Assembly: GCA_029856435.1 (NCBI GenBank)
Contig: JAHQXB010000079.1
Span: forward strand, 1-60,448
Length of the DNA stretch: 60,448 bases
Reading direction: 5' to 3'
DNA from: Candidatus Jordarchaeia archaeon
GTDB taxonomy: Archaea; Asgardarchaeota; Jordiarchaeia; Jordiarchaeales; Jordiarchaeaceae
Shown piece by piece: positions 1 through 60,448 of this stretch. The notes under the pieces were generated by a model that worked only from the letters and a program-made list of their open reading frames with translations, did no database searches and was not told where the DNA came from. Positions within the stretch are counted from its first letter, which is position 1, and each line of letters starts with the position of its first letter. The translations under genes and the position numbers were made by a program.

Positions 1-83
1 GAATAGTTTTGTAGGGCTTTTATTACGGGTGCCATTTTTATGATTTCGGGTCTTGTTCCCGCAACGCAGAGGACGCTTACCAC
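1..83 (-). CDS. wecB: UDP-N-acetylglucosamine 2-epimerase, N-terminal fragment
   Basis: The first 27 codons of a gene that runs off the left edge on the minus strand. The reading starts with GTG at 83-81, seven or so bases after an AAGGGGG ribosome-binding site (90-96). The peptide contains GTRPEIIKMAPVIKAL, which is the near-invariant N-terminal signature of the WecB/MnaA family. These enzymes interconvert UDP-GlcNAc and UDP-ManNAc for surface polysaccharide or glycan synthesis. A flippase and a DUF2079 membrane protein at the other end of the window fit a cell-surface theme but are 59 kb away. Only the start is visible, so intactness cannot be judged. Confidence 0.8.
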   Translation of the reverse strand, partial: MVSVLCVAGTRPEIIKMAPVIKALQNY

Positions 84-612
84 GTTTGCCCCCTTCCGAG
101 CATATTTACGTTCTTTGGGAGGTTTTTTTCGCCTCGTTTAGGGTTTTGTTTTTCTTTTTTGCTTTTTTGTTTGGTGGGCTGGGTTTTTGGGTTGTTGGGT
201 TTTGGGTTGGTTGTTGTGGATTTTTGCCCATCTTTTTTGGTGTTGTTTTGGGTGGCTTTTGTTATTTCTTGTGTGTTTGGATATTTATGTTTTTTTGATT
301 TTGTTTTTGGGGCTTTGTTGTGAGTATGTGGTTTGTTGGCATTGAATTGTGTGCGGGGTTGGCTGGTTTACCATTTTTTGGGTTTATTTGGAGGGGAGCC
401 TTGTTAAGTCTTCTTTTTTGGGGGGTCAGGTGGTTATGTGTGGGGGGAGGCTGCATACTTAAAGATGGGGGTTCTTGTTTTGTGGTTTGGGTGTGTGGTT
501 TTTGTGGTGTTTGTTTTTTTGTTTTGTGTGGGTTGTTTTTGTTTTGGTTTTGTGTTGGTGTTTGGAGGGTTTTGGTGTGGGTTGGCTGGTTGGGTTGTGT
601 TTGTGGTTTTAT
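84..612. other. Strand-skewed noncoding stretch upstream of wecB
   Basis: No convincing gene. The plus strand is almost devoid of C and A and very rich in T and G, so the minus strand is A/C-rich. Minus-strand frames are open by composition only: they give Lys/Gln/Asn/Thr/Pro-rich low-complexity peptides, and the one that ends against the wecB start has no usable start codon. The skew continues from the 3' half of the ParB-like gene. Confidence 0.6.
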
Positions 613-1656
613 TTAGAGGTATCCTTGTTGTTTTAGGTGGTTTTCTATTATTTTTATTATGGTTGTTTCTATGGTGGTTTTTTGGTTGGGGTTTGTTTGT
701 GATTGGTATTTTTGGAGGGCTTGGAGTGTTTTTTGTGGGAGGGTTAGTTGTATGTGGTTGCTCGTTTTTGTTTTTATTGTTTGTAGGGCTTGTTGTGGGG
801 TTATTTTATTTCCTTGTTGGTGTTGTGTTCTTAGGGTTTTGCATAGTTTTGTTGTGGGGATGCTGTTTTTTGCTATGGTTTCTAGGATTTCTTTTTCTAT
901 TTGTTCTTGTTGGTTTGGGTTGCTGGCTATTTGTCTGGCTGTGGCTTGGATTTGTATGGTTGTGTTTCGGGTTAGTTTTTTGGGGTTTATGTCCAATTCT
1001 TGGACGGTTTTTTTGTGGCGTTGGAGGAAGTCTTGGTGTGCTATGTAGGAGGCTACTGCTTTTCTTTTGCTTTCGGGGTTTTTTCCTCCTAGTCCGTAGG
1101 TTTCTCCAATTTTTTGGTAGGTCCAGTGGGGGTGGCGCTGCTTTACTCTCCAGAGGAACTGGGATATTTCTGTGTCGGACAAGTTTTTGCGGTTGTAGTT
1201 TTCTTTGAAGCTTAGTATTTCTGCTTCTTCGGGTGTGAGGTCTTCGGTGTAGTCTACCTCGATGTATTCCTGCTTGTTTAGCACTGCGGCTCTGATTCTC
1301 CTCCATCCCTGAACCGCAAAAATTTCACCGTCTTCGCCGTCTTCGCTGCTTTCTGTGAATTTTTTGAAGGAGCAGACCAGTGGGGTGTGTATTATGCCGT
1401 CTTTTTTTATGCTTTCTGCTAGTTCTTCGATGTCTTCCCATGCGGAGTTTCTGCCTTGGTCTTTTGTCCAGTCGAGGTCGCCTCGGGGAGTGGAGAACGT
1501 TTCGCAATCCCGTTCTCCGAGCTTTATGTTGAGTCGCCTAACCATTTTGGGATCTATTCTGATTCTTCTGCGGAATATTCTTTTAAGGATGGGTTCACCC
1601 GATACTGCTTCAGGTTTCACGTTGACCGGAGCTTTCCGCTCGTTTGACACCTGCAC
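613..1656 (-). CDS. ParB/Spo0J-like protein
   Basis: A 347-residue protein with a ParB/sulfiredoxin-type domain at about residues 75-165. It has the two hallmark segments: AVQGWRRIRAA (114-124, the GERR-like box) and SFKENYNRKNLS (149-160, the ENxxRxxLS box). A helix-turn-helix region follows (about 170-215, around TYQKIGETYGLGGK). The last 130 residues are rich in Thr, Gln, Asn and Lys, matching an A/C-rich coding strand, and may be partly disordered. Family members bind DNA for segregation or regulation, and some use CTP. The GTG start is preceded by GGTGG. A CTTTATATACC TATA-like element lies about 60 bases upstream (1711-1722). No ParA partner is in the window, so a chromosome-partition role is only an inference. 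Confidence 0.75.
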   Translation of the reverse strand: MQVSNERKAPVNVKPEAVSGEPILKRIFRRRIRIDPKMVRRLNIKLGERDCETFSTPRGDLDWTKDQGRNSAWEDIEELAESIKKDGIIHTPLVCSFKKFTESSEDGEDGEIFAVQGWRRIRAAVLNKQEYIEVDYTEDLTPEEAEILSFKENYNRKNLSDTEISQFLWRVKQRHPHWTYQKIGETYGLGGKNPESKRKAVASYIAHQDFLQRHKKTVQELDINPKKLTRNTTIQIQATARQIASNPNQQEQIEKEILETIAKNSIPTTKLCKTLRTQHQQGNKITPQQALQTIKTKTSNHIQLTLPQKTLQALQKYQSQTNPNQKTTIETTIIKIIENHLKQQGYL

Positions 1657-1710
1657 TCTGCCCCACCTAAACCGCCAAATTCTTTCAAGTTGAAAAAAAA
1701 TTGTTTATTA

Positions 1711-1722
1711 TGGTATATAAAG
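1711..1722 (-). promoter_or_regulatory. TATA-like promoter element of the ParB-like gene
   Basis: On the minus strand the sequence reads CTTTATATACCA, about 55-66 bases upstream of the GTG start of the ParB-like gene. Spacing fits an archaeal promoter with a short leader. Confidence 0.45.
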
Positions 1723-2291
1723 TTTTGCATTTTTGTTGCTCTATTTCACAATTAATGGCTCCACGCTTCTCCCTGACTTCAATGATTAAAGCCACCCGAA
1801 AACCCTGAGCGATAGGGAAATAAAGGTTTATACAATTCTTCCCAAAATAAGTGGAGGAGTTCAAAACGTTTCTTTACAATTGTCAACAAAATGGAGCACT
1901 AAAACTCACAAAACAGCAACACCCCCACTTTTGGAATCTGCTTTAATAACTGGAGAAAATCCACCTCCCCCATCATTAGCACAGTTTAACTGAGTGTCAC
2001 CTTTTGGGTGCACGTTTGAGTCGCGTCCGGCGTCCCCATATTGAAGCTCATTTTAAGTTATTCTGTGGGGCAAAAAAGCCGAAAAGGGCACACCAAGGGA
2101 TGATGAAAACCGAAAAACAAACAACACGCAGCAGGAGACACCAAATTAATTGTGCCCCAAAATAAAATAGAGATTACTTCGATAAAGTTTAATGAGTTAA
2201 TACAGTTAGCGTACAAATTTGCAAAAGTAGAACCATACGCAAAAATGGGAAATAAGGAATGAGATTAAATTTGAGGGGATTTCTTTTTTTA
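1723..2291. other. Intergenic region carrying a MITE-like element
   Basis: No gene is evident. The middle part (about 1980-2154) is copy A of a dispersed element listed separately. The remainder is AT-rich with no coding signal. Confidence 0.55.
1980..2154 (+). mobile_element. MITE-like repeat family 1, copy A
   Basis: About 175 bp of noncoding DNA that reappears in inverted orientation at 17917-18097. Blocks such as AACTGAGTGTCACCTTTTGG, GCGTCCCCAT, GTTATTCTG, CCGAAAAACAAA, ACGCAGCAGG and ACACCAAATTAATT occur in the same order and spacing. The ends form an imperfect inverted repeat: CACAGTTTAACTGAGTGTC at the left, and the reverse of GACACCAAATTAATTGTG at the right. No transposase is encoded, so it would be a non-autonomous element. 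No clear target duplication is seen for this copy. Confidence 0.75.
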
Positions 2292-2534
2292 CTAGGCTTC
2301 TTTTATTTCTATTTTGATTGCGTTGTTGGGGCAGATATTGATACATCTATTGCATGAGGTGCAGAAGAGTTCAAATGAAGGGATGATTACCCAGTTTTCT
2401 GGTTCTTTATAGCGTTCTCTGTCGGTTGCCACTAGGACGAAAACTGTACTGGGGCAGACTTCTAAGCATTTTCCACAATCCTGTGGTTTGGGGCATTTAT
2501 CTTTAATCCATTGGACTTTCACTTTGGCCGCCAT
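2292..2534 (-). CDS. Small 2[4Fe-4S] ferredoxin-like protein
   Basis: An 80-residue protein with two cysteine clusters: CPKPQDCGKCLEVCP near residue 14, a variant first motif with a longer opening gap, and CTSCNRCINICP near residue 58, a classical CxxCxxCxxxCP. It should carry one or two [4Fe-4S] clusters and act as a small cytosolic electron carrier or a subunit. Its ATG directly follows the TAA of the upstream iron-sulfur protein gene (2535-2537), so the two are cotranscribed and probably form one complex. The electron partner is not visible here. Confidence 0.8.
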   Translation of the reverse strand: MAAKVKVQWIKDKCPKPQDCGKCLEVCPSTVFVLVATDRERYKEPENWVIIPSFELFCTSCNRCINICPNNAIKIEIKEA

Positions 2535-3377
2535 TTACCATACCTCCCTCAATGCTGGGATGCTTTCTCTTGGTATCAGTGTTATTGCGTTTTCCGGACA
2601 TCCTGCTCTACATACACCGCAACCGAAACATTTGAACTGGTTAATGTAGGCTTTACCCAATGTGACTCGAAGGTTTATTGCTCCAAATTGGCAACGGACA
2701 ACGCATTTGCCGCATCCTATACACTTGTCAATGTCTACATCTGCCACATAGTGCCCCTTCAAGAAGTGTTTTATGTCGAAGTCTATTCTTGGTCTTAAAG
2801 CTATACATTCAGGGTAGGAACAATTGCACATTGCAAATGCCAGTGGTAGTGGTGTTCCTGCAATTGTGTGAACAAGTCCTTTTTCGTCACACTCATCTAA
2901 GAATTCCTTTGCCTCCTCCACGGTTAGTCTTTCTACGCCTCTTGGCGCGTGGTCTACGTATCCCTCCACAGTCTCCCCGTGTAACCCTAATGGCATACAG
3001 GTATAAACTTTCTCGTTCCTGTTCATTCTGCGACAGGGACACATAACCCTGTAAACGTCTCCAGCGATTTCAACAATCTTTTTTGCTTCTTCCAGAGTGA
3101 TTACCTGCCCCATGTGGCCTTCAGGAAACACTCTATCTCGACCTTCATCCTTCTGTATCATACTTTCTATCATCTTTTTGGTTGGCTCTAGTAAACTGGG
3201 ATCATTAATAACATCTGCCAACATTTTCGCAGCATCACCATAAACTTTGTCTATTAGTTTCCAGTGATCCAACTCCCACTGTTCGTATCCTAGCTCTTTT
3301 GCCAATTTTACTGAAAGATTTCTCTCATTTAGATACCATCTTTTACCATCCCCATGTTTATAACAGAACTTACACAA
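2535..3377 (-). CDS. Iron-sulfur protein with C-terminal 2[4Fe-4S] ferredoxin domain
   Basis: About 280 residues. The N-terminal part begins with CKFCYKHG. A middle segment holds MCPCRRMNR and YTCMPLG, then MCNCSYPEC, which are further cysteine groups beyond a usual ferredoxin. The C-terminal 65 residues contain CIGCGKCVVRCQFGAI and CFGCGVCRAGCPENAI, a typical 2[4Fe-4S] domain. I recognise a widespread archaeal/bacterial iron-sulfur family without an assigned reaction. TTG at 3377 is preferred because GAGGTG sits 7 bases upstream; a GTG at 3386 overlaps that site. It lies just upstream of the small ferredoxin gene and is probably part of the same electron-transfer unit. Confidence 0.7.
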   Translation of the reverse strand: MCKFCYKHGDGKRWYLNERNLSVKLAKELGYEQWELDHWKLIDKVYGDAAKMLADVINDPSLLEPTKKMIESMIQKDEGRDRVFPEGHMGQVITLEEAKKIVEIAGDVYRVMCPCRRMNRNEKVYTCMPLGLHGETVEGYVDHAPRGVERLTVEEAKEFLDECDEKGLVHTIAGTPLPLAFAMCNCSYPECIALRPRIDFDIKHFLKGHYVADVDIDKCIGCGKCVVRCQFGAINLRVTLGKAYINQFKCFGCGVCRAGCPENAITLIPRESIPALREVW

Positions 3378-3386
3378 AGATTTCAC

Positions 3387-3853
3387 CTCATAAATTAACG
3401 CAAGTTTTTGAAATATAATCCAATAATTATTAGTTCCTCAAATAATTCTTTTTTGCCTTATAGCATTTACGCTTTATATCTAAAAAATTACACTAAAATA
3501 CTTTTATTGAAGGGCAGGCAACCTTGTGATACACCAATGCGCAGCCTCAAAAAAGCAGCTTTAAAGCTCCTTTTACAATTTAAAGCCTCATTCCAAGAAA
3601 AAAGAGTCGATTAAATTTACAAGGTGGTCCTACCAACCATCACCTGTCATATACAGGTTCAATGTGCTCTGAAAATTCATCAACCAAAAGCCTAAAAACA
3701 GCGTTTTTTAGGTAGAATGCTCTATTTGAGTGTAAAATTGAGCCTGCAAAAAACACATAATACAAAATGGATAACTCTGAGCGTGTAGTTTCTAGAATGG
3801 AAGCCCAATTTAAGGGATCCAAAATCCAAGCTTATGTGACTAGTAATATTGAA
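3387..3853. other. Intergenic region, no gene seen
   Basis: About 470 AT-rich bases between two minus-strand genes. Short open frames exist on both strands, but none has a ribosome-binding site or a recognisable product. It presumably holds the promoter of the iron-sulfur pair. Confidence 0.5.
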
Positions 3854-4282
3854 TTATTCTACAATTTCTAATTGAATAGGTTTACCTTTTTTGTCATAAG
3901 CATATAAGCTCTGAAAACCGTGATATGGAAATACCGCAATTATATGTATAAATCCAAAATTAAACATAGAGTTAAGATCCTCGGCTGAGGGCATGCTGGA
4001 ACCGGAAGGGTGTGAATGAATGCTCCCCACAATCGAAAAATCAAATGGTAACATGTGGGGGCAAAACTGTGATAATCCTTGACCGTAAACACTCGCCGGA
4101 GCAAAAACGATCTCAGTAATCATACCCCTCTCAGCCCTGAGAAGACCAATAAATTCCCGAGGATGAACATTCCTACTAGCTTCTAGAATGCCCTCCACTA
4201 CCTCCTTTTTAATTCTCACTCTTGAAAGCCTGTAGGTCTCAGATTCACTTAATCCCAGAATTTTTCTCAAGAAACGGCTCAT
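3854..4282 (-). CDS. JAMM/MPN+ (Mov34/PAD-1) metalloprotease
   Basis: A 142-residue single-domain protein with the complete JAMM zinc site: Glu43 (PREFIGLL), His89 and His91 in HSHPSG, Ser in SGSSMPSAED, and Asp102. Such enzymes are zinc isopeptidases. Archaeal members remove ubiquitin-like proteins (SAMP/Urm1 type) from targets or trim their precursors. A ubiquitin-like protein with residues beyond its GG is encoded at 21409-21717, a plausible but unproven substrate. The ATG start has no clear SD, suggesting a short leader. The catalytic residues are intact, so an active protease is expected. Confidence 0.85.
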   Translation of the reverse strand: MSRFLRKILGLSESETYRLSRVRIKKEVVEGILEASRNVHPREFIGLLRAERGMITEIVFAPASVYGQGLSQFCPHMLPFDFSIVGSIHSHPSGSSMPSAEDLNSMFNFGFIHIIAVFPYHGFQSLYAYDKKGKPIQLEIVE

Positions 4283-4639
4283 CTTTAAACTTCCCTTACC
4301 TAGGTATGTACATACTTGAGTTCATCTACCTTTTCACCAGAACATTTGGAAAATTATTTTGTTTAATGTCGTATTACTTACAAAAAAGTATAATGCTTTT
4401 TTAATTTTCTATCTATACTTTTAAAAAATGGAAACATTCTCAAAAAAATTTATATCACGCCCACTGCTTTATTTCAAACACAGAAAGACTGGAACCCTCT
4501 TAAGATTTCCTAGACCAACACAATAGTAGGAGCTAACTTTAACAACTCAGAATCCAATAAATTTATTGATAGGCAAAATGTTTTTCAAAAATAAAGCCTT
4601 AAAATAATGTCCTAAAAGTATGTTTGTAGGTGAGAAAAT
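4283..4639. other. Divergent promoter region
   Basis: About 360 AT-rich bases between the divergent JAMM and roadblock genes. It contains TATA-like strings (for example AATTTATATCA near 4446) and the palindrome CAATAAATTTATTG at 4555-4568. No gene is evident. Confidence 0.4.
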
Positions 4640-5020
4640 ATGCCAAAGAACTGGAGAGGTGAGCTCGAAGGCCTATTAAAAGCCATGGAAGATGCTGACC
4701 CAGATATAGAAGCCTCCGCAGTAGTGAGAACTGATGGTTTAGTGATGGCTTCGGCTCTACCAAAAGATGCAGATGAAGGTTTAATTGCAGCCATGAGCGC
4801 TGCGCTTCTCAACATAGGAAACAGAGCAGTAGCTGAGCTCGCCCGAGGAGAAATGGATAAAGTAATAGTGAGTGGAACTAAAGGGGATATAATTCTCCGA
4901 GGCGTAGGAACAGAAGCTGTTTTATCAGCCATAACCAAACCAGGAGCTAACCTAGGACTCCTACTCGTAGAAATGAAAAGGGCCGGAGACCGTATAATAA
5001 ATGTACTGAAACAAATGTAA
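4640..5020 (+). CDS. Roadblock/LC7 (MglB-like) domain protein
   Basis: A 126-residue single roadblock/LC7 domain. It shows the pattern of this fold: an N-terminal helix, then IEASAVVRTDGLVMAS, an ALLNIGNRAVAEL helix, VIVSGTKGDIILRGV strands, LGLLLVEMKRA, and a final helix. Family members dimerise and serve as GTPase-activating or scaffold subunits for small Ras-like GTPases (MglA, Rag). The window encodes a Rag-like GTPase at 36566-37480, a possible partner. The gene stands alone, with GGTGAG about 6 bases before the ATG. Confidence 0.85.
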   Translation: MPKNWRGELEGLLKAMEDADPDIEASAVVRTDGLVMASALPKDADEGLIAAMSAALLNIGNRAVAELARGEMDKVIVSGTKGDIILRGVGTEAVLSAITKPGANLGLLLVEMKRAGDRIINVLKQM

Positions 5021-5413
5021 AAAAACTTCATAAAAAAATTATCAGAATAAATCCACCAATTAAAACAAAAAACAATCCCTCTAGTCACCCTTACCTCTAT
5101 TTTTATTTCCTCTAGTATTACAATATTCAAATCAAGTCAGGTGTGTATACCCCATACTTTTTGAAATCATTCCCAGTTTAATCCCCGCTTAAGTTTGTAG
5201 ACTATGTTTCCCATCTCTTTAACATATTTGTGTACAGAAAAATTGGACAAACGCTTGTAGACACAAGAAAAAGAACTCACTTCCAAAAATAATTAATATC
5301 CTTTAAACTAGTTTTGTTTAAACAAATAGACTGGGAAAAGCAGCCGAAAAACAAATCCATTTTAGAGGGGGCAGATAACTCTGGTTCGATCTTTATAAGC
5401 TAAGCACTTACAA
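5021..5413. other. Intergenic region with a degenerate inverted-repeat element
   Basis: About 390 bases between convergent genes with no coding signal. It includes the inverted-repeat unit at 5170-5337 listed separately. Confidence 0.45.
5170..5337. repeat. Degenerate inverted-repeat (MITE-like) element
   Basis: Bounded by TTCCCAGT (5170-5177) and its complement ACTGGGAA (5330-5337). Its core, around CATCTCTTTAACA then TTTGTGTA then GAAAAATTGGA, resembles the core of the element at 16385-16563 (CATCTTTTTAACA, TTTGTGTA, GAAAAATGGA). Probably an older, decayed relative. Confidence 0.4.
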
Positions 5414-7603
5414 TTATGTTATTCCCGCGGCGAAATTTCTGGCTATTTCCTCGTATTTTTCAAGTTGCCCTCTAGGTAGAGGTTTAACCCTCTCTAAAGC
5501 TTTTTCGAAGTGTCTCTTTTTAATTGTGTATTTTTTGAAATCCTCGGTTTTTTCATCTATCTGGTTACTCATAATGTACTCTCTTATCGCTATCATAATA
5601 GTCTCATTACAGACGGCGGCAAGATCTGCTCCAGTATAACCTTCTGTTCTCTCCGCCAATTCATTTAAGTCTACCTTTTTGTCCAGAGGACTCTTAGCCG
5701 TGTGAATCCTTAAAATCTCCTTTCTGGCCTCTTTATCCGGAACCGGAATATAAATTATGCGATCAAATCTGCCCGGACGCAGTAGCGCGGGGTCCACAAT
5801 GTCGGGCCTGTTAGTTGCAGCTACGACAACCACATCGTGAAGTTCCTCCAATCCATCCATCTCGGTGAGAATCTGACTTATCACCCTTTCAGAGACATGA
5901 GAATCACCGTAACCAGCCCCACGAACTGGGGCAATCGCATCAATCTCATCAAAGAATATGATGCAGGGTGCAGACTGTCTAGCTTTCCTGAAAGTTTCCC
6001 TAACAGTTTTCTCGCTTTCACCAACATACTTGCTGAAAAACTCCGGTCCCTTAACTGAAATGAAGTTTGCTTGGCTCTCATTTGCCAAAGCTTTTACCAG
6101 CAGGGTCTTGCCGGTTCCGGGTGCACCATGGAGGAATATTCCCTTCGGAGGTTTGGCGCCCATGTAGTTGAAGAATTTACCATATTTAAGTGGCCACTCA
6201 ACAGTTTCTATTAATTCCTGTTTTGCCTCTTGGAGGCCACCGACATCATCCCACCTCACATTTGGGACTTCTATTAGAACTTCCCTCATTGCTGAAGGTT
6301 CAATATTTCTCAGAGCATTGGTAAAGTCCTGCATATTCACCTCTATTTTGTTGAGTACTTCCGCGGGTAGACTCTCTGTTTCTAAATCTATTTCGGGCAA
6401 GATCCTTCTTATAGCAAGCATTGCAGCCTCTTTACATAAAGCTTCAATGTCTGCCCCAACGAAACCATGAGTATATTCTGCTAGAAACCTTATATCCACA
6501 TCGTCTGCAAGAGGCATCCCTCTTGTGTGTATTTGTAATATTTCCAGTCTCGCTTGCTTGTTAGGTATCCCAAACTCAATTTCTCTATCAAAACGCCCAC
6601 CGCGCCTCAGAGCAGGGTCAAGAGCGTTAGGCCGATTAGAAGCACCTATAACTACAAGTTCCCCTCTAGATTGTATTCCGTCCATTAGTGCTAGAAGCTG
6701 GGCAACGACTCTCCGCTCCACTTCTCCAGTGACTTCCTCTCTTTTGGGAGCTATACTATCCAGCTCATCTATAAAGATTATAGCAGGAGCATTCCTCTCC
6801 GCCTCTCGAAATATTTCCCTCAGTCGTCCCTCACTCTCTCCGTAGAATTTGCTCATAATTTCGGGACCACTTATAGAAATAAAGTAGGCCTCGGTCTCGT
6901 TTGCCACCGCCCTCGCCAGAAGAGTTTTTCCCGTTCCCGGTGGCCCATGCAACAAGACGCCCTTTGGCGCAGAGATACCTAGTCTCTCAAATATCTCAGG
7001 GTGACGCAGAGGAAGTTCGATCATCTCGCGTACCCGCCTCACCTCCTCATGCAAACCACCAATATCTTCATATGCAACCTTACGCACCCTGCTATCTTTA
7101 ATCTCTTTAACCGGTTTGGAAATCATCTTAATCTCAGTTCCCTTATTTACGATTACCGCATCGCCCTTCGGCTTATATGACACCACAATTAAAAGAATCT
7201 TTTTGCCCATCAAGGATAGCTCTATATAATCCCCTGCAGTAAAGACCCGCCCATCAAGAATCTTTTTAAAATATTCTTCACCTTCGACTAGGCTGAGAGG
7301 TTCAGTAGGCGCCAGCTCAATTTTGGATGCTGGACATGCTTCAATTCTTCTTATACTTGCTTTATCATCAATTCCTACACCAGCATTTTTTCGGGTTGCA
7401 CTATCGATTCTAATAATCTGAGTCCCTCTATCTTCGGGATAACCATACCAAGAAAGAGCTGCGGTTCTCCTTCTACCAATAATCTCCACCGTGTCTCCAG
7501 TTGTAATGTTAAGTTTTTCGGCAATTGAGGGATCTATCCTAACGATTCCATGTCCCACATCCCGGGGCTTAGCTTCTGCTACACGAACCACCGCAGATCT
7601 CAT
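5414..7603 (-). CDS. CDC48/VAT-type AAA+ ATPase
   Basis: A 729-residue protein with the classic Cdc48/p97/VAT layout: an N domain (double-psi barrel plus VAT-N, about 1-170) and two AAA modules. D1 has Walker A GPPGTGKT near 220, Walker [11 protein letters not shown] and arginine-finger region [11 protein letters not shown]2 has GAPGTGKT near 494, [11 protein letters not shown] and [10 protein letters not shown]. It is a hexameric unfoldase that feeds substrates to the proteasome or remodels complexes. ATG at 7603 is favoured by GGTGG six bases upstream; a TTG precedes it. The C-terminus (FAAGIT) lacks the HbYX tail used for docking to the 20S proteasome, unlike many proteasomal ATPases. It stands alone, and both ATPase sites look intact. 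Confidence 0.95.
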
Positions 7604-7735
7604 CAAAAACCACCTTAGAGCTTCAAAACGCTCTTTATTTTAAACAGTTTTATGTGTACGTTGAATACGCGCCCACTTTAAACATTTTTCCTAAATATTA
7701 AAAATATAAAGCGTTTGGTCAAGTATAACATATTT

Positions 7736-8674
7736 TTATTCGAATTCTATTGTTGCAGGAGGTTTAGACGTGATGTCATAGAGAACCCTTGAAACTCCTG
7801 GAATTTCTGAAACTATACGGTTCCTCATTTTAAAAAGCAGCTCCCAAGGAATTCCAGTAGGTTCAGCAGTCATGGCATCTTTAGAATCCACCGCACGAAT
7901 AACTATAATGTTCCCGTAAGCTCTTGTTCCCTCCCCAGTTATTCCCGTAGCCTTATCGTTAAGTAGAACCGCAAAAACTTGGAATGAAGGGAGATTTTTA
8001 GATTCTTCCTCAACAATTCTTGTAGCTTTCCTAACCAACTCTACCTTCTCCGGGGTTACTTCGCCAATCACTCGAATAGAAAGTCCTGGTCCCGGAAAAG
8101 GTTTACGATTAATAATGCTATCGGGAAGGTTGAGTTCCTTAGCCACTTTTCGAACCTCTGGCTTATACAGTTCCTTTACTGGCTCAATAATTTTGAGACC
8201 GAATTTTTCTAGAGGGTTTATTCCTATCTGTTCGAGCACATTGTGCTGTGATTTCACACCTCTTACGGTTTCAACAACATCAGCGGCTATTGTTCCTTGA
8301 AGAAGAATTTTAACGCCCAGTTCCCGGGCGATGTTGGCAAGAGAGTTATAGAAGGCTTGTCGGAAGGCTTTTCTCTTTTCTTCTGGATCAGTTAGATTCT
8401 TCATGGCCTGGAAAAAGTTTTTCTTAACATCATAGATCTCTATTTCAATGCCCATATCTTTGAAGATTTTAGTTACCGCCTCTGGCTCTCCTTCACGCAT
8501 CAATCCATCATCCAAGAAAACAACCGTTAATTTGCTCTTAAGAGCTTTAAAAGCGAGAACCGCAGTAACCGAACTGTCTACCCCACCCGAGACTGCCACT
8601 ATAGCCTTTTCACCACCTACTTCCCGCCTAATCCATTCCACCTTTTCGCTGATAAATTCTTTCGCATCAAACAT
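7736..8674 (-). CDS. guaAB: GMP synthase, ATP-pyrophosphatase/dimerisation subunit (GuaA-B)
   Basis: About 312 residues. It has the PP-loop SGGVDSS near residue 32, needed to adenylate XMP, and the C-terminal dimerisation domain (FPGPGLSIRV, GTRAYGNIIVIRAV, MTAEP, ending in SKPPATIEFE). This is the synthetase half of GMP synthase. The glutaminase half is absent and is expected as a separate gene elsewhere, the common archaeal split arrangement. ATG at 8674 is chosen because GGTGGT lies eight bases upstream; an in-frame TTG exists at 8686. It makes GMP from XMP, ATP and ammonia. Confidence 0.95.
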   Translation of the reverse strand: MFDAKEFISEKVEWIRREVGGEKAIVAVSGGVDSSVTAVLAFKALKSKLTVVFLDDGLMREGEPEAVTKIFKDMGIEIEIYDVKKNFFQAMKNLTDPEEKRKAFRQAFYNSLANIARELGVKILLQGTIAADVVETVRGVKSQHNVLEQIGINPLEKFGLKIIEPVKELYKPEVRKVAKELNLPDSIINRKPFPGPGLSIRVIGEVTPEKVELVRKATRIVEEESKNLPSFQVFAVLLNDKATGITGEGTRAYGNIIVIRAVDSKDAMTAEPTGIPWELLFKMRNRIVSEIPGVSRVLYDITSKPPATIEFE

Positions 8675-8814
8675 AAATACCACCAACCAAAAAATTTATG
8701 AAAAACGTATGTCTAATTCCAAAGGAATTAAGAGGATAAAAACTGTTACCAATACAACAATGCCTTGATAATTTTTGATGAAGACTACGGATACGAGTCC
8801 TTCAAGTTGTCTTT

Positions 8815-9252
8815 TTATGTTTTCTCTACGTCAAAAATTTCATTATCGTCTAATTCCTTGATGTCTAAAGCTATTTCTTCCAGAGTTTTTTCCTTATTTT
8901 TTAAGCTGCTGTCAAGATTTTTAAGAAATTTGTTTTTACAGCGTATCACTATCTTCTCTCCTTCGCCAAAAAATTCACCGCTTATTTCTGATGGAGATTC
9001 AACAACAGTCAATTTTGTGTTACCTATAGTGCATCTAGTTACTATCTGGATTCCATCTATAACACAGCTACGTGGGGGCTTTAGTGCGGTTTTGACTCTG
9101 ACTCTAGATATTTGTTTTAAAAATCTGTGTGCGGTTTTTGACATCCTGAGGCCCAATACTAGGAAGGGACCAAGATGGCCGTGAAAGTCAACTGCTCTTT
9201 TCAGAAGCTCAGAAGAAACCTCATATGATTCAGTGTTTTTGTCCTTATTCAT
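8815..9252 (-). CDS. FmdE-family protein
   Basis: A 145-residue protein with the FmdE signature: FHGHLGPFLVLGLRM near residue 23, then CVIDGIQIVTRCTIGN with its paired cysteines, and a strand region IVIRCKN. FmdE domains were named from formylmethanofuran dehydrogenase subunit E but occur widely outside methanogenesis, often with redox or molybdoenzyme genes. No other Fwd/Fmd subunit is present here, and the zinc-ribbon tail of some members is missing. Function is therefore open; a metal- or cofactor-handling role is the usual guess. The nearest neighbour on the same strand is guaAB. Confidence 0.75.
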   Translation of the reverse strand: MNKDKNTESYEVSSELLKRAVDFHGHLGPFLVLGLRMSKTAHRFLKQISRVRVKTALKPPRSCVIDGIQIVTRCTIGNTKLTVVESPSEISGEFFGEGEKIVIRCKNKFLKNLDSSLKNKEKTLEEIALDIKELDDNEIFDVEKT

Positions 9253-9390
9253 ATCTCAAAAACCCCTTTTATTATTTCAGTGGATGTATACCTCAATTCC
9301 ATACTCATTCATTACATATTTATAATTAAGTATATTCAAATCCTCAGTAGCGAATTAGTAATTGGATACACAAAGAGTTATTAAACCAAA

Positions 9391-9402
9391 CGGTATATTT
9401 CT
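9391..9402 (+). promoter_or_regulatory. TATA-like promoter of the dehydrogenase-kinase-aldolase operon
   Basis: CGGTATATTTCT about 40-50 bases before the ATG at 9440, preceded by AAACCAAA, which fits an archaeal BRE/TATA pair with a short leader that carries GAAGGT as ribosome-binding site. Confidence 0.5.
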
Positions 9403-9439
9403 CAAAATAATTAAAGTCAATGTTTGAAGGTTATAAAAA

Positions 9440-10453
9440 ATGAAGGCACTCATAACTGCAGAATTTGACGAATATGGACTTAGTCTATTAAAAAGACATA
9501 TGGATTACACATATGAGAGCTGGCGTGACACCAAGAAGATTTACTATGATGAAAATGAATTCATTAGTAAAATTAAGAGCGAGGAAGCAGATGTTCTTAT
9601 TGTTGAAGCTGATTTCGTTACAAAAAAAGTTATAGAACAGTGTGAATTGAAAATAATTGCTTCATGCAGAGACGACCCTTGGAATGTGGATATCAAAACT
9701 GCTACTGAAAAGGGAATTCCGGTTTTTTCCGCTCCCCACAGGAATACCGAGTCCGTCGCAGATTTGACAGTGGGACTCATGCTATGTGTGACACGTAACA
9801 TTATGAAGGCGGACCGTCTTCTAAGAGCAGGGAAAATTATCTATAAAAGTGAAGCAGACCTTTTAACTTGCCACAACATGCTTAAGGGAATTGAACTCGG
9901 AGGGAAAAAGATTGGAATAATAGGTTTGGGCGCCATAGGCTTTCAAGTAGCCAAAAGGCTGAGATACGGTTTCGGCGCGGAAATCCTAGTCTACGACCCC
10001 TACGTTGATGAGAAACGCCTGAAAGAGGTTGAAGGTAAAAGAGTAGATCTGGAAACTCTCATGAGGGAGTCTGATATTGTAACCGTCCACACTAGAGTAA
10101 CCCCCGAAACCACTGGTATGATTAAGAAAAAGCATTTTGAAATGATGAAAAAAACTGCATTCTTCATCAACACTGCGCGTGCCGCCATAACCGAAGAAGA
10201 TGCCCTATTTGATGCTTTAAAGGACAAAAAAATAGCGGGAGCGGGCTTAGACGTCTTCATTAAAGACCCCATAGAATCAGGTGACCGTTTCCTGACCCTT
10301 GATAATGTCATCGCCACCCCTCACATAGGTGGAAACACAATTGACACTGTCAGGCGTCAATCAAAGATGATCGCAGAAGACATTATTAATTACTTATCCG
10401 GAAAAGAACCTAAATATATCCTTAACAAGGAGATCTTAAAAACAAAGAAGTGA
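9440..10453 (+). CDS. D-isomer-specific 2-hydroxyacid dehydrogenase (PGDH-like)
   Basis: A 337-residue protein of the SerA/PdxB/2-hydroxyacid dehydrogenase family. The NAD-binding Rossmann motif is IGLGAIGFQVAKRL near 154. The catalytic set is visible: Arg in INTARAAI, Glu in the following acidic segment, and His in PHIGGNT. It overlaps the downstream kinase by four bases at the GTG, so the two are translationally coupled. Since kinase and aldolase follow, the likely role is oxidation of a sugar acid or hydroxyacid in a catabolic pathway rather than serine synthesis. The exact substrate cannot be read from sequence. Confidence 0.85.
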   Translation: MKALITAEFDEYGLSLLKRHMDYTYESWRDTKKIYYDENEFISKIKSEEADVLIVEADFVTKKVIEQCELKIIASCRDDPWNVDIKTATEKGIPVFSAPHRNTESVADLTVGLMLCVTRNIMKADRLLRAGKIIYKSEADLLTCHNMLKGIELGGKKIGIIGLGAIGFQVAKRLRYGFGAEILVYDPYVDEKRLKEVEGKRVDLETLMRESDIVTVHTRVTPETTGMIKKKHFEMMKKTAFFINTARAAITEEDALFDALKDKKIAGAGLDVFIKDPIESGDRFLTLDNVIATPHIGGNTIDTVRRQSKMIAEDIINYLSGKEPKYILNKEILKTKK

Positions 10454-11994
10454 AATGTATGAGTAAAGAAAGTCTTATTGCCATAGATGTGGGAACTGGC
10501 TCTGTAAGATGCGCAATCTTTGACACAAAGGGAAATATCATATCATTCGCTCAAGAGGCTTGGGACTATGAAAGTCCACCTGAAACCTTTGGCATCGGGA
10601 AGGAGTTTAACTGTGATCAGCTCTGGAAAAGAATCATTCGCCTCATAAAAGAGGCTATGAGGCGGGGCAAAATTGATAAACAAAACGTTTTGGGTTTGAG
10701 CTCCACAAGCCAGAGAGAGGGAGTAATTTTCTTAGATAAGGATGGAAGAGAACTCTATGGCGGACCAAACATAGATATCAGAGGCATACTTGTAGAGGAT
10801 AAAATCCAAAAACTGGTAAAACTGGAATTTCAAAAAATCACGGGACACTGGCCCCCCTCTATGTTTGCTCCTGCACGTATGCTCTGGTTTAGGGAAAACA
10901 AACCGAACGTGTACAAAAAGATTGCTCATATGCTTATGATTAACGACTGGGTTTTATATAAACTATCAGGGGTGTACTCCTCAGAACCCACTAATGCTAC
11001 AGAATCATTTTTATTCGACATAAGAAACAGGACATGGTCACAAGAAATAATTGAGGGCTTTCAGATACCTCCAGATATCTTACCGGACGTTTATCTGTCT
11101 GGTACAGTGGTGGGTGAAATAACTTCGGAGGTAAGTGCCTTAACGGAACTGAAGAGGGGGACCCCAGTGGTTACTGGTGGGGCGGACACCCAGTGCGCTT
11201 TGGTGGCGGCTGGAGCTTTAGATGAGGGGCAAATATGCACCATTGCGGGAACAACTACTCCAATCCAGATGACCATTTCCAAGCCCATAATTGACGCAGA
11301 GAGAAGAATCTGGACCTGTTGCCACATAGTTCCGAAAATGTGGATTATAGAAAGTAATAGTGGTATAATGGGCAGAGTCTTGGAATGGTTTAAAAATTGG
11401 GTATTAGACTTAGGAGTGGAAGAAGCTGTTAAAAATAAGTCTAAAATCTACGAGGAGTTTAACAAGTGGGCTTCTGAGGCGCCTCCAGGTGCTAATGGAG
11501 TAAGAGTGACTATGGGGCCCCAGATAATGGATTTCAGCAAAGAATTAAGTGTAGTACCAACAGTTATCTTTGCTCCTCCCCTTTTGCTGGTTAGTGATGC
11601 CTTGTCGCTGAAAAATATGATACGGGCAATTTTTGAAAACTTGGCTTTTGCAATAAGGGCGAATAGTGAGCAGATAACAGCTGTTTCAAAGATTAAATTT
11701 GACACCATGAGGATTACTGGAGGAGTTTCAAGAAACAAAACATTACTAAAAATTCTGGCAGACTGCCTTGGTGTACCAGTGATAACACCCACAGTTAAGG
11801 AAGGCAGCTCCTTGGGTTGCGCAATGTGTGTGGCGGTGGGCACAGGCGTTTATAAGGACTTTAATGAAGCAGTAAAGTCCATGATAGTTTGGGATGAAAC
11901 ATTTAACCCCGATGACGCTACCCATAATCAATACAAAAATTATTACTCTGAATGGAAAGCACTATACTCAAAAATGTTAAATTTACAAAAGTGA
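10450..11994 (+). CDS. FGGY-family carbohydrate kinase
   Basis: About 514 residues with FGGY hallmarks: the N-terminal phosphate loop LIAIDVGTGSVRCAIFD, the middle GGADTQCALVAAGA and IAGTTTPIQM adenosine-loop region, and the C-terminal TGGVSRNKTLLKILAD and GSSLGCAMCVAVG. It phosphorylates a sugar or polyol; xylulose, fuculose or AI-2-type substrates are all possible within this family. GTG at 10450 overlaps the previous TGA; ATG at 10459 is an alternative start. It sits between the dehydrogenase and the class II aldolase, so the product is probably the aldolase substrate. Confidence 0.9.
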   Translation: MKCMSKESLIAIDVGTGSVRCAIFDTKGNIISFAQEAWDYESPPETFGIGKEFNCDQLWKRIIRLIKEAMRRGKIDKQNVLGLSSTSQREGVIFLDKDGRELYGGPNIDIRGILVEDKIQKLVKLEFQKITGHWPPSMFAPARMLWFRENKPNVYKKIAHMLMINDWVLYKLSGVYSSEPTNATESFLFDIRNRTWSQEIIEGFQIPPDILPDVYLSGTVVGEITSEVSALTELKRGTPVVTGGADTQCALVAAGALDEGQICTIAGTTTPIQMTISKPIIDAERRIWTCCHIVPKMWIIESNSGIMGRVLEWFKNWVLDLGVEEAVKNKSKIYEEFNKWASEAPPGANGVRVTMGPQIMDFSKELSVVPTVIFAPPLLLVSDALSLKNMIRAIFENLAFAIRANSEQITAVSKIKFDTMRITGGVSRNKTLLKILADCLGVPVITPTVKEGSSLGCAMCVAVGTGVYKDFNEAVKSMIVWDETFNPDDATHNQYKNYYSEWKALYSKMLNLQK

Positions 11995-12018
11995 AACATT
12001 CCCCTAGTGGTGTTATCT

Positions 12019-12672
12019 ATGAGTGACATAAAGCAGAAGTTAAGAGAAGAACTCGTTATGTATGGAAGACTCATGCCTGAAAGAAACCTAGTTGTGGGCA
12101 AATCAGGAAATCTCAGTGCACGAGTCCCCGGAGAAGACGCAGTTCTAATTACACCCAGTATGATAGAATACCAAGTATTAAAACCAGAGGATATACCCTT
12201 AGTAAATCTGGAGGGTGAAGTTTTAGAAGGTAAAACAGTACCTTCAACCGAAAAAGTTATGCATTTAGCAGTTTACAATGCGAGAAAGGACGTAGGCGCA
12301 GTCATCCACGCACACCCCATATATGGAACAATTCTAGGAGTTGTGGGCAAACCTCTACCTCCCCTAATAGACGAAATGGCCATTAGACTGGGGGGCCAAG
12401 TAGAAGTCGCCGAATACAAGCTGGCGGGAACCCCCGAACTGGCCCAAAGCGCAATAAAGGGACTCGGAAACAGGGCAGCGGTCTTCCTAGCAAACCATGG
12501 AACACTATGCTGCGGGAAAGACCTCAAAGAAGCGTTTCACGTAACAGAATTTTTAGAACGAATGTCGCAAATATACGTTATCAGCCTACTACTTGGAAAG
12601 CCCAGACCCCTACCCGAAGAGTCCATAAAATTCGAAACTGAATTATACAAAGTGTTACACAAAATAGAGTGA
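12019..12672 (+). CDS. Class II aldolase (L-fuculose-phosphate aldolase family)
   Basis: About 217 residues of the AraD/FucA fold. It has the Zn site HAHPIYG near residue 99, ANHGTLCCG near 157, and an acidic catalytic residue in the STEKVMH segment. The N-terminal GKSGNLSARV motif binds phosphate. It would cleave a phosphorylated ketose into dihydroxyacetone phosphate plus an aldehyde, or do a related retro-aldol step. ATG at 12019 is preferred (GGTG six bases upstream) over GTG at 12007. It is the last gene of the dehydrogenase-kinase-aldolase operon, 24 bases after the kinase. Confidence 0.9.
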   Translation: MSDIKQKLREELVMYGRLMPERNLVVGKSGNLSARVPGEDAVLITPSMIEYQVLKPEDIPLVNLEGEVLEGKTVPSTEKVMHLAVYNARKDVGAVIHAHPIYGTILGVVGKPLPPLIDEMAIRLGGQVEVAEYKLAGTPELAQSAIKGLGNRAAVFLANHGTLCCGKDLKEAFHVTEFLERMSQIYVISLLLGKPRPLPEESIKFETELYKVLHKIE

Positions 12673-12736
12673 AAAAACAGCTACGCTGACATATTAAAAA
12701 TAAACATTTTTATTTTATAATGGAAAGAATGTCACC

Positions 12737-14014
12737 TCAAGATAGAAAATTGAGGGCGATGAGAGAATAGATTTTTGACATTGTAACCATATCCTCTATG
12801 TCAACATACTCGTTTGCTGAGTGGCTACTCTCATTTCCGGGGCCCAAAATGACAGTAGGTATACCCCTCAAACTCCTTATGTACCGGGCGTCAGTTGCCC
12901 CTGAGCCAATAATAGTATTAACTTGCTGCGTTCCAGTAATTTCCGCAACACATTTTTTTACGAGAGAAACAAAGGGATGGTCAGGATTTTCATAAGAGGG
13001 CAAAGCCACATCTTTGTCTAAACCTATCCCTCGAATACCTGAATCAGCCACCATTTTCTGAATCTCAGAGAAAACCTCTTCGGGATCTTGGCCTGGAAGT
13101 AGCCTGATATCCACCTTGGCCTCAGCATAATCTGGAACCACGTTGGTCTTCACACCACCCTTAATTACCCCAATGTTAACAGTCATTTTACTAAAAAGTG
13201 TTCTATAATTTTCGGCGGGAATACCAGAAGTTTTAGCAATTTTTTCATAGTAGGGAACACTCTGCTCTATTATTTTTTGAACCACGAGTGGTGTCTGGAC
13301 TTTTTTATTTTCCAATTTCTTAATCATCAGCAGCAAATTAATGAGCTTCTCAATGGCGTTTTCTCCCAAGAAGGGCACACTGGCATGGGAGGTTTTTCCC
13401 AGTGCTGAAACATACAGGTCGAGTATTCCTTTCTCAGCAACACGCACCGCAATACCCCAAACTCTGGAAGAAGTGCCTTCACCCACAATACATGCGTCAC
13501 CAGCACTTATACCCTTCTCTACCAGATATTTTGTCCCATGATATCCACCAGTCTCTTCGTCAGGAACAAAATCTAACTGAATTCCTCCCCTAATACGTGC
13601 ATCAATCTCAGAAAGGTGAGACGCTACAACCATGGCGACTGCCAAACCTGCCTTCATATCAGAAGCGCCCCTACCAAAAATCTTTCCATCATGCACCACC
13701 CCCACATAGGGATCAGTAGACCAGAGTTCTCTTCTACCCGCAGGAACCACATCCATGTGTCCATTCCACAAGAGCCTTCTCCCCTCTCCTCCATCAAGTC
13801 TGGCAGAAACACTAACCTTCCCCTTTTCAGGTTCATAAGTATTAACCTTGAAGCCCCTCTCTTTAAAATAATCTCGAATAAAGTAAGCTATGTCCGCAAC
13901 GTTCGCTGGAGGATTCTCGCTTTTAAAACCTATCAATTCGCAACACAGTTTCACCATTTCATCCCGCTTATTTTCTAACCCTTTAAGAACCTTCTCAAAA
14001 TTCAAAGCAACCAC
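12737..14014 (-). CDS. M20-family peptidase/deacylase (ArgE/DapE-like)
   Basis: A 425-residue M20 metallohydrolase. Its metal and catalytic motifs are NGHMDVVP (about 84), FGRGASDMKAG (about 111), VPDEETGGYHG (about 149), VGEG, and the final HSANEYV. The dimerisation lid domain lies in between (about 190-310). Such enzymes remove N-acyl groups from amino acids or cleave dipeptides; ArgE, DapE, LysK and carboxypeptidase-like roles cannot be separated here. The start is GTG at 14014. The gene stands alone, convergent with the aldolase operon. Confidence 0.85.
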   Translation of the reverse strand: MVALNFEKVLKGLENKRDEMVKLCCELIGFKSENPPANVADIAYFIRDYFKERGFKVNTYEPEKGKVSVSARLDGGEGRRLLWNGHMDVVPAGRRELWSTDPYVGVVHDGKIFGRGASDMKAGLAVAMVVASHLSEIDARIRGGIQLDFVPDEETGGYHGTKYLVEKGISAGDACIVGEGTSSRVWGIAVRVAEKGILDLYVSALGKTSHASVPFLGENAIEKLINLLLMIKKLENKKVQTPLVVQKIIEQSVPYYEKIAKTSGIPAENYRTLFSKMTVNIGVIKGGVKTNVVPDYAEAKVDIRLLPGQDPEEVFSEIQKMVADSGIRGIGLDKDVALPSYENPDHPFVSLVKKCVAEITGTQQVNTIIGSGATDARYIRSLRGIPTVILGPGNESSHSANEYVDIEDMVTMSKIYSLIALNFLS

Positions 14015-14291
14015 CGATTATAGACACAATCTCGTAATCTAGCAAAAAACAATCACTAATAAAAGTGACTGTCAATATCCAACCCAAAGATTAAAAATAC
14101 GTCCCACCAACCGGAAAATTGTTTACCCTAAAAACTAGTTTTAGATGCCACAAGAAAAGAATAGTTTAATTTGAATATTTAAGAAAAGTTTGTCATATAA
14201 ATAGATAAAAAGGTAGTACCTCAGAAAAAGCGATTGCAAAACGGGGAAATCTAAAAAGCTAGCTTTGAAAGAGGGGTTCGTACATTCTTAT

Positions 14292-15059
14292 TTACAAAAT
14301 TATTTCTATACCGTCGAATGCAACATGGAATTCACCTTTATTTCTAATAAATTCGCACAAGTCGTCGTGGGGTAGTGTCCTATGCCCGATGTGTGTGAAA
14401 ACTGTTTTTTTCACCTTGCAACTAGTTGCGAATCTCATCCCATCTATGATACTTATGTGCCCCCATCTACTTGTTCCTATTGGTAGGGGATGTTTAAGCG
14501 TTGAACCGTCTAAAAACAGGCAGTCTAATTCCTCAAAATATTTTTTATCATCCTCCCTGACTAGACTTCGAAAGTCTGGAAAGTAACCTAAAACTTTTTG
14601 GTCCTTAATGACGAATCCCACGGTTGAAGCATTTTTTGAGTGAACCACGGGCACCGGAGTAAACTTCAATCCACCCAAATCAAATGACTTGTAACTTTCG
14701 AAAAACTCTTTTTTATAACCCGCGTTTGGAAAAATTTTCTTAAGGGTTATCCAAGTTTCTTCCAATCCATAAACAGGAACTCCCCTCATAGCCTTAAACT
14801 TTTTGGGAATGAGATCGTGTAAGCCTAATATGTGATCCGGATGGCTGTGAGTTAGCAAAATAGCAGTTATCTTTGAAATATTAAACCTAATAAGCTGGTG
14901 GTAAATATCGGGTCCCGCATCAACAAGTATGGAATCATTAATAATAATAACCGATCTCATTCTTTTGTCCTTCTCATTTATAGATGAACAGATTTTACAA
15001 CTACATCCGAGTCGAGGAAGAGCCCAGCCAGAACTAGACCCCAACACTTTAATCTTCAT
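14292..15059 (-). CDS. MBL-fold metal-dependent hydrolase (PhnP/PqqB-like)
   Basis: About 255 residues with the metallo-beta-lactamase motif THSHPDHILG near residue 75, LVDAGPD, PVPVVHSK and the terminal THIGHR. The N-terminus GSSSGWALPRLGCSCKIC resembles PhnP-type phosphodiesterases, which carry a structural zinc site formed by such cysteines. Cyclic phosphodiesterase activity is likely, substrate unknown. ATG at 15059 is preferred (GAAGGG upstream) over GTG at 15071. It is divergent from the aminotransferase gene. Confidence 0.8.
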   Translation of the reverse strand: MKIKVLGSSSGWALPRLGCSCKICSSINEKDKRMRSVIIINDSILVDAGPDIYHQLIRFNISKITAILLTHSHPDHILGLHDLIPKKFKAMRGVPVYGLEETWITLKKIFPNAGYKKEFFESYKSFDLGGLKFTPVPVVHSKNASTVGFVIKDQKVLGYFPDFRSLVREDDKKYFEELDCLFLDGSTLKHPLPIGTSRWGHISIIDGMRFATSCKVKKTVFTHIGHRTLPHDDLCEFIRNKGEFHVAFDGIEIIL

Positions 15060-15232
15060 TTGACCCTTCACGACCTTAAATTGTTTGGCTTAAACCAAGA
15101 GAAGTAACCCATAAACTTCCCAATTTATTGAAACAGATACATAAAGCCTCTATCTTAAAATACGTTGTATGTATTATAATTCTTTTATCCATAAATTGGA
15201 AAATAGAAGATGTTGCTGGTTCAGGTGATTTT

Positions 15233-16360
15233 ATGGTTAAAGATGTTAGAAGATTCGTTAAGCCCCACCTAATAGGAATTAAATCCAACTATGAGATTTT
15301 AACCGGCATTTTGGGAGCAAAAATAGTTAGCGACGCCATATGTAGTGAAGAGGTGATAAGAATGTTTAATAATGAGAGCCCCTACCCGCCTTCTCCCAAA
15401 GTTTTTGATGTTGTAGAAAACCGCTTGGCATCAATAAGCAGATACCCCGACCCTACTTGCTACTACTTGAATGAGAAGATAGCGGAATACGTTGGTCTCA
15501 AGCCGGAAAACGTCATCGTGGGAAGAGGGTCGCTGGGAGTCATAGAATTAATTTATAATGTTTTTGTAGAATTCAACGATGAGGTTATAATACCTATTCC
15601 CTCTTTTGAACAATTTGAATTCTTATCAAATGCTGTTGGTGGAAAGCCCGTTTTTATACAACTTGAGAAACCAGATTTTATTCTAAAATCAGAAATGGTA
15701 TCAGAGCGGGTCACTAAAAAAACCAAGCTCATAATTATTATAAATCCCAACAACCCCATAGGTAACTACACACCCATAGAAACTGTCAAAGAAATCTTGG
15801 AAGAAGAAGCCATTGTTGTAGTAGACGAAGCATATTACGAATACTGTAAAAAGACCGTAGCACCATTAATTTTAGAATATGAGAATCTAATTGTTACCAG
15901 AACCTTCTCTAAAGCCTTCAGCCTTGCAGGCCTAAGAATAGGATACGGCCTTGCGAATCCTGAACTAATAATGCAGCTACGCAAACTTGACACCGTCTTC
16001 CCCATGAGCACAATTGCCATCCAAGCCGCCATAGCCGCTCTCGAAGACATAGATTATGCTGAAAAAAACGTTTCAGAAACCATAAAAGAAAGAGAATACA
16101 TCAGAGAGGAAATAACAAAAATCGAAGGACTGAGACCCTACTCCTCAGAAACTAACTTCATACTAGTAGAAATCACCAAAGAGAATCTTGATGCAGGAAA
16201 ATTAACAGCGAAACTCTTAGAAAACAAGATTCTAATAAAAAACTGTGCAGACCAAAGAGGTCTAAACAACAAATTTTTCCGGGTATCAACATCAACACCA
16301 GAAAACAATAGATTATTCATAAAAGCTCTAACAAATATAATGAACGCACAAAATTTCTAA
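15233..16360 (+). CDS. PLP-dependent aminotransferase, class I/II (histidinol-phosphate aminotransferase-like)
   Basis: About 375 residues. The fold type I signature includes NPNNPIGNYT, VVDEAYYEY and the PLP lysine in TRTFSKAFSLAGLRIGYG. The C-terminal RVSTSTPENN arginine binds the substrate carboxylate. It is closest in look to HisC/CobD-like aminotransferases; no his genes are nearby, so the substrate remains open. ATG at 15233 is chosen because GGTGA lies five bases upstream; the longer frame would add a 35-residue hydrophobic extension without family support. Confidence 0.85.
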   Translation: MVKDVRRFVKPHLIGIKSNYEILTGILGAKIVSDAICSEEVIRMFNNESPYPPSPKVFDVVENRLASISRYPDPTCYYLNEKIAEYVGLKPENVIVGRGSLGVIELIYNVFVEFNDEVIIPIPSFEQFEFLSNAVGGKPVFIQLEKPDFILKSEMVSERVTKKTKLIIIINPNNPIGNYTPIETVKEILEEEAIVVVDEAYYEYCKKTVAPLILEYENLIVTRTFSKAFSLAGLRIGYGLANPELIMQLRKLDTVFPMSTIAIQAAIAALEDIDYAEKNVSETIKEREYIREEITKIEGLRPYSSETNFILVEITKENLDAGKLTAKLLENKILIKNCADQRGLNNKFFRVSTSTPENNRLFIKALTNIMNAQNF

Positions 16361-16384
16361 AAATCAAAAGCATCAGCCACCTAA

Positions 16385-16563
16385 CCATATGTTTAGGCAG
16401 CACTCCTATTTGTAGGGATCTGTTTTTGTGGCTGGCTTGAGAGAAACCATCTCTCCATCTTTTTAACACCTTTGTGTAGAAAAATGGAGGGAGGGATGTG
16501 GAGGCAGGCTAAGGCAAGGTCACCACAAAAATTCAGCCTCAGGAGTGTTGTTTAAACATATGG
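16385..16563. mobile_element. MITE-like inverted-repeat element (family 2)
   Basis: About 179 bp bounded by 23-bp imperfect inverted repeats: CCATATGTTTAGGCAGCACT at the left and its near-complement ending TTTAAACATATGG at the right. Further inward, TTTTTGTGG pairs with CCACAAAAA. The central stem is CTCCATCTTTTT opposite AGAAAAATGGAG. CCTAACC occurs on both flanks (16380-16386 and 16566-16572), a possible target duplication although not exactly abutting on the right. It has no coding capacity. Confidence 0.65.
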
Positions 16564-16652
16564 CGCCTAACCCTTCTTTGCAAGACCTACTCCTAATAAA
16601 AAAGGAAAGGTAAGAATGATTTAAAAGGGTACACGTTTTCCTGAACAAATCA

Positions 16653-17090
16653 TTAGTTCACACTAACACTTTTTTCGGATTCCTTCTTTAGAACAACTCT
16701 TAGCACTCCATTCTTATAAACAGCCTTTGCATCTTCGCCTTTTACTCTTGCGGGTAGGCTGATTTTTGCTTTGAATGTTTTCTTCTCTGTTCCTCTCAGT
16801 TTTATTTCCTCTTCGTTGTGATCCCGTTCCGCGCTAACTTCCAAGTAATAGTCGCCTACCCTTAAATCAATGTCGTCTTTCTCAAAGCCAGGGATGTCAA
16901 TCTCCACTATAACGCGGTCTTGGTCTTCGGCAATATAAGTTGACTCCAAAACTCTCATTTTCTCAAACAATTCTGGGAATTTCTGAGACATCATTTTTCC
17001 AATGTTTCTCATATGGTGTCCGAACCTGTGATCCCAAGGAAGGAAAAATTCCGGCCTGTACCATTTACCGCAATCCATAACCTTTTTCAC
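16653..17090 (-). CDS. Hsp20/alpha-crystallin small heat-shock protein
   Basis: A 145-residue protein with the alpha-crystallin domain at about residues 45-145. It has DQDRVIVEIDIPGFEKDDIDL, then a charged middle, SLPARVKGEDAKAVYKNGVLRVVLKK, and a C-terminal tail SEKSVSVN, where the usual IxI anchor is replaced by VSV. It is an ATP-independent holdase that forms oligomers. The ATG starts three bases after the stop of a PadR regulator gene, so the two form an operon, and the regulator probably controls it. Confidence 0.9.
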   Translation of the reverse strand: MKKVMDCGKWYRPEFFLPWDHRFGHHMRNIGKMMSQKFPELFEKMRVLESTYIAEDQDRVIVEIDIPGFEKDDIDLRVGDYYLEVSAERDHNEEEIKLRGTEKKTFKAKISLPARVKGEDAKAVYKNGVLRVVLKKESEKSVSVN

Positions 17091-17093
17091 CTC

Positions 17094-17711
17094 CTATTCA
17101 ACTTTTATCCTCTTCGGTAATTCATGGGAGGACTTCTGTTGTTCCAGCCTCTTAATAGTGGCATCAATAGATTTCAATTCTGATTCCAACTGAGCCTTTA
17201 ACGCCCTCAAAATTTTCAAAGTCTCCTCAGGAGACAGAAAAGATGTTGCGTAGTCTTTTGCAAGCTTAGTCAATTGCTCAATCCTGTCAGCCATGAAGTG
17301 AGTTCTTTTTAGAGCGTACTTCTCGAAACTGGAACAAAGATGATCATCAACAAAGCCCACAAAATTCTGGAAGAAGTCAATTTCCCTATCAAACTTCTCC
17401 ACAATTTCTTTCAAGGCCTCTTCACCGGAGGGAGTTATCTCATACCTTTTTCTGCTAGGACCTCTATCGCTCTCCTCTTTAGTTCCTTGAATTAGTCCTT
17501 TTTCCTCAAGTCGAGACAATGCGGGATATATTACGCCAGCTTTAATCTCCCAAAAACCCTTAAACTTCTCACTGAGTCTGTTTATAATCTCGTAACCATA
17601 ACAAGGTCTCTCCTTAATCATCACTAATATGAGAAACTCCATGGGGCTTATTTTCTGAAGTCTATCCCAAACATTTCTACCGAAGCCACGTCCTTGCCAT
17701 ATCATATCCAT
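17094..17711 (-). CDS. PadR-family transcriptional regulator
   Basis: About 205 residues. The N-terminal winged helix (about 20-100) has MEFLILVMIKERPCYGYEIINRL, GVIYPALSRLEEKGLI and RKRYEITPSGEEAL, which together are diagnostic of PadR. The C-terminal half is helical, the dimerisation part. It is cotranscribed with hsp20. Direct repeats overlapping its own promoter (17721-17764) are a likely operator, suggesting autoregulation of the PadR-Hsp20 operon. ATG at 17711 or the adjacent GTG at 17714 may start translation; no SD is visible, fitting a leaderless or short-leader message. Confidence 0.9.
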   Translation of the reverse strand: MDMIWQGRGFGRNVWDRLQKISPMEFLILVMIKERPCYGYEIINRLSEKFKGFWEIKAGVIYPALSRLEEKGLIQGTKEESDRGPSRKRYEITPSGEEALKEIVEKFDREIDFFQNFVGFVDDHLCSSFEKYALKRTHFMADRIEQLTKLAKDYATSFLSPEETLKILRALKAQLESELKSIDATIKRLEQQKSSHELPKRIKVE

Positions 17712-17720
17712 CACACTGTT

Positions 17721-17764
17721 TATTGTTAACTCTACATATTATTAACTAATTATTGTTAGCTCTA
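17721..17764. promoter_or_regulatory. Tandem operator-like repeats at the padR-hsp20 promoter
   Basis: TATTGTTAACTCTA (17721-17734) and TATTGTTAGCTCTA (17751-17764) are direct repeats, 13 of 14 identical and 30 bp apart, directly upstream of padR. They overlap the AT-rich region expected to hold TATA (CTATATACT, 17762-17770). A PadR-type repressor binding here would control its own operon. This is inference from position and repetition. Confidence 0.5.
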
Positions 17765-17801
17765 TATACTAAAGATAAATATAAACCTTTCGGCAAAAAG
17801 G

Positions 17802-17909
17802 GGTGATGTAGAATTGTTTGGTTTCGCCTCAAAAAGGGGGTGTTTATAGGGTTTCTTTCACGATTTGGAGCCTTATTAGGGAGATGGAGCCGAATAAATC
17901 TGCATCACC
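17802..17909. repeat. 108-bp inverted-repeat unit
   Basis: Bounded by GGTGATGTAGA (17802-17812) and its near-complement TCTGCATCACC (17899-17909), 10 of 11 matched. AAAAAGGG-type strings sit at both outer sides and in the middle. It adjoins copy B of family 1. Possibly another small element or a decayed end. Confidence 0.45.
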
Positions 17910-17916
17910 AAAAAGG

Positions 17917-18097
17917 GGGCGTAATTAATTTGGTGTTGCCTGCTGCGTATCATTTGTTTTTCGGCTTTCATCACCCATAAGGCGCCCTTTTCTACGTTTT
18001 TACCCTGCAGAATAACTCCTAATGGGCTTAATATGGATGGGGACGCAGGACACGGCCCAAATGTAAACCCAAAAGGTGACACTCAGTTAACTGTGCC
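17917..18097 (-). mobile_element. MITE-like repeat family 1, copy B (inverted)
   Basis: The reverse complement of this stretch aligns along its length with 1980-2154. Inverted ends are GGGCGTAATTAATTTGGTGT at the left and, read from the other strand, GGCACAGTTAACTGAGTGT. AAAAAGG flanks both sides (17910-17916 and 18098-18104), extendable to CCAAAAAGG if the element is drawn two bases shorter, consistent with a 7-9 bp target duplication. It is noncoding. Confidence 0.75.
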
Positions 18098-18325
18098 AAA
18101 AAGGAATTTAAAAAGGGTTCTAGGAACAAAGAAACTCATTACATATAGGCGGAGGAAAAGGAAAGTTCTATCCTCATAAAAACCATTACAAAAACACTCA
18201 TTCAAAGATAATCTTAGTTTCCTTTCAAGTAATCGCTAATTTAAATGTCCCCCGCAACCACCTGTATTAAAAATATAAAAGGGAAAACAGAGAATTATTT
18301 AGCGTGGAGGGAAGTTAAAGGATTT

Positions 18326-19489
18326 TTAGAGTTCTATTCCATGTGTTGGAAAAATTCTCTCTTTTACCTCCCTTACCACTTGCTTTACCTCTTCAAAAAT
18401 TTTCTTTTTCATTCTTTCATCTATCATTACTTCTAGATCTCCCATGCTAATTGGTGCATGAGCATTTAACCCAATTTTTCGCGAAATATTTTCATAGAGT
18501 TCTCTCCAAGGTTCAGGAGTTTCTTTGGGAATAGGTAAGTTGAGTATTTCACAAAGCATAGAAGCCCAAGCCCTTGCCACTACATCCATTTGGTAGCCGC
18601 CACCACCGAACATTAGATATTTTCCATCACATATTTCGTGAGCTAGTTTGTGCATTTTTCCAAACACTTTTACATAGGTGTTAATTGTAATAGCCTCCGA
18701 GGTTAGAGGGTCAGTATAGTGAGTGTCTACCCCTGACTGTTGCAAAAGTATTTCTGGTTGGTAAGCTCTAACCAAGGGAGGTACTATTTCGTTGAATGCA
18801 TAGATATAAGCCTCATCAAATGTGTGTGGAGGAAGGGGTATATTTACGCAGTAGCCCTTTCCCTCTCCCTCCCCTGTCTCAAATACGAAACCAGATCCCG
18901 GGAAAAGATATGTTCCATCCTCATGCAGGGACACAGTTAAGACGCTTGGCTCAGAGTAGAAGGCATCCTGTGTTCCATCGGCATGATGACAGTCGAAATC
19001 TACAATCATTATTCTTTTTAGGTGATATTTTCTCTGAATGTAACGAATAGTGCAAGCAATATCGTTGAATACACAGAAACCAGACCCTCTACTTCTTGTA
19101 GCGTGATGAAGTCCTCCGCCGATATTAAAGGCGTGTTGAACTTTACCTGTGTTTATTAGGTCAGCGGCCTTCAGCGACCCGCCAACGATGTTTCTGGTGA
19201 CCTCGAACATTCCAGGGAAAGCCGGGGTATCGCCATAATCCAGATAACCTTCTCCTGTTTTGCTAAAGTATTTTACCATTTCGATGTACTCAGGGCTGTG
19301 AGCAAGCTCTAATTCTTCCTCCTTACAAAATTGTGGCTCAACTAACGTTACATTGGGGTCGTTGAGAATACCTATGCTTTCCATTAGCTTAAGAGCTAGC
19401 CACAATCTTTGGGGACGTAAAGGGTGATCGGGGCCAAAATAGTATTTTAGGTAGTCGTCAGAGTAAATTATTGCAAGTTTGCCAGTCAT
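18326..19489 (-). CDS. Histone-deacetylase-family (AcuC-like) deacetylase
   Basis: About 387 residues of the arginase/deacetylase fold. The active-site elements are visible: GGGLHHATRSRGSGFCVFND (the His-His pair), IVDFDCHHADGTQ (Asp and His zinc ligands), QQSGVDTHYTDPL (third zinc ligand Asp), and FGGGGYQMD near the end. It hydrolyses acetyl-lysine or small acetylated amines; archaeal members may act on chromatin proteins or polyamines. ATG at 19489 follows GGAGG by seven bases, which rules out a longer upstream extension that would overlap the UspA gene. Confidence 0.9.
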   Translation of the reverse strand: MTGKLAIIYSDDYLKYYFGPDHPLRPQRLWLALKLMESIGILNDPNVTLVEPQFCKEEELELAHSPEYIEMVKYFSKTGEGYLDYGDTPAFPGMFEVTRNIVGGSLKAADLINTGKVQHAFNIGGGLHHATRSRGSGFCVFNDIACTIRYIQRKYHLKRIMIVDFDCHHADGTQDAFYSEPSVLTVSLHEDGTYLFPGSGFVFETGEGEGKGYCVNIPLPPHTFDEAYIYAFNEIVPPLVRAYQPEILLQQSGVDTHYTDPLTSEAITINTYVKVFGKMHKLAHEICDGKYLMFGGGGYQMDVVARAWASMLCEILNLPIPKETPEPWRELYENISRKIGLNAHAPISMGDLEVMIDERMKKKIFEEVKQVVREVKERIFPTHGIEL

Positions 19490-19544
19490 TAAAAGCCTCC
19501 ATATCAAACTGCTTAGGTGGAGTAGGAGTGAAGGGAGATTTATG

Positions 19545-19976
19545 TTAACGCACAATGAATACTGGTCTTTTACTCCAGCGCACAATTCTTATGGCGTGGC
19601 TTCCCACAGCTACCCTTTGAACCCCTGTGCTCCCCCTTGTGCCAACAACTATTAAGTCTGCGCCATCTCTCTCAGCTTGATCTACCACTAATTCCGCTGG
19701 ATCTCCCTCTAAGACATACTTAGTGACTTTTAATCCTTTAACCTTAGCCTTCTTCTCCGCCTCATCCACAAATTGGTTTGCCTTTATCTTCATCTTTTCC
19801 CTAATTTCCCCTACACTATCTTTAGCATAGGGTTCTAGACGTTCTAACTGGGACTGCTCCACGACACTTAAAACAACAAGTTCGGACTTGAAAGCCTCCG
19901 CAAGTCCAATAGCGTAATTTACAGCCTTTTCTGCATACTTGGATCCATCTGTAGCCACCAAAATTTTCTTAAACAT
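19545..19976 (-). CDS. Universal stress protein (UspA family)
   Basis: About 143 residues with the Usp start KILVATDGSKYAEKAV and the ATP-binding motif VVGTRGSTGVQRVAVGSHA (Gly-x2-Gly-x9-Gly-Ser). Such proteins bind ATP or AMP and act in stress signalling. The start at 19976 (MFKKILV) matches the family; an in-frame ATG at 20000 has an AGGT-like site and cannot be excluded. It is upstream of the HDAC-like gene on the same strand with a 55-base gap, so cotranscription is possible. Confidence 0.9.
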   Translation of the reverse strand: MFKKILVATDGSKYAEKAVNYAIGLAEAFKSELVVLSVVEQSQLERLEPYAKDSVGEIREKMKIKANQFVDEAEKKAKVKGLKVTKYVLEGDPAELVVDQAERDGADLIVVGTRGSTGVQRVAVGSHAIRIVRWSKRPVFIVR

Positions 19977-20277
19977 AGATAAGTACCAGCATGAAACCAT
20001 TTTTATTTACCTATATTAGCTAATTTGGCTTAAAAAGGTTAATAATTTGGAATTGTCTGCCCAATTGGAAGGGCTTTATTCCCTTAGCGCCTTTTTGGCG
20101 ATATTTTTTCAATTTTCTTTATTAGATTTTTAATAAAATGTTAAAAAGTAATAGTTTAAAATTTATCAAACTATAATATATACAAGGTAAAAAAATTGTG
20201 CAACTAAGAGTCTCTAAGGCAATGTTTAAATTTTAAAATCATTTCGTTTTCCTAGACTCTTCCGGGAGTTGTTTGTA

Positions 20278-21219
20278 TTGCCCACGAAAAGTAGAATCAG
20301 AGAATTGCAAGAGGAAATATTGAAGCTTAAGAAAAATGAGAACGTGTTTATTGCGGCTCACAATTACCAGAGGCCTGAGATTCAGGAAATAGCGGACGTT
20401 CTTGGCGATAGTCTGGAATTGGCGATGCTTGCCCAAAAAAACATTGAATGTGACATTATCGTTTTTTGTGGCGTCGACTTTATGGCGGAGACCATGTCAA
20501 TTCTCAACCCAGACGCTCAAGTCTATGTTCCAGAACCAAAAGCCAAATGTCCCATGGCGACAATGTGCCCAAAAAGCATCGTCGAAAAGGCAAAAAAGGA
20601 ACATCCAGACCTACCAGTAGTATTATATGTTAATACTCTCGCAGAGGCAAAGGCAGAAGCCGATGTTATGTGCACATCTGCAAACGCGGCAAAAGTTGTA
20701 GAGGCCTTAGGCTCAGACAAGATCCTATTCGGGCCCGATGCAAACCTAGCAGCCTATGTGGAGAAGAGGACTGGAGTTAAGACTATTCCAGTACCAGAGG
20801 ATGGATACTGCATAGTACACGTAAGATTCACGGCAGATAAGATTCTCGAATTGAAGAATAAGTACCCCGACGCAATTGTACTTGTCCACCCAGAGTGCGA
20901 CATGGAAGTTCAAGAAGTAGCGGATGTAGTTGCATCCACAAGTCAAATGCTCAAATATGTTCAAGACTCAAAAGAAAAGAAATTCATCATCGGAACAGAA
21001 ACAGGACTGATAGACCGTATGAGAAGAGAAGTTAGTGAGAATAAGATATTTATTCCCGCATCAGAAACCGCTGTCTGCAGAAACATGAAACTGAACACTC
21101 TGGAAAAAATTCGAGATGTAATCATCAGTAAACCCCATAAGAACTTAATTAAGGTTCCAGAAAACATAGCAGAGAAAGCAAGAAACGCTCTTGAAAAAAT
21201 GTTTGAACTAACTAGGTAA
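20278..21219 (+). CDS. nadA: Quinolinate synthase
   Basis: About 313 residues with the NadA pattern of three repeated Rossmann-like units. The three [4Fe-4S] cysteine ligands lie in KCPMATMC, VHPECDMEV and TAVCRNMKL. HNYQRPEIQE near the N-terminus binds substrate. It condenses iminoaspartate with dihydroxyacetone phosphate to quinolinate in NAD synthesis. TTG at 20278 is preferred because GGGAG ends nine bases upstream; TTG at 20269 would touch the SD. No nadB or nadC lies next to it. Confidence 0.95.
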   Translation: MPTKSRIRELQEEILKLKKNENVFIAAHNYQRPEIQEIADVLGDSLELAMLAQKNIECDIIVFCGVDFMAETMSILNPDAQVYVPEPKAKCPMATMCPKSIVEKAKKEHPDLPVVLYVNTLAEAKAEADVMCTSANAAKVVEALGSDKILFGPDANLAAYVEKRTGVKTIPVPEDGYCIVHVRFTADKILELKNKYPDAIVLVHPECDMEVQEVADVVASTSQMLKYVQDSKEKKFIIGTETGLIDRMRREVSENKIFIPASETAVCRNMKLNTLEKIRDVIISKPHKNLIKVPENIAEKARNALEKMFELTR

Positions 21220-21408
21220 TTATTACCAAAAATGGTGCCAACGCCCATCTTATTCAAGGTAAAAATGAACTGCGAAGTGTTAAAATAAATAAGAGAGGGG
21301 AAAACTAATAGAGCTTGACACGGAAAAAACGCCCTTAAAAATTAGCTGACCAGACAGCGGTACCTCTATGCTCGAAGAAGGGGGGATAGTATGAAAGTTG
21401 TGGATATG

Positions 21409-21717
21409 TTATAAATTCGGGTAGTAAGAAAGCCCACCTCCACCATGAACTGCTGAGAGGAAAACCACATTATCTCCATCTTGTAATTTTGTATCTATCC
21501 CTTGAAGCAAATCTATATCTACCTTGTTTATTAGAATAATTATACCGGGATTCAGCTGACCTTCATTAACTGTGATGGCATTAAAAAGCTTCTCGTCAAC
21601 TTCACGTATTAAGTTGAGAAGTGAGCGAACAGTGGCCCCATTTTCAATAGTGAATAGCATTTTACTCTTTTTTGCTGCATATTTAAGAGAAGACAAAGCG
21701 TGTACAATCACCTTCAC
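21409..21717 (-). CDS. MoaD/ThiS/SAMP-type ubiquitin-like protein with C-terminal tail
   Basis: A 102-residue beta-grasp protein. It shows KVIVHALSSL, the ENGATVRSLLNLI turn, ILINKVDIDLL and the terminal LQDGDNVVFLSAVHGGG typical of MoaD/ThiS/Urm1 and archaeal SAMPs. These proteins carry sulfur as a thiocarboxylate or are conjugated to proteins through a C-terminal GG. Here the gene does not stop at GG: residues 92-95 are GGGG followed by LSYYPNL. The tail would have to be trimmed before activation. The JAMM protease at 3854-4282 is a candidate. No E1-like MoeB gene is adjacent. Confidence 0.8.
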   Translation of the reverse strand: MKVIVHALSSLKYAAKKSKMLFTIENGATVRSLLNLIREVDEKLFNAITVNEGQLNPGIIILINKVDIDLLQGIDTKLQDGDNVVFLSAVHGGGGLSYYPNL

Positions 21718-22001
21718 GAGAAACCCACCTATGAAAAAAGTTTATTGAATTTTCAAATACGGTTCATGATATTTAAATTGATTTAAAATTAGTCGTTGTG
21801 AAAAAATTATGAAAGGATGATCAAAATAGGTGCGTTTCCTCATCGCTCGACAAGCTCAGTGCAGGTCAGTTTTCTCATCCAAATCCACTTATAAGCGAAC
21901 ACTCTTTTTAGTGTTTCTGTCAAGACTAACAAGCATACTTCGACGTGGATGCTGGTGTTAATAAACAAGGCAAAAACTAGTTTTAAGCCAACCTCCGTGT
22001 A

Positions 22002-23189
22002 TCACTGGTCTTTTATTTTGTTTCTAATTTTGCTTTTTAGCCAGTAAGGTATTGCTCGGACTAATATTTGAGAATAGGATTTTCTCCCCATTAAAAGGTC
22101 GCCTACTAGTTTCTGCATACCCCTATCTGACATAATTTCGGCTCCTACATTGGAGGACTGCCCCATTAAGAAGTAGTTTTGGAGCCAAACACCCCATTTC
22201 AATTCGCTTCCAATCTGTTTTTTCAATTTTTTCTGATAAACTGCCAAGTACTTTTCACTAAAATCAACTTTTTTGAAAGCTTTACCGATAACGTCTGCAG
22301 CTATTTTCCCACTAACCATAGAGTAATACATACCTTCTCCCGTGATGGGAGACACGGTACCAGCAGCATCACCCAAAAGTACAACTCTGTTCGAATAAAT
22401 TTTAGAATACAGACCTCCAAGTGGAACCAAGGCAGCATCAAAACGAACTATCTCTGCGCCTTCAAGCCTTCTTGAAGCTATGGGATGTTTCTTAACAAAT
22501 TTTTCAAGATAGATTTTTAGATTTCCCTCAACCTTGGAAAGAAGCGAACCCACACCAACAGCTAGATAGTCTCTCTTTGGGAAAATCCAAGCATAACCAA
22601 AAGGAGAAACACCACTACCATAGTAGAACTCGTTTATATTTCCAAACCTTTCATCTATTAGTTCGGGCTGCATGCTCATTAAGTACTGCACACAGAAACC
22701 CAGAGATTCCCGGCCCTCCATAGGGTTTAAAAAATTTTTAATTAAAGAGTTGACTCCGTCTGCTCCCACAACCATTTTCGTCTGGAATGTTTCAGATGTA
22801 ACCAGCTCCACATGGTTCTGTCGTACCTTTAACTTCTTAACACGCTCATTTGATCTTACCTCAGCACCAGCAGAAATCGCTTTTTGAGCCAGATATTTCC
22901 CCAGTTTGGTACGATGAACATTTCCTCCCACCCTCTCATTATATTTTATAGTAAACGATTCCTCTTCACGGTACATCACTCTAACTCCCCAAATCTCCCT
23001 CTCTATAATACTCTCATCCAAAGAAAATTCACGTATGGCTCTCTCTGTTAACATGCCACCGCAGGGTTTATCCTTATTCGGTTGGGCTCTCTCGTCCAAA
23101 ACAAGCACATCTAATCCCAGCGAAGCCAATTTTTCCGAACAAACAAGTCCAGAGGGACCCCCACCCACAATTATTACATCCCAATCCAT
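22002..23189 (-). CDS. Geranylgeranyl-reductase-family flavoprotein
   Basis: A 395-residue FAD protein. The N-terminal dinucleotide motif is DVIIVGGGPSGLVCSEKL, then KPCGGMLT, VVGADGVNS and the second FAD motif VVLLGDAAGTVSPITGEGMYY. This is the GGR family that saturates the isoprenoid chains of archaeal membrane lipids or quinones; the FYYGSGVSPFGYAWIFPK segment is the typical substrate-pocket region. Several paralogs usually exist, so the exact isoprenoid substrate is uncertain. It follows the nucleoside phosphorylase gene on the same strand with a 25-base gap, so the two may share a message. Confidence 0.85.
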   Translation of the reverse strand: MDWDVIIVGGGPSGLVCSEKLASLGLDVLVLDERAQPNKDKPCGGMLTERAIREFSLDESIIEREIWGVRVMYREEESFTIKYNERVGGNVHRTKLGKYLAQKAISAGAEVRSNERVKKLKVRQNHVELVTSETFQTKMVVGADGVNSLIKNFLNPMEGRESLGFCVQYLMSMQPELIDERFGNINEFYYGSGVSPFGYAWIFPKRDYLAVGVGSLLSKVEGNLKIYLEKFVKKHPIASRRLEGAEIVRFDAALVPLGGLYSKIYSNRVVLLGDAAGTVSPITGEGMYYSMVSGKIAADVIGKAFKKVDFSEKYLAVYQKKLKKQIGSELKWGVWLQNYFLMGQSSNVGAEIMSDRGMQKLVGDLLMGRKSYSQILVRAIPYWLKSKIRNKIKDQ

Positions 23190-23214
23190 TTACAACACCT
23201 CAAAAGGCACTCAC

Positions 23215-24009
23215 TCAAACAATATCTCCAAAGCTTACAATAGCGCTCAGAGCAATTTTAATGGCGTCGTCTAGTCCCTGTAATAGTTCTGATGCATACT
23301 TTACGGCATAAAGTAAACTCTCTTCGGTTCCCGGCTTATCACTTACAACCATTATTGCAGCAGTCCTCATTTTGTAAATTTTTCCTAAAGTAAAAATAGC
23401 TGAGCTTTCCATATCTATTCCAATAGAGCCTTTTTTAACCGCCTTCTTGTATAATTCAGGTGTCTCCCTAAATAGAGCATCCGTAGTCCAAACTGAACCT
23501 ACATAAATTTTCCTATCAAAATCCTTGGATTTTTGGATGAGTAAATTTGTTAAATGGGAATCGGCTTCTACTTTCTCTCCTTCCATATAGTGTCTGGTAG
23601 TGCCGTCCCCTTTGAAGGCAGAATTCGCTATGACGATATCCCCAATGCGTAGATATTCCATTAGTCCTCCTACAAAATCTACTCTTACGGCGATTTTGAC
23701 CTTAGCCCTATGTAATGCCTCCATAACAATAGCCGCAGAGGGACATCCGATTCCAGTTGGAACTACGGACACATCCAAGGAATCTATTTTTCCCAGATGT
23801 GTTTGGCCCTTGACCTCGGGTTTCTTTATAAAACTCAGTATTCTGCTGGTGCAAGTCGGGACTGCTGGAAGCAACACTCTTTTTGCAATGGCGTTGGGCC
23901 CGCAACCAAGCAACATGTTTACAATTAAGGAATCCTCAGGCAAAAACCTCATCCCTATTGATTTGGGCAAAACTTCGATGCCATATTTTAACTTCCTTTT
24001 AAGATCCAT
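23215..24009 (-). CDS. Nucleoside phosphorylase (PNP/UDP family)
   Basis: About 264 residues of the PNP/uridine phosphorylase superfamily. Recognisable parts are VVPTGIGCPSAAIVMEAL, VRVDFVGGL, GDIVIANSAFKGDGTTRHY and GIDMESSAIFTLGK (the ribose-contacting Met-Glu). It cleaves a nucleoside with phosphate to base and ribose 1-phosphate. ATG at 24009 is chosen over an in-frame TTG at 24057 because the extra 16 residues lack family support. No SD is visible, consistent with a short-leader mRNA. Confidence 0.85.
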   Translation of the reverse strand: MDLKRKLKYGIEVLPKSIGMRFLPEDSLIVNMLLGCGPNAIAKRVLLPAVPTCTSRILSFIKKPEVKGQTHLGKIDSLDVSVVPTGIGCPSAAIVMEALHRAKVKIAVRVDFVGGLMEYLRIGDIVIANSAFKGDGTTRHYMEGEKVEADSHLTNLLIQKSKDFDRKIYVGSVWTTDALFRETPELYKKAVKKGSIGIDMESSAIFTLGKIYKMRTAAIMVVSDKPGTEESLLYAVKYASELLQGLDDAIKIALSAIVSFGDIV

Positions 24010-24342
24010 GTTTATAATATACTTATCTATTAAAAGATATCTTTTACTAAATACCAAGAAAAACTAATCTAAACACCGAGGGAAAGGGTAACGGTGTTCA
24101 ACCAGTAGTTTGAAAAAATAAAAAGGGGATTGTATGTATTCGGCTTGCGGAAGCAGATCTGGCTTTTTATGGCTCCTTTTTTCAGAAAGGTACTGTTTTG
24201 GCTATTTTACTTCCGGGTGGATTTCAGCTAATGATTCACGCCAATTCTTTCCTTTAAGCAGACTGAGTCCTATTATTTGTTCCCTAGTCGTAACAGCTAG
24301 GTGTGAATTGGGTTTCTTATTGCATTTCAGTTTTGAGATTTC
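24010..24342. other. Intergenic region with a stop-separated coding-like tail
   Basis: No start-bounded gene. On the minus strand the frame of the membrane protein gene continues past its TAG for 46 further codons to a second TAG at 24202-24204; that reading looks protein-like (see findings). The upstream part (24010-24130) shows nothing recognisable. Confidence 0.4.
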
Positions 24343-25191
24343 CTATAGCAGAAGGAGTAGCCAACCTAATTCTTCCCAGTAGTTAAATGCCAGAAATTGG
24401 GTTAACAGGCGTTTGGCTTCCGAGGGGGGTGGCCAGCGGCCCACAAATGTAGCGTAAACTGGGTCGGTTGCCAGCCCGTAGATAAGTAAACCAGCAAGGA
24501 GCAAAATTACAGAAATAACCACGAATAGAGTGAACGGTGACTCCTTTAATGAGGCTCCACCTTTGGAAGCCAAAAGGAAAACGCCGAATACGCCTATTGA
24601 GAGCACAATTGATTGAGGCACAAATTGTCCTTCTGTGACCGCCTGAACAACGAGGAAGCCGGCAACTCCACCCGAGATAATAATCGCAACGTAGTCAGCT
24701 CTTCCTAGGGACTTATGCTCATCCATCCAGAGCTCTAGAATCATACCGGAGACGAGTAATAGTAAGAAACCTGTGTAAACTAATTGGTGGCCAAGCATCT
24801 CATCAAAATAGTATATTTTGGAGTAAATGGTCCAGAAGTATATCTGCGCCGTCGGGTTGCTCAATGGAAATGTTAGGGAGGCTAAATGGATAAAGGGTAG
24901 ACTTTCTGCCATAAGCACTTCAATATTGTTGGCAGTGAAGTGCATACCATGCCCTTCGAAGAATATGAAAAAGGATAGTACCATAAATGTTTGAAGCAGG
25001 AACATTTTCTTACTAGAAAATTTGTTTTTTTCGACGACGATGAATTTGTAGAAAATCATGGCGAAAAGGGCGACGAAGGGAGCTTGTACAACTATATCCC
25101 AGAACTCACCTAGCGGAATTATTTCTGGTAGGGCGTAAACCAAGAAAAAAAGAAACATAAACGCCAAGATTATTTTTGCCAACTTATCCAC
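24343..25191 (-). CDS. Multi-pass membrane protein of unknown function
   Basis: A 282-residue hydrophobic protein with about seven or eight membrane helices (for example IILAFMFLFFLVYAL near the start, APFVALFAMIFYKFIV, FLLLLVSGMILELW, FVVISVILLLAGLLIYG and a terminal LGWLLLLL). Conserved-looking polar positions inside the membrane region are FFEGHGMHFTANN and DEMLGHQLVY, where histidines could bind metal or heme. I do not recognise the family. The start is GTG seven bases after GGAGG. It ends in TAG, beyond which the frame stays open for 46 codons. It is divergent from the Hdr operon. Confidence 0.7.
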   Translation of the reverse strand: MDKLAKIILAFMFLFFLVYALPEIIPLGEFWDIVVQAPFVALFAMIFYKFIVVEKNKFSSKKMFLLQTFMVLSFFIFFEGHGMHFTANNIEVLMAESLPFIHLASLTFPLSNPTAQIYFWTIYSKIYYFDEMLGHQLVYTGFLLLLVSGMILELWMDEHKSLGRADYVAIIISGGVAGFLVVQAVTEGQFVPQSIVLSIGVFGVFLLASKGGASLKESPFTLFVVISVILLLAGLLIYGLATDPVYATFVGRWPPPSEAKRLLTQFLAFNYWEELGWLLLLL

Positions 25192-25600
25192 ATCTAGTCC
25201 TCCTTTAAATAACCTCTTTTTAGTAATGTTTTATAGGGCGATGTAAAATGTAATAAAAGTTACGCCGATTTAGTCAACTAAAAGCTATAAAATTTCTAGG
25301 TACCAAGTGTTCTAAAAAATCTGATAAAATAAGTTAGGGTGAAAGTAGACACTTGCGTAGAAGGATTTTAAAATTTGAAGCGGTTTGCAAATTTACACAA
25401 AATGCACAAGATTCGGTTCATTACACTCTTGCATAAAAAGTCAGTTAGACCTACAAAACGGGGTTTCCAATAGGCGTAGTGTTTTGCGCTAAATTTATTA
25501 AACTATTAGATTGATTGGTTTTCACGATTAGCCTAATGTCGCCCAACGCCTCAGAAACATACGCTTACCCATTAGAAAAAAGCGCGACTGGTGCTGTGAG
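25192..25600. promoter_or_regulatory. Divergent promoter region of the membrane protein and Hdr operon
   Basis: About 410 AT-rich bases with no gene. TATA-like strings include GCTATAAAATTTC near 25285 and CTAAATTTATTAAAC near 25491, the latter about 100 bases before the first gene of the Hdr operon. Assignment is tentative. Confidence 0.35.
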
Positions 25601-25789
25601 ATGAGTAAAAAAATAGAGCTAAACGAGGAACAAGAACTCCTCGTAAAAGAAGTAATGGAAGAATTGGGCCTAAAAGGCGGAAAGGACAAGAGACTAGTCT
25701 CCATAATTGGTAAAAGAACAAACTTTGACAAGCGGAAGATGATAGTAGCCCTAAAACGAGCAATAATTGGAAGACCCGCCAATGAGTAG
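25601..25789 (+). CDS. Small uncharacterised protein leading the Hdr operon
   Basis: A 62-residue charged protein, mostly helical in appearance (EEQELLVKEVMEELGL, then KRLVSIIGKRTNFDKRKMIV). Its ATG follows GGTG by about six bases, and hdrA starts 32 bases after its stop, so it is the first gene of the operon. No cysteines are present, so it is not an electron carrier. A regulatory or assembly role is possible but only from position. Confidence 0.6.
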   Translation: MSKKIELNEEQELLVKEVMEELGLKGGKDKRLVSIIGKRTNFDKRKMIVALKRAIIGRPANE

Positions 25790-25821
25790 ACTGATCCTAT
25801 AAAGGAGGTGTTCAACAAAGA

Positions 25822-27774
25822 ATGAGTAATGATGAAAAAAAAGCATCGGAACCAGCTATCGGTGTCTACGTTTGCGAGTGAGGTATTAACATAGGAAGCG
25901 TCGTTAACTGCAATGAAGTAGCAGAGTTCGCCAGCAAACTTCCTAACGTAAAAACAGCGAAAACTTATTCGTTTTTCTGTTCAGATCCTGGGCAGAACAT
26001 AATAAAGAAGGACATTGAGACTCTTGGAATAAATAGGGTGGTGGTAGCCTCCTGTACACCCAAGATACACGAGCCAACGTACAGAGCATTGCTGGAAAGC
26101 GCCGGACTCAGCCCCTACTATTTCCAGATGGTTAACCTTAGAGAACAATGCTCTTGGGTGCATTTCACCAATCCTGAGGAAGCTACAAGGAAAGCAAAAG
26201 ACTTAGTTGCTGCCGGGGTAGCTAGAGCACGACTACTCGAGGATGTTCCACAAAGGAAAGTGAAGGTTGAACCAGCTGTTATGGTGGTTGGAGGCGGAAT
26301 AGCCGGAATAAGCGCAGCACTAACTATCGCAAATCATGGAATCAAGGTGTACCTTGTTGAAAAAAAACCAACCATAGGAGGACTTGCAGCCCAGCTTGAT
26401 AGAACCTTTGCTACAGATGACTGTGCAATATGAATACTGGCTCCGAAAATGGTGGAAGTCGCCAAACACCCCAACGTAGAACTATACACCTACACTGATA
26501 TAAAAAGAGTTTCTGGAAGCCCAGGAGAGTTCTTAGTCACATTGCTTAAAAAGCCAAGATATGTAGATGAAGCCAAGTGTACGGGGTGCGGCTCGTGCGC
26601 CGAAAAGTGCCCTGTTGAAGTGCCCGACGAATTTAACTTTGGACTGGGAACCCGAAAGGCGATTTACATCCCCTTCTCACAGGCGGTGCCTAAAATTGCC
26701 TTAATATCCATGGAGGATTGTATTCAGTGCAAATCTTGCGAGCGCCAGTGTCTCGCAGGTGCAATCAAATATGACCAGCAACCCGAGGAAATTGAGATTA
26801 AAGTTGGAGCCATAATATTAGCTACGGGTACAGAAATATACGATGTGGCAAAGTATGGCGACTATGGATACGGCATCTATGAGGATGTAATCACTCAAGC
26901 TGAACTTGAGCGAATGCTAAGCCCCACCGGACCCACAGGGGGAAGAGTGCTCAGAGTTTCCAATAGAAAAACACCTAAACGTATAGTTATGATTCAATGC
27001 GTTGGATCTAGGGACATAAGAAGAAATCCTTACTGCTCAGAAGTCTGTTGCATGGTGGCCTTAAAAAACGCTAAGCTTATAAAACAGGAACACCCCGAAG
27101 CCGAGGTAACAATATGGTACATAGATATACGAGCAGTGGACGAAGGACACGAAGAATATTACAGAAGAGTTCGAGAGAGCGGAATTAATTTCATCAGAGG
27201 AATGCCAGAGGTTACGTTCAACGGTAAAAGCCTATTAGTTGAAGGCGAAAACACCCTTACCAACGAGTTTGTGAGTATGGAAACAGATCTTGTGGTTCTC
27301 TCCGCAGCCATAGTTCCTTCGCCATCAGGAATAGAAATCGGTCAGATGTTGGGTCTTGACAAGGCTCCTAGTGGCTTCCTCAAACCTCTACATACTGGGC
27401 TTAGTCCCCAAGAGACAAAAACCCGCGCAGTATTCGTCTGTGGTACAGCACAAGGTCCCAAGGATATATCCTACTCGGTATCCTCGGCAAGAGCCGCGGC
27501 CTCAGCTGCAACAGCTTGGTGCCTAGCTGGTGAGGCCAGCCTCGAATTAATAACACCAGTAATCATAGAGGAACTATGTGTTGGCTGTAAAAGATGTGAA
27601 AGAAACTGTCCTTTCGGAGCCATAAAGGTTGTCGACGGCGTTGCGAAAGTGGATGAGGCTAGTTGTAAAGGTTGTGGAATCTGTGTTGCTTCTTGTCCTG
27701 CGCATGCACTAGATCTTAGATATTACCGCGATAAACAGATAAGGGAAGAGGTAGCAGCGTTGGTGAAAACTTAG
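25822..27774 (+). CDS. hdrA: Heterodisulfide-reductase subunit A, selenoprotein with two in-frame TGA
   Basis: Read through two TGA codons, this frame gives a continuous 650-residue HdrA, the usual family length. Sec20 lies in VYVCE-U-GIN, where HdrA normally has a CxC-type motif; Sec204 lies in DDCAI-U-ILAPKM, where relatives have Cys, or Sec in some methanogens. Domains: an N-terminal region, an FAD-binding thioredoxin-reductase-like fold (VVGGGIAGISAALTI near 154), an inserted ferredoxin (CTGCGSCAEKCP, CIQCKSCERQC; about 250-320), the HdrA-specific CVGSRD then YCSEVCC cluster motif (393-410), and a C-terminal 2[4Fe-4S] domain (CVGCKRCERNCP, CKGCGICVASCP). HdrA is the flavin-based electron-bifurcating core that links ferredoxin and disulfide chemistry. 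AAAGGAGG precedes the ATG. vhuD and an FrhB fusion follow; hdrB and hdrC are absent here. Confidence 0.9.
25879..25881 (+). other. In-frame TGA, predicted selenocysteine 20 of HdrA
   Basis: TGA between GAG and GGT, in the reading V-Y-V-C-E-U-G-I-N. The frame is homologous to HdrA on both sides; a Cys normally occupies this place. No start codon with SD follows to restart translation. Confidence 0.8.
26431..26433 (+). other. In-frame TGA, predicted selenocysteine 204 of HdrA
   Basis: TGA in D-D-C-A-I-U-I-L-A-P-K-M. It coincides with the cysteine that is selenocysteine in some methanogen HdrA proteins and lies by the flavin-proximal cluster region. The HdrA frame continues without shift for another 446 codons. 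Confidence 0.85.
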
Positions 27775-27895
27775 AATCCTTATGCTTAATGATTCCACCA
27801 GCGAAAGCCTTGACTGGTGGATGAAGGCTCTGGTAAGCAACCAGGAGGATTAAAAAATTATAATTAAAAAAGGAGTGTGTGTTGGAGGAAAATAG
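27775..27895 (+). promoter_or_regulatory. hdrA-vhuD spacer with hairpin, possible SECIS
   Basis: The spacer folds TCCACCAG (27794-27801) against CTGGTGGA (27814-27821), eight pairs, capped by CGAAAGCCTTGA. The GAA on the 5' side and A on the 3' side recall the archaeal SECIS signature, but the short upper helix expected between them is not clear. A GGAGG for vhuD follows at 27884-27888. Confidence 0.4.
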
Positions 27896-28303
27896 TTGAC
27901 CTATCAAGTTGTTGTGTATGCATGCTGGAAATGAGGTTATGGAGTAGCCGACCTCACAGGTGTTTCCAGAGTAGCCTACGACCCTGCCCTTAGAATCGTG
28001 CGTTTAAGGTGTACGGGACGATTGGACAGTTCATTGTTGCTGGAGCCGATTTGTAATGGTGCAGACGGCGTTATGGTGGTGGGATGACACATAGGCGAGT
28101 GCGACTTTGAACAGGGAAACATTATGGCGGAGAAACATGTAAACTTTGTTAAAAGAATCCTTGAAAGACGGGGAATCGGAGGAGACCGAGTAAATATGTA
28201 TCATTGTTCAGCAGCTGAGGTCGGACGATTCAAAGAATCCGTTGAGGATATGATGAGTAAAATCAGAAAACTGGGGCCTAATCCCTTACGGCAAGAAAAA
28301 TAG
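27896..28303 (+). CDS. vhuD: MvhD/VhuD-type hydrogenase iron-sulfur subunit, selenoprotein with two in-frame TGA
   Basis: A 135-residue protein when two TGA codons are read as selenocysteine. The start is TTG at 27896, seven bases after GGAGG; an in-frame TAG directly precedes it. The family pattern is clear: VYACWK-U-GYGVADLTGVSRVAYDP (Sec13 in place of the Cys of the CxxC-like motif), IVRLRCTGRLD, GADGVMVVG-U-HIGECDFEQGN (Sec64 where relatives have CHPGDCHY), and MYHCSAAEVGRF. The subunit carries a [2Fe-2S] cluster and hands electrons to HdrA. It sits between hdrA and the FrhB fusion and ends at TAG 28301-28303. Without recoding, the gene would be three useless fragments. Confidence 0.9.
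27932..27934 (+). other. In-frame TGA, predicted selenocysteine 13 of VhuD
   Basis: TGA after tgc-tgg-aaa, in A-C-W-K-U-G-Y. Family members have Cys here as a cluster ligand. Confidence 0.85.
28085..28087 (+). other. In-frame TGA, predicted selenocysteine 64 of VhuD
   Basis: TGA in M-V-V-G-U-H-I-G-E-C-D. Relatives read AGCHPGDC at this place, so U replaces the first Cys of a cluster-binding pair. Confidence 0.85.
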
Positions 28304-28316
28304 TTACGGTTACTCT

Positions 28317-28354
28317 CTGGATGATCCTGAATCGGTAAATTTCTGAGGGTCCAG
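28317..28354 (+). promoter_or_regulatory. SECIS-like hairpin after vhuD
   Basis: Fourteen bases after the vhuD stop. The lower stem is CTGG-(bulge ATG)-ATCC against GGGT-CCAG. Above it come TGAAT on the 5' side and a single A on the 3' side, then a CGG/CTG helix (one G-U pair) and a seven-base loop TAAATTT. A GAA-versus-A internal loop below a short helix in the 3' untranslated region is the form known for archaeal SECIS elements. Fold drawn by eye. Confidence 0.65.
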
Positions 28355-28420
28355 GTGACATTCCTCGTAAGCGGAGGATTGAGTAACCTCTAGCAGATAT
28401 CTTGAGTGGAGGTCACATAG

Positions 28421-29854
28421 TTGGTAAATAAACTAGAGTTGGACTCTACGTTAGAGGCATTGAGGAGTTTTAGGGTTCGTGCCTTGTTCGGAGGAGAAAA
28501 AGAGATCATCGAGTGTGGAAAAATAACCCGTGAAGAATGGGAAAAACTCTTAGATTTCGTCGTGGACGATGAAACTGAGCGGAGGAAAGTTCTGTTAACT
28601 GTTAAGAAATTAGGCGGTGCATCGCTGCCTCAACTGGAAAAAGAGCTAGGAATGTCTAATTTTAGTATTCAAAAACATCTTCGGCTCTTGGAGTACGAAG
28701 GTTTAGTTGAGAAAAGCTCTGAGAGTGGTTCAGAAGCAGTTTATAAGCCTATTTTAAAAGAACCTTCAAGACCTCCTTTTGAAAAAATTAAATTTATTGT
28801 GGATGAGAAGCTCTGCGTGGACTGCGGAGCCTGCGTAAGTTATTGCCCAACAAACGCGATAACTATTGTTGATGAAGCCCCAGTAATTGATGAGGACAAA
28901 TGCATTGGGTGTGGTATTTGTAACAGTGTGGCTTGCCCCAGAACCTTCCTTTACCTAGATGTTTTGAGGCATTATGTAAAGGGTGAGCCTTGTAAACTTG
29001 ATCAGGAACCAATAGCGGGATATAAGAGCGCCCTTGCGGCGCAAACTATGAAGGAGGAAATAAGAAAAGTTTGCCAGGATGGAGGCATAGTAACATCAAT
29101 ATTGACCTATCTTTTTGATCACAACTTGATAGATGGGGCCCTAGTTGTTAAAAAGAGGGGGGAGAACTGGGCATCTGAGCCAGTAGTGGTGACTAATAAG
29201 GGGGAACTGCTTGAAACAGCGGGTACCAAGTATGTGGTTACTCCCACGCTGGTAGGATTGGAAAAGGCCAAAAAGATGGGGCTTAAAAAAATTGCTGTGG
29301 TGGGAACCCCTTGCCAGGTTCAAGCAGTAAGAAAGGCGCAGGTCTTTTCAAGTGCCTTCCAAGAAATTATGGGAAACATAGTGCTCATAATAGGGATATT
29401 CTGTATGGAAAATTTCTCCTACCAGAATATGAAAAAAATTGTTGAAGAATACTGCAAGGTGAATTTAGAAAACGCACGTAAAATGGACATCAACAAAGGC
29501 CAGTTCTCAGTACACATCAAAAGTGGCGAAAGATCTTCCGTACCAATCAAGGATATAACAGGTTTGGCAAGAACTGCTTGCCATGTGTGTCCAGACCTCA
29601 CCAATGAACTTGCAGACATCGCGGTGGGCTCTATAGGATCACCACCAAGTTGGTCAACTGTACTTATTAGAACAGAGAAAGGCGAAGAAATTTTCCAGAA
29701 AGCCCAGGAAGAGGGTTACTTGACCTCAAAACCGCTGGAGGAATCTGAAACGGGACTTCTACTGCTTATAAAACTTGCGAGAGGAAAAAGAAAGAGAAAC
29801 CTTGAGAAACTGGAATCCAAAAGAACAGAAGGAAAATATGCTACCCACTTCTAA
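28421..29854 (+). CDS. wHTH-ferredoxin-FrhB fusion protein
   Basis: 477 residues in three parts. Residues 1-110 form a winged-helix domain of ArsR-like look (ASLPQLEKELGMSNFSIQKH, LRLLEYEGLVEK). Residues 125-170 hold a 2[4Fe-4S] ferredoxin (CVDCGACVSYCP, CIGCGICNSVACP). Residues 180-470 are an F420-hydrogenase beta-subunit (FrhB/FdhB) domain: CQDGGIVTSILTY, VVGTPCQVQAVRKAQ, GIFCMENFSY and CHVCPDLTNELADIAVGS. FrhB proteins use FAD and [4Fe-4S] clusters to reduce F420 or related acceptors. TTG start with GGAGG nine bases upstream. As the last gene of the hdrA-vhuD operon it may connect HdrA to F420 or another acceptor. The DNA-binding domain on a redox enzyme is unusual. A paralog without the wHTH lies at 37532-39049. 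Confidence 0.85.
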   Translation: MVNKLELDSTLEALRSFRVRALFGGEKEIIECGKITREEWEKLLDFVVDDETERRKVLLTVKKLGGASLPQLEKELGMSNFSIQKHLRLLEYEGLVEKSSESGSEAVYKPILKEPSRPPFEKIKFIVDEKLCVDCGACVSYCPTNAITIVDEAPVIDEDKCIGCGICNSVACPRTFLYLDVLRHYVKGEPCKLDQEPIAGYKSALAAQTMKEEIRKVCQDGGIVTSILTYLFDHNLIDGALVVKKRGENWASEPVVVTNKGELLETAGTKYVVTPTLVGLEKAKKMGLKKIAVVGTPCQVQAVRKAQVFSSAFQEIMGNIVLIIGIFCMENFSYQNMKKIVEEYCKVNLENARKMDINKGQFSVHIKSGERSSVPIKDITGLARTACHVCPDLTNELADIAVGSIGSPPSWSTVLIRTEKGEEIFQKAQEEGYLTSKPLEESETGLLLLIKLARGKRKRNLEKLESKRTEGKYATHF

Positions 29855-29899
29855 ATTTACAGCTTCTTTATTTGAAAATTTGATCAATACTCCTAGTGT

Positions 29900-31171
29900 C
29901 TACTTTGTTTCTATTTCAAATTCGCAGTAATCATTTCCCATAGCCATACACTTTGTTTCTTTGCAGATCCATTCTTTATTTGTAATCACTTGAAGGATGC
30001 CCACAAGAGCACCCCCAACAAAGGTGCAAACTGGCCTATCAGAATGGTTATAAGATAGTGCGATTGTAGAAATGCCCTTTATTTTTAATTTGCCAGTATC
30101 AACACTTCCCTCAATTGATAGTACCCTACCCCACCCCGAAACAGTGTTATATTTAAAGACTTCGAACAGGGGGTTTTTGTTATCTTTTAGCGACTCGGAT
30201 TTTATGAGAAGAGCCGCTCCACGCCCTACCTGCTTACCCAATTCGAGGAGGATTCTCTTGGATTCTTCTGGGCTGTGTTGTTTTTCTATGGCTTTAATAA
30301 ATAGTATGAGGGTCTGTATTGGGGTTATAATGTGGTTCCAGCCGAGTATTGAAACCTGACCCAATTCGTTGAACGACATACTCTCCTTCAATTTAGTGAA
30401 GGAGTCATAAAGTGGGAAAAGAGTGACGAACTTGTCGGGAGTAAAAAGGTAGGCGAATCTTTGATTCAAAATTTTGTGCGCCTCTCTTATCAAGGGAGTT
30501 CTTGAAATGTGTACGTATGATTGCCTTTTTTCTTCAACAGTTTCGAAACTAAAGTTTATGGCATAGTCAATAATATGAGTCAGGGTGCTAGTTACCTGTG
30601 GTTCATGAACATCGCGGTTTACTATCCCCAAGAATATTCCTCCATCGCCCTTAGCGTCGAGGGTTAATTTTCTGATCATTCTCAAAACAGTTTTTGAATC
30701 AAAGTCGATAATTGAGGAGCTTATATTGGCGTAAATTACAAGTATTGGAACATCCGGAAATTTTTGCTTAAGCCGAGATTTCGCCTCTTTTATTTCGTAA
30801 ATTATTCTCTTCGGCTCATTCGCTATCTCCCTAATATTCCTAACTTCATCATAAACTACTTTGGTTTTATTTTCGCTTGAAACCAAATCTAAAAAGTAGA
30901 AGCGGTCTTCCTGAATAGCCCTTTGAAAAATTGTATTCATTTTCTCTGAGAAATTCTTCTTAATTTGTCTATTAATTATTTCGAAGGGCAAATTTGTGTG
31001 GATCGTTATAACAGCTCCGCCTTTCCCCAAAAAATTTAAAGCTATTAGGGCCGCAAGTCTATTGGCATCGTTAAGTGTGAAGGAGTCCGACGTTACCAGA
31101 ATTGACAGGCCACTATATAGACGGCCTAATGTACTATCAATGTAATCAATTTCGGTTTTACGAATCTTCAA
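29900..31171 (-). CDS. KaiC-like (degenerate P-loop) plus V4R protein, paralog 1
   Basis: 423 residues, one of four tandem paralogs. The N-terminal 240 residues resemble a RecA/KaiC core: IDSTLGRLYSGLSIL, then VTSDSFTLNDANRLAALIALNFL where Walker A should be; the GxxGxGKT motif is lost (DSFTLNDA), so ATP binding in the normal way is unlikely. A middle VLVIYANISSSIIDFDSKTVLRM and GIVNRDVHE are conserved among the four. The C-terminal 130 residues are a V4R domain ending in GGALVGILQ and CKETKCMAMGNDYCEFE, which typically senses small molecules. TTG start with GGGAG upstream. It is last in the row and lies convergent to the FrhB fusion. Confidence 0.75.
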   Translation of the reverse strand: MKIRKTEIDYIDSTLGRLYSGLSILVTSDSFTLNDANRLAALIALNFLGKGGAVITIHTNLPFEIINRQIKKNFSEKMNTIFQRAIQEDRFYFLDLVSSENKTKVVYDEVRNIREIANEPKRIIYEIKEAKSRLKQKFPDVPILVIYANISSSIIDFDSKTVLRMIRKLTLDAKGDGGIFLGIVNRDVHEPQVTSTLTHIIDYAINFSFETVEEKRQSYVHISRTPLIREAHKILNQRFAYLFTPDKFVTLFPLYDSFTKLKESMSFNELGQVSILGWNHIITPIQTLILFIKAIEKQHSPEESKRILLELGKQVGRGAALLIKSESLKDNKNPLFEVFKYNTVSGWGRVLSIEGSVDTGKLKIKGISTIALSYNHSDRPVCTFVGGALVGILQVITNKEWICKETKCMAMGNDYCEFEIETK

Positions 31172-31265
31172 CTTTTCTCCCGACCTTCAAATTCTTAATG
31201 ATTATGTTAACGCTGTATAGCTTTCTCGGTATGCATTAGTGGTATATGTGTTGAATGCTGAATTT

Positions 31266-32540
31266 TTAAGGGGGCTGTTCAATTTTTGCCTCAAATACAC
31301 ACCATTCATCTCCCCTTGCTATGCAATGAGTTTCATTACAAATCCACTTCTTCCCTGTAACTCCTTCTAAAATGCCAGCCAAAATGCTTCCAACTAACAC
31401 GCAAACTTTGCGATTGGATTTGCCATAGTAGTAGGATAGCGTCATGAAATTGTAAATCTTAAATTCTCCAGATTCTGGGCTTCCCTCCCTCTTGATTAGT
31501 CTTCCCCATCCTCGAATCAAGAAGTAATTAAGCGCTTCCCTCAGCAAATAACTCCCTTCTAAACCATACCTTGATTTGAAGAGATTTGTGACCTCCAAAC
31601 CCAACTTTCTACCAAAACTCTCCATAAATTTTTCATATTCATTTATCCCCAAAGTCTTTTCAAGTTCTTTAAACAATAATAGGAATGTACTCAGGGGAGT
31701 GATCAAAAACTCCCTATCATGAATTAAAATTTTTCCCTCCTCATAGGAAATACTTCTCTTAAAATCGTCAAAAACCGGAGCCAAAGCGGGAAGCTTCACG
31801 AAAGTATCATTGTAAAAAATATAAGCGTACCTCTGGTAGATATTAGGTGAGCCTGGCTCCAAAACTGGAGACTTTAATACGCGAATGTAGGGCTGTTTTA
31901 AGCCTCCCCCTTCTTCGGATCTGAGTTCTACTACAAAATCAGCCAAGTGTATCAGCGTATTTAGTGTCAGAGCATCGTGAATGTCGCGATTAACTAGTCC
32001 CGTGATAATGTCTCCCCATCGCTTCACATTTGCAGTTAACTTTCTAAACATTTTTAACACAGTTTTTGAGCCAAAATCAAGAATAGACGAGCTAAAATTT
32101 TGGTACAAAATTATGAGAGGTGTCTCTGGCAAAACATTTTTAATTTTTTCTCTCAAGTGACTGACTTCAAACAGAATCCTGTCAGGGTCATTTTCAATTC
32201 TGAATACGCCCTTTAAACTACTCGAACCTTTGTGAAAAACATTGTTTGGCGTTGTATCGAGATAATAACATTTGCCTTCATTAAAGGCCTGCCAAATAAA
32301 ATTAATATCCTCTGGCGAAAACCTTGTTTGAATATCTTCATTTATCATAGAGGATGGCAAACTTGTTCCTAACACGATACCCCCTCCTCCTTGTTTAAGG
32401 AAATTTATGCCAACAAGAAGGTTGAGAGTTATAGCATCATTTAAAGTGAACGAATCGCATATAAACAAAATTGAAGTGCCGCCAAATAACGCGCCTAGGT
32501 GCGCATCTATGAATTTCACTAAGGTTTTTTCAATCCTCAA
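31266..32540 (-). CDS. KaiC-like (degenerate P-loop) plus V4R protein, paralog 2
   Basis: 424 residues, same architecture as its three neighbours. The N-terminal part has AHLGALFGGTSILFICDSFTLNDAITLNLLVG, again with DSFTLNDA in place of a P-loop. The middle has LIILYQNFSSSILDFGSKTVLKMFRKL and LVNRDIHD. The V4R part has GSILAGILEGVTGKKWICNETHC and ARGDEWCVFEA. All V4R cysteines (CxxxxC and final C) are present. Probable TTG start at 32540. It lies 49 bases after paralog 3, consistent with one transcript. Confidence 0.75.
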   Translation of the reverse strand: MRIEKTLVKFIDAHLGALFGGTSILFICDSFTLNDAITLNLLVGINFLKQGGGGIVLGTSLPSSMINEDIQTRFSPEDINFIWQAFNEGKCYYLDTTPNNVFHKGSSSLKGVFRIENDPDRILFEVSHLREKIKNVLPETPLIILYQNFSSSILDFGSKTVLKMFRKLTANVKRWGDIITGLVNRDIHDALTLNTLIHLADFVVELRSEEGGGLKQPYIRVLKSPVLEPGSPNIYQRYAYIFYNDTFVKLPALAPVFDDFKRSISYEEGKILIHDREFLITPLSTFLLLFKELEKTLGINEYEKFMESFGRKLGLEVTNLFKSRYGLEGSYLLREALNYFLIRGWGRLIKREGSPESGEFKIYNFMTLSYYYGKSNRKVCVLVGSILAGILEGVTGKKWICNETHCIARGDEWCVFEAKIEQPP

Positions 32541-32589
32541 ACCTTATCCCTCATTTTATAACTTTTAACCTCTTGAAAGACGTATGGTT

Positions 32590-33867
32590 TTAAGCCACAA
32601 GTTTTAATTCGAATTTACACCTACTATTTCCCTTGGCGATACACTCTTTTTCATCGCAAGTCCAGTTCCGTAGGGAGATTTCTTCTAAGATTCCCTGTAG
32701 AACGCCACCTTCAATTATACAGACGGGATAATCAGATTTTCCATAATGGGCAGCAAAGTTAGAATAGCCTTCAACTATTATGCGTCCGGATTTAAGGCTT
32801 CCTTCGTAAATGTTAAATTTGCCCCAACCAGTAATTGAGAGGTGGTTTATTGCAGCTTTAAAAAGTTCTTTGTCAGTTAGCTTGAATCGGGAAGACAGGA
32901 TCTTTAAAATATGTGACCCTATAAGCCTGCCTACATTTTTTACTATTTTTGTATATTCGCTTCTTCCCAGTTTTTTCTCAATTTCTTTTAGGAGAATTGT
33001 GAAGGTGGGCATCTCTGCAATAATGTAATTTGTGTCGTAGGCTATTACTTCCCCTCTTTCAAGATAGGAGATGCTTGCCTTCAACTCTTCAAAGGATGTA
33101 GGAATAGTAGGGAGAATGTAAAAAGTGTCCTCGAAAAGTTCATATGTGAATTTTTTGTATAATATTTTCTTATTATCCACGGATAGGGGTGTTCTAGTTA
33201 CAGACACGTAGGGTTGCTTTTTGCCTTCGATAAGATCTACCCCAAATTCAAGTATATAATCAGCTAAGTGGGCGAGAGAATTAGCCACGCTCAGTTCTTG
33301 CATATCCCGATTAAAGATTCCCAGAAACAAATCACCATGTATTTTAACGTCTAATATCAATTTTCTTATCATACTTAAAACGACTCCTGGTTCAAAATCT
33401 AAAATCAGGTAGCTGATATTTGATTGCAAAATGAGAACTGGGGCATCTGAAAAATTCTTAATTTTATTTCTTGCATTTAGAATTTCATATAAAATTCTGT
33501 TGAGGTCGTTTACAACAGGCGTAACATACTCTGAATGATTAAGAGTAAAGTTACTAATATTATCCTCCAGCACAATGTTAATATAGTGTAATCTACCCTC
33601 ATTTGTCGCCTCTTGTAGAACGCGTCTTACTTCCGGAGAGCTGAAATATAATACATCTTTTATTGCCCAAGAGAAGGGCAAGTTTTCATAGACAAAAACG
33701 CAACCTCCACCATTTTTCAAAATATTTAACGCCACCAGGCTTGCCAATTTTTGAGCATCATTTGCAGTGTTTGAATCCGCTGAGAACAATATTGGAAAAC
33801 CCTGGTAAAGAACGCCCAGAGACTGATCTAGAAACTCTATTCCAATTTTTTTAATTTTCAAATCCAC
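32590..33867 (-). CDS. KaiC-like (degenerate P-loop) plus V4R protein, paralog 3
   Basis: 425 residues. N-terminus: QSLGVLYQGFPILFSADSNTANDAQKLASLVALN, with DSNTANDA replacing Walker A. Middle: VLILQSNISYLILDFEPGVVLSMIRKL and IFNRDMQE. V4R: GGVLQGILEEISLRNWTCDEKEC and AKGNSRCKFEL. The GTG start follows AAGGTGGG closely. It lies 53 bases after paralog 4. The four copies are divergent in sequence but collinear, so the duplications are old and each has been kept under selection. Confidence 0.75.
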   Translation of the reverse strand: MDLKIKKIGIEFLDQSLGVLYQGFPILFSADSNTANDAQKLASLVALNILKNGGGCVFVYENLPFSWAIKDVLYFSSPEVRRVLQEATNEGRLHYINIVLEDNISNFTLNHSEYVTPVVNDLNRILYEILNARNKIKNFSDAPVLILQSNISYLILDFEPGVVLSMIRKLILDVKIHGDLFLGIFNRDMQELSVANSLAHLADYILEFGVDLIEGKKQPYVSVTRTPLSVDNKKILYKKFTYELFEDTFYILPTIPTSFEELKASISYLERGEVIAYDTNYIIAEMPTFTILLKEIEKKLGRSEYTKIVKNVGRLIGSHILKILSSRFKLTDKELFKAAINHLSITGWGKFNIYEGSLKSGRIIVEGYSNFAAHYGKSDYPVCIIEGGVLQGILEEISLRNWTCDEKECIAKGNSRCKFELKLVA

Positions 33868-33920
33868 CCCACCTTAAAGACGAAAAATTGAGAATCTATA
33901 AAAATTTATTCTTGCCTAAA

Positions 33921-35204
33921 TCATATTTGGGTCAATTCAAATTCACAATAATTATCGCCCATAGCAATGCACCTTATCTCTTTACTTGTCCACTTTTTTC
34001 CGGTAATTTCTTGAACTGCTCCCAGTAAACTGCCTTCGATTAATAAGTCCACAGGCTTGTCTGATTTGCCCCACAATTCAGCTAAAGAGGAGTGAACTCT
34101 GACTTTTAGAGTACCGGATTCTAAGCTTCCCTCAATGTTTAGCACTCTGCCGTAGCCTCTAGCACCGACATACATTAGAGTTGAATGCAAAAGGCGATCC
34201 TCTTTAAGATTAAACTCTGATTCGACAATTCTAACGCTCTTAGCCCCGAAATCTTTACCAAGCTCCATAACAATGTTTCTATAGCCATCATAGTCTATAC
34301 TTTTTTCAAAATTTAATAGAAGACTCGCTAGAAGTTGGGTGGGAAGCACGAGGTGTTTCGTTCCCAGTATTGAAATTTCACCATTTTGATAAAAAACTTG
34401 TCCGTCTTCCAACTCGTCTAGATAGAAAGATGCTGGTGAAAAGGTTTCAAACTTGTTTCCAGAAATGTGGTAAGCAATTTTTTTGTGCAAAAGCTTCCTA
34501 GCAAATCCAACTAAGGGTGTCTTAGACACTTGCAAATAGGGACGAGGTAAGTCTTCTTTAAACTCTAATCCAAACTCCATAGTATAGTTTGAAAAATGTT
34601 TCAGAGTACTTGTTATTTCCAGCTCATGAATATCCCTGTTTAACACACCAATGAAAATACCCCCGTTCTGCTTTATGTTTGATATCAATTTTTTAAACAT
34701 ATTTAAGGCAGCCTTGGAATCGAAATCAACCATAGTAGAGCTAATATTATGATACAAGAGAATAACTGGGCTTTCGGGAAAACTTGCTCTCATTTTTTCC
34801 ATCGCGCGATTAGCTTCATATAATATTCTATCTATATCATTCCTAACAAGTACCAGCCCCACCAAACCCTCAAAATTTTCACCAGAAGGAAATTTGTCAG
34901 ACACAAGATCCAAATACGTGAAACGCCCCTCATCCATCGCCTTTGTTAAAGCATGGTACTTATCAGGCAGAAACATATGCTTAAATTTTTTCGCGGCCAA
35001 ACTGTGGGGCTCATCCGTTTGAACAGCAACACAGGACAATCCCTGATCCATTAGATTAAAGGCCGCCAACATGCTGAGTAGCAAGGCATCATTTAACGTA
35101 GCAGAGTCAGCTATGAAGAGTAATACCTGACCTCCAGAAACGCCTCCCAGAGAAAAGTCTACAACCGGAATCCTAGTTTCAAACTCCAAAACCCAATCCC
35201 TCAA
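33921..35204 (-). CDS. KaiC-like (degenerate P-loop) plus V4R protein, paralog 4
   Basis: 427 residues, first of the four in transcription order. N-terminus: FSLGGVSGGQVLLFIADSATLNDALLLSML; the SLGGVSGGQVLL part is the closest of the four to a KaiC start (LGGGxxxGS), but Walker A is again DSATLNDA. Middle: VILLYHNISSTMVDFDSKAALNMFKKL and VLNRDIHE. V4R: EGSLLGAVQEITGKKWTSKEIRC and AMGDNYCEFE; here the first of the three V4R cysteines is Ser (WTSKE), unlike the other copies. It starts with TTG. A 160-base gap separates it from the upstream beta-sandwich gene. Confidence 0.75.
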   Translation of the reverse strand: MRDWVLEFETRIPVVDFSLGGVSGGQVLLFIADSATLNDALLLSMLAAFNLMDQGLSCVAVQTDEPHSLAAKKFKHMFLPDKYHALTKAMDEGRFTYLDLVSDKFPSGENFEGLVGLVLVRNDIDRILYEANRAMEKMRASFPESPVILLYHNISSTMVDFDSKAALNMFKKLISNIKQNGGIFIGVLNRDIHELEITSTLKHFSNYTMEFGLEFKEDLPRPYLQVSKTPLVGFARKLLHKKIAYHISGNKFETFSPASFYLDELEDGQVFYQNGEISILGTKHLVLPTQLLASLLLNFEKSIDYDGYRNIVMELGKDFGAKSVRIVESEFNLKEDRLLHSTLMYVGARGYGRVLNIEGSLESGTLKVRVHSSLAELWGKSDKPVDLLIEGSLLGAVQEITGKKWTSKEIRCIAMGDNYCEFELTQI

Positions 35205-35363
35205 ATATCTAAATTATATTAATGAAATAGTAAACCTATTTTAGTAAATTCATCTCACCATAATAAAATATTAATGGTTACCCTAATTTAAGAAAAAAGG
35301 ACTATGATTTTAAGTTTTTATTAAACTTAGGAGGGATGTTAGGAAGATTGTGTACTTGATTTT

Positions 35364-36524
35364 TTAATTTTTGGTAGGTTTTATTTTGATTCTTTTGGTT
35401 ATAACGTTTCCTTCGTTGTCTTCGAAGGACATTTGGAAACTTTGAACATTCTTTTCACGCAACTCATAGTTGAGTTCCACTTCTTTTCCCGTCGGCAACC
35501 TTTTTATTCCCAGCATATAAGGTGCTGTTTCGAATAGCTCCTCCTTTATGCCAACCACTTTAATGGTAACGCCCTTAAGCTCCTGTTTCGTATTGTTTGT
35601 CACATGTATGACTAGTTTCTCTTTTTCTTTTTGTTCCACCGAAACCTCTATTGATTGTGGTAACAGTTTCCCTTTTAATATATTCTGGGCTTTTGCCTCT
35701 TCAAACAACCCCGCCTCTTCCATGGGAGGTAATACAATGTTTATCGGTATCTGGAACTTAATACTTTCACCAGTAACCTTTATACATGTAATATCAAGGT
35801 ACCAGTGGGAGTAAGCGCCAAATGTCTGAGACCACTGAGTTCTTTCGGTGGGCTCCCAGAAGTAGTTATAGCTGTGTTCAGCGTACTGCGGCACCCTGAT
35901 GGATAAGTAGCCCCGCGTAGGATTTTTTTCCTCAACAGTGGTCAAAATCTCTGGAGGATTCTTTTTAATGTGGACGCAAACCTTTGCATATTTGGGACAG
36001 GAACAACTAATATTTGAGTCATTAACCAAGTCTACGGTTAATAGTTTTAATCCCTCAGTCTTATAATTCAGTTTAATTACTTCACCAGGTTGAACAGCGT
36101 CCTTTTCGATGTTAAAGCTCATCCCCTTAATAGTAAGAGAAACAGGATTAGGCTCAAATCTCTGTTCCGACCTTATTTTGATGGGTTTCTCTGAAACAAT
36201 CTTGAACGCCTCACCATACCTATCTAGTTTCCCCACAGAAAGGGAAGCCCTAATGAGGTAGTGGACATTTTTTCGTATAAGGGTGGGAACCGCCCTTCTG
36301 CTTACAGAGAGCTCACGTTCTCTAACATAAGTTCCACTCTCAAGAAAGCCCTCACAGAATACCTCACTTGAAGATAAGGGAAGCTCGTTTCCACAGGGCA
36401 AGTTAGTGAGAAGAGTAACTCCACCCCACCAAACCTTTGTATCCTCAGCTAGGTCAAACTTGGTTACTGTTCTTATGGAAGAACCAGCCACTGCAAAATC
36501 TCTTGCGCGTAACTCTATCGACAT
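35364..36524 (-). CDS. Beta-sandwich protein, possibly arrestin-like, with shared C-terminal domain
   Basis: 386 residues, cytosolic (no signal peptide or membrane helix). The N-terminal 130 residues look like an arrestin-type sandwich: WWGGVTLLTN, FCEGFLESGTYVRERELS, then VPTLIRKNVHYLIRASLSV, which resembles the arrestin segment of the form PPSxxGxxxxYxVxAxL. This match is by eye and uncertain. A cysteine group CSCPKYAKVCVH near 185 could bind metal. The last 85 residues (LVIHVTNNTKQELKGVTIKV, KEELFETAP) match the C-terminal domain of two other proteins in the block (37532-39049 and 41463-42509). Its ATG follows the GTPase gene by 41 bases, so it is cotranscribed with it. Confidence 0.6.
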   Translation of the reverse strand: MSIELRARDFAVAGSSIRTVTKFDLAEDTKVWWGGVTLLTNLPCGNELPLSSSEVFCEGFLESGTYVRERELSVSRRAVPTLIRKNVHYLIRASLSVGKLDRYGEAFKIVSEKPIKIRSEQRFEPNPVSLTIKGMSFNIEKDAVQPGEVIKLNYKTEGLKLLTVDLVNDSNISCSCPKYAKVCVHIKKNPPEILTTVEEKNPTRGYLSIRVPQYAEHSYNYFWEPTERTQWSQTFGAYSHWYLDITCIKVTGESIKFQIPINIVLPPMEEAGLFEEAKAQNILKGKLLPQSIEVSVEQKEKEKLVIHVTNNTKQELKGVTIKVVGIKEELFETAPYMLGIKRLPTGKEVELNYELREKNVQSFQMSFEDNEGNVITKRIKIKPTKN

Positions 36525-36565
36525 TAGTAACTACCCTAAATTTTGAATTATTTGTTTCCCCCATA

Positions 36566-37480
36566 CTAGCCTTCAGCGTGAGCTCTAACCACAAGATCAG
36601 CGAACATGGACATGTCAGAAAGCAATGTATCAATCTTCTCCTGAGCTTTTTTATCCAATTCCTGAGTCTTCATTATCAACACTGCGATTATGAATTTGAA
36701 CACATGAAGCGAAATCTCCTTACCACCATCCAGTCCCCGTCCAGTGAATTCCGCCGATTCAGACATAAAGAAGTTTTCCCTCAAATTATTACAAGCACTT
36801 ATGAAATCCCTCAGGTCTCCCCTCAGCTGTAATCCCGTACTAACTCCCTGAACATTATGCACAATCACATTACCCGAGGTGTCGCTAATAATGATTCTGG
36901 CGGGAATTTCACTTAACTGTTTCTGGGCAGTTTCAACATGCTTCTCCAGAGACTTGTAACTCGCAACCAATATGTCCCGAAATATTTCAGCGAGTCTCTC
37001 CTGCTCATAAATGGAAGTCACATGAAAAGTAGGATTCCACCTAGAGAACAAATCTAGGAATATACTCTTAGCCTTTTCAAGATTCGTATCAAGAAGCTCC
37101 TTAACATAATCCTTCAGATCATACTTGTGGAAGAAAATGTGCACCGCTGGCTTAATATTATTCTTTGTGAACAGGTCTATAATCTGTTTAAAGTACTCCT
37201 TCGCAGCATCGAAACTTTCAGGCTCATGAAGATCCACAACTGGAATCAAAACATCCGTACCCTGAAACACCTTAGGGTCACTAATATAAGATTCTCTGTA
37301 CTGCTCCTGACCACCAAAGTCAAAAATGGAAACCTCCAAGCCCAAAAAGGGATGCCTCCTAATCTCATACATAATAGTTGGAGCTGCGCCCACAGTCTGT
37401 TCAGGTTTTTTGCCAGCGAACGTTGTCAGATATATACTAGTTTTCCCACATCCTGAAAGTCCAACCAATGAGATTTTCAA
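36566..37480 (-). CDS. Rag/Gtr1-like small GTPase with C-terminal roadblock-like domain
   Basis: 304 residues. The G domain has G1 GLSGCGKTS (7-15), G3 DFGGQE (54-59) and G4 HKYD (118-121); the His-Lys form of G4 is typical of Rag/Gtr1 GTPases rather than Ras. A Thr for switch I (AAPTIMYEI) is present. Residues about 180-304 (IPARIIISDTSGNVIVHN, ISLHVFKFIIAVLIMKTQEL, a long final helix) have the pattern of the roadblock/longin-like dimerisation domain of Rag proteins. Such GTPases signal nutrient or energy state at membranes in eukaryotes, and relatives are abundant in Asgard archaea. TTG start with GGAGG about ten bases upstream. It lies between the FrhB-like and beta-sandwich genes with gaps of about 50 and 40 bases. 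Confidence 0.85.
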   Translation of the reverse strand: MKISLVGLSGCGKTSIYLTTFAGKKPEQTVGAAPTIMYEIRRHPFLGLEVSIFDFGGQEQYRESYISDPKVFQGTDVLIPVVDLHEPESFDAAKEYFKQIIDLFTKNNIKPAVHIFFHKYDLKDYVKELLDTNLEKAKSIFLDLFSRWNPTFHVTSIYEQERLAEIFRDILVASYKSLEKHVETAQKQLSEIPARIIISDTSGNVIVHNVQGVSTGLQLRGDLRDFISACNNLRENFFMSESAEFTGRGLDGGKEISLHVFKFIIAVLIMKTQELDKKAQEKIDTLLSDMSMFADLVVRAHAEG

Positions 37481-37531
37481 GATTCTCTAACCTCCGCAAA
37501 GACTAAGAATCAAATAACTATTTAACATTTA

Positions 37532-39049
37532 TTATTCCGTTTTCTTACTCTCACCCAACTTTTTACCCTCGATTTCCTTTACACTAAGTTTCTGAGACAG
37601 AATAGTTCCCTGTCTATCAGAAATAGTCAACAAGTATTCCCTATCATCCTTAACCCGAGGATAACAAAATTCAAGCTCATCAAAAGGATACCATGTCTCA
37701 ATCTCAGTCTCCCAAGCGTTACTCTCAAACAAATCCTCCAAATGGGCAATCCTCACCTTAATATCATTTATGGGTTTCCCCGAATTATTCGCTAAAGTTA
37801 TCTGAAGCATAGTCCCACCATCAACAAACCGAGCATCCGAAACCTTCAGCAACTTCTGAAGAGCACGCTCAGTTATACCTGCCTTTGCCTCTGCTTTCTC
37901 CTCAACCAAAGGTATTGCCCCCCGCCGTTCCAAAGGTTCAGGAACCCCAGCCACTGTCGGAACATATTTCAAAACATAGGTTTGGCGTCTCCTCTCAGTG
38001 TACATTTGCACCTTCTTCAACCTCGCTAGATTCAACACCTTCTGCAAACCATCCCTATCCAAAGGCTGCAAAGTTAAATAACCATCCTCCATAGCATCCT
38101 CAAGAAGTTCATTAGCCACACCACTACGCACCAGAATAGTTGAATACCCATCAGGAGACCCAACACTCCCCACAGAGATGTCAGCCAACTCCGAAGTAAG
38201 ATCCCTACAATAATGACAACTTGTCGAACGATACTTATCAAGATCCTTTACCGGCCAACCAGCAGTCTTGTCACCATCATAAATTATGTTAAATTTGCCA
38301 GCAGATATGCTCATTTTACTGATGGAACTTAAAGGTATTCCCTGCTTCACCTCAAAGAACTCCTTCAAACCATCATGATAGAAGGAGTCCATACAGAACA
38401 GCCCCACCTTTAATATCTTCACCTTCATAAACAAGTGGAGCAAACCGAAAGGCTGCATCTGCATCTTAGCCACCGCATCTATATTACAAGGAGTACCCAC
38501 AAAAGCAATGGAACGATACCCCTTATCAATCGCCTCAACCAAAGCCTCAACAGTCCTACTGTGAGAATAAACACTACCAGAAGACTTTAAAATATCCTCA
38601 GAACTCGTAGCTATCTTTGCAACGGGCTTCCAAGGCTCCCTCTCATCCTTCTGAGTAACTATAGCCGCATCTATCAAACCATGATCCATAGCATACAATA
38701 GGAGGGAGGTTACAACCCCACCATCCTGACCCTTAACCTTATCTATCGCTGATTTGCCAACAAAAGCCGCGATGTAATCTCCAATCAAGGACTTCAGAGA
38801 AGTTATGGTTCTGGGACACGCACGGTAGCATATGCCACAAGCGCTGCATTTTCCAACTAATTTGGGTGTTTCGTCTTCCATCACGAGAGCCTTCTCGGGA
38901 CAAACTGAGACACAGGTGCAGCATGCTGTACAGACGCCGCTTCTTATAACTTCTTGATTTAGGCGTCCAAAGTTTTCAAGTTTTTTCACTTTTAAGAGTC
39001 TTTCGGGAAACGTGTAGCTTACGTATCCTTTTTCCTCCTCGTTTAACAT
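37532..39049 (-). CDS. Ferredoxin-FrhB protein with shared C-terminal domain
   Basis: 505 residues. The N-terminal part has a 2[4Fe-4S] domain (CTACCTCVSVCP, CSACGICYRACP, about 40-85). Then comes an FrhB/FdhB domain: GQDGGVVTSLLLYAM, FVGTPCNIDAVAKMQ, GLFCMDSFYH and CHYCRDLTSELADISVGS. It is a paralog of 28421-29854 but lacks the wHTH and instead has a C-terminal extension of about 120 residues ending in the domain shared with two neighbours (LQITLANNSGKPINDIKVRI, HLEDLFES, YPRVKDDREYLLTISD). FrhB domains move electrons between flavin and F420-type acceptors. Fusion to a domain found on a GTPase-linked protein suggests a redox input to the signalling block. ATG with AGGTAA upstream. Confidence 0.85.
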   Translation of the reverse strand: MLNEEEKGYVSYTFPERLLKVKKLENFGRLNQEVIRSGVCTACCTCVSVCPEKALVMEDETPKLVGKCSACGICYRACPRTITSLKSLIGDYIAAFVGKSAIDKVKGQDGGVVTSLLLYAMDHGLIDAAIVTQKDEREPWKPVAKIATSSEDILKSSGSVYSHSRTVEALVEAIDKGYRSIAFVGTPCNIDAVAKMQMQPFGLLHLFMKVKILKVGLFCMDSFYHDGLKEFFEVKQGIPLSSISKMSISAGKFNIIYDGDKTAGWPVKDLDKYRSTSCHYCRDLTSELADISVGSVGSPDGYSTILVRSGVANELLEDAMEDGYLTLQPLDRDGLQKVLNLARLKKVQMYTERRRQTYVLKYVPTVAGVPEPLERRGAIPLVEEKAEAKAGITERALQKLLKVSDARFVDGGTMLQITLANNSGKPINDIKVRIAHLEDLFESNAWETEIETWYPFDELEFCYPRVKDDREYLLTISDRQGTILSQKLSVKEIEGKKLGESKKTE

Positions 39050-39087
39050 TTACCTGTCTCCTTTCGCTTCAGTTTCTACAGTTTCTG

Positions 39088-39214
39088 GACGTAAGTCAGG
39101 TCTTCAAACAGTGTAGGGTTATAGTAGGTATCTTTCAATTTGTTCCAGAGTTATAGTTGGAATTATATTACCGTCAAGTATATAAATTTTTTAGAAGACC
39201 TTAGACTTACGTTC
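39088..39214. promoter_or_regulatory. Inverted repeat bracketing the FrhB-GTPase operon promoter
   Basis: GACGTAAGTCAGGTCTTC (39088-39105) faces its near-complement GAAGACCTTAGACTTACGTT (39194-39213). Between them, on the minus strand, lies TTTATATACTTG (39176-39187), a TATA-like box about 130 bases before the ATG at 39049. Paired sites on both sides of a promoter could allow looping by a regulator, or the whole may be a small decayed element. Confidence 0.45.
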
Positions 39215-39331
39215 TATAATCTTGTGAGCTTCAATAGTACAGTTTTTTGCGTATTTAATACTTTTTCGATTGTGAAGAATTTTGAGAAAATTGTTGGTTT
39301 ATGACGAAAAGCGTCCATATTTCTTCCATTT

Positions 39332-41407
39332 TTACATTTTTTGAGTGGAATCCGATGGTTGTTCTTCTTTTGGGGGCCACTCAAAAATAACCACAGTTAA
39401 ACAGATGAGGAAGGGCATGAAGGATAAGAAAATCTGCAGGTACTGAGAGTTCCCAAAGGGAATAATTCCCACCATTAGAACTGTGGGGTTTAATTCAGAG
39501 CTTTGAACACATATCCTTTGGGCGTCAGAGATGGTCTGATAGCCTTGAGAGTCTATCGCGCAGGCATAAAATACTATGCTGTGATTGTTGAAATAGGAGG
39601 AATCTATGGTAAAGCTGTGACTGGGGGCTAGCATTGGCGTTGAATTGATAATTACTTTATGATAGTCTGTAACCACTATTTCTAGACTGATTATTCCTTG
39701 GGGGTCGCTGCAAGAGATGTTGATTGTAAATTGTTCTCCGGGGCTGATGCTTGTGGGGGCGTTGATGTTGAAGATGGTGGGTTTGTCTGGTGTAGAGCCT
39801 ACTTCTAGGATTGTGGTGTTATAGAGATGGTTGGGTTTGGTTACTGTGATATTATATTTGCCAGTTGTGGGCGCTGGGATTTTTATTCGGCCTTGAGAGT
39901 CGGTGAGGTAAGTGTGATAATATTCTGTTCCTTGTATGCATATTAGGGCGTTGCTCACTGGGCGTCCTCCGCTGTTTTGGATTCTAATCTGCATTATTTG
40001 GCCCGGTGTGGGTGTGTATTCTGGTAGAATGATGCTTAAGTTTTGCGGGATGTTGGTCCATATGGGGAGCTCTGGGTCTCCTAGTAGGATGTATTCAAAG
40101 AATTCCTGTCTGTATATGCTGTTTTCAGCCATTCTAAATAGGCCCACCTTCTGGTAGTACTCCTGTTTACTTTGGTATAGGGCATAGCCAGCGCGTTGGG
40201 AAAAAAGGCCGTCATCAGTGTGGAGGAGTATTTCAAAGAATAATGCGTCCAGAAGAGAATCTGATAAATCATTAATGTTGTCTCCACCATAACTTGTTCT
40301 GGTAGCTCCAATATAGGATATTGCTCCACCATCTGGGTTCTTTAACATAGCCTCACCTAAGCAATCCCCTGCATAGTCTAGACGTGCTGTTGAGCAGGCC
40401 GAAGCAAAAACTAGGGGCAACCTATAACTGTTATTTGAACTCGAAGCATAAGTGGAGTCATAGTAACTGCCGGAGCTTTCAGATCGGTAAACTGAAGTGG
40501 GGGAACCGTGCGAGCATAGGTTGACTATTGCGCATCCATTGTTTATTGCATTTCTAAAATTGTCTAAAGTTAAATTGGTATAACTGCGGATGGAGTCGTA
40601 AAATAGAGTGGTAAAGTTCATGTTTAGATCTTTGGGGAAAATATAGTCTCGGATGTAGTTTTTGATTCGCCATCCCTGAATGTTTCCGCTCTGGCTTAGT
40701 TGGCCTCCCGCGAAAACAGCCATTTGCATCCAGTCCCCGATATAGTTGGCTATTTCTATTTCGTAGGTAAGTATCTTGTTTATCATGTCTTCAAGCTCGG
40801 TTATGTTTGAGGCTGGAAGTCTTCCAACGTATAGTTCTGGAATCCAATCTATCTCGCCAAATTCCCCGTATAACTCATTTCCATTATTGTCAAAGGTTCC
40901 ATTCAGAGCGGCGTAGTAATAGTCGCTTGGTACATTGTCCAGTCCAGTCCAAAAGTATCTTGTGGGAATTATGCTGACGTCGCCTGCCAGTAGGACCCAG
41001 CGAATATTCCACTGATTGTATGCGTCTATCAGAAAGTTGCGTAATTTTGATTGATTGTCGTTTCCGGGATAGTTTTCGTAGATGTAGGTTGTGTTGAATA
41101 TGGTTGCGGGTATTCCTTTTTGTGTTTTCCATTCCGCAAATTGGACTAGGTGGGGGTTGTTGGCCCATTCTGGGGGGGCTATTATTATGTACTGTGTGGT
41201 GTTTGTTTTAAGAATTAGTGGCGTGGGGATGTCTTGTATTTGTAGGGCTTGCTGGTTTTGTGAGATAACTGTGGGTATCCAAGTGTTGGGTGCGGGGAGG
41301 AGTAGAAGTGTGGCTCCTAGGGTTATCAGGAGTATTAGGAATCCAAGCTTTATGAGTGAATTTCTCAATGTGAACACTCCTATTTCTGGAAATGGGGGAA
41401 TCCTCAA
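39332..41407 (-). CDS. Membrane-anchored C25 (gingipain-like) cysteine protease
   Basis: 691 residues. An N-terminal hydrophobic segment (LGFLILLITLGATLLLL, about 21-37) exports or anchors the protein. The peptidase C25 domain spans about 70-460; its catalytic pair is visible as His300 in NLCSHGSP and Cys338 in VFASACST. Two beta-sandwich domains follow: GRPVSNALICIQGTEYYHTY, then SPGEQFTINISCSDPQGI. A second membrane helix (IFLSFMPFLICLTVVIFEW) and a short charged cytosolic tail end the protein. The active domain should face outside. It is placed between the longin-like and FrhB genes on the same strand, 55 bases from the former, so it may be the surface-exposed part of the system. Confidence 0.85.
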   Translation of the reverse strand: MRIPPFPEIGVFTLRNSLIKLGFLILLITLGATLLLLPAPNTWIPTVISQNQQALQIQDIPTPLILKTNTTQYIIIAPPEWANNPHLVQFAEWKTQKGIPATIFNTTYIYENYPGNDNQSKLRNFLIDAYNQWNIRWVLLAGDVSIIPTRYFWTGLDNVPSDYYYAALNGTFDNNGNELYGEFGEIDWIPELYVGRLPASNITELEDMINKILTYEIEIANYIGDWMQMAVFAGGQLSQSGNIQGWRIKNYIRDYIFPKDLNMNFTTLFYDSIRSYTNLTLDNFRNAINNGCAIVNLCSHGSPTSVYRSESSGSYYDSTYASSSNNSYRLPLVFASACSTARLDYAGDCLGEAMLKNPDGGAISYIGATRTSYGGDNINDLSDSLLDALFFEILLHTDDGLFSQRAGYALYQSKQEYYQKVGLFRMAENSIYRQEFFEYILLGDPELPIWTNIPQNLSIILPEYTPTPGQIMQIRIQNSGGRPVSNALICIQGTEYYHTYLTDSQGRIKIPAPTTGKYNITVTKPNHLYNTTILEVGSTPDKPTIFNINAPTSISPGEQFTINISCSDPQGIISLEIVVTDYHKVIINSTPMLAPSHSFTIDSSYFNNHSIVFYACAIDSQGYQTISDAQRICVQSSELNPTVLMVGIIPFGNSQYLQIFLSFMPFLICLTVVIFEWPPKEEQPSDSTQKM

Positions 41408-41462
41408 CTAGTATAGTTTTTTATGATTTGGGGGTTGTTTCCCAAGATTTGTTTTTTGGGGT

Positions 41463-42509
41463 TTATTCCATTTCTTTTATTGAGATTCTTTTTACTAGTA
41501 GTTTGTTGGTTCGGTCTTCTATTTTTAGGATGTATTCGCCGTTGTTGTCGACTCGGGGATATTGGAATACTAGTTCTTCGTAGGGGAACCAGATTTCTAC
41601 TGTTGTGTCCCAGGAGTAGGTTTCAAAAAATTCTTCGATGTGAGCGATGGATATTTTTATGTTTTCCAGTCCTTTTTCAGAGTTGTTCTTGACGGTTATT
41701 TTTAGTTTTTTCTTGTTATCGGTGAATTCTACGCCCACCAGTTCTATGGGGCTTTCGGGAATGTGCTCGATGGCTCTGGTTTCTATGGCGCTTTTTCCGG
41801 ATAGCGGGACAGACCTGGTTTGGGGGCCACTTAAACCGTAAATGTTGCTGAGAAGGAAGTATATTAGGTTTCTCTGTTTCTCCACATCGCTCTGTAGGGC
41901 CTCCATTAATTCTGACGATATTATTGGTATGGATATCTCGCATATGTTCAGGAGATTATTTTCGATTTCTTCCCCTTCCTTAATAATTTTGTTATCTTCT
42001 TGGGTTCTTATAGGTTTGCAACGAGCCAAATCCTTCTCTATTAAGAGGTAAAGCTTGTCCTGCAAGCTCTCTCTGATTTTCTGAAGTATAACGCTGAGCA
42101 ACTTATCTCCTAAAGGTTTAGCTAAACCCACGGGTACACTGATTATGAGAACAAAAACCTCCTCTGTCTCAGGAGACATACCTGCCCTTTGTTTTTCCCT
42201 AGCTGACTTCGCCTTAAACTTCGTGGCGGCATAAACCTTCCCCCCAAACTCCAAATCCACGCGGTTCAGCCCCTCTTTGAAATCGTCTGCTCCCAGCCAC
42301 CAGACAGGATGCTTCTGAATAATTCTCAGCGTCTCCAAATCATTCTTAAGACTCTCTGGGCATGTAAATAGGGCAAGATGTCCTTTGGTTTCGTGAAAGT
42401 AGCACAGGTAAATGCCAATCAAACCCTCTAAAATATTTGGGTGTCGCTCTTCCTTCTTTTGTTGAAATTCTAGACCCTTAATTACATTATCATCCGAATT
42501 TTTAGACAT
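41463..42509 (-). CDS. Longin/roadblock-like protein with shared C-terminal domain
   Basis: About 348 residues. Residues 15-160 have a longin-like order of strands and helices (LEGLIGIYLCYFHETKGHLAL, then EVFVLIISVPVGLAKPLGDK with a long helix after it); this fold call is tentative. A variable linker of about 100 residues follows. The last 90 residues (LKITVKNNSEKGLENIKISI, HIEEFFETYSWDT, FQYPRVDNNGEYILKIEDR) are clearly homologous to the tail of the FrhB-like protein. Longin and roadblock proteins commonly act as GEFs or platforms for Rag-type GTPases, so a partner role to the GTPase at 36566-37480 is a reasonable guess. ATG at 42509 follows GGTG by about nine bases; a longer in-frame extension lacks support. 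Confidence 0.65.
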   Translation of the reverse strand: MSKNSDDNVIKGLEFQQKKEERHPNILEGLIGIYLCYFHETKGHLALFTCPESLKNDLETLRIIQKHPVWWLGADDFKEGLNRVDLEFGGKVYAATKFKAKSAREKQRAGMSPETEEVFVLIISVPVGLAKPLGDKLLSVILQKIRESLQDKLYLLIEKDLARCKPIRTQEDNKIIKEGEEIENNLLNICEISIPIISSELMEALQSDVEKQRNLIYFLLSNIYGLSGPQTRSVPLSGKSAIETRAIEHIPESPIELVGVEFTDNKKKLKITVKNNSEKGLENIKISIAHIEEFFETYSWDTTVEIWFPYEELVFQYPRVDNNGEYILKIEDRTNKLLVKRISIKEME

Positions 42510-42617
42510 CTTAACGCACCAGAGAGTCTGGTAAAACAGTAAAGGATTCATTTTTCAGAGCAATCTTAATCTCTCGGTTCAAGAGTAGAAGTTTGGAAGT
42601 TAGTTAATTAATTTTTC

Positions 42618-43190
42618 TTAAACTCTTTTTTCAGCTGTATCCTTAGGTTGTAACTGGATCTCGTAATACCGTGTGTATTTTTTGAATTGGTTAACCCATT
42701 TTTTACTAATGACGCCCACAATCTGTCCCTGTTTATTAACAACTCCGACCCGCTTCACTTTAGTTTTGTCAAAGAGGGCTCTTAACTCGTCCATAGAAAC
42801 GTCCTCGCTCACCGTTATGATATCTCTAACCATCACATCTCCCGCTTTATAAATTCGGGGATCCTTCTCCTTAGCCACCAAACGGAATATGACTCCATCT
42901 GTGATTATTCCAACAACCTTGTCGTTATCATCTTTTACGAATACTGAGCTTATCCAGTTATCCACCATTAGTTTTGCTACTTTGGGCAGGGAATCGTTGA
43001 CATGACAGGTTATCACGTCACGACTTGCGGCGTTGACTATTGAGAATTTTTCCTTATCTTCAGTTGACAATGTTTCCACCAAATTTTTATGAATCCATCT
43101 GTTGATACCTTTTTTGATTAGGCTTTTATACTTTTTTAATGTGCTAACAGGACTAAATTGTTCTTGTGTGTCTAGGGATGCAAAAGGCAC
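42618..43190 (-). CDS. Two-CBS-domain protein
   Basis: 190 residues with a helical N-terminal segment and a CBS pair: VITCHVNDSLPKVAKLMVDNWISSVFV followed by VVGIITDGVIFRLV, then MVRDIITVSEDVSMDELRALF with VKRVGVVNKQGQIVGVISK. CBS pairs bind adenosine nucleotides (AMP, ATP, SAM) and act as energy sensors. It is the first gene of the minus-strand block, about 108 bases before the longin-like gene, and could provide adenylate sensing. GTG start. Confidence 0.85.
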   Translation of the reverse strand: MPFASLDTQEQFSPVSTLKKYKSLIKKGINRWIHKNLVETLSTEDKEKFSIVNAASRDVITCHVNDSLPKVAKLMVDNWISSVFVKDDNDKVVGIITDGVIFRLVAKEKDPRIYKAGDVMVRDIITVSEDVSMDELRALFDKTKVKRVGVVNKQGQIVGVISKKWVNQFKKYTRYYEIQLQPKDTAEKRV

Positions 43191-43433
43191 TGTTTTGTGT
43201 AGTTTTTTGTTTTTTCACCCTTTTTATTAATTTGCGTAATTTATTCATATTTTTGGAGGTTTTCAATTAAAGAGCAATGTTAAAAAGGAAAATTGTGCAA
43301 ATGGGGCAGCGTTATTGGTAAATAAATATTTGATATTTGCATTCGCCTTTTGGGAAGGATGACGGTAGATAGAGTTAAAATTGTTTTTTGGCTAGGTAGA
43401 ATTTAATTGAGGACTGTTTTAGAGGTTGTGGAA

Positions 43434-44801
43434 ATGGTATTAAAGCACCAGTACATATCAGCAACCGAGAAAGATAAGAAGGCTATGTTAGACGAACTCG
43501 GTATCAGAAGCGTTGAGGAACTATATAGGGATATACCGAAAAAAATTAGGTTGAATAGGCCACTGGACCTTCCCAGCCCGCTGGTGGAGGCTGATTTGAA
43601 GCAGTTTATTGAGCAGATGATGGATAAGAATGTTACACATAAGGATATGCCTGTTTTTTTGGGCTCGGGGGTCTGGCTTCACTACGTTCCAGCAGTGGTA
43701 AGGTCGCTGGCTTTTCTTCCAGAATTTTTAACTTCCTATACTCCCTACCAGCCGGAGGTTTCTCAGGGAATCCTTCAAGCTTTGTTCGAGTATCAAAGTA
43801 TGATCTGTGAGATTACAGGTATGGATGTGGCTAATGCTTCTATGTATGATTGGGCATCCGCGCTTGGTGAGGCTGCATTAATGGCGGGGAGAGTAACCAG
43901 AAGGGAGGAAATTTTAATACCTAAGATAATTCATCCCGAAAGAAAAGCCACACTTGAAACATATACGCATAACATAATGAGTTTTAAAGAGATTCCTTAT
44001 GACGCGGAGACAGGAACCATCGACGTCAACGCTTTGAACAATATGATTTCTGAGAAAACTGCAGCAGTATATGTAGAGAACCCAAACTATTTTGGTGTGA
44101 TGGAACATGAAGTTGCCGAAATTAGCGGTATAGCTCACGAAAACGGCGCCTTATTTATGGTGGGTGTAGATCCTACTTCTTTGGGCGTTCTTGCGCCACC
44201 AGGAGAATATGGTGCGGATATCGTGATTGGAGAGGGACAACCCCTTGGCGTTGACCCATCTTTTGGGGGCCCCTTGATTGGACTATTTGCCTGTCGAGAT
44301 GACAAGGCGTTAATAAGAAATATGCCCGGAAGACTCATTGGTATGACTGAGGACGCACGGGGAAATCGCTGTTTTACAATAACCTTGCAGACCCGAGAGC
44401 AACACATTCGCAGAGAGAAGGCCACAAGTAATATCTGCTCTAATGAGGCACTTTGCGCAGTTCAGGTGGCAATATATCTTGCTTGCGTGGGACCAAACGG
44501 GCTGGCCCAGCTGGGAGAGACCTGTATGGCCAACGCTAAATACGTGATGAAAAAGATAAATGAAATAGAAGGATTTACTGCACCGATATTTCATTCGCCT
44601 CATTTCAAGGAATTTACAGTTAAATCTCAGAGATCTGCAGAGGAGGTTCACAGAATGCTGTTGGATAGAGGGGTACATGGAGGTAAAATCATTAAAAATG
44701 AGTTCCCAGAGCTTGGAGAAGCTAGCCTCTACAGCGTAACTGAGATCCACAGCCTCGAAGATATGGAAAAATTGTTAGAAGCTCTCACAGAAATCGCGTA
44801 G
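43434..44801 (+). CDS. gcvPA: Glycine dehydrogenase (decarboxylating) subunit 1
   Basis: About 455 residues, the N-terminal half of the split P-protein. It begins VLKHQYISATEKDKKAMLDELG, has YTPYQPEVSQGILQALFEYQSMICEITGMDVANASMYDW in family form, and GIVV-type glycine contacts near PSFGGPLIG. It pairs with GcvPB to decarboxylate glycine with PLP. ATG at 43434 is preferred: GAGG lies eight bases upstream and family members begin near this Met; a TTG at 43407 would add nine residues. gcvPB follows after 56 bases. Confidence 0.95.
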   Translation: MVLKHQYISATEKDKKAMLDELGIRSVEELYRDIPKKIRLNRPLDLPSPLVEADLKQFIEQMMDKNVTHKDMPVFLGSGVWLHYVPAVVRSLAFLPEFLTSYTPYQPEVSQGILQALFEYQSMICEITGMDVANASMYDWASALGEAALMAGRVTRREEILIPKIIHPERKATLETYTHNIMSFKEIPYDAETGTIDVNALNNMISEKTAAVYVENPNYFGVMEHEVAEISGIAHENGALFMVGVDPTSLGVLAPPGEYGADIVIGEGQPLGVDPSFGGPLIGLFACRDDKALIRNMPGRLIGMTEDARGNRCFTITLQTREQHIRREKATSNICSNEALCAVQVAIYLACVGPNGLAQLGETCMANAKYVMKKINEIEGFTAPIFHSPHFKEFTVKSQRSAEEVHRMLLDRGVHGGKIIKNEFPELGEASLYSVTEIHSLEDMEKLLEALTEIA

Positions 44802-44857
44802 TTCAAGATAGGAGGTTAAGGGAAGAAACAGTGTTTGTGGTTTGAGGAGGTTATGAA

Positions 44858-46402
44858 ATGTCTGAGGGATTTAAACAAGCTATCTGGAAGGAAAAAGAGA
44901 AGGTGCTGGAGCCACTCATATTTGAGATAAGTGTACCGGGTAGAGTTGGACATATTTTGCCCAAGGCTTGTGACAAAGTTCTTAGAGAAGTTGGAGATGT
45001 GCTGAAAAGTATTCCGGAAAAAATCAGGAGAAAAACTCCAGTCAATCTGCCTGAGGTATCAGAAATACAGTTAACTAGGCACTATCTCCATCTCGCCCAG
45101 ATGAACTATGCGGTGGATTTAGGTTTTTACCCTCTGGGTTCCTGTACAATGAAGTACAATCCAAGGATAAATGAAGAAATAGCCAGAATGGACAAGATTT
45201 CAAGACTTCACCCATATCAAGACGCCTCTACGGTTCAGGGAGCCTTGGAGTTGCTCTACCGTTTAGAAAAAATACTCGCAGAAATCTCGGGAATGGCACG
45301 GGTTACCTTGCAACCTTCTGCGGGGGCTCATGGAGAACTAACCGGCCTCTGTATAATAAGAAAATACCATGAAGATAAGGGAGAAATTCAGAATAGAAGG
45401 GAAATAATTGTACCAGATTCGGCTCATGGAACCAACCCTGCGAGTGCTAATATGGCTGGTTTTAATGTAGTGACAATTCCATCCTCCAAAGAGGGCTGTG
45501 TTGACCTAGAAGCCCTAAGAGCCATAGTGGGGAAACAAACAGCGGGCCTTATGCTTACCAACCCTAACACGCTGGGCATATTTGAGGAGGACATACTGGA
45601 AATTTCACACATTATTCATAATGTTGGTGGCCTCCTATACTATGATGGAGCTAACTTGAACGGAGTTTTGAATAAGGTTAGACCGGGAGATATGGGGTTT
45701 GACATTGTTCACTTCAATCTGCATAAAACCTTTTCTACGCCTCATGGTGGAGGAGGCCCAGGCGCGGGACCAGTAGGAGTAAAGGAGGAGTTGGTTCCCT
45801 ATCTACCGATACCCACGATCGAGTACGACGAGAAGAAGGGCATTTACTACTTGGAGTATGATAGGCCTAAGTCCATAGGAAAGATGAAGGGGTTCTACGG
45901 GAACTTCGGGGTAATCGTCAAAGCTTACTCCTACATTCTTTCACTTGGAGCTAAGGGATTAAATGAGGTCGCTGAGGTTGCGGTTCTTAATGCCAATTAC
46001 TTGGCAAAAAAAATTAGTGAAATACCCGGATTCGGTCTCCCCTACGCTGAAAAGCCTCGTAAGCATGAGTGCGTGATAAGCGCCGCAAAACTGAAGGCTG
46101 AAACTGGCGTCACCGCATTTGACGTAGCGAAAAGAATACTGGATTTTGGGATACACGCACCAGTTGTTTACTTTCCCCAGATAGTTGAGGAGGCACTAAT
46201 GATTGAGCCAACAGAAACTGAAACTAAGGAAAACTTAGACACTTTTGTTTCGGTGATGAGAAAGATATCCAGCGAAGCCTATGGTGAAAAAGAAAAGGTT
46301 CTGAACGCCCCCCATAATACCTCAGTGGGCAGAGTGGATGAGGTTAGAGCAGCCAGAAAACCAATACTGAGTTGGAAAATGTATCAGAAATATAAAAGTT
46401 AG
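44858..46402 (+). CDS. gcvPB: Glycine dehydrogenase (decarboxylating) subunit 2
   Basis: 514 residues, the C-terminal half of the split P-protein. The PLP lysine lies in HFNLHKTFSTPHGGGGPGAG. Other hallmarks are YPLGSCTMKYNPRINE, LQPSAGAHGELTGL and PDSAHGTNPASA. With GcvPA it forms the heterotetrameric P-protein and passes the aminomethyl group to lipoyl-GcvH. GAGGAGG is upstream of the ATG. The gcvT gene lies convergent 28 bases downstream; gcvH is not in the window. Confidence 0.95.
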   Translation: MSEGFKQAIWKEKEKVLEPLIFEISVPGRVGHILPKACDKVLREVGDVLKSIPEKIRRKTPVNLPEVSEIQLTRHYLHLAQMNYAVDLGFYPLGSCTMKYNPRINEEIARMDKISRLHPYQDASTVQGALELLYRLEKILAEISGMARVTLQPSAGAHGELTGLCIIRKYHEDKGEIQNRREIIVPDSAHGTNPASANMAGFNVVTIPSSKEGCVDLEALRAIVGKQTAGLMLTNPNTLGIFEEDILEISHIIHNVGGLLYYDGANLNGVLNKVRPGDMGFDIVHFNLHKTFSTPHGGGGPGAGPVGVKEELVPYLPIPTIEYDEKKGIYYLEYDRPKSIGKMKGFYGNFGVIVKAYSYILSLGAKGLNEVAEVAVLNANYLAKKISEIPGFGLPYAEKPRKHECVISAAKLKAETGVTAFDVAKRILDFGIHAPVVYFPQIVEEALMIEPTETETKENLDTFVSVMRKISSEAYGEKEKVLNAPHNTSVGRVDEVRAARKPILSWKMYQKYKS

Positions 46403-46430
46403 TGTCTTCAATCACAATTTGAACTTTTAT

Positions 46431-47585
46431 CTAGCGATTTTGGTTCCCGCCAGCCTTCAGTTCCCTTAGCAGCTTCATTAGATCTACAACCTTGGCAAGT
46501 CTAGGCTTTTCTTTTATGATTATCTGCACCTGAGTTCCAAGAATTGAAAAATCTGGATGCACGTAGCCCATTCCTATGCCCATTTTTCCATGGGTTACTG
46601 ATATGCCTCCACTGGTGATTGAACCTATTTCTCTGTCACCGTGAAAAATGGGGTAGTGAGGCCTGGGAATTCCCCTATCCTCCATAGCTATTCCAACCCT
46701 CACACGAGAAAGGGGAACCTCTTTAAGCTTTATCAATTTTTCTTTTCCAACAAAGTTCTTCTTTTCAAGGTTCAAAAATGCGTCCAGTTTTGCTTCGAAG
46801 GGATTGGTGTTCTCGTCTATGTCATTTCCATAAAGTGGCAAACCAGCTTCAAGCCTCAAGGTATCTCTAGCCCCCAGCCCGCAGGGGAGAATACTAAACT
46901 CTTCTCCCGCCTCTAAAATGTTATTCCACAGGTTCAGGGCCTGCTTAGCACTGTTAAGAGGAACATCAAACTGAATGATTTCAAAGCCATCTTCACCAGT
47001 GTACCCAGTCCTCGAAACCATACAGGGATGATTCGAAACTTCTGTCATTATAAAATTGAAACGTTTCAAAAGGTTTAGGTCAACTTGTACTAGTTTCTGT
47101 AAAGTTTTTTGGGAAGCTGGTCCTTGAAGAGCATACATTGGTGTTAGATCAGAAATATCGTTTATTTTTACTTTGTAGTTTTTGGATTTTTCCAGAAGCC
47201 AATTGAAATCCTTTTCTCTGTTCCCAGCATTTACTACTAAAAGACTCTTTTCTTCATGAAAATAGTTTATAATAATGTCATCCATTATTCCGCCTTCCTC
47301 GTTAAGTAGGAGACCATATCTGCAGGCGCCTTCATGTAAATCATACATATTTCTCGAGGTAACATAATCAAGAAAATCTTTTGAGTCTTGACCGGTAATT
47401 TCGAACCTCCCCATATGGGTTACATCAAAAATTCCGACACTATTTCTGACAGCCAAATGTTCCTTTATTATGCCGTACTGCTTGTATTCTTGGGGCATTG
47501 CGAAGCCAGAAAAACTGGTCATGATTGCTCGTCCAACATGCCAGTTGTATAAATGAGTCACTCTCAGATTTTCTTCATTTCTCAT
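46431..47585 (-). CDS. gcvT: Aminomethyltransferase (glycine cleavage T-protein)
   Basis: 384 residues with the T-protein pattern: SFSGFAMPQEY, VGIFDVTHMGRFEITG, DDIIINYF, ALQGPASQKTL, RTGYTGEDGFEI, GARDTLRLEAGLPLYGNDI and GSITSGGISVTHGKMGIGMGYV. It transfers the methylene group to tetrahydrofolate or tetrahydromethanopterin and releases ammonia. It is transcribed toward gcvPAB rather than with it, an uncommon layout that still keeps the three genes together. Confidence 0.95.
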   Translation of the reverse strand: MRNEENLRVTHLYNWHVGRAIMTSFSGFAMPQEYKQYGIIKEHLAVRNSVGIFDVTHMGRFEITGQDSKDFLDYVTSRNMYDLHEGACRYGLLLNEEGGIMDDIIINYFHEEKSLLVVNAGNREKDFNWLLEKSKNYKVKINDISDLTPMYALQGPASQKTLQKLVQVDLNLLKRFNFIMTEVSNHPCMVSRTGYTGEDGFEIIQFDVPLNSAKQALNLWNNILEAGEEFSILPCGLGARDTLRLEAGLPLYGNDIDENTNPFEAKLDAFLNLEKKNFVGKEKLIKLKEVPLSRVRVGIAMEDRGIPRPHYPIFHGDREIGSITSGGISVTHGKMGIGMGYVHPDFSILGTQVQIIIKEKPRLAKVVDLMKLLRELKAGGNQNR

Positions 47586-47814
47586 GAAACCACCATGAAA
47601 AATTAACTAATTTCTCCTTTAGTACTATCTCGCCTAGATAGCTAATTTATTTTCCCCTAGGTGGGTATTAAAGTTAGTTAAACTGACTTCTTTAGGATTA
47701 GCGGAAAGAGGTCATAAAAGGGTTGATCTGCAGCACTTCAAGAAATCAAGAAATAAATAAATGGTTGGTAGAATATTTTTGACATAAAATTATTTTCAGA
47801 TAGGGGGTGTCTAA

Positions 47815-48813
47815 TTGGATTTTTTGAAGATTGGTAGGTTCTATGAGAAACTAGCGGAGAAAAGCCTTTCTTTTTTTAAAAAAGACTTTAAGAGTGCTGG
47901 GTACTGGTATAGTAGCGCGGCGGACTGCTATAAGATTGGAGGGGCTGAAGAAAAGTTCTTCGACTTAAAAAATTTAGCGCTAAAATATTTTCTGAGACTT
48001 TTAGAGGAGCCCAAAGAAAAGGGCATAGTAGATAGTATAGGCAAGGTTTACCTATGGGTTTCCTATGCGTATCGTGCATTGGGAAATCTAGATGAGCACC
48101 GCAACTTTTTAATCAAAGCAGCTAAAAACTTTGTCCTACAAGCACAGAATCTAAGTAAAAGTTATAAAACATCACTGCAAGCCATCATAAATTATTGTAG
48201 CGCTGCAAACTGTTACCGAATTCTCGGTGACAGAAGCAGAGCCGAGGAACACTATAAAAATGCTTTAAGAATATATTATCAAAGAGGCAAAAATAAGGGT
48301 GTAGAGTTTTCATCGGTACTGCTAGCCTCATGCCACTACAGATTGGGTGACATTAAAAAGGCGATTGAAATTTTAGGAAAAGAATCAAAAAAGCAGAACC
48401 TTCCTCCACTAGTATTCTCAAACATCAACTTAATCCTTGGATGTTATTATCTGGAAGGTGGGGAGGAAGAGGAAGCTAGGAAACACTTCGAAGAAGCACG
48501 AGTCCCTCCTGATACTGAAAAGCTTTCAGCACCTGAACTAGTTACCCAAGCCCTATGCCAACTTATGTTAAACAATGCTGAAAACGCCGCGGGGCTAGCT
48601 GATGTATCTATAAGGCTGGCATCCAAATTACGGGACTACAATCTGGGACAACTTATACAAGAAATAGGAGAACTTATATTAAGCCTTATTAAAGGACAAG
48701 AACAAAAAATTGAAGAATTAATGGAAAGCCTAACTTGGCAACATATGGAACTCCCACTTTATGACGCTCTAAACATAATTACTAGAAAACGGAGCCAGTG
48801 GAAACGCAATTAG
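47815..48813 (+). CDS. TPR-like helical-repeat protein
   Basis: 332 residues of repeated helical pairs: FYEKLAEKSLSFFKKDFKSAGYWYSSAADCYKIGG, YLWVSYAYRALGNLDEHRNF, AIINYCSAANCYRILGDRSRAEEHYKNALRIY, LASCHYRLGDIKKAIEIL and LGCYYLEGGEEEEARKHFEEA. This is a tetratricopeptide/SNAP-like array that should bind partner proteins. The TTG start is six bases after GGGGGTG. No catalytic motif is seen. It is followed, convergent, by a small protease-like gene only 12 bases away. Confidence 0.7.
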   Translation: MDFLKIGRFYEKLAEKSLSFFKKDFKSAGYWYSSAADCYKIGGAEEKFFDLKNLALKYFLRLLEEPKEKGIVDSIGKVYLWVSYAYRALGNLDEHRNFLIKAAKNFVLQAQNLSKSYKTSLQAIINYCSAANCYRILGDRSRAEEHYKNALRIYYQRGKNKGVEFSSVLLASCHYRLGDIKKAIEILGKESKKQNLPPLVFSNINLILGCYYLEGGEEEEARKHFEEARVPPDTEKLSAPELVTQALCQLMLNNAENAAGLADVSIRLASKLRDYNLGQLIQEIGELILSLIKGQEQKIEELMESLTWQHMELPLYDALNIITRKRSQWKRN

Positions 48814-48825
48814 GAGAAGAGGGTA

Positions 48826-49332
48826 TTAGCAGTAGTATCTTGTGGTTTGTTGCCTAAAATTTTTAACAATTTCGATTTTCATGTCTGAAACGTCCATTTC
48901 TGGTGTGGGGTAGGTTATAAAGGGGAAGAAGTGGCTGATACCCTTATTGCCCATCTGGGTTGCGGGATGATCATCTCCAAGTAGAGACCGGGATATTTCA
49001 ACGGTTAAGTGGCGTACAGCGTTTTCATCTAAGACACCTAGGCTGTGAAGGTATTCATGGAGCAATAGGTGGAAAACGTAAGCGTTGTAATACTCGGGTG
49101 ACTGCTCCTTTATTCTCCTAAGAGGAGTTTTATTTAAAACAATCAGCTCGGAGCCTACTGGGTGAAATGCGCCAACAAGGTAACTTCCCTGAGCCCCCAA
49201 ATCTGTTAACCCCAGCATTACCGCTCTACGTACTTTATACTTCAACATAACCGCGTCTTCGACCAAGCTGAAAATATCAGTAAATGATTTAGAGTTGTTC
49301 AACCGACTCACAAATTCTTCCTGCCTATTCAA
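48826..49332 (-). CDS. Small HExxH metallopeptidase-like protein
   Basis: 168 residues with FHLLLHEYLHSLGVLDE (near 88-104), a zinc-binding HExxH helix followed by a downstream acidic residue. The rest shows no known family to me. The N-terminal 60 residues contain a strand-rich segment (VMLGLTDLGAQGSYLVGAF, SELIVLNKTPL) as in minimal metallopeptidase cores. Probably a cytosolic peptidase, or a former one. ATG start. Confidence 0.6.
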   Translation of the reverse strand: MNRQEEFVSRLNNSKSFTDIFSLVEDAVMLKYKVRRAVMLGLTDLGAQGSYLVGAFHPVGSELIVLNKTPLRRIKEQSPEYYNAYVFHLLLHEYLHSLGVLDENAVRHLTVEISRSLLGDDHPATQMGNKGISHFFPFITYPTPEMDVSDMKIEIVKNFRQQTTRYYC

Positions 49333-49587
49333 AAAATCAAACCCCGTCTATAAAAGTTAAATAATTTGTTTCCGGTTTAAACAATTCTCACATTCATATA
49401 TATTGACTAAGTTTTAAACACGAACAAAAAACAATTTTATCAATAACGGTTGAAAAGCCCCAAATCTGAATGCTTCAAAAAAGTAATAAGCTTCTTTGAA
49501 TTAACAATTTAACTCAAATACTTCGAAGGAACAAAAGTTTACCAACTAAAGAATACTTCTGGTATAATAACTGGGAGTGTGAAAAAT

Positions 49588-50355
49588 ATGGAAGATGAGG
49601 TACTTAAAGAACTTAAAACAAGATATGAAAAAGGCGCCCCCAACCTAGTTGCTCGTTTAGTGGGATACTTGTCCATAGCCTCAATAGTAGCTATGATACC
49701 AATTATAGGAATATCTTATCTTTTATTGGAAGTTCTTCCGATAGATATCCCTTGGTATCTAATAATCTCACTTGCACCGGTTTACGTGGTGCTGGCAAGA
49801 TGGATTTTTAACTTAACACTCATAGCCATTGCACGAATAACATTGAAACCAGTAGAGGAAGGAGAATACGAGATGGATGTAAAAAACAAAAATGTCAGAA
49901 ACTGGCTAATAAACGGTCTGGGAACCACACTTGCACTACACTACGTTGGATATCAGCCCTTCGGCATGCCCGCCCTAAGTGGAGTAGTCTTGAGAATGCT
50001 TGGAGCAAAAATGGGATACGCAACACAGGCAAACTTTGCCGCAGACCCCTACCTAATGGAGTTTGGCGACGGAGCCATAGCGGGAGGAGGAACAATATTA
50101 TCAGGACATGCCTTCGCCGGCGGCCGACTAATTATAGGAAAAACTAAACTAGGGAGAAACGTTACAATAGGAGCCAACAGCGTAATATTTCCAGGCGTAG
50201 AAATAGGGGATAACAGCATTGTAGCCACGTTATCAACAGTACCATACAAAACGAGGATTCCACCAAACCAGCTATGGGGCGGAAACCCCGCACGCCAGAT
50301 TGGAATAATAACTAAGGGTGGAAAGGTAAAGATGTTAAAGGAAATGGAGGAGTAA
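49588..50355 (+). CDS. Left-handed beta-helix (hexapeptide) acyltransferase-like membrane protein
   Basis: About 255 residues. Two N-terminal membrane helices (YLSIASIVAMIPIIGISYLLL and LIISLAPVYVVLARWIFNLTLIAIA) are followed by a hexapeptide-repeat domain: MLGAKMGYATQANFAADPYLMEFGDGAIAGGG, GKTKLGRNVTIGANSVIFPGVEIGDNSIVATLSTV, and the end motif GGNPARQIG of serine-acetyltransferase/CysE-like enzymes. It probably transfers an acyl group to a sugar or lipid at the membrane. The ATG is favoured by GGGAG about ten bases upstream; GTG at 49579 is the alternative. Confidence 0.75.
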   Translation: MEDEVLKELKTRYEKGAPNLVARLVGYLSIASIVAMIPIIGISYLLLEVLPIDIPWYLIISLAPVYVVLARWIFNLTLIAIARITLKPVEEGEYEMDVKNKNVRNWLINGLGTTLALHYVGYQPFGMPALSGVVLRMLGAKMGYATQANFAADPYLMEFGDGAIAGGGTILSGHAFAGGRLIIGKTKLGRNVTIGANSVIFPGVEIGDNSIVATLSTVPYKTRIPPNQLWGGNPARQIGIITKGGKVKMLKEMEE

Positions 50356-50538
50356 ATCCTCTTAACCATTTTCTTATTCGTGATGTAGGAAGTTAGAAAT
50401 AGAGTTTGATTCTTCAGCTAATCCTTATAAGTGGTAGATACAAAATAAGGCACTATTTTTAATTTGGAAGGATAGCGGTGTTTACCATAAAAAATTTAAC
50501 TTAATTGTTAATATTGCATTACATTGGTCGTGTATTCG

Positions 50539-51963
50539 ATGCAGGGTTCGAAGGTAATAATTTTAGACTCCACGCTACGTGAAGGAGAACAAACTCCCGG
50601 AGTTTCCTTTAAAGTAGAAGAGAAAATAGAGATTGCAAGGAAGCTCGACGAAATAGGAGTTGGAATGATTGAAGCAGGCTCCCCGATTGTTTCAGATGGA
50701 GTCAAGGAAGCCGTCAAAAAAATTGCGAAAGAAAATCTGAACGCGGAAATAATAAGTCACATAAGACCCGTAAAGAGCGACATCGACGTATCCATAGACT
50801 GTGACGTAGACAGAGTGGCGATCTTCATTGGGACATCGAAAAGCCACCGCGAAGCCAAACTTAAAATGACCAAGGAGCAGATCCAAGAAAAAATTTTGGA
50901 AGCCATCAGCTACGCTAGGGATCATGGTTTAAAGGTGCGCTTCACACCAGAGGACGCCACCAGAACTGAAACGGATTATCTCTTACACGTCTGCAAAGAG
51001 GCTGTTGAGGCGGGAGCTGACCGAATAAGCGTGGCAGACACTGTGGGCATCATGACTCCCAACCAGATGTATGATTTGGTCTCAAAAATTCGCGCAAATG
51101 TGAATGCAGAGCTGGATCTACACTGTCATAACGATTTGGGGTTAGCCACGGCCAACTGTTTAGCAGGGGTACAGGCTGGAGCCACAGCGGTGCACACCAC
51201 GGTGAATGGACTGGGAGAGAGAGCAGGAATTGCCTCTCTTTCCGAGGTTTCCGTGGCTCTCAAGGTGCTCCTAAACATTGATACGGGAATAAAATTAGAT
51301 AAACTTTCTGAGTTATCCAGTATCGTTGAGAGGTACAGTGGTATCTATCTCTGCCCCACAACGCCCATTGTAGGCACAAACGCCTTTTCGCACAAAGCAG
51401 GGATTCACACCTCCGCAGTACTCGTCAATCCCGCAACCTATGAGGCATTTGACCCATCACTATTGGGAAGAACCAGAAAAATAATTGTGGATAAATATGC
51501 AGGTAGACACGCTGTAAAGGCCAAGCTAGATGAAATGGGAATAAACGTCAACGACGACCAATTAGCCAAGATAACTACGGAAATAAAGAATCTAGCTGAC
51601 AAGAAAAGACGCATAGAAGACTCCGACATCGTGACGGTAACCGAGAAGATCTTAGGACAGAAGGTGAGCGGCGAATCCCCAGAAATGATTACTGGACTAG
51701 TCTCCATTATGACAGATCCCCACATCTATACTACAAATATCATAAGGAGAATAATCAATATAAATGGGGTTTCCGAAGCATACGAAATCAGTGGAGAATA
51801 TGATGTGGTTGCGCATATCCAAGCAAAAGATGTAGCCGCCTTAAATGAGTGCCTGGAGGCCATAAGAAACACTAAAGGGGTGGAAGCAACAACCACAACA
51901 ATTGTGCTTAAAAAATTCCAAAGAAAGGAGGAAGCAAAAGGACTGAGAAAAATCTTCAGTTAA
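50539..51963 (+). CDS. Homocitrate/2-isopropylmalate/citramalate synthase-family enzyme with RAM-like tail
   Basis: About 474 residues. The TIM barrel has ILDSTLREGEQTPGVSF, the HCHNDLGLATANCLAG metal site (as DLHCHNDLG), VHTTVNGLGERAGI and GTNAFSHKAGIHTSAV, all diagnostic of DRE-TIM acyl-CoA condensing enzymes. The last 80 residues are not the LeuA dimerisation domain; they read TNIIRRIININGVSEAYEI, SGEYDVVAHIQAKDVAALNE, the pattern of the Lrp/AsnC ligand-binding (RAM) domain. This suggests feedback control by an amino acid. Homocitrate, isopropylmalate and citramalate synthesis cannot be distinguished here. ATG at 50539 or TTG at 50524 may start it; no SD is clear. Confidence 0.85.
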   Translation: MQGSKVIILDSTLREGEQTPGVSFKVEEKIEIARKLDEIGVGMIEAGSPIVSDGVKEAVKKIAKENLNAEIISHIRPVKSDIDVSIDCDVDRVAIFIGTSKSHREAKLKMTKEQIQEKILEAISYARDHGLKVRFTPEDATRTETDYLLHVCKEAVEAGADRISVADTVGIMTPNQMYDLVSKIRANVNAELDLHCHNDLGLATANCLAGVQAGATAVHTTVNGLGERAGIASLSEVSVALKVLLNIDTGIKLDKLSELSSIVERYSGIYLCPTTPIVGTNAFSHKAGIHTSAVLVNPATYEAFDPSLLGRTRKIIVDKYAGRHAVKAKLDEMGINVNDDQLAKITTEIKNLADKKRRIEDSDIVTVTEKILGQKVSGESPEMITGLVSIMTDPHIYTTNIIRRIININGVSEAYEISGEYDVVAHIQAKDVAALNECLEAIRNTKGVEATTTTIVLKKFQRKEEAKGLRKIFS

Positions 51964-52187
51964 TACCAAAACTCACTTTCTCTTACCCTCTTGCCCACTA
52001 AAAGAATATTGTAATAGGTATGTCCTTGTGAGGAAAGTGTTTTTTACCATCACGGAATTGTAGAGATTGCAGTGAAGATTCCTATTCTCAACTGTGGTAT
52101 CGAGTGAGGCAACATACAAAAGCTTCCATACAATTAAGGGGAGACATAATAGAGAACCGTTACACTGTTTTTTTTACTCTAGGGAAC

Positions 52188-52368
52188 GAACTTGTTAAAA
52201 AATTGTTGTTTCAGGGGTTCTGGTTGGCCTTTCCAGCGGGTGTAAACTGGTGATTCTGCGAATTCCAAGGCAGAAATATACCATAAAGGAAGGCTTTGCA
52301 CCACACCCCACCAATCCTTGAAACAATTGCAAACAAACCGCGAAAAAGACTTATTCTTTAACAAGTTC
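52188..52368. mobile_element. MITE with perfect 9-bp target duplication
   Basis: A 181-bp element. Its ends are a perfect 12-bp inverted repeat, GAACTTGTTAAA (52188-52199) and TTTAACAAGTTC (52357-52368); inner parts (AATTGTTGTTTCAGG against CCTTGAAACAATT) extend the pairing. The direct repeat CTAGGGAAC abuts both sides exactly (52179-52187 and 52369-52377), the mark of transposition with a 9-bp duplication. It has no transposase, so it must have been moved in trans. Confidence 0.8.
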
Positions 52369-52400
52369 CTAGGGAACAAAAGAAATATATATTACGGCGC

Positions 52401-52429
52401 TTAACATGTTAATACCTTTTGGAGGTATT
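52401..52429. promoter_or_regulatory. Palindrome and hairpin at the ferredoxin-AOR promoter
   Basis: TTAACATGTTAA (perfect palindrome) overlaps AATACC, which pairs with GGTATT 13 bases on. They lie just downstream of AAATATATATT, where transcription should begin, so an operator or leader hairpin is plausible. Confidence 0.4.
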
Positions 52430-52552
52430 TTAACAATGGGGTATTATCTTCCGACTAAATAGGAAAAGCTGTTCCAAATTTATAGCGACTTTTGAGTTGA
52501 TATTTCCTTTACCCCAAGAAACGGCAACTATTTTTCGGCGAGGCGATGAGTT

Positions 52553-52801
52553 TTGCAGAGTAAAATAGGTATAAACATATCTAAGTGCAGTGCATGTAAA
52601 ATTTGCCAAGTTTTCTGCGCGGCTTGGAACACGGGAACTGTGAATCCCAAGAAGGCGCACATCAGAGTTGTAAACATGTTCCCCACACCCAAGATTGAGT
52701 TTTTGGAGAGCTGTAATTTCTGTGCATCATTAGATGTTGAAATTCCGATTTGTGTAAAGTACTGCAACAGAAAGGCATTAACACTGAAGGAGGAATACTA
52801 A
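52553..52801 (+). CDS. AOR-associated ferredoxin-like iron-sulfur protein
   Basis: 82 residues. The N-terminal cluster motif is CSACKICQVFCAAW (residues 12-25); the second half has CNFCASLDVEIPICVKYC, an expanded spacing as in the HycB/polyferredoxin-type electron subunits that accompany oxidoreductases. Its stop is immediately before the ATG of the AOR gene, so the two are coupled. It presumably carries electrons from the tungsten enzyme. TTG start. Confidence 0.75.
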   Translation: MQSKIGINISKCSACKICQVFCAAWNTGTVNPKKAHIRVVNMFPTPKIEFLESCNFCASLDVEIPICVKYCNRKALTLKEEY

Positions 52802-54628
52802 ATGGGCATTGGGGGATACATGGGCAAAAACTTGTTAATAGACGTTTCTAAAGGAAGCTTCAAAGCGCTAAACTGGATGAATCAGAAAAGCCAGTGGCTA
52901 AAATTAATTGGAGGAAGGGGCTTCGGAGCAAAAATAATATGGGAGAGTACAAGCGCCAAAACTAATCCTCTCAGCCCAGAGAGTCTGATAACCTTAAACA
53001 CGGGTCCACTCACAGGACTACCTATCCCTGGATCAGGTAGAATATCTATCTGCGCAATAAGTCCTCTCACGGGGATTTGGGCTGATAGCAGTATAGGAGG
53101 GGCCGCAGGAACAGATATTAAACAATGTGGCTACGATTCGATTATCATAAAAGGCAGAAGCAAAAAACCAATTTATCTACACATAAATGATAATGGAGCG
53201 GACTTCGAGGACGCCGAACACTTGTGGGGTAAGGGTAGTTTCGAAACAGAAACCATAATCAAAGACGAATTAACCAACGAGGCAAGTGTCTTAACTATAG
53301 GTCCCGCCGGAGAAAACAGAGTGCTTTTTGCCTGTATATCAACTGAGTATGGACGACAAGCAGGAAGAGCAGGAATGGGAGCAATTCTCGGATCAAAGAA
53401 TATTAAGGCAATTGCCATAAGCGGAACAAAGGACATACCCGTGGCAGACCTGAAAAAAGTTATTGAAATCACAGACCAAGCAATAGAGTATATGATGAAA
53501 AACGATCCAGAGCGTTATGATGTTTTCACACGCCACGGAACAACTATGGCTCTTGACTGGGCTCAAGAGGTGGCGTGCCTACCAACCCGTAACTTCCAAG
53601 AAAACGTTTTTGAGCAATCAGAAAATATAAACGCTGAAAGCATGGAACAAAAAATCAAGGTGGGAGATAGAGGCTGCTACTGCTGCCCACTTGCATGTGG
53701 CAAATTAACGAAAACAAAAGTCAACGGAGAACAGGTATACGTCGAAGGACCAGAATATGAAACACTAGCCCTACTGGGATCAAACTTGGGGCTGGGAAAC
53801 ATAGAAGCTATAGCAGCGGCAAATTATCTCTGCGACCAATATGGCATAGACACTATTTCGACAGGTGTTGTCATAGGTTTCGCCATAGAATGCGCACAGA
53901 AGGGAAAAATCTCATTAGACGGTTTAAAGGCTGAGTGGGGTAACACGGAAACCATATTCAAACTGATAGAAAAAATAGCTAACCTTGAAGGTGTAGGAAA
54001 AACACTAGCTCAAGGAGTGAAAAAGGCAGCCGAAATCTTTGGCAATAACTGCCAATCCCTAGCCATGCACGTCAAGGGACTAGAGCAGTCAGGCTACGAA
54101 ACAAGATCCACACCTGGAATGGCCCTAGCCTACGGCACTTCAGATCTTGGGGCCCATCACAGCCGATCCACAATAGTTGGATGGGAAACAGCGACAGACC
54201 GCTTTGGAATCACCAAGCAGAAGGTAGAAATGCAAGTATTCCTACAGCACCAGCGCAGTTTATTCGACGCCCTAGGAACCTGTAGATTCCAGTACTGCGA
54301 AGCCAAACTTCCACCCCAAGATTTCTACCCAAGATACTACATTGCAGCAACGGGATTAAACACAAGCCAAGAAGAGCTGCTTCTGGGTGCAGAAAGAATA
54401 TTCAATTTGACTCGTATGGTTAACGTTAGGCTTGGAATCTCAAGGAAGGACGATTACCCACCGGCCAGAGTGTTTGAGGAGCCCCTACCAAGCGGACCAT
54501 ACAAGGGTAAAAAGATGAACAGAGAAGACTATGACAAGCTTTTGGATATGTACTATGAGTTGAGAGGGTGGGATAAATATGGAATACCAACCAAAGAAAA
54601 ACTAGAAGCACTAGAATTGCAACTATAA
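52802..54628 (+). CDS. aor: Aldehyde:ferredoxin oxidoreductase (tungsten-pterin)
   Basis: 608 residues, the normal length for the AOR family. N-terminal pterin-binding part: LIGGRGFGAKIIWE, LNTGPLTGLPIPGSGR and GGAAGTDIKQCGYD. The [4Fe-4S] ligands lie in CYCCPLACGK near 297 and the distal Cys in LGTCRFQYCEA near 495. These enzymes oxidise aldehydes to acids with ferredoxin as acceptor, using a tungsten bis-pterin cofactor. AGGAGG lies seven bases before the ATG at 52802; a second ATG at 52820 is less well placed. Neighbouring ferredoxin supports the redox role; the substrate is unknown. Confidence 0.9.
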   Translation: MGIGGYMGKNLLIDVSKGSFKALNWMNQKSQWLKLIGGRGFGAKIIWESTSAKTNPLSPESLITLNTGPLTGLPIPGSGRISICAISPLTGIWADSSIGGAAGTDIKQCGYDSIIIKGRSKKPIYLHINDNGADFEDAEHLWGKGSFETETIIKDELTNEASVLTIGPAGENRVLFACISTEYGRQAGRAGMGAILGSKNIKAIAISGTKDIPVADLKKVIEITDQAIEYMMKNDPERYDVFTRHGTTMALDWAQEVACLPTRNFQENVFEQSENINAESMEQKIKVGDRGCYCCPLACGKLTKTKVNGEQVYVEGPEYETLALLGSNLGLGNIEAIAAANYLCDQYGIDTISTGVVIGFAIECAQKGKISLDGLKAEWGNTETIFKLIEKIANLEGVGKTLAQGVKKAAEIFGNNCQSLAMHVKGLEQSGYETRSTPGMALAYGTSDLGAHHSRSTIVGWETATDRFGITKQKVEMQVFLQHQRSLFDALGTCRFQYCEAKLPPQDFYPRYYIAATGLNTSQEELLLGAERIFNLTRMVNVRLGISRKDDYPPARVFEEPLPSGPYKGKKMNREDYDKLLDMYYELRGWDKYGIPTKEKLEALELQL

Positions 54629-54902
54629 CAATATAACATAGGTTCTTTTTCATCTCTTAAAGCATCTTGGTAGTCCGCCTCTCACCTTTTTGAAAAGTCC
54701 CTTGTGCTTTTCCCCATTCATTAACTTGTCGTTCTTTTTGGCTGTGATTCTGGGATTCCTCTAAAATTTGTGTGGAAAAAGCGTCTCCTTTTCGAGATTG
54801 CCAAGTTTAAAAATGGAAATGGATGAAATGGCGTGTAATGTGTTGATGTAGAGCAGAATTTTCCATATTTGAAAAAAGTTGGAGATTGAGGTTATTCCGG
54901 AT

Positions 54903-56519
54903 TTATTCAAGTTTTCTAGCCTTCACTAGGTTTTCCCTTAGGGGTCTTGATAGTTCCTCAATGTATCCCTCCATGGCGCTTATGACGGCAATCATTTGTT
55001 TTGCGCCTGGAGTTCTGGGGGCGAATAGTATTTCTTCCCGGTCTCTTAGCAGTCCAATCAGGTTTTCTGTCTCTGATATCTTAACTGTGGTATTTGGTCT
55101 TGTGGCAAGTTTTTTGAGAATATTGGGGTTTCCTGTCGCTGATATTTCCACTTTTACCCTTGGATTTATGGCGGAAATTGCCTCCGCGTCTTTTTCGTCC
55201 AGATTGGGCAGAACTATCAGAATATTTGACTTGGTTTGCGCCATGGATTTCCTCATAAACTCTTTTATGTTGTCATAGCCGGAAATGACTCCGGTGCCCA
55301 CGACTTCAGTCATGGTTAGCTCTTTAATCTGTTTTAGAGCGGATAGAGCTTTTCCTTTAGCATCTGCAATTTGGCTGTCAACCTGTGTTTTAACTGGTTT
55401 GAGGGCGGTATCAACATTGCCTGCAATTCGTGTGGTTTGTTCCTTTACACTATTTGAGACGCCTGAAAGGAGGGAGCCCATTTTTTCTTTAGTGTCGTTT
55501 ACCGCAGTTTTTCTCTTTGCCCCCTCAGCGGCTATCTTGTCTTGTATACTTTTTGATGCATTTAGCAAACCTTTGGAGGAGCTGGTGCTTGTGGCGTCAA
55601 TTGAGGACTCAATGTCGGTTCTTAAATTGTCGAAGTTATCCTTAACTTCTCTGGTTGTTTTGTCTATAGAGGCGGTTAGTTGATTTTCAAAACTTGTGGA
55701 GAAACTGCTAAGATTGGATTCGATGGTTTCTCTAAGTTTTGTGACATCTTTGGTTACATTCTCGGACGAGAGAGCGGTGATGTCATTAGTTTTGGTCTTT
55801 ATGTTTTTTAAGGATTCTAAAACATTCGATTCTGTTCCCCTCAGAGACTCTTCTAACTGTTGCTTTACGGATAATACATGTTGATTTAAGGTTTCCAGTT
55901 GATTCGCCACATCGGAGAGAACACTTTCTATACTACTTCTTACCCTTAAAAGTGAGTCCTTGGAGGAAGAAGAGGAGACGTCTATACTTGACGCTATCTC
56001 ATTTTTCAACCCACTTATGGTGCTTTGGAAACTTCTTAGACTCTCGTTTAGATTGGATGAAACTCGAGTATTCAAATCTTTAACCCGGTCGCCGAGCAGT
56101 GTCTGCAGCCCGCTCTTAAGTTCCAAGTTCTTAGAGGCGAACTGTGTACTAGTGTTATCTAACCCCTTACCAACCTTATCCTTTAACTGAGTCAGAGCAG
56201 CAGAAAGATTTTTTTCCTCAGTAGAAAAACCTGAAGATACACTTCCTACAATAGACTTGAGTATAGCCTCATCTGAGATAAGAAGATCCTCCAAACTTTT
56301 AGTCAACTCTATTCTGTAATTTGAAAACATACCCCCTAAATCCGCAGCTAGTTTTTCAAGGTTTGCTTTGGTCTCCTGATTGACCCCAGTTAACCTTTCT
56401 CCGATAAAACTCGCTAAGTTATCCAACTGCCGTGAAATTTCCTCGGCGTTTTTGTCTACCTTCACTTTTAGTTCATCTATACTCTTTTTAAGAGTCTGAA
56501 CCACAGTAACATCAGACAT
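54903..56519 (-). CDS. Long coiled-coil protein with C-terminal TrmB/PLD-like domain
   Basis: About 538 residues. Residues 1-390 are almost entirely heptad coiled coil rich in Ser, Lys, Leu and Asn, with repeated units of the type SSIDxSSSSSKDSLL and SSIDATSTSSSKGLL, as in chemoreceptor-like or cytoskeletal rods. No membrane helix is present. The last 130 residues (TEVVGTGVISGYDNIKEFMRKSM, QTKSNILIVLPNL, NTTVKISETENLIGLLRDREEILFAP) resemble the PLD-like sensor domain seen in TrmB-type regulators. AGGAGGA lies five bases before the ATG at 56519. It neighbours a longin-wHTH gene on the same strand. Function unknown; a cytosolic sensor rod is an inference. Confidence 0.7.
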   Translation of the reverse strand: MSDVTVVQTLKKSIDELKVKVDKNAEEISRQLDNLASFIGERLTGVNQETKANLEKLAADLGGMFSNYRIELTKSLEDLLISDEAILKSIVGSVSSGFSTEEKNLSAALTQLKDKVGKGLDNTSTQFASKNLELKSGLQTLLGDRVKDLNTRVSSNLNESLRSFQSTISGLKNEIASSIDVSSSSSKDSLLRVRSSIESVLSDVANQLETLNQHVLSVKQQLEESLRGTESNVLESLKNIKTKTNDITALSSENVTKDVTKLRETIESNLSSFSTSFENQLTASIDKTTREVKDNFDNLRTDIESSIDATSTSSSKGLLNASKSIQDKIAAEGAKRKTAVNDTKEKMGSLLSGVSNSVKEQTTRIAGNVDTALKPVKTQVDSQIADAKGKALSALKQIKELTMTEVVGTGVISGYDNIKEFMRKSMAQTKSNILIVLPNLDEKDAEAISAINPRVKVEISATGNPNILKKLATRPNTTVKISETENLIGLLRDREEILFAPRTPGAKQMIAVISAMEGYIEELSRPLRENLVKARKLE

Positions 56520-56804
56520 CAGATTCCTCCTAAAAAACACGTTATTCACTATTACAGTTAGATATATACTCGACGAAAATAAAAATTAATATGTAAATTA
56601 ATTTTGTCATTTTAGTTAATAAGTCCATTGGACAGTGTTATCGGGAAACTTGAAGTTTTGGAAACATCCTTTTTGTGGCGCCCCTTTGACGAAAAAGGGT
56701 AATAAAAAGGAGTGCACACCCACTTTGATTTAAAAGTTCTTCCAAATAGTATTATAATGAGAACATTTCACTTTTTATTTTTGATCATTTTAGAAAACTT
56801 AATT

Positions 56805-57665
56805 TCAAGTTTCCTTGGTAACTAGTTCAATGAAGCCTTCCATTAGGAAGTACCCCAGAACAACCTTGACAAAGCCGGGGTTAAGCCTTAAATCTTGAGC
56901 GATTTTCTTTACAGAACGTTTTCCATCATTGGCGAAAAGAATTTCCACCCCCTTTACGCCATAGATTTTTTGAATTTTTTCAAGTTGGTAAACTCCTTTC
57001 ATTAGAGCTTCCCATGTTCTTGGAGAAATCTGGTACACGTCATCCTCAAGAACCTTAACCTTGAAGCGGATTAAGCCCCTGACCACAAAACTTCGAATTT
57101 CCTCCAAAATCTCGCCAATATCGTAGCCGCTCTTTCTTGAGATTCCTTGCAAGTTGGTGTTAGGATCCTCCTTCAAAATTTGTAGGATAGCGGACATTTT
57201 GGGGCTTAGCTCAACATTTTTGCTGAGTCTCGTAAGGAGCTCGGGAACATATTGAGGTAATATTGACTGCGCGGGGAAAACCCTAAACACATCGTTTCTA
57301 AAATCGTCAAAAACGCCGATTTCACCCTTCCATTCTTTAATTTTTGGTCCAAACTTTTTTTCGAATGCTTTTACCAGCTCTATCAGCTTTGCTCTCACTT
57401 CAGGAACACTCTTGTCCACAATTAATAGGCCGTAAACGTGATCCCCTCGTTCCACAATTAAGCTGAAACTCCCCCTATCTATGGTTTTTAACCAGTCATC
57501 ACCCATTTTAGGTAGCAGTTCCTCGGAAAAAGAAACTATGGCGGAAATAAATCCAGACAATCTGTCAGGGTCAACCTCAACACCGCTGAACTTTTGATAG
57601 TACATACACTTCCCAGAGTCTCTCTCAATAAAATACAAAGCGTAAATGTTGGGTTCACTAATCAT
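56805..57665 (-). CDS. Longin-like domain plus winged-helix protein
   Basis: About 286 residues. The N-terminal 115 residues follow a longin/roadblock order: PNIYALYFIERDSGKCMYYQKF, a helix, GSFSLIVERGDHVYGLLIVDKS and VRAKLIELVKAFEKKF. A first wHTH-like part is SPKMSAILQILKEDPNTNLQ with EEIRSFVVRGLIRFKV; a second helical part VKKIAQDLRLNPGFVKVVLGYF looks like another HTH. The link of a trafficking-type fold to DNA-binding-type domains is unusual. ATG at 57665 is preferred (AGGGG upstream); a GTG at 57722 lacks a usable SD. Confidence 0.6.
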   Translation of the reverse strand: MISEPNIYALYFIERDSGKCMYYQKFSGVEVDPDRLSGFISAIVSFSEELLPKMGDDWLKTIDRGSFSLIVERGDHVYGLLIVDKSVPEVRAKLIELVKAFEKKFGPKIKEWKGEIGVFDDFRNDVFRVFPAQSILPQYVPELLTRLSKNVELSPKMSAILQILKEDPNTNLQGISRKSGYDIGEILEEIRSFVVRGLIRFKVKVLEDDVYQISPRTWEALMKGVYQLEKIQKIYGVKGVEILFANDGKRSVKKIAQDLRLNPGFVKVVLGYFLMEGFIELVTKET

Positions 57666-57955
57666 CTGAAAAAAGCCCCTTTTGATTTTTGACTGTAAGT
57701 TACCCCCTCGATTTTCACGCACCTCTATTAGGTTTTAGGCCTCCTATACCTGTTTAGCTGGTTAAGGTTGTTCAACTCTCCTCTGTAGTTTATATTCTTG
57801 AAAACAAATAAATTTATCGTATAAAAAAGGTTTAAACATTAAAAAATAGTCAGTCTCAACTCGTTAGAATAAAACTGAAAAATCTAAATTGAAATTGGAC
57901 AGAAAACCGAACATCAAAAATTCTTATATGTACCAAGAAGCGAATTGTGTTTATG

Positions 57956-59320
57956 TCAGTGTTTCATTCTCTCCTGATGTACGATATGCTGCCTCCTGTT
58001 AATCAATCTTGTGAATCTTTCTGATGAGGAGAGCCATAGAATAGCTGCTAACACAATTTGAGAAATTAGGAACGCCCCAGCAAAACCCAAAGCTTGAAAA
58101 TGCTGGCCTAACAACAGTATTCCCAGAACGTCAACCATGAGTGCCGAAACATATCCTACCAGTACAATTTTTGACCGCTCCTCACTAAGAAGTACGGAGG
58201 ACTTTATGTTGGCAAGGGTTGCGGGAATTACAGCTAGAGAAATGAGCTGAGTCGTTGGAATGCTACCAGTAAAATTGGGGAAGAGCCAGTTTATGAGATA
58301 GGGTGCAAGGGAGACACCAAGAACGGTGATGGCGACAGCAGCCAGTATACCGATGATTTCTACTTCACGCCTTACGGAACCAGCAGATTTCTCTGGAAGC
58401 AGATATGAAAGTAAACTCTGAGGAATAATCAAAAAGATTAGAAGAAATTGAAAAGCCAAATTGTAAGTCCCCAAGAACAGCAAACCGAAAAATAAGCCAA
58501 TAACAATTTTATCAAGGACGGTCCTTGAGGCTTGAGCCAATCCCATCCCCCAAGTATGAAGGGTAAAGGCCAACTTTGAACGGATCTCCGCAAAATGGAG
58601 GGACGCTCTTCGAACACTGAAAAGATCTCTAAAATAGTCGTAACTAACCAGATAGAATGGAACAATGTAGGCCACCAACATCAACTTCTCGATATCCTTA
58701 AGAAAATAACCCGAAAAAGCACAAAAAAAGTAGAAAACAGCCACCAAGCCGAGTTCTGCAACCCGGACAAAGGAAGTAATAAAAGCAAACCTCCTGTACT
58801 CTCGCCTACCCAAAGCTCGCGCCAAAGCAATAGTATAGAAAACAATGCCCAAAACCAGTGGAAGTATAAAAAGGAAGTCCAAATTTCCACCTATAAGCGC
58901 TTGCATCGAAAATTGCAAACCATATAAATTATCAGAACCAGCAGGAGCGGGGAGGAAAAATACATACAGGGCGGTTACCACCCCCACGATTAATCCCAAA
59001 ATAAAGGTGAGGAGGGCAGACTCCCTGATTAAATCGTCCTTCCCCTCCTTAGGATAAAAAGTAGAAATGGTGGCACTCAAACCCAAAACCGCAATAGAAG
59101 ACACAAAAAAACCCAAAGAAAGATAATAAGTTATGTAACCATAATTGGTAACACTCAGTATCCTCGCAGCAACCAGATAAAACAATCCACCCAAAACGGC
59201 GTTAACCAAGTTTCCAAAAGTAACATAAATAAAACCCTTGACCTTCAATCCTTGCCTTATCAATGCCAAAAAAGAGTTTGCATTTAGCACAGAAAACAAA
59301 TTCCGATCTTTTCTCTCGGC
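57956..59320 (-). CDS. MOP-superfamily polysaccharide flippase (Wzx-like)
   Basis: About 454 residues with 12-14 predicted membrane helices. It starts GLKVKGFIYVTFGNLVNAVLGGLFYLVAARIL followed by SVTNYGYITYYLSLGFFVSS, the characteristic N-terminal signature of polysaccharide biosynthesis flippases. It should move lipid-linked sugars across the membrane for surface glycans or protein glycosylation. ATG at 59320 follows GAGGT by seven bases. The wecB-like epimerase and the DUF2079 protein at the window edges fit the same surface-glycan theme. Confidence 0.85.
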   Translation of the reverse strand, partial: AERKDRNLFSVLNANSFLALIRQGLKVKGFIYVTFGNLVNAVLGGLFYLVAARILSVTNYGYITYYLSLGFFVSSIAVLGLSATISTFYPKEGKDDLIRESALLTFILGLIVGVVTALYVFFLPAPAGSDNLYGLQFSMQALIGGNLDFLFILPLVLGIVFYTIALARALGRREYRRFAFITSFVRVAELGLVAVFYFFCAFSGYFLKDIEKLMLVAYIVPFYLVSYDYFRDLFSVRRASLHFAEIRSKLAFTLHTWGMGLAQASRTVLDKIVIGLFFGLLFLGTYNLAFQFLLIFLIIPQSLLSYLLPEKSAGSVRREVEIIGILAAVAITVLGVSLAPYLINWLFPNFTGSIPTTQLISLAVIPATLANIKSSVLLSEERSKIVLVGYVSALMVDVLGILLLGQHFQALGFAGAFLISQIVLAAILWLSSSERFTRLINRRQHIVHQERMKH

Positions 59321-60019
59321 CATTTTGATACCTCTCATAAATGCATAAAGGGATAGGACTAGTATTATTCTTGGTGCCAACCGTCACAATAACTAATCCA
59401 AAGACATATATGAGAATAAAAGGAAATAGTAGTAAAATCCTATAAACCTTTTGATTAAATTTTAATTAGTACCTTCGACTCTCGAATCAGCTGAAGAGTG
59501 GCACACCTTCGCAAAAGGATTTAAACCACACCTAAACTCTTGATCCAAAGACATGTTCAACGAACACGACTCCACCCAGAATCCATTCCAAGTTTCAGCC
59601 TAATAGTAACTCAAACCACAACCAACACGCAGCTAAACATATGACAGCCATAACCACAAACAAGCCCATAAATGAGTTTAAAAATCTATGGAAGGTGAAA
59701 CAAACGAATCCCCCCAACAAAACTATTTTATGAAAACAAATCGGGTTCACAATATGTTATGATTGAAAGACACCTTTTTCTTTAAATGGTTCAACTTATT
59801 TACCGCTATTTTTTTTAAGGTAGGTCAGACAACTGCATACGAAGGGGATTTAACATTCTCTATTCTTGAAACAACTTTAGAGAATTCTGTCTCCAACGAA
59901 GGTAAGACGAAAAATTGCGGAACGAGCGTAATGGATGTAACGCTCTAAAAAGAACTAGAAGAGATGTAGCAAACTTTAATATTTGAATAGGTAATAATGC
60001 TTATTTATCTAAAAGAGTG
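59321..60019. other. Intergenic region, no gene seen
   Basis: About 700 bases between divergent genes. A C/A-rich part (about 59530-59730) and an AT-rich part have no ribosome-binding site or recognisable product; a 61-codon frame at 59763-59948 is not convincing. GAGCGT and ACGCTC (59924-59929, 59940-59945) form a small hairpin. Promoters for both flanking genes must lie here. Confidence 0.45.
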
Positions 60020-60448
60020 TGAATGCTTTGAGTAGAGTTAGGATAAGAATTTTGGTGTTTCAAAATCTCTTATTGGAACTTGTGGAGGCAAAGGCGCGAT
60101 ACCTTTTATACTTGTTCATAGCAATTTACACGGTTGTCTTTTCGTATTTTACTGTGGTTAAGCATTTCGCCTTTCAAACATATGCTGGTGACCTAGGCAT
60201 ATTTGAACAGAGTCTTTGGTCCACGTTAAAGTGTGGACTTTTCTTCTATAACACCCCCGAATTAGGTACTCATTTTGCATATCACCTCGACCCCATACTT
60301 TACCTTCTCCTCCCAATCTATAACATTTATCCTAGTCCTTTGACTCTTCTGGTTTTGCAGTCCTTCTTTTTGTCGCTGGGGGCGGTTCCCATTTTCTGGC
60401 TTGCTAGGGATGAATTGGGAAGTGATAGGGCAGGGTTAGTTTTTGCAA
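60020..60448 (+). CDS. DUF2079 membrane protein, N-terminal fragment
   Basis: 143 codons of a gene that runs off the right edge. A membrane helix (YLLYLFIAIYTVVFSYFTVV) is followed by the family signature AGDLGIFEQSLWSTLKCGLFF, THFAYHLDPILYLLLPIYNIYPSPLTLLVLQ and LGAVPIFWLARDELGSDRAG, which is the typical order in DUF2079 proteins. These resemble GT-C-type membrane glycosyltransferases, with Asp in the first external loop (GDLGIF) as a candidate catalytic residue. The GTG start at 60020 has no strong SD; TTG at 60029 is another option. Confidence 0.8.

Follow-up and report, generated by a model that had tools for sequence, protein, structure and literature searches.

Selenocysteine (Sec) has long been known in the VhuD and HdrA proteins of Methanococcus, and multiple Sec residues reportedly occur in three of the five Lokiarchaeal selenoprotein families (abstract of Mariotti 2016). 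Among proteins of known structure, the Methanococcales two-Sec VhuD/MvhD (9SFI/9T1S chain K) is homologous over its full length to the VhuD described here and has a non-standard residue in both the CxxU and the UxxxxC motifs, and the corresponding Methanococcales-type HdrA (9SFI_A) carries the same Sec (modelled as X) within DDCAx-U-ILAPKM. VhuD with two Sec residues is listed in a 2026 review (PMC13188914); another review quotes 70-1,500 nt for the distance between Sec codon and SECIS in archaea, and describes the Lokiarchaeal SECIS as having one apical loop, with a single SECIS found per gene. An hdrA-frhD selenoprotein cluster has been described in Asgard archaea, in which almost all pairs are stated to share one SECIS (PMC11227280).

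The locus discussed here lies in a window of 60,448 nt from a Candidatus Jordarchaeia archaeon (contig JAHQXB010000079.1 of GCA_029856435.1). As far as the main-text passages of the reports on the Asgard HdrA/FrhD cluster go (Huang 2024, PMC11227280; Sun 2021, PMC9723677), the two have in common the adjacent hdrA and vhuD genes, UGA codons in both of them, the AUGA/GA core of the SECIS and the GUAAA-like apical adenines that are found in the vhuD element; they differ in that each gene appears here to have a SECIS of its own, with a companion hairpin and an outer helix that are absent from those passages. With respect to the Methanococcales VhuD, the differences are the Asgard origin of the protein, the Asgard-type SECIS, the FrhB-like neighbour and a score below the NCBI cut-off for VhuD, while the Asgard HdrA has one Sec more than 9SFI_A, in the CxU motif near the N-terminus, where 9SFI_A has Cys; some relatives have others at positions 53, 78, 303 and 306. 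In Asgard archaea as in Methanococcales, the pairing of a two-Sec VhuD with an HdrA that contains Sec has been described before, and the present vhuD is one more verified member of a known selenoprotein family that is missed by gene callers, in which we infer Sec insertion. Given the published statements on shared or single SECIS elements and on one apical loop, what would be added here, with uncertain priority, is the companion hairpin and, for Jordarchaeia, the separate SECIS of each gene. The account that best fits the data is that of an Asgard hdrA-vhuD(mvhD)-frhB-like unit, in which UGA would specify Sec at two sites of HdrA and two of VhuD, each gene would be served by its own SECIS and the products would act as an Fe-S relay; we assign to it a probability of about 0.93.

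The vhuD gene

The vhuD/mvhD gene (27896..28303, plus strand) encodes 135 residues with TGA read as Sec. A single frame holds TTG at 27896, TGA at 27932 (codon 13; 27932..27934, C-W-K-U), TGA at 28085 (codon 64; 28085..28087, U-H-I-G-E-C) and TAG at 28301, with an in-frame TAG directly 5' of the TTG and a likely ribosome-binding site, GGAGG, at 27884..27888 on the same strand. In the standard code the frame falls into pieces of 12, 50 and 71 codons and, as pointed out in the first-pass annotation, which had put the longest at about 70 codons, is easily missed by gene callers. The recoded product reads LTYQVVVYACWKUGYGVADL...VVGUHIGECDF... and is covered end to end by the Pfam FlpD family (PF02662, 1-123/123, 137 bits against a cut-off of 22.3, E 4e-40). 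The NCBIfam VhuD model NF045873 gives 157.7 bits, below its strict cut-off of 215, so that the protein belongs to the MvhD/FlpD family without being a VhuD in NCBI's strict sense. Solved methanogen MvhD/VhuD chains are matched with E values of 4e-36 to 7e-28, and the closest of them, 9SFI chain K, has X exactly at the two TGA positions, which, from the family, is taken as selenocysteine. The CxxC and CxxxxC pairs are both present when Sec is counted as Cys, and in the alignments with 5ODC and 9SFI they are matched as C10-U13 and U64-C69. The earlier proposal that 27896-28303 encodes a full MvhD-family protein if both TGAs are read through is thus borne out by the profile search of the recoded translation and by the comparison with the methanogen and Asgard proteins; its description of the TGAs as replacing cluster-ligand cysteines stands for the Cys positions of the two motifs, the role of these as cluster ligands being assigned by homology.

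Purifying selection acts on the vhuD frame both before and after each TGA. Among five congeners, pN/pS is 0.17 in the segment that precedes the first TGA, 0.12 in the segment between the TGAs and 0.125 in the one that follows the second, to be compared with 0.9-3.2 in the two other frames. In 53 Asgard vhuD sequences all the in-frame TGAs (97/97) sit in columns 13 and 64, and these columns hold only TGA or Cys, except that L082 has a G next to an insertion that is misaligned. At the second site TGA is found in four congeners and TGC in the sister species (G003). Since a TGA in VhuD was the reason for choosing most of these loci, the TGA frequencies are biased and uninformative; the restriction of TGA to Cys columns is free of this bias and is informative. 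Conservation around both TGAs is strong and the related strains lack pseudogene features, so that neither of the findings named in the first-pass annotation as refuting it is seen. Computation shows that the vhuD frame is real, selected and exchangeable between Sec and Cys. As a separate observation, six loci (L009, L010, L012, L014, L015 and L018) have an additional in-frame TGA near the C-terminus of vhuD, which in some of them is apparently the AUGA of the SECIS core; there, a stop or Sec codon would overlap an RNA motif.

The hdrA gene and the selenium content of the pair

Upstream of vhuD, hdrA (25822..27774, plus strand) encodes 650 residues with TGA read as Sec, and scores 843 bits with the NCBIfam HdrA2 model and E 1e-224 with 9SFI_A. 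Its two in-frame UGA codons correspond to Sec20 (25879..25881, plus strand) in the N-terminal Cys motif (VCE-U-G), where 40 sequences have TGA and 5 have Cys and where 9SFI_A has Cys, and to Sec204 (26431..26433, plus strand) in DDCAI-U-ILAPKM, where TGA is found in all the HdrA sequences compared (47/47) and 9SFI_A has X. All 108 TGAs of the 47 hdrA sequences fall in six Cys columns (20, 53, 78, 204, 303 and 306), and within the Cys motif at the N-terminus Sec may occupy as many as three positions (20, 53, 78). HdrA proteins of other Asgard families (L061-L104, e.g. L070) have up to five in-frame TGAs, again in Cys columns only.

The four recoded codons that had been proposed for the hdrA-vhuD pair (TGA at 25879, 26431, 27932 and 28085) are confirmed as such. 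The additional statement that the pair is unusually rich in selenium is not supported: two codons in each gene is the commonest pattern, VhuD normally has two, and some relatives reach five plus two. Where the N-terminus of HdrA is present, the number of TGAs is one in 4/45 sequences, two in 27/45, three in 9/45, four in 4/45 and five in 1/45. In a second copy found in the same genome (G000:C99, L083), as in G001:C13 (L088), HdrA and VhuD are fused and encoded by one frame that has four TGA codons; each of these fusions has one three-way-junction SECIS at its end.

Predicted SECIS elements

Each gene of the Jordarchaeia hdrA-vhuD pair is followed by its own predicted SECIS, and both predicted elements have a common plan, namely a eukaryote-like hairpin made of an AUGA...GA core, an upper stem and an A-rich apical loop, a 3' companion hairpin and an outer helix closing both hairpins. 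The hdrA element (27774..27852, plus strand) is formed by the outer helix (27776-27781/27845-27850), a lower stem (27784-27787/27825-27828), the core (AUGA 27789-27792 with GA 27823-27824), the upper stem (27794-27801/27814-27821) and the companion hairpin (27830-27834/27840-27844, loop AAGCA), and its minimum-free-energy fold is exactly this three-way junction (z −3.4). Sec20 of HdrA lies approximately 1.9 kb from this element, beyond the range quoted for archaea. The vhuD element (28306..28390, plus strand) comprises the outer helix (28308-28314/28382-28388), the core (AUGA 28321-28324 with GA 28357-28358), the upper stem (28325-28333/28348-28356, with two mismatches here and none in the closest sister species), the apical AAA (28337-28339) and the companion hairpin (28361-28366/28374-28379, loop GUAAGCG). 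In the window's genome it folds less cleanly (z −1.9), the free fold preferring an alternative upper part, and in the second family of the order both hairpins are kept with no clear outer helix. The Asgard eSECIS-like type I is defined by a GA_[G/A]A core, an upper stem of 7-15 bp with at most two mismatches and an apical loop of 8-20 nt with an unpaired A; both elements fit it, that of hdrA with AUGA/GA, 8 bp plus U-U and a 12-nt loop with AAA, and that of vhuD with AUGA/GA, nine positions with two mismatches and a 14-nt loop with AAA. A fold with the same three parts, although with other pairs in the outer helix, is seen for selD elements, both in this genome and in other families; for these, the three-way junction rests on sequence and folding, since the models R1 and R3 described below score them weakly or not at all.

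Three models of the element were used. R1, which was derived from five vhuD elements found in the genus, matches beyond the genus only behind vhuD of other families, except for one antisense match at E 4.6, and gives one match over the whole genome to which the window belongs. It does not find the hdrA elements, probably because of differing stem spacings, so that the latter had to be modelled on their own, with five of them as the training set of R2. In 338 kb, R2 recovers the four hdrA elements of the other family of the order, which are outside that set, with E values between 1e-9 and 2e-4, and has no further match below E 0.4. R3 was trained on the R1 matches and finds the element at 49/53 Asgard vhuD loci, 25 of the 49 being outside its training set, always on the coding strand and between −16 and +58 nt relative to the final matched base of vhuD; in eight whole genomes, 15/18 matches are vhuD sites and three are weak extras. 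One extra R3 match (E 0.001), at G001:C14:37479-37561 (L163), lies between polyferredoxin-like and FrhB-like frames and may mark a further selenoprotein. Covariation is 0.586 against 0.177 in shuffled alignments for the vhuD element, and 0.533 against 0.263 for that of hdrA, in both cases above shuffles and slid controls; these two alignments had been adjusted to the model and are biased in its favour, while unfitted alignments limited to the genus agree with the model but vary little. Rfam at gathering thresholds detects no RNA family in the window.

It is somewhat more likely than not that Asgard SECIS elements are three-way junctions rather than single eukaryote-like hairpins, with an AUGA/GA hairpin, a conserved 3' companion hairpin (loop approximately [U/A]AGC[G/A] in Jordarchaeia hdrA and vhuD, GCAA/GCGA-like in selD) and an outer helix around both, one such element belonging to each of hdrA and vhuD in Jordarchaeia. 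The companion hairpin would then be a candidate binding site of the missing archaeal SECIS-binding factor.

Selenocysteine machinery and the selD insertion

The window's genome (3.54 Mb in 181 contigs, 98% complete) encodes SecS, PSTK (whose match falls below the curated cut-off) and an EFSec that, among solved proteins, comes closest to M. maripaludis SelB (4AC9, 3.5e-118), all three on one contig, and a selD with TGA at the GUSCK motif. EFSec was found by reading contig C117; the eukaryotic SelB Pfam model gave no match anywhere, controls included. A search of the same genome with RF01852 and two patterns found no tRNA-Sec and returned only other tRNAs or chance-level matches. This could reflect an assembly gap or an intron, and the T-arm intron of the Lokiarchaeal tRNA-Sec (PMC9499178) points to one way in which a plain model could overlook the gene. 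The Sec machinery and tRNA-Sec have been published for Jordarchaeia and Freyarchaeia.

An insertion of 30-34 nt is present between the Tyr and Ala codons of NDVYA in all seven Jordarchaeia selD genes examined (that of this genome being at G000:C35, locus L105, minus strand, about 1071-2111, and the others L109-L112, L123 and L124), and is absent from the other Asgard families compared. It creates an in-frame TAA or a frameshift. In the seven sequences it folds into a stem of 8-9 bp with 100% standard pairs and strong covariation, flanked by the bulges GUGU-AY^A and GCAY-AA^G; a cut after the second base of each three-base bulge would restore the reading frame. No clear outer exon helix surrounds the insertion, which is probably an mRNA intron with the archaeal bulge-helix-bulge geometry. 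In the literature, introns of this type were found for cbf5 and none for selD.

Gene neighbourhood

The gene that follows vhuD (28421..29854, plus strand) encodes an FrhB-like protein with an HTH-like N-terminus (weak TrmB/HTH match of the TrmB/ArsR type at residues 54-111), a 2[4Fe-4S] domain (Fer4) and an F420 beta-subunit domain (PF04432/PF04422), and matches 9R51_B with E 7e-72. Four tandem paralogues of approximately 424 residues with a C-terminal V4R domain (29900-35204, minus strand) adjoin the hdrA-vhuD-frhB unit; the last of the four ends at a TGA where the other copies end with other stops.

Alternative explanations

That the two TGAs of vhuD are nonsense mutations or sequencing mistakes is suggested by the three short pieces obtained with the standard code, and by the fact that the contigs come from metagenome-assembled genomes. 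However, the same TGAs are found in many independent genomes of several families, pN/pS remains at approximately 0.12 downstream of both TGAs and there are no frameshifts; on the basis of the TGAs of the relatives and of the selection downstream, a pseudogene or an assembly error was rejected, its probability being negligible. A genome-wide reassignment of UGA, for example to Trp or Cys, would give open frames too, but it is equally hard to credit: TGA terminates ordinary genes, and the fourth V4R paralogue led to its rejection; the genome also encodes the proteins of the archaeal Sec machinery, and the TGA genes are followed by a dedicated 3' element. Less remote, though still unlikely, is that one SECIS is shared by hdrA and vhuD, the intergenic element being a decaying duplicate. 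This would agree with the published generalization for most Asgard hdrA-frhD pairs, and with what is seen both in further Asgard families and in the second copies that this genus has, where the hdrA-vhuD gap is approximately 20-70 nt or the genes are fused, and where there is one element only, located behind vhuD. Against it, the hdrA element is kept in both families of the order with compensatory changes in all four helices, and in the window it folds better than the vhuD element.

The most probable of the alternatives concerns function, namely that HdrA-VhuD acts in a classical HdrABC-MvhAGD hydrogenase complex instead of with the FrhB-like neighbour. The closest solved homologues belong to such complexes and the papers on Asgard archaea infer HdrABC-MvhADG, so that this reading is a serious contender, if somewhat short of an even chance. 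On the other side, a Pfam scan of the window's larger frames shows no hdrB, hdrC, mvhA or mvhG, although these may be located elsewhere in the genome, the FrhB-like protein is encoded by the very next gene, and in several relatives a matching ferredoxin segment is found at a similar offset. An F420-linked HdrA-VhuD-FrhB module is favoured over the classical hydrogenase complex, with moderate confidence.

Proposed mechanism

The SECIS behind each gene would recruit EFSec-GTP-Sec-tRNA to the ribosome, and both UGAs of that gene would as a consequence be read as Sec. Several observations speak against this account: the search of the genome gave no tRNA-Sec, the upper stem of its vhuD element has two mismatches and an alternative free fold, and Sec20 of HdrA is farther from its SECIS than the quoted archaeal range. 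In VhuD, Sec13 and Sec64 would each replace one Cys of the pairs (C10-x2-U13 and U64-x4-C69) holding the [2Fe-2S] cluster, the ligands of which we take to be C10, residue 13, residue 64 and C69 from homology and general knowledge of MvhD. VhuD presumably passes electrons to HdrA, as assumed from what is generally known of MvhD/HdrA complexes, and Sec at positions 13 and 64 may tune the electron relay between the partner of VhuD and the HdrA flavin. Such partner would most likely be the adjacent F420-type FrhB-like protein, which is preferred because the larger window frames that were scanned include neither hydrogenase nor HdrBC genes.

Concluding remarks

If selD needs splicing, as it seems, the use of selenium in this order would be linked to the enzymes that splice tRNA. 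Where two adjacent genes have a SECIS each, one can ask whether a SECIS serves one gene or the whole transcript. For the question of how archaea recognize the SECIS without SBP2, the covarying companion hairpin gives a concrete RNA target.

Follow-up and report, generated by a model that had tools for sequence, protein, structure and literature searches.

Four tandem inactivated-KaiC/V4R proteins with a remodelled P-loop adjoin a Rag-like GTPase cluster in Candidatus Jordarchaeum

The window analysed here, a stretch of 60,448 nucleotides from the Asgard genus Candidatus Jordarchaeum, contains at 29900-35204 four head-to-tail open reading frames (ORFs) on the minus strand. Each encodes a protein of 423-427 amino acids with an N-terminal RecA/KaiC-fold domain and a C-terminal V4R sensor domain of the MopR/PoxR type, the pairwise identity being 32-37%. 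The view that the four copies are dead-ATPase sensors is well supported. The reading we favour, at a probability of about 60%, is that they are inactivated-KaiC/V4R ligand sensors, possibly hetero-oligomeric, which feed a GTPase module. The array lies at the 3' end of a cluster encoding FrhB, a Rag-like GTPase and an arrestin-like protein (ARR); it follows the GTPase and ARR genes immediately and shares their strand. An earlier note on this DNA had reported the position of the genes and a D-S-x-T-x-N-D-A motif in every copy, both of which the ORFs and the alignment bear out; the Rag-like GTPase operon next to the array and the Asgard origin of the DNA were absent from it.

The paralogs are labelled a to d in the order of transcription, and the motif coordinates, likewise on the minus strand, were computed from the ORF starts. 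Paralog a (33921..35204, 427 aa, TTG start) consists of a RecA-fold domain at about residues 1-212 and a V4R domain at about 260-427, and its remodelled P-loop reads DSATLNDA (35085..35108). Paralog b (32590..33867, 425 aa, GTG start) has DSNTANDA at 33754..33777. In paralogs c (31266..32540, 424 aa) and d (29900..31171, 423 aa), both with a TTG start, the sequence is DSFTLNDA, at 32433..32456 and 31064..31087, respectively.

The AlphaFold model of paralog a (21 sequences, pLDDT 73, pTM 0.53) comprises two domains; its confidence is moderate at the motif and the former pocket (pLDDT ~67) and weak in residues 212-287. In model comparisons, residues 3-258 resemble the RecA-superfamily protein PH0284 (Z 19.6) and KaiC (Z 17-19), and the profile built from 21 diverse relatives hits KaiC (E 6.6e-22) and MopR (4e-13) in the PDB. 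The N-terminal half of the four array proteins has no Pfam match of its own; Pfam KaiC directly recognises relatives from outside the array, and KaiC PF06745 is scored by 17 of the 21 relatives. The model Z-score and the family profile thus place the N-terminal half in the KaiC/RecA superfamily by fold, and the RecA fold on which the earlier proposal depended is present.

Walker A is missing from all four copies, as had been noticed before and as the sequence alignment confirms. With intact KaiC proteins from the same and the sister genome as the reference for the register, the ungapped alignment from the GGG.xxG turn equates GxxGxGK[ST] with [A/S/C]-D-S-x-T-x-N-D. The Walker A Lys is replaced by Asn in 17 of 19 sequences and the Ser/Thr by Asp. 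The register given in the earlier note is one place off by this alignment, and a replacement of Lys by Asp was dropped. Matches to G....GK[ST] near residue 18 in some relatives were also discarded, being the GGSL..GKS turn before strand 1 and not a P-loop. The Walker B Asp has become H, S, Q or A in the array proteins; paralogs b-d lack the catalytic Glu pair, and a has D-E at that place. Save for this D-E, none of the features of an active KaiC ATPase (Walker A GxxGxGK[ST], Walker B Asp, Glu pair) is found.

Among 16 sequences (four paralogs, four genomes) no other of the 415 eight-column alignment windows is conserved as strongly as the motif, which has a mean majority fraction of 0.875 versus 0.57 for the whole protein. 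Its conservation is not absolute, relatives having DLTTTNDA, DSFTLKDA, DSLTLNDT or DSATTYDA. The two closest genomes give dN/dS ratios of 0.13-0.19 over the four array genes, as compared with 0.008 in the GTPase gene and 0.11 in ARR; the frames are open in all genomes of the genus and the array is under purifying selection. The rank of the motif and these ratios uphold the idea that the site was remodelled rather than decayed. The array family has two additional residues after the motif as compared with intact KaiC, and in the model of paralog a helix 1 begins right after D33, the first Asp of the motif; on this structural ground the phosphate loop appears to have been swapped for a tight strand-to-helix turn. 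The invariant D33, T36, D39, L43 and L46 of paralog a are spaced like one face of a helix. The motif may be constrained as a helix N-cap, as a pocket for a different ligand, or as both at once.

Tree building with 44 proteins puts the array into one clade, and each paralog clade within it has a bootstrap support of 100/100, in agreement with the previous description of four old paralogs. Walker A is absent in 44/44 of these proteins, with or without the array, and its loss must therefore have preceded the duplications. The loss is indeed common to the four copies, but the notion of a parallel loss in each gives way to a single Walker-less ancestor. Other clades carry conserved replacements of their own (ETG[ST]M[AG]E; DSGTSQDA or CEGQNAQEA; ADNGTQPQ), one relative (G11) has EPGTGEM, a P-loop altered at its end only, and a V4R-less protein of another family has DSSTYNDA. 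Remodelling of the pocket thus recurs in the wider family. A further family (f2) was rejected as a carrier of the array, its single V4R-iKaiC gene grouping in the tree with another paralog (C78) and not with the array.

V4R domains dimerise and take small hydrophobic molecules as ligands, and ligand binding is presumed for the TRAPPC3/V4R proteins of Asgard archaea (PMC10933270). All four copies score above the Pfam V4R cut-off (E 6e-11 to 4e-15). In the model, the V4R part of paralog a (residues 259-427) superposes on the phenol sensors MopR and PoxR with Z 20-21, the agreement with the group MopR/PoxR/DmpR extending over 167-170 residues at an rmsd of 2.0-2.1. Foldseek also returned TRAPPC3 and Bet3-Trs31 for this model, far more weakly (E 7e-6 to 1e-5); MopR and PoxR rank first, and the domain is not closer in structure to TRAPPC3 than to the V4R sensors. 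The Zn ligands, in places corresponding to those of MopR, PoxR and DmpR, are C/E/C/C in b-d and D/E/C/C in a. Pfam score, fold and Zn ligands together assign the domain to the V4R family. Asp for the first Zn-ligand Cys occurs in paralog a only, in all four genomes; judged by sequence, this change fits a divergence of paralog a and is no proof of a ligand. The phenol-binding residue of MopR is His106. At the column paired with it in the profile alignment no copy has His, the residues being V/L, L, F/L and N, which suggests, as far as a sequence alignment goes, that the array may have different, non-phenol ligands.

The order a-b-c-d is kept behind the same genes in 4/4 genomes of the genus. 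ARR (35364..36524, minus strand, 386 aa) is arrestin-like by profile and has orthologs in 69 of 227 Asgard genomes. Pfam Arrestin_C matches in 21 of 27 ARR orthologs are the sole support for this likeness; the ARR profile gave nothing below E 0.5 against the PDB, and its AlphaFold model (pLDDT 38) was set aside. The GTPase (36566..37480, minus strand, 304 aa) has an intact GxxxxGKT and a C-terminal extension of about 120 aa, and it matches Pfam Gtr1_RagA (E 8e-20) as well as Gtr1 and RagA in the PDB. Upstream of it lies the gene of a ferredoxin-FrhB protein (37532..39049, minus strand). This trio (35364-39049; loci L146-L163) is conserved across many Asgard families. On its other side the array is bounded by the gene of an HTH-ferredoxin-FrhB protein on the plus strand (28421..29854). 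Between ARR and paralog a there is a gap of 159 bp (35205..35363, minus strand) with an A/T-rich box at 35236-35249, possibly a promoter of its own; in relatives this gap measures 191-228 bp.

In the sister family the locus is the same but for the array: ARR directly adjoins the opposing FrhB-HTH gene across a gap of 36-105 bp, an empty site at the place which the array occupies in Jordarchaeum. In another Asgard family (f25) two tandem genes (L149:7198-9026) follow ARR at that place, one of them with weak longin similarity (E 0.11). Among 20 Asgard genomes searched, V4R genes stand beside the GTPase-ARR cluster in the window's own genome only and not in the other 19. Since the cluster is free of V4R elsewhere in the Asgards and the V4R genes of these 19 genomes are located elsewhere, the link between array and cluster is specific to the genus. 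One genome labelled Sigynarchaeota (G183) also carries the array; it is probably a mixed bin, because at ARR its jordarchaeal-looking contigs (L095, L097; SQRJ_179) share 83% identity with the window, and its own family is only distantly similar.

Several known systems bear on the function. Inactivated KaiC-derived domains (iKaiC) occur in archaeal signalling proteins, represented by MEDS PF14417 and DUF835 PF05763 (PMC5847659), and the array proteins likewise have an inactivated KaiC-derived domain of the type used in signal transduction. They are V4R fusions in four tandem paralogs, whereas the iKaiC proteins are fused to kinase or receiver domains; no MEDS or DUF835 match was obtained for the four at E 1, placing them outside these two Pfam families, and MEDS is matched by only three members of the wider set. 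MopR, PoxR and DmpR share the sensor domain, but the array proteins lack an AAA+ or DNA-binding domain and carry V4R C-terminal to a dead KaiC. Elp456 is a heterohexamer of RecA-fold paralogs without Walker A (PMC11050213), and the array encodes RecA-fold paralogs without Walker A as well. The C78 relative, a Walker-less KaiC-V4R protein (L038:2466-4154, G000), exceeds the Pfam PAXNEB (Elp4) cut-off with 34.8 bits, and other relatives match too. The kinship with Elp4 was nevertheless not accepted as specific, since intact KaiC proteins also score with PAXNEB (PF05625); the four array proteins have no match to it and are not members of Elp4.

These precedents, namely iKaiC signalling, ligand binding by V4R and Elp4/5/6, lead us to prefer a sensor in which four related subunits are linked to the GTPase module. 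One Walker-less ancestor was duplicated into four paralogs before the radiation of the genus, and the array came to stand at the 3' end of an Asgard cluster older than itself, made up of FrhB, Rag-like GTPase and arrestin-like protein. The C-terminal V4R, with its MopR-type Zn site, would bind a hydrophobic or other small molecule. Without the Lys, the Ser/Thr, the loop glycines and the Walker B Asp, the KaiC domain should be incapable of ATPase work and may provide a scaffold on which the proteins oligomerise or bind partners. The sensor, perhaps a hetero-oligomer like Elp4/5/6, would then report the state of the ligand to the GTPase module. That the four paralogs form a hetero-oligomer seems to us slightly short of an even chance, and coupling to the Rag-like GTPase is more tentative still. 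Against the favoured reading as a whole stand the genus-specific link, the gap of 159-228 bp, which may hold a separate promoter, and the lack of a fused output domain (HTH, kinase) in the four proteins.

Alternatively, the four could be independent homodimeric sensors of different ligands, their position by the GTPase operon being an accident of insertion. Among V4R proteins whose structure is known, Thor-TRAPPC3 and PoxR, for example, are homodimers (PMC10933270); paralog a is preceded by a long gap with a possible promoter, and other Asgards have no V4R next to the GTPase cluster. The full set is retained in constant order throughout the genus, however, which is not required of loose sensors, and we hold this alternative to be possible without being probable. 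The former ATP pocket might instead be a new binding or catalytic site for a metal or other ligand, made up of the acidic helix face D33, T36 and D39 of paralog a together with N153, S155, N189 and H203. These polar residues do not vary among the 16 sequences, and each is found either on a single face of helix 1 or at the C-terminal end of a central strand. Yet D-S-x-T may be a mere helix N-cap in place of the P-loop, given where helix 1 starts in the model; S155, N189 and H203, which the wider Walker-less family also conserves, may be structural, and the model is of moderate confidence there. On balance we think a new site unlikely.

In a TRAPP-like role, which has the neighbourhood in its favour, the V4R/Bet3-fold paralogs would assemble into a heteromeric platform and serve the Rag-like GTPase as its exchange factor or tether. 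In TRAPP, the GTPase contacts a longin pair; no gene of the longin type was seen beside the array. TRAPP Bet3/TRAPPC3 and Asgard TRAPPC3 share with it the V4R fold, homologous to Bet3, and the Zn-tethered cavity (PMC2253512, PMC10933270). The array adjoins a Rag-like GTPase, and the paralog a model does match TRAPPC3 and Bet3-Trs31, while GTPases of MK-D1 generally lie outside TRAPPC3/longin operons (PMC10933270). Unlike these proteins, the array V4R is fused to a KaiC domain. The phenol-sensor match is far better (Z 21), and sister taxa keep the GTPase without V4R neighbours; we consider such a role improbable. Neutral decay of surplus copies would account for the loss of all ATPase motifs; it is refuted by the purifying selection, the intact frames in all genomes and the replaced site being the most conserved stretch, and we give it next to no credence.

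Small GTPases of Asgard archaea are rarely found in operons with regulators and are hence hard to match (PMC10933270). The locus is a concrete candidate for a GTPase-regulator pair, for which the sister family without the four genes offers a natural control. It also shows a P-loop turned into a conserved non-ATP site, with the steps still visible in relatives, several times and with different outcomes. The most far-reaching version, an operon-encoded heteromeric complex of V4R (Bet3-fold) domains on dead KaiC that senses small molecules and regulates the Rag-like GTPase, is a long shot; if true, an archaeon would possess a ligand-gated equivalent of TRAPP/Ragulator.

The ferredoxin-FrhB protein of the trio and the protein at 41463-42551 have a common C-terminal extension, a domain of about 150 aa with 35% identity, to which the end of ARR looks similar by eye. 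HdrA and a second FrhB are often near the trio, whose GTPase is under extreme constraint. Adjoining the GTPase cluster at 39332-41407 is a peptidase C25 (gingipain-like), which is syntenic in the sister family.
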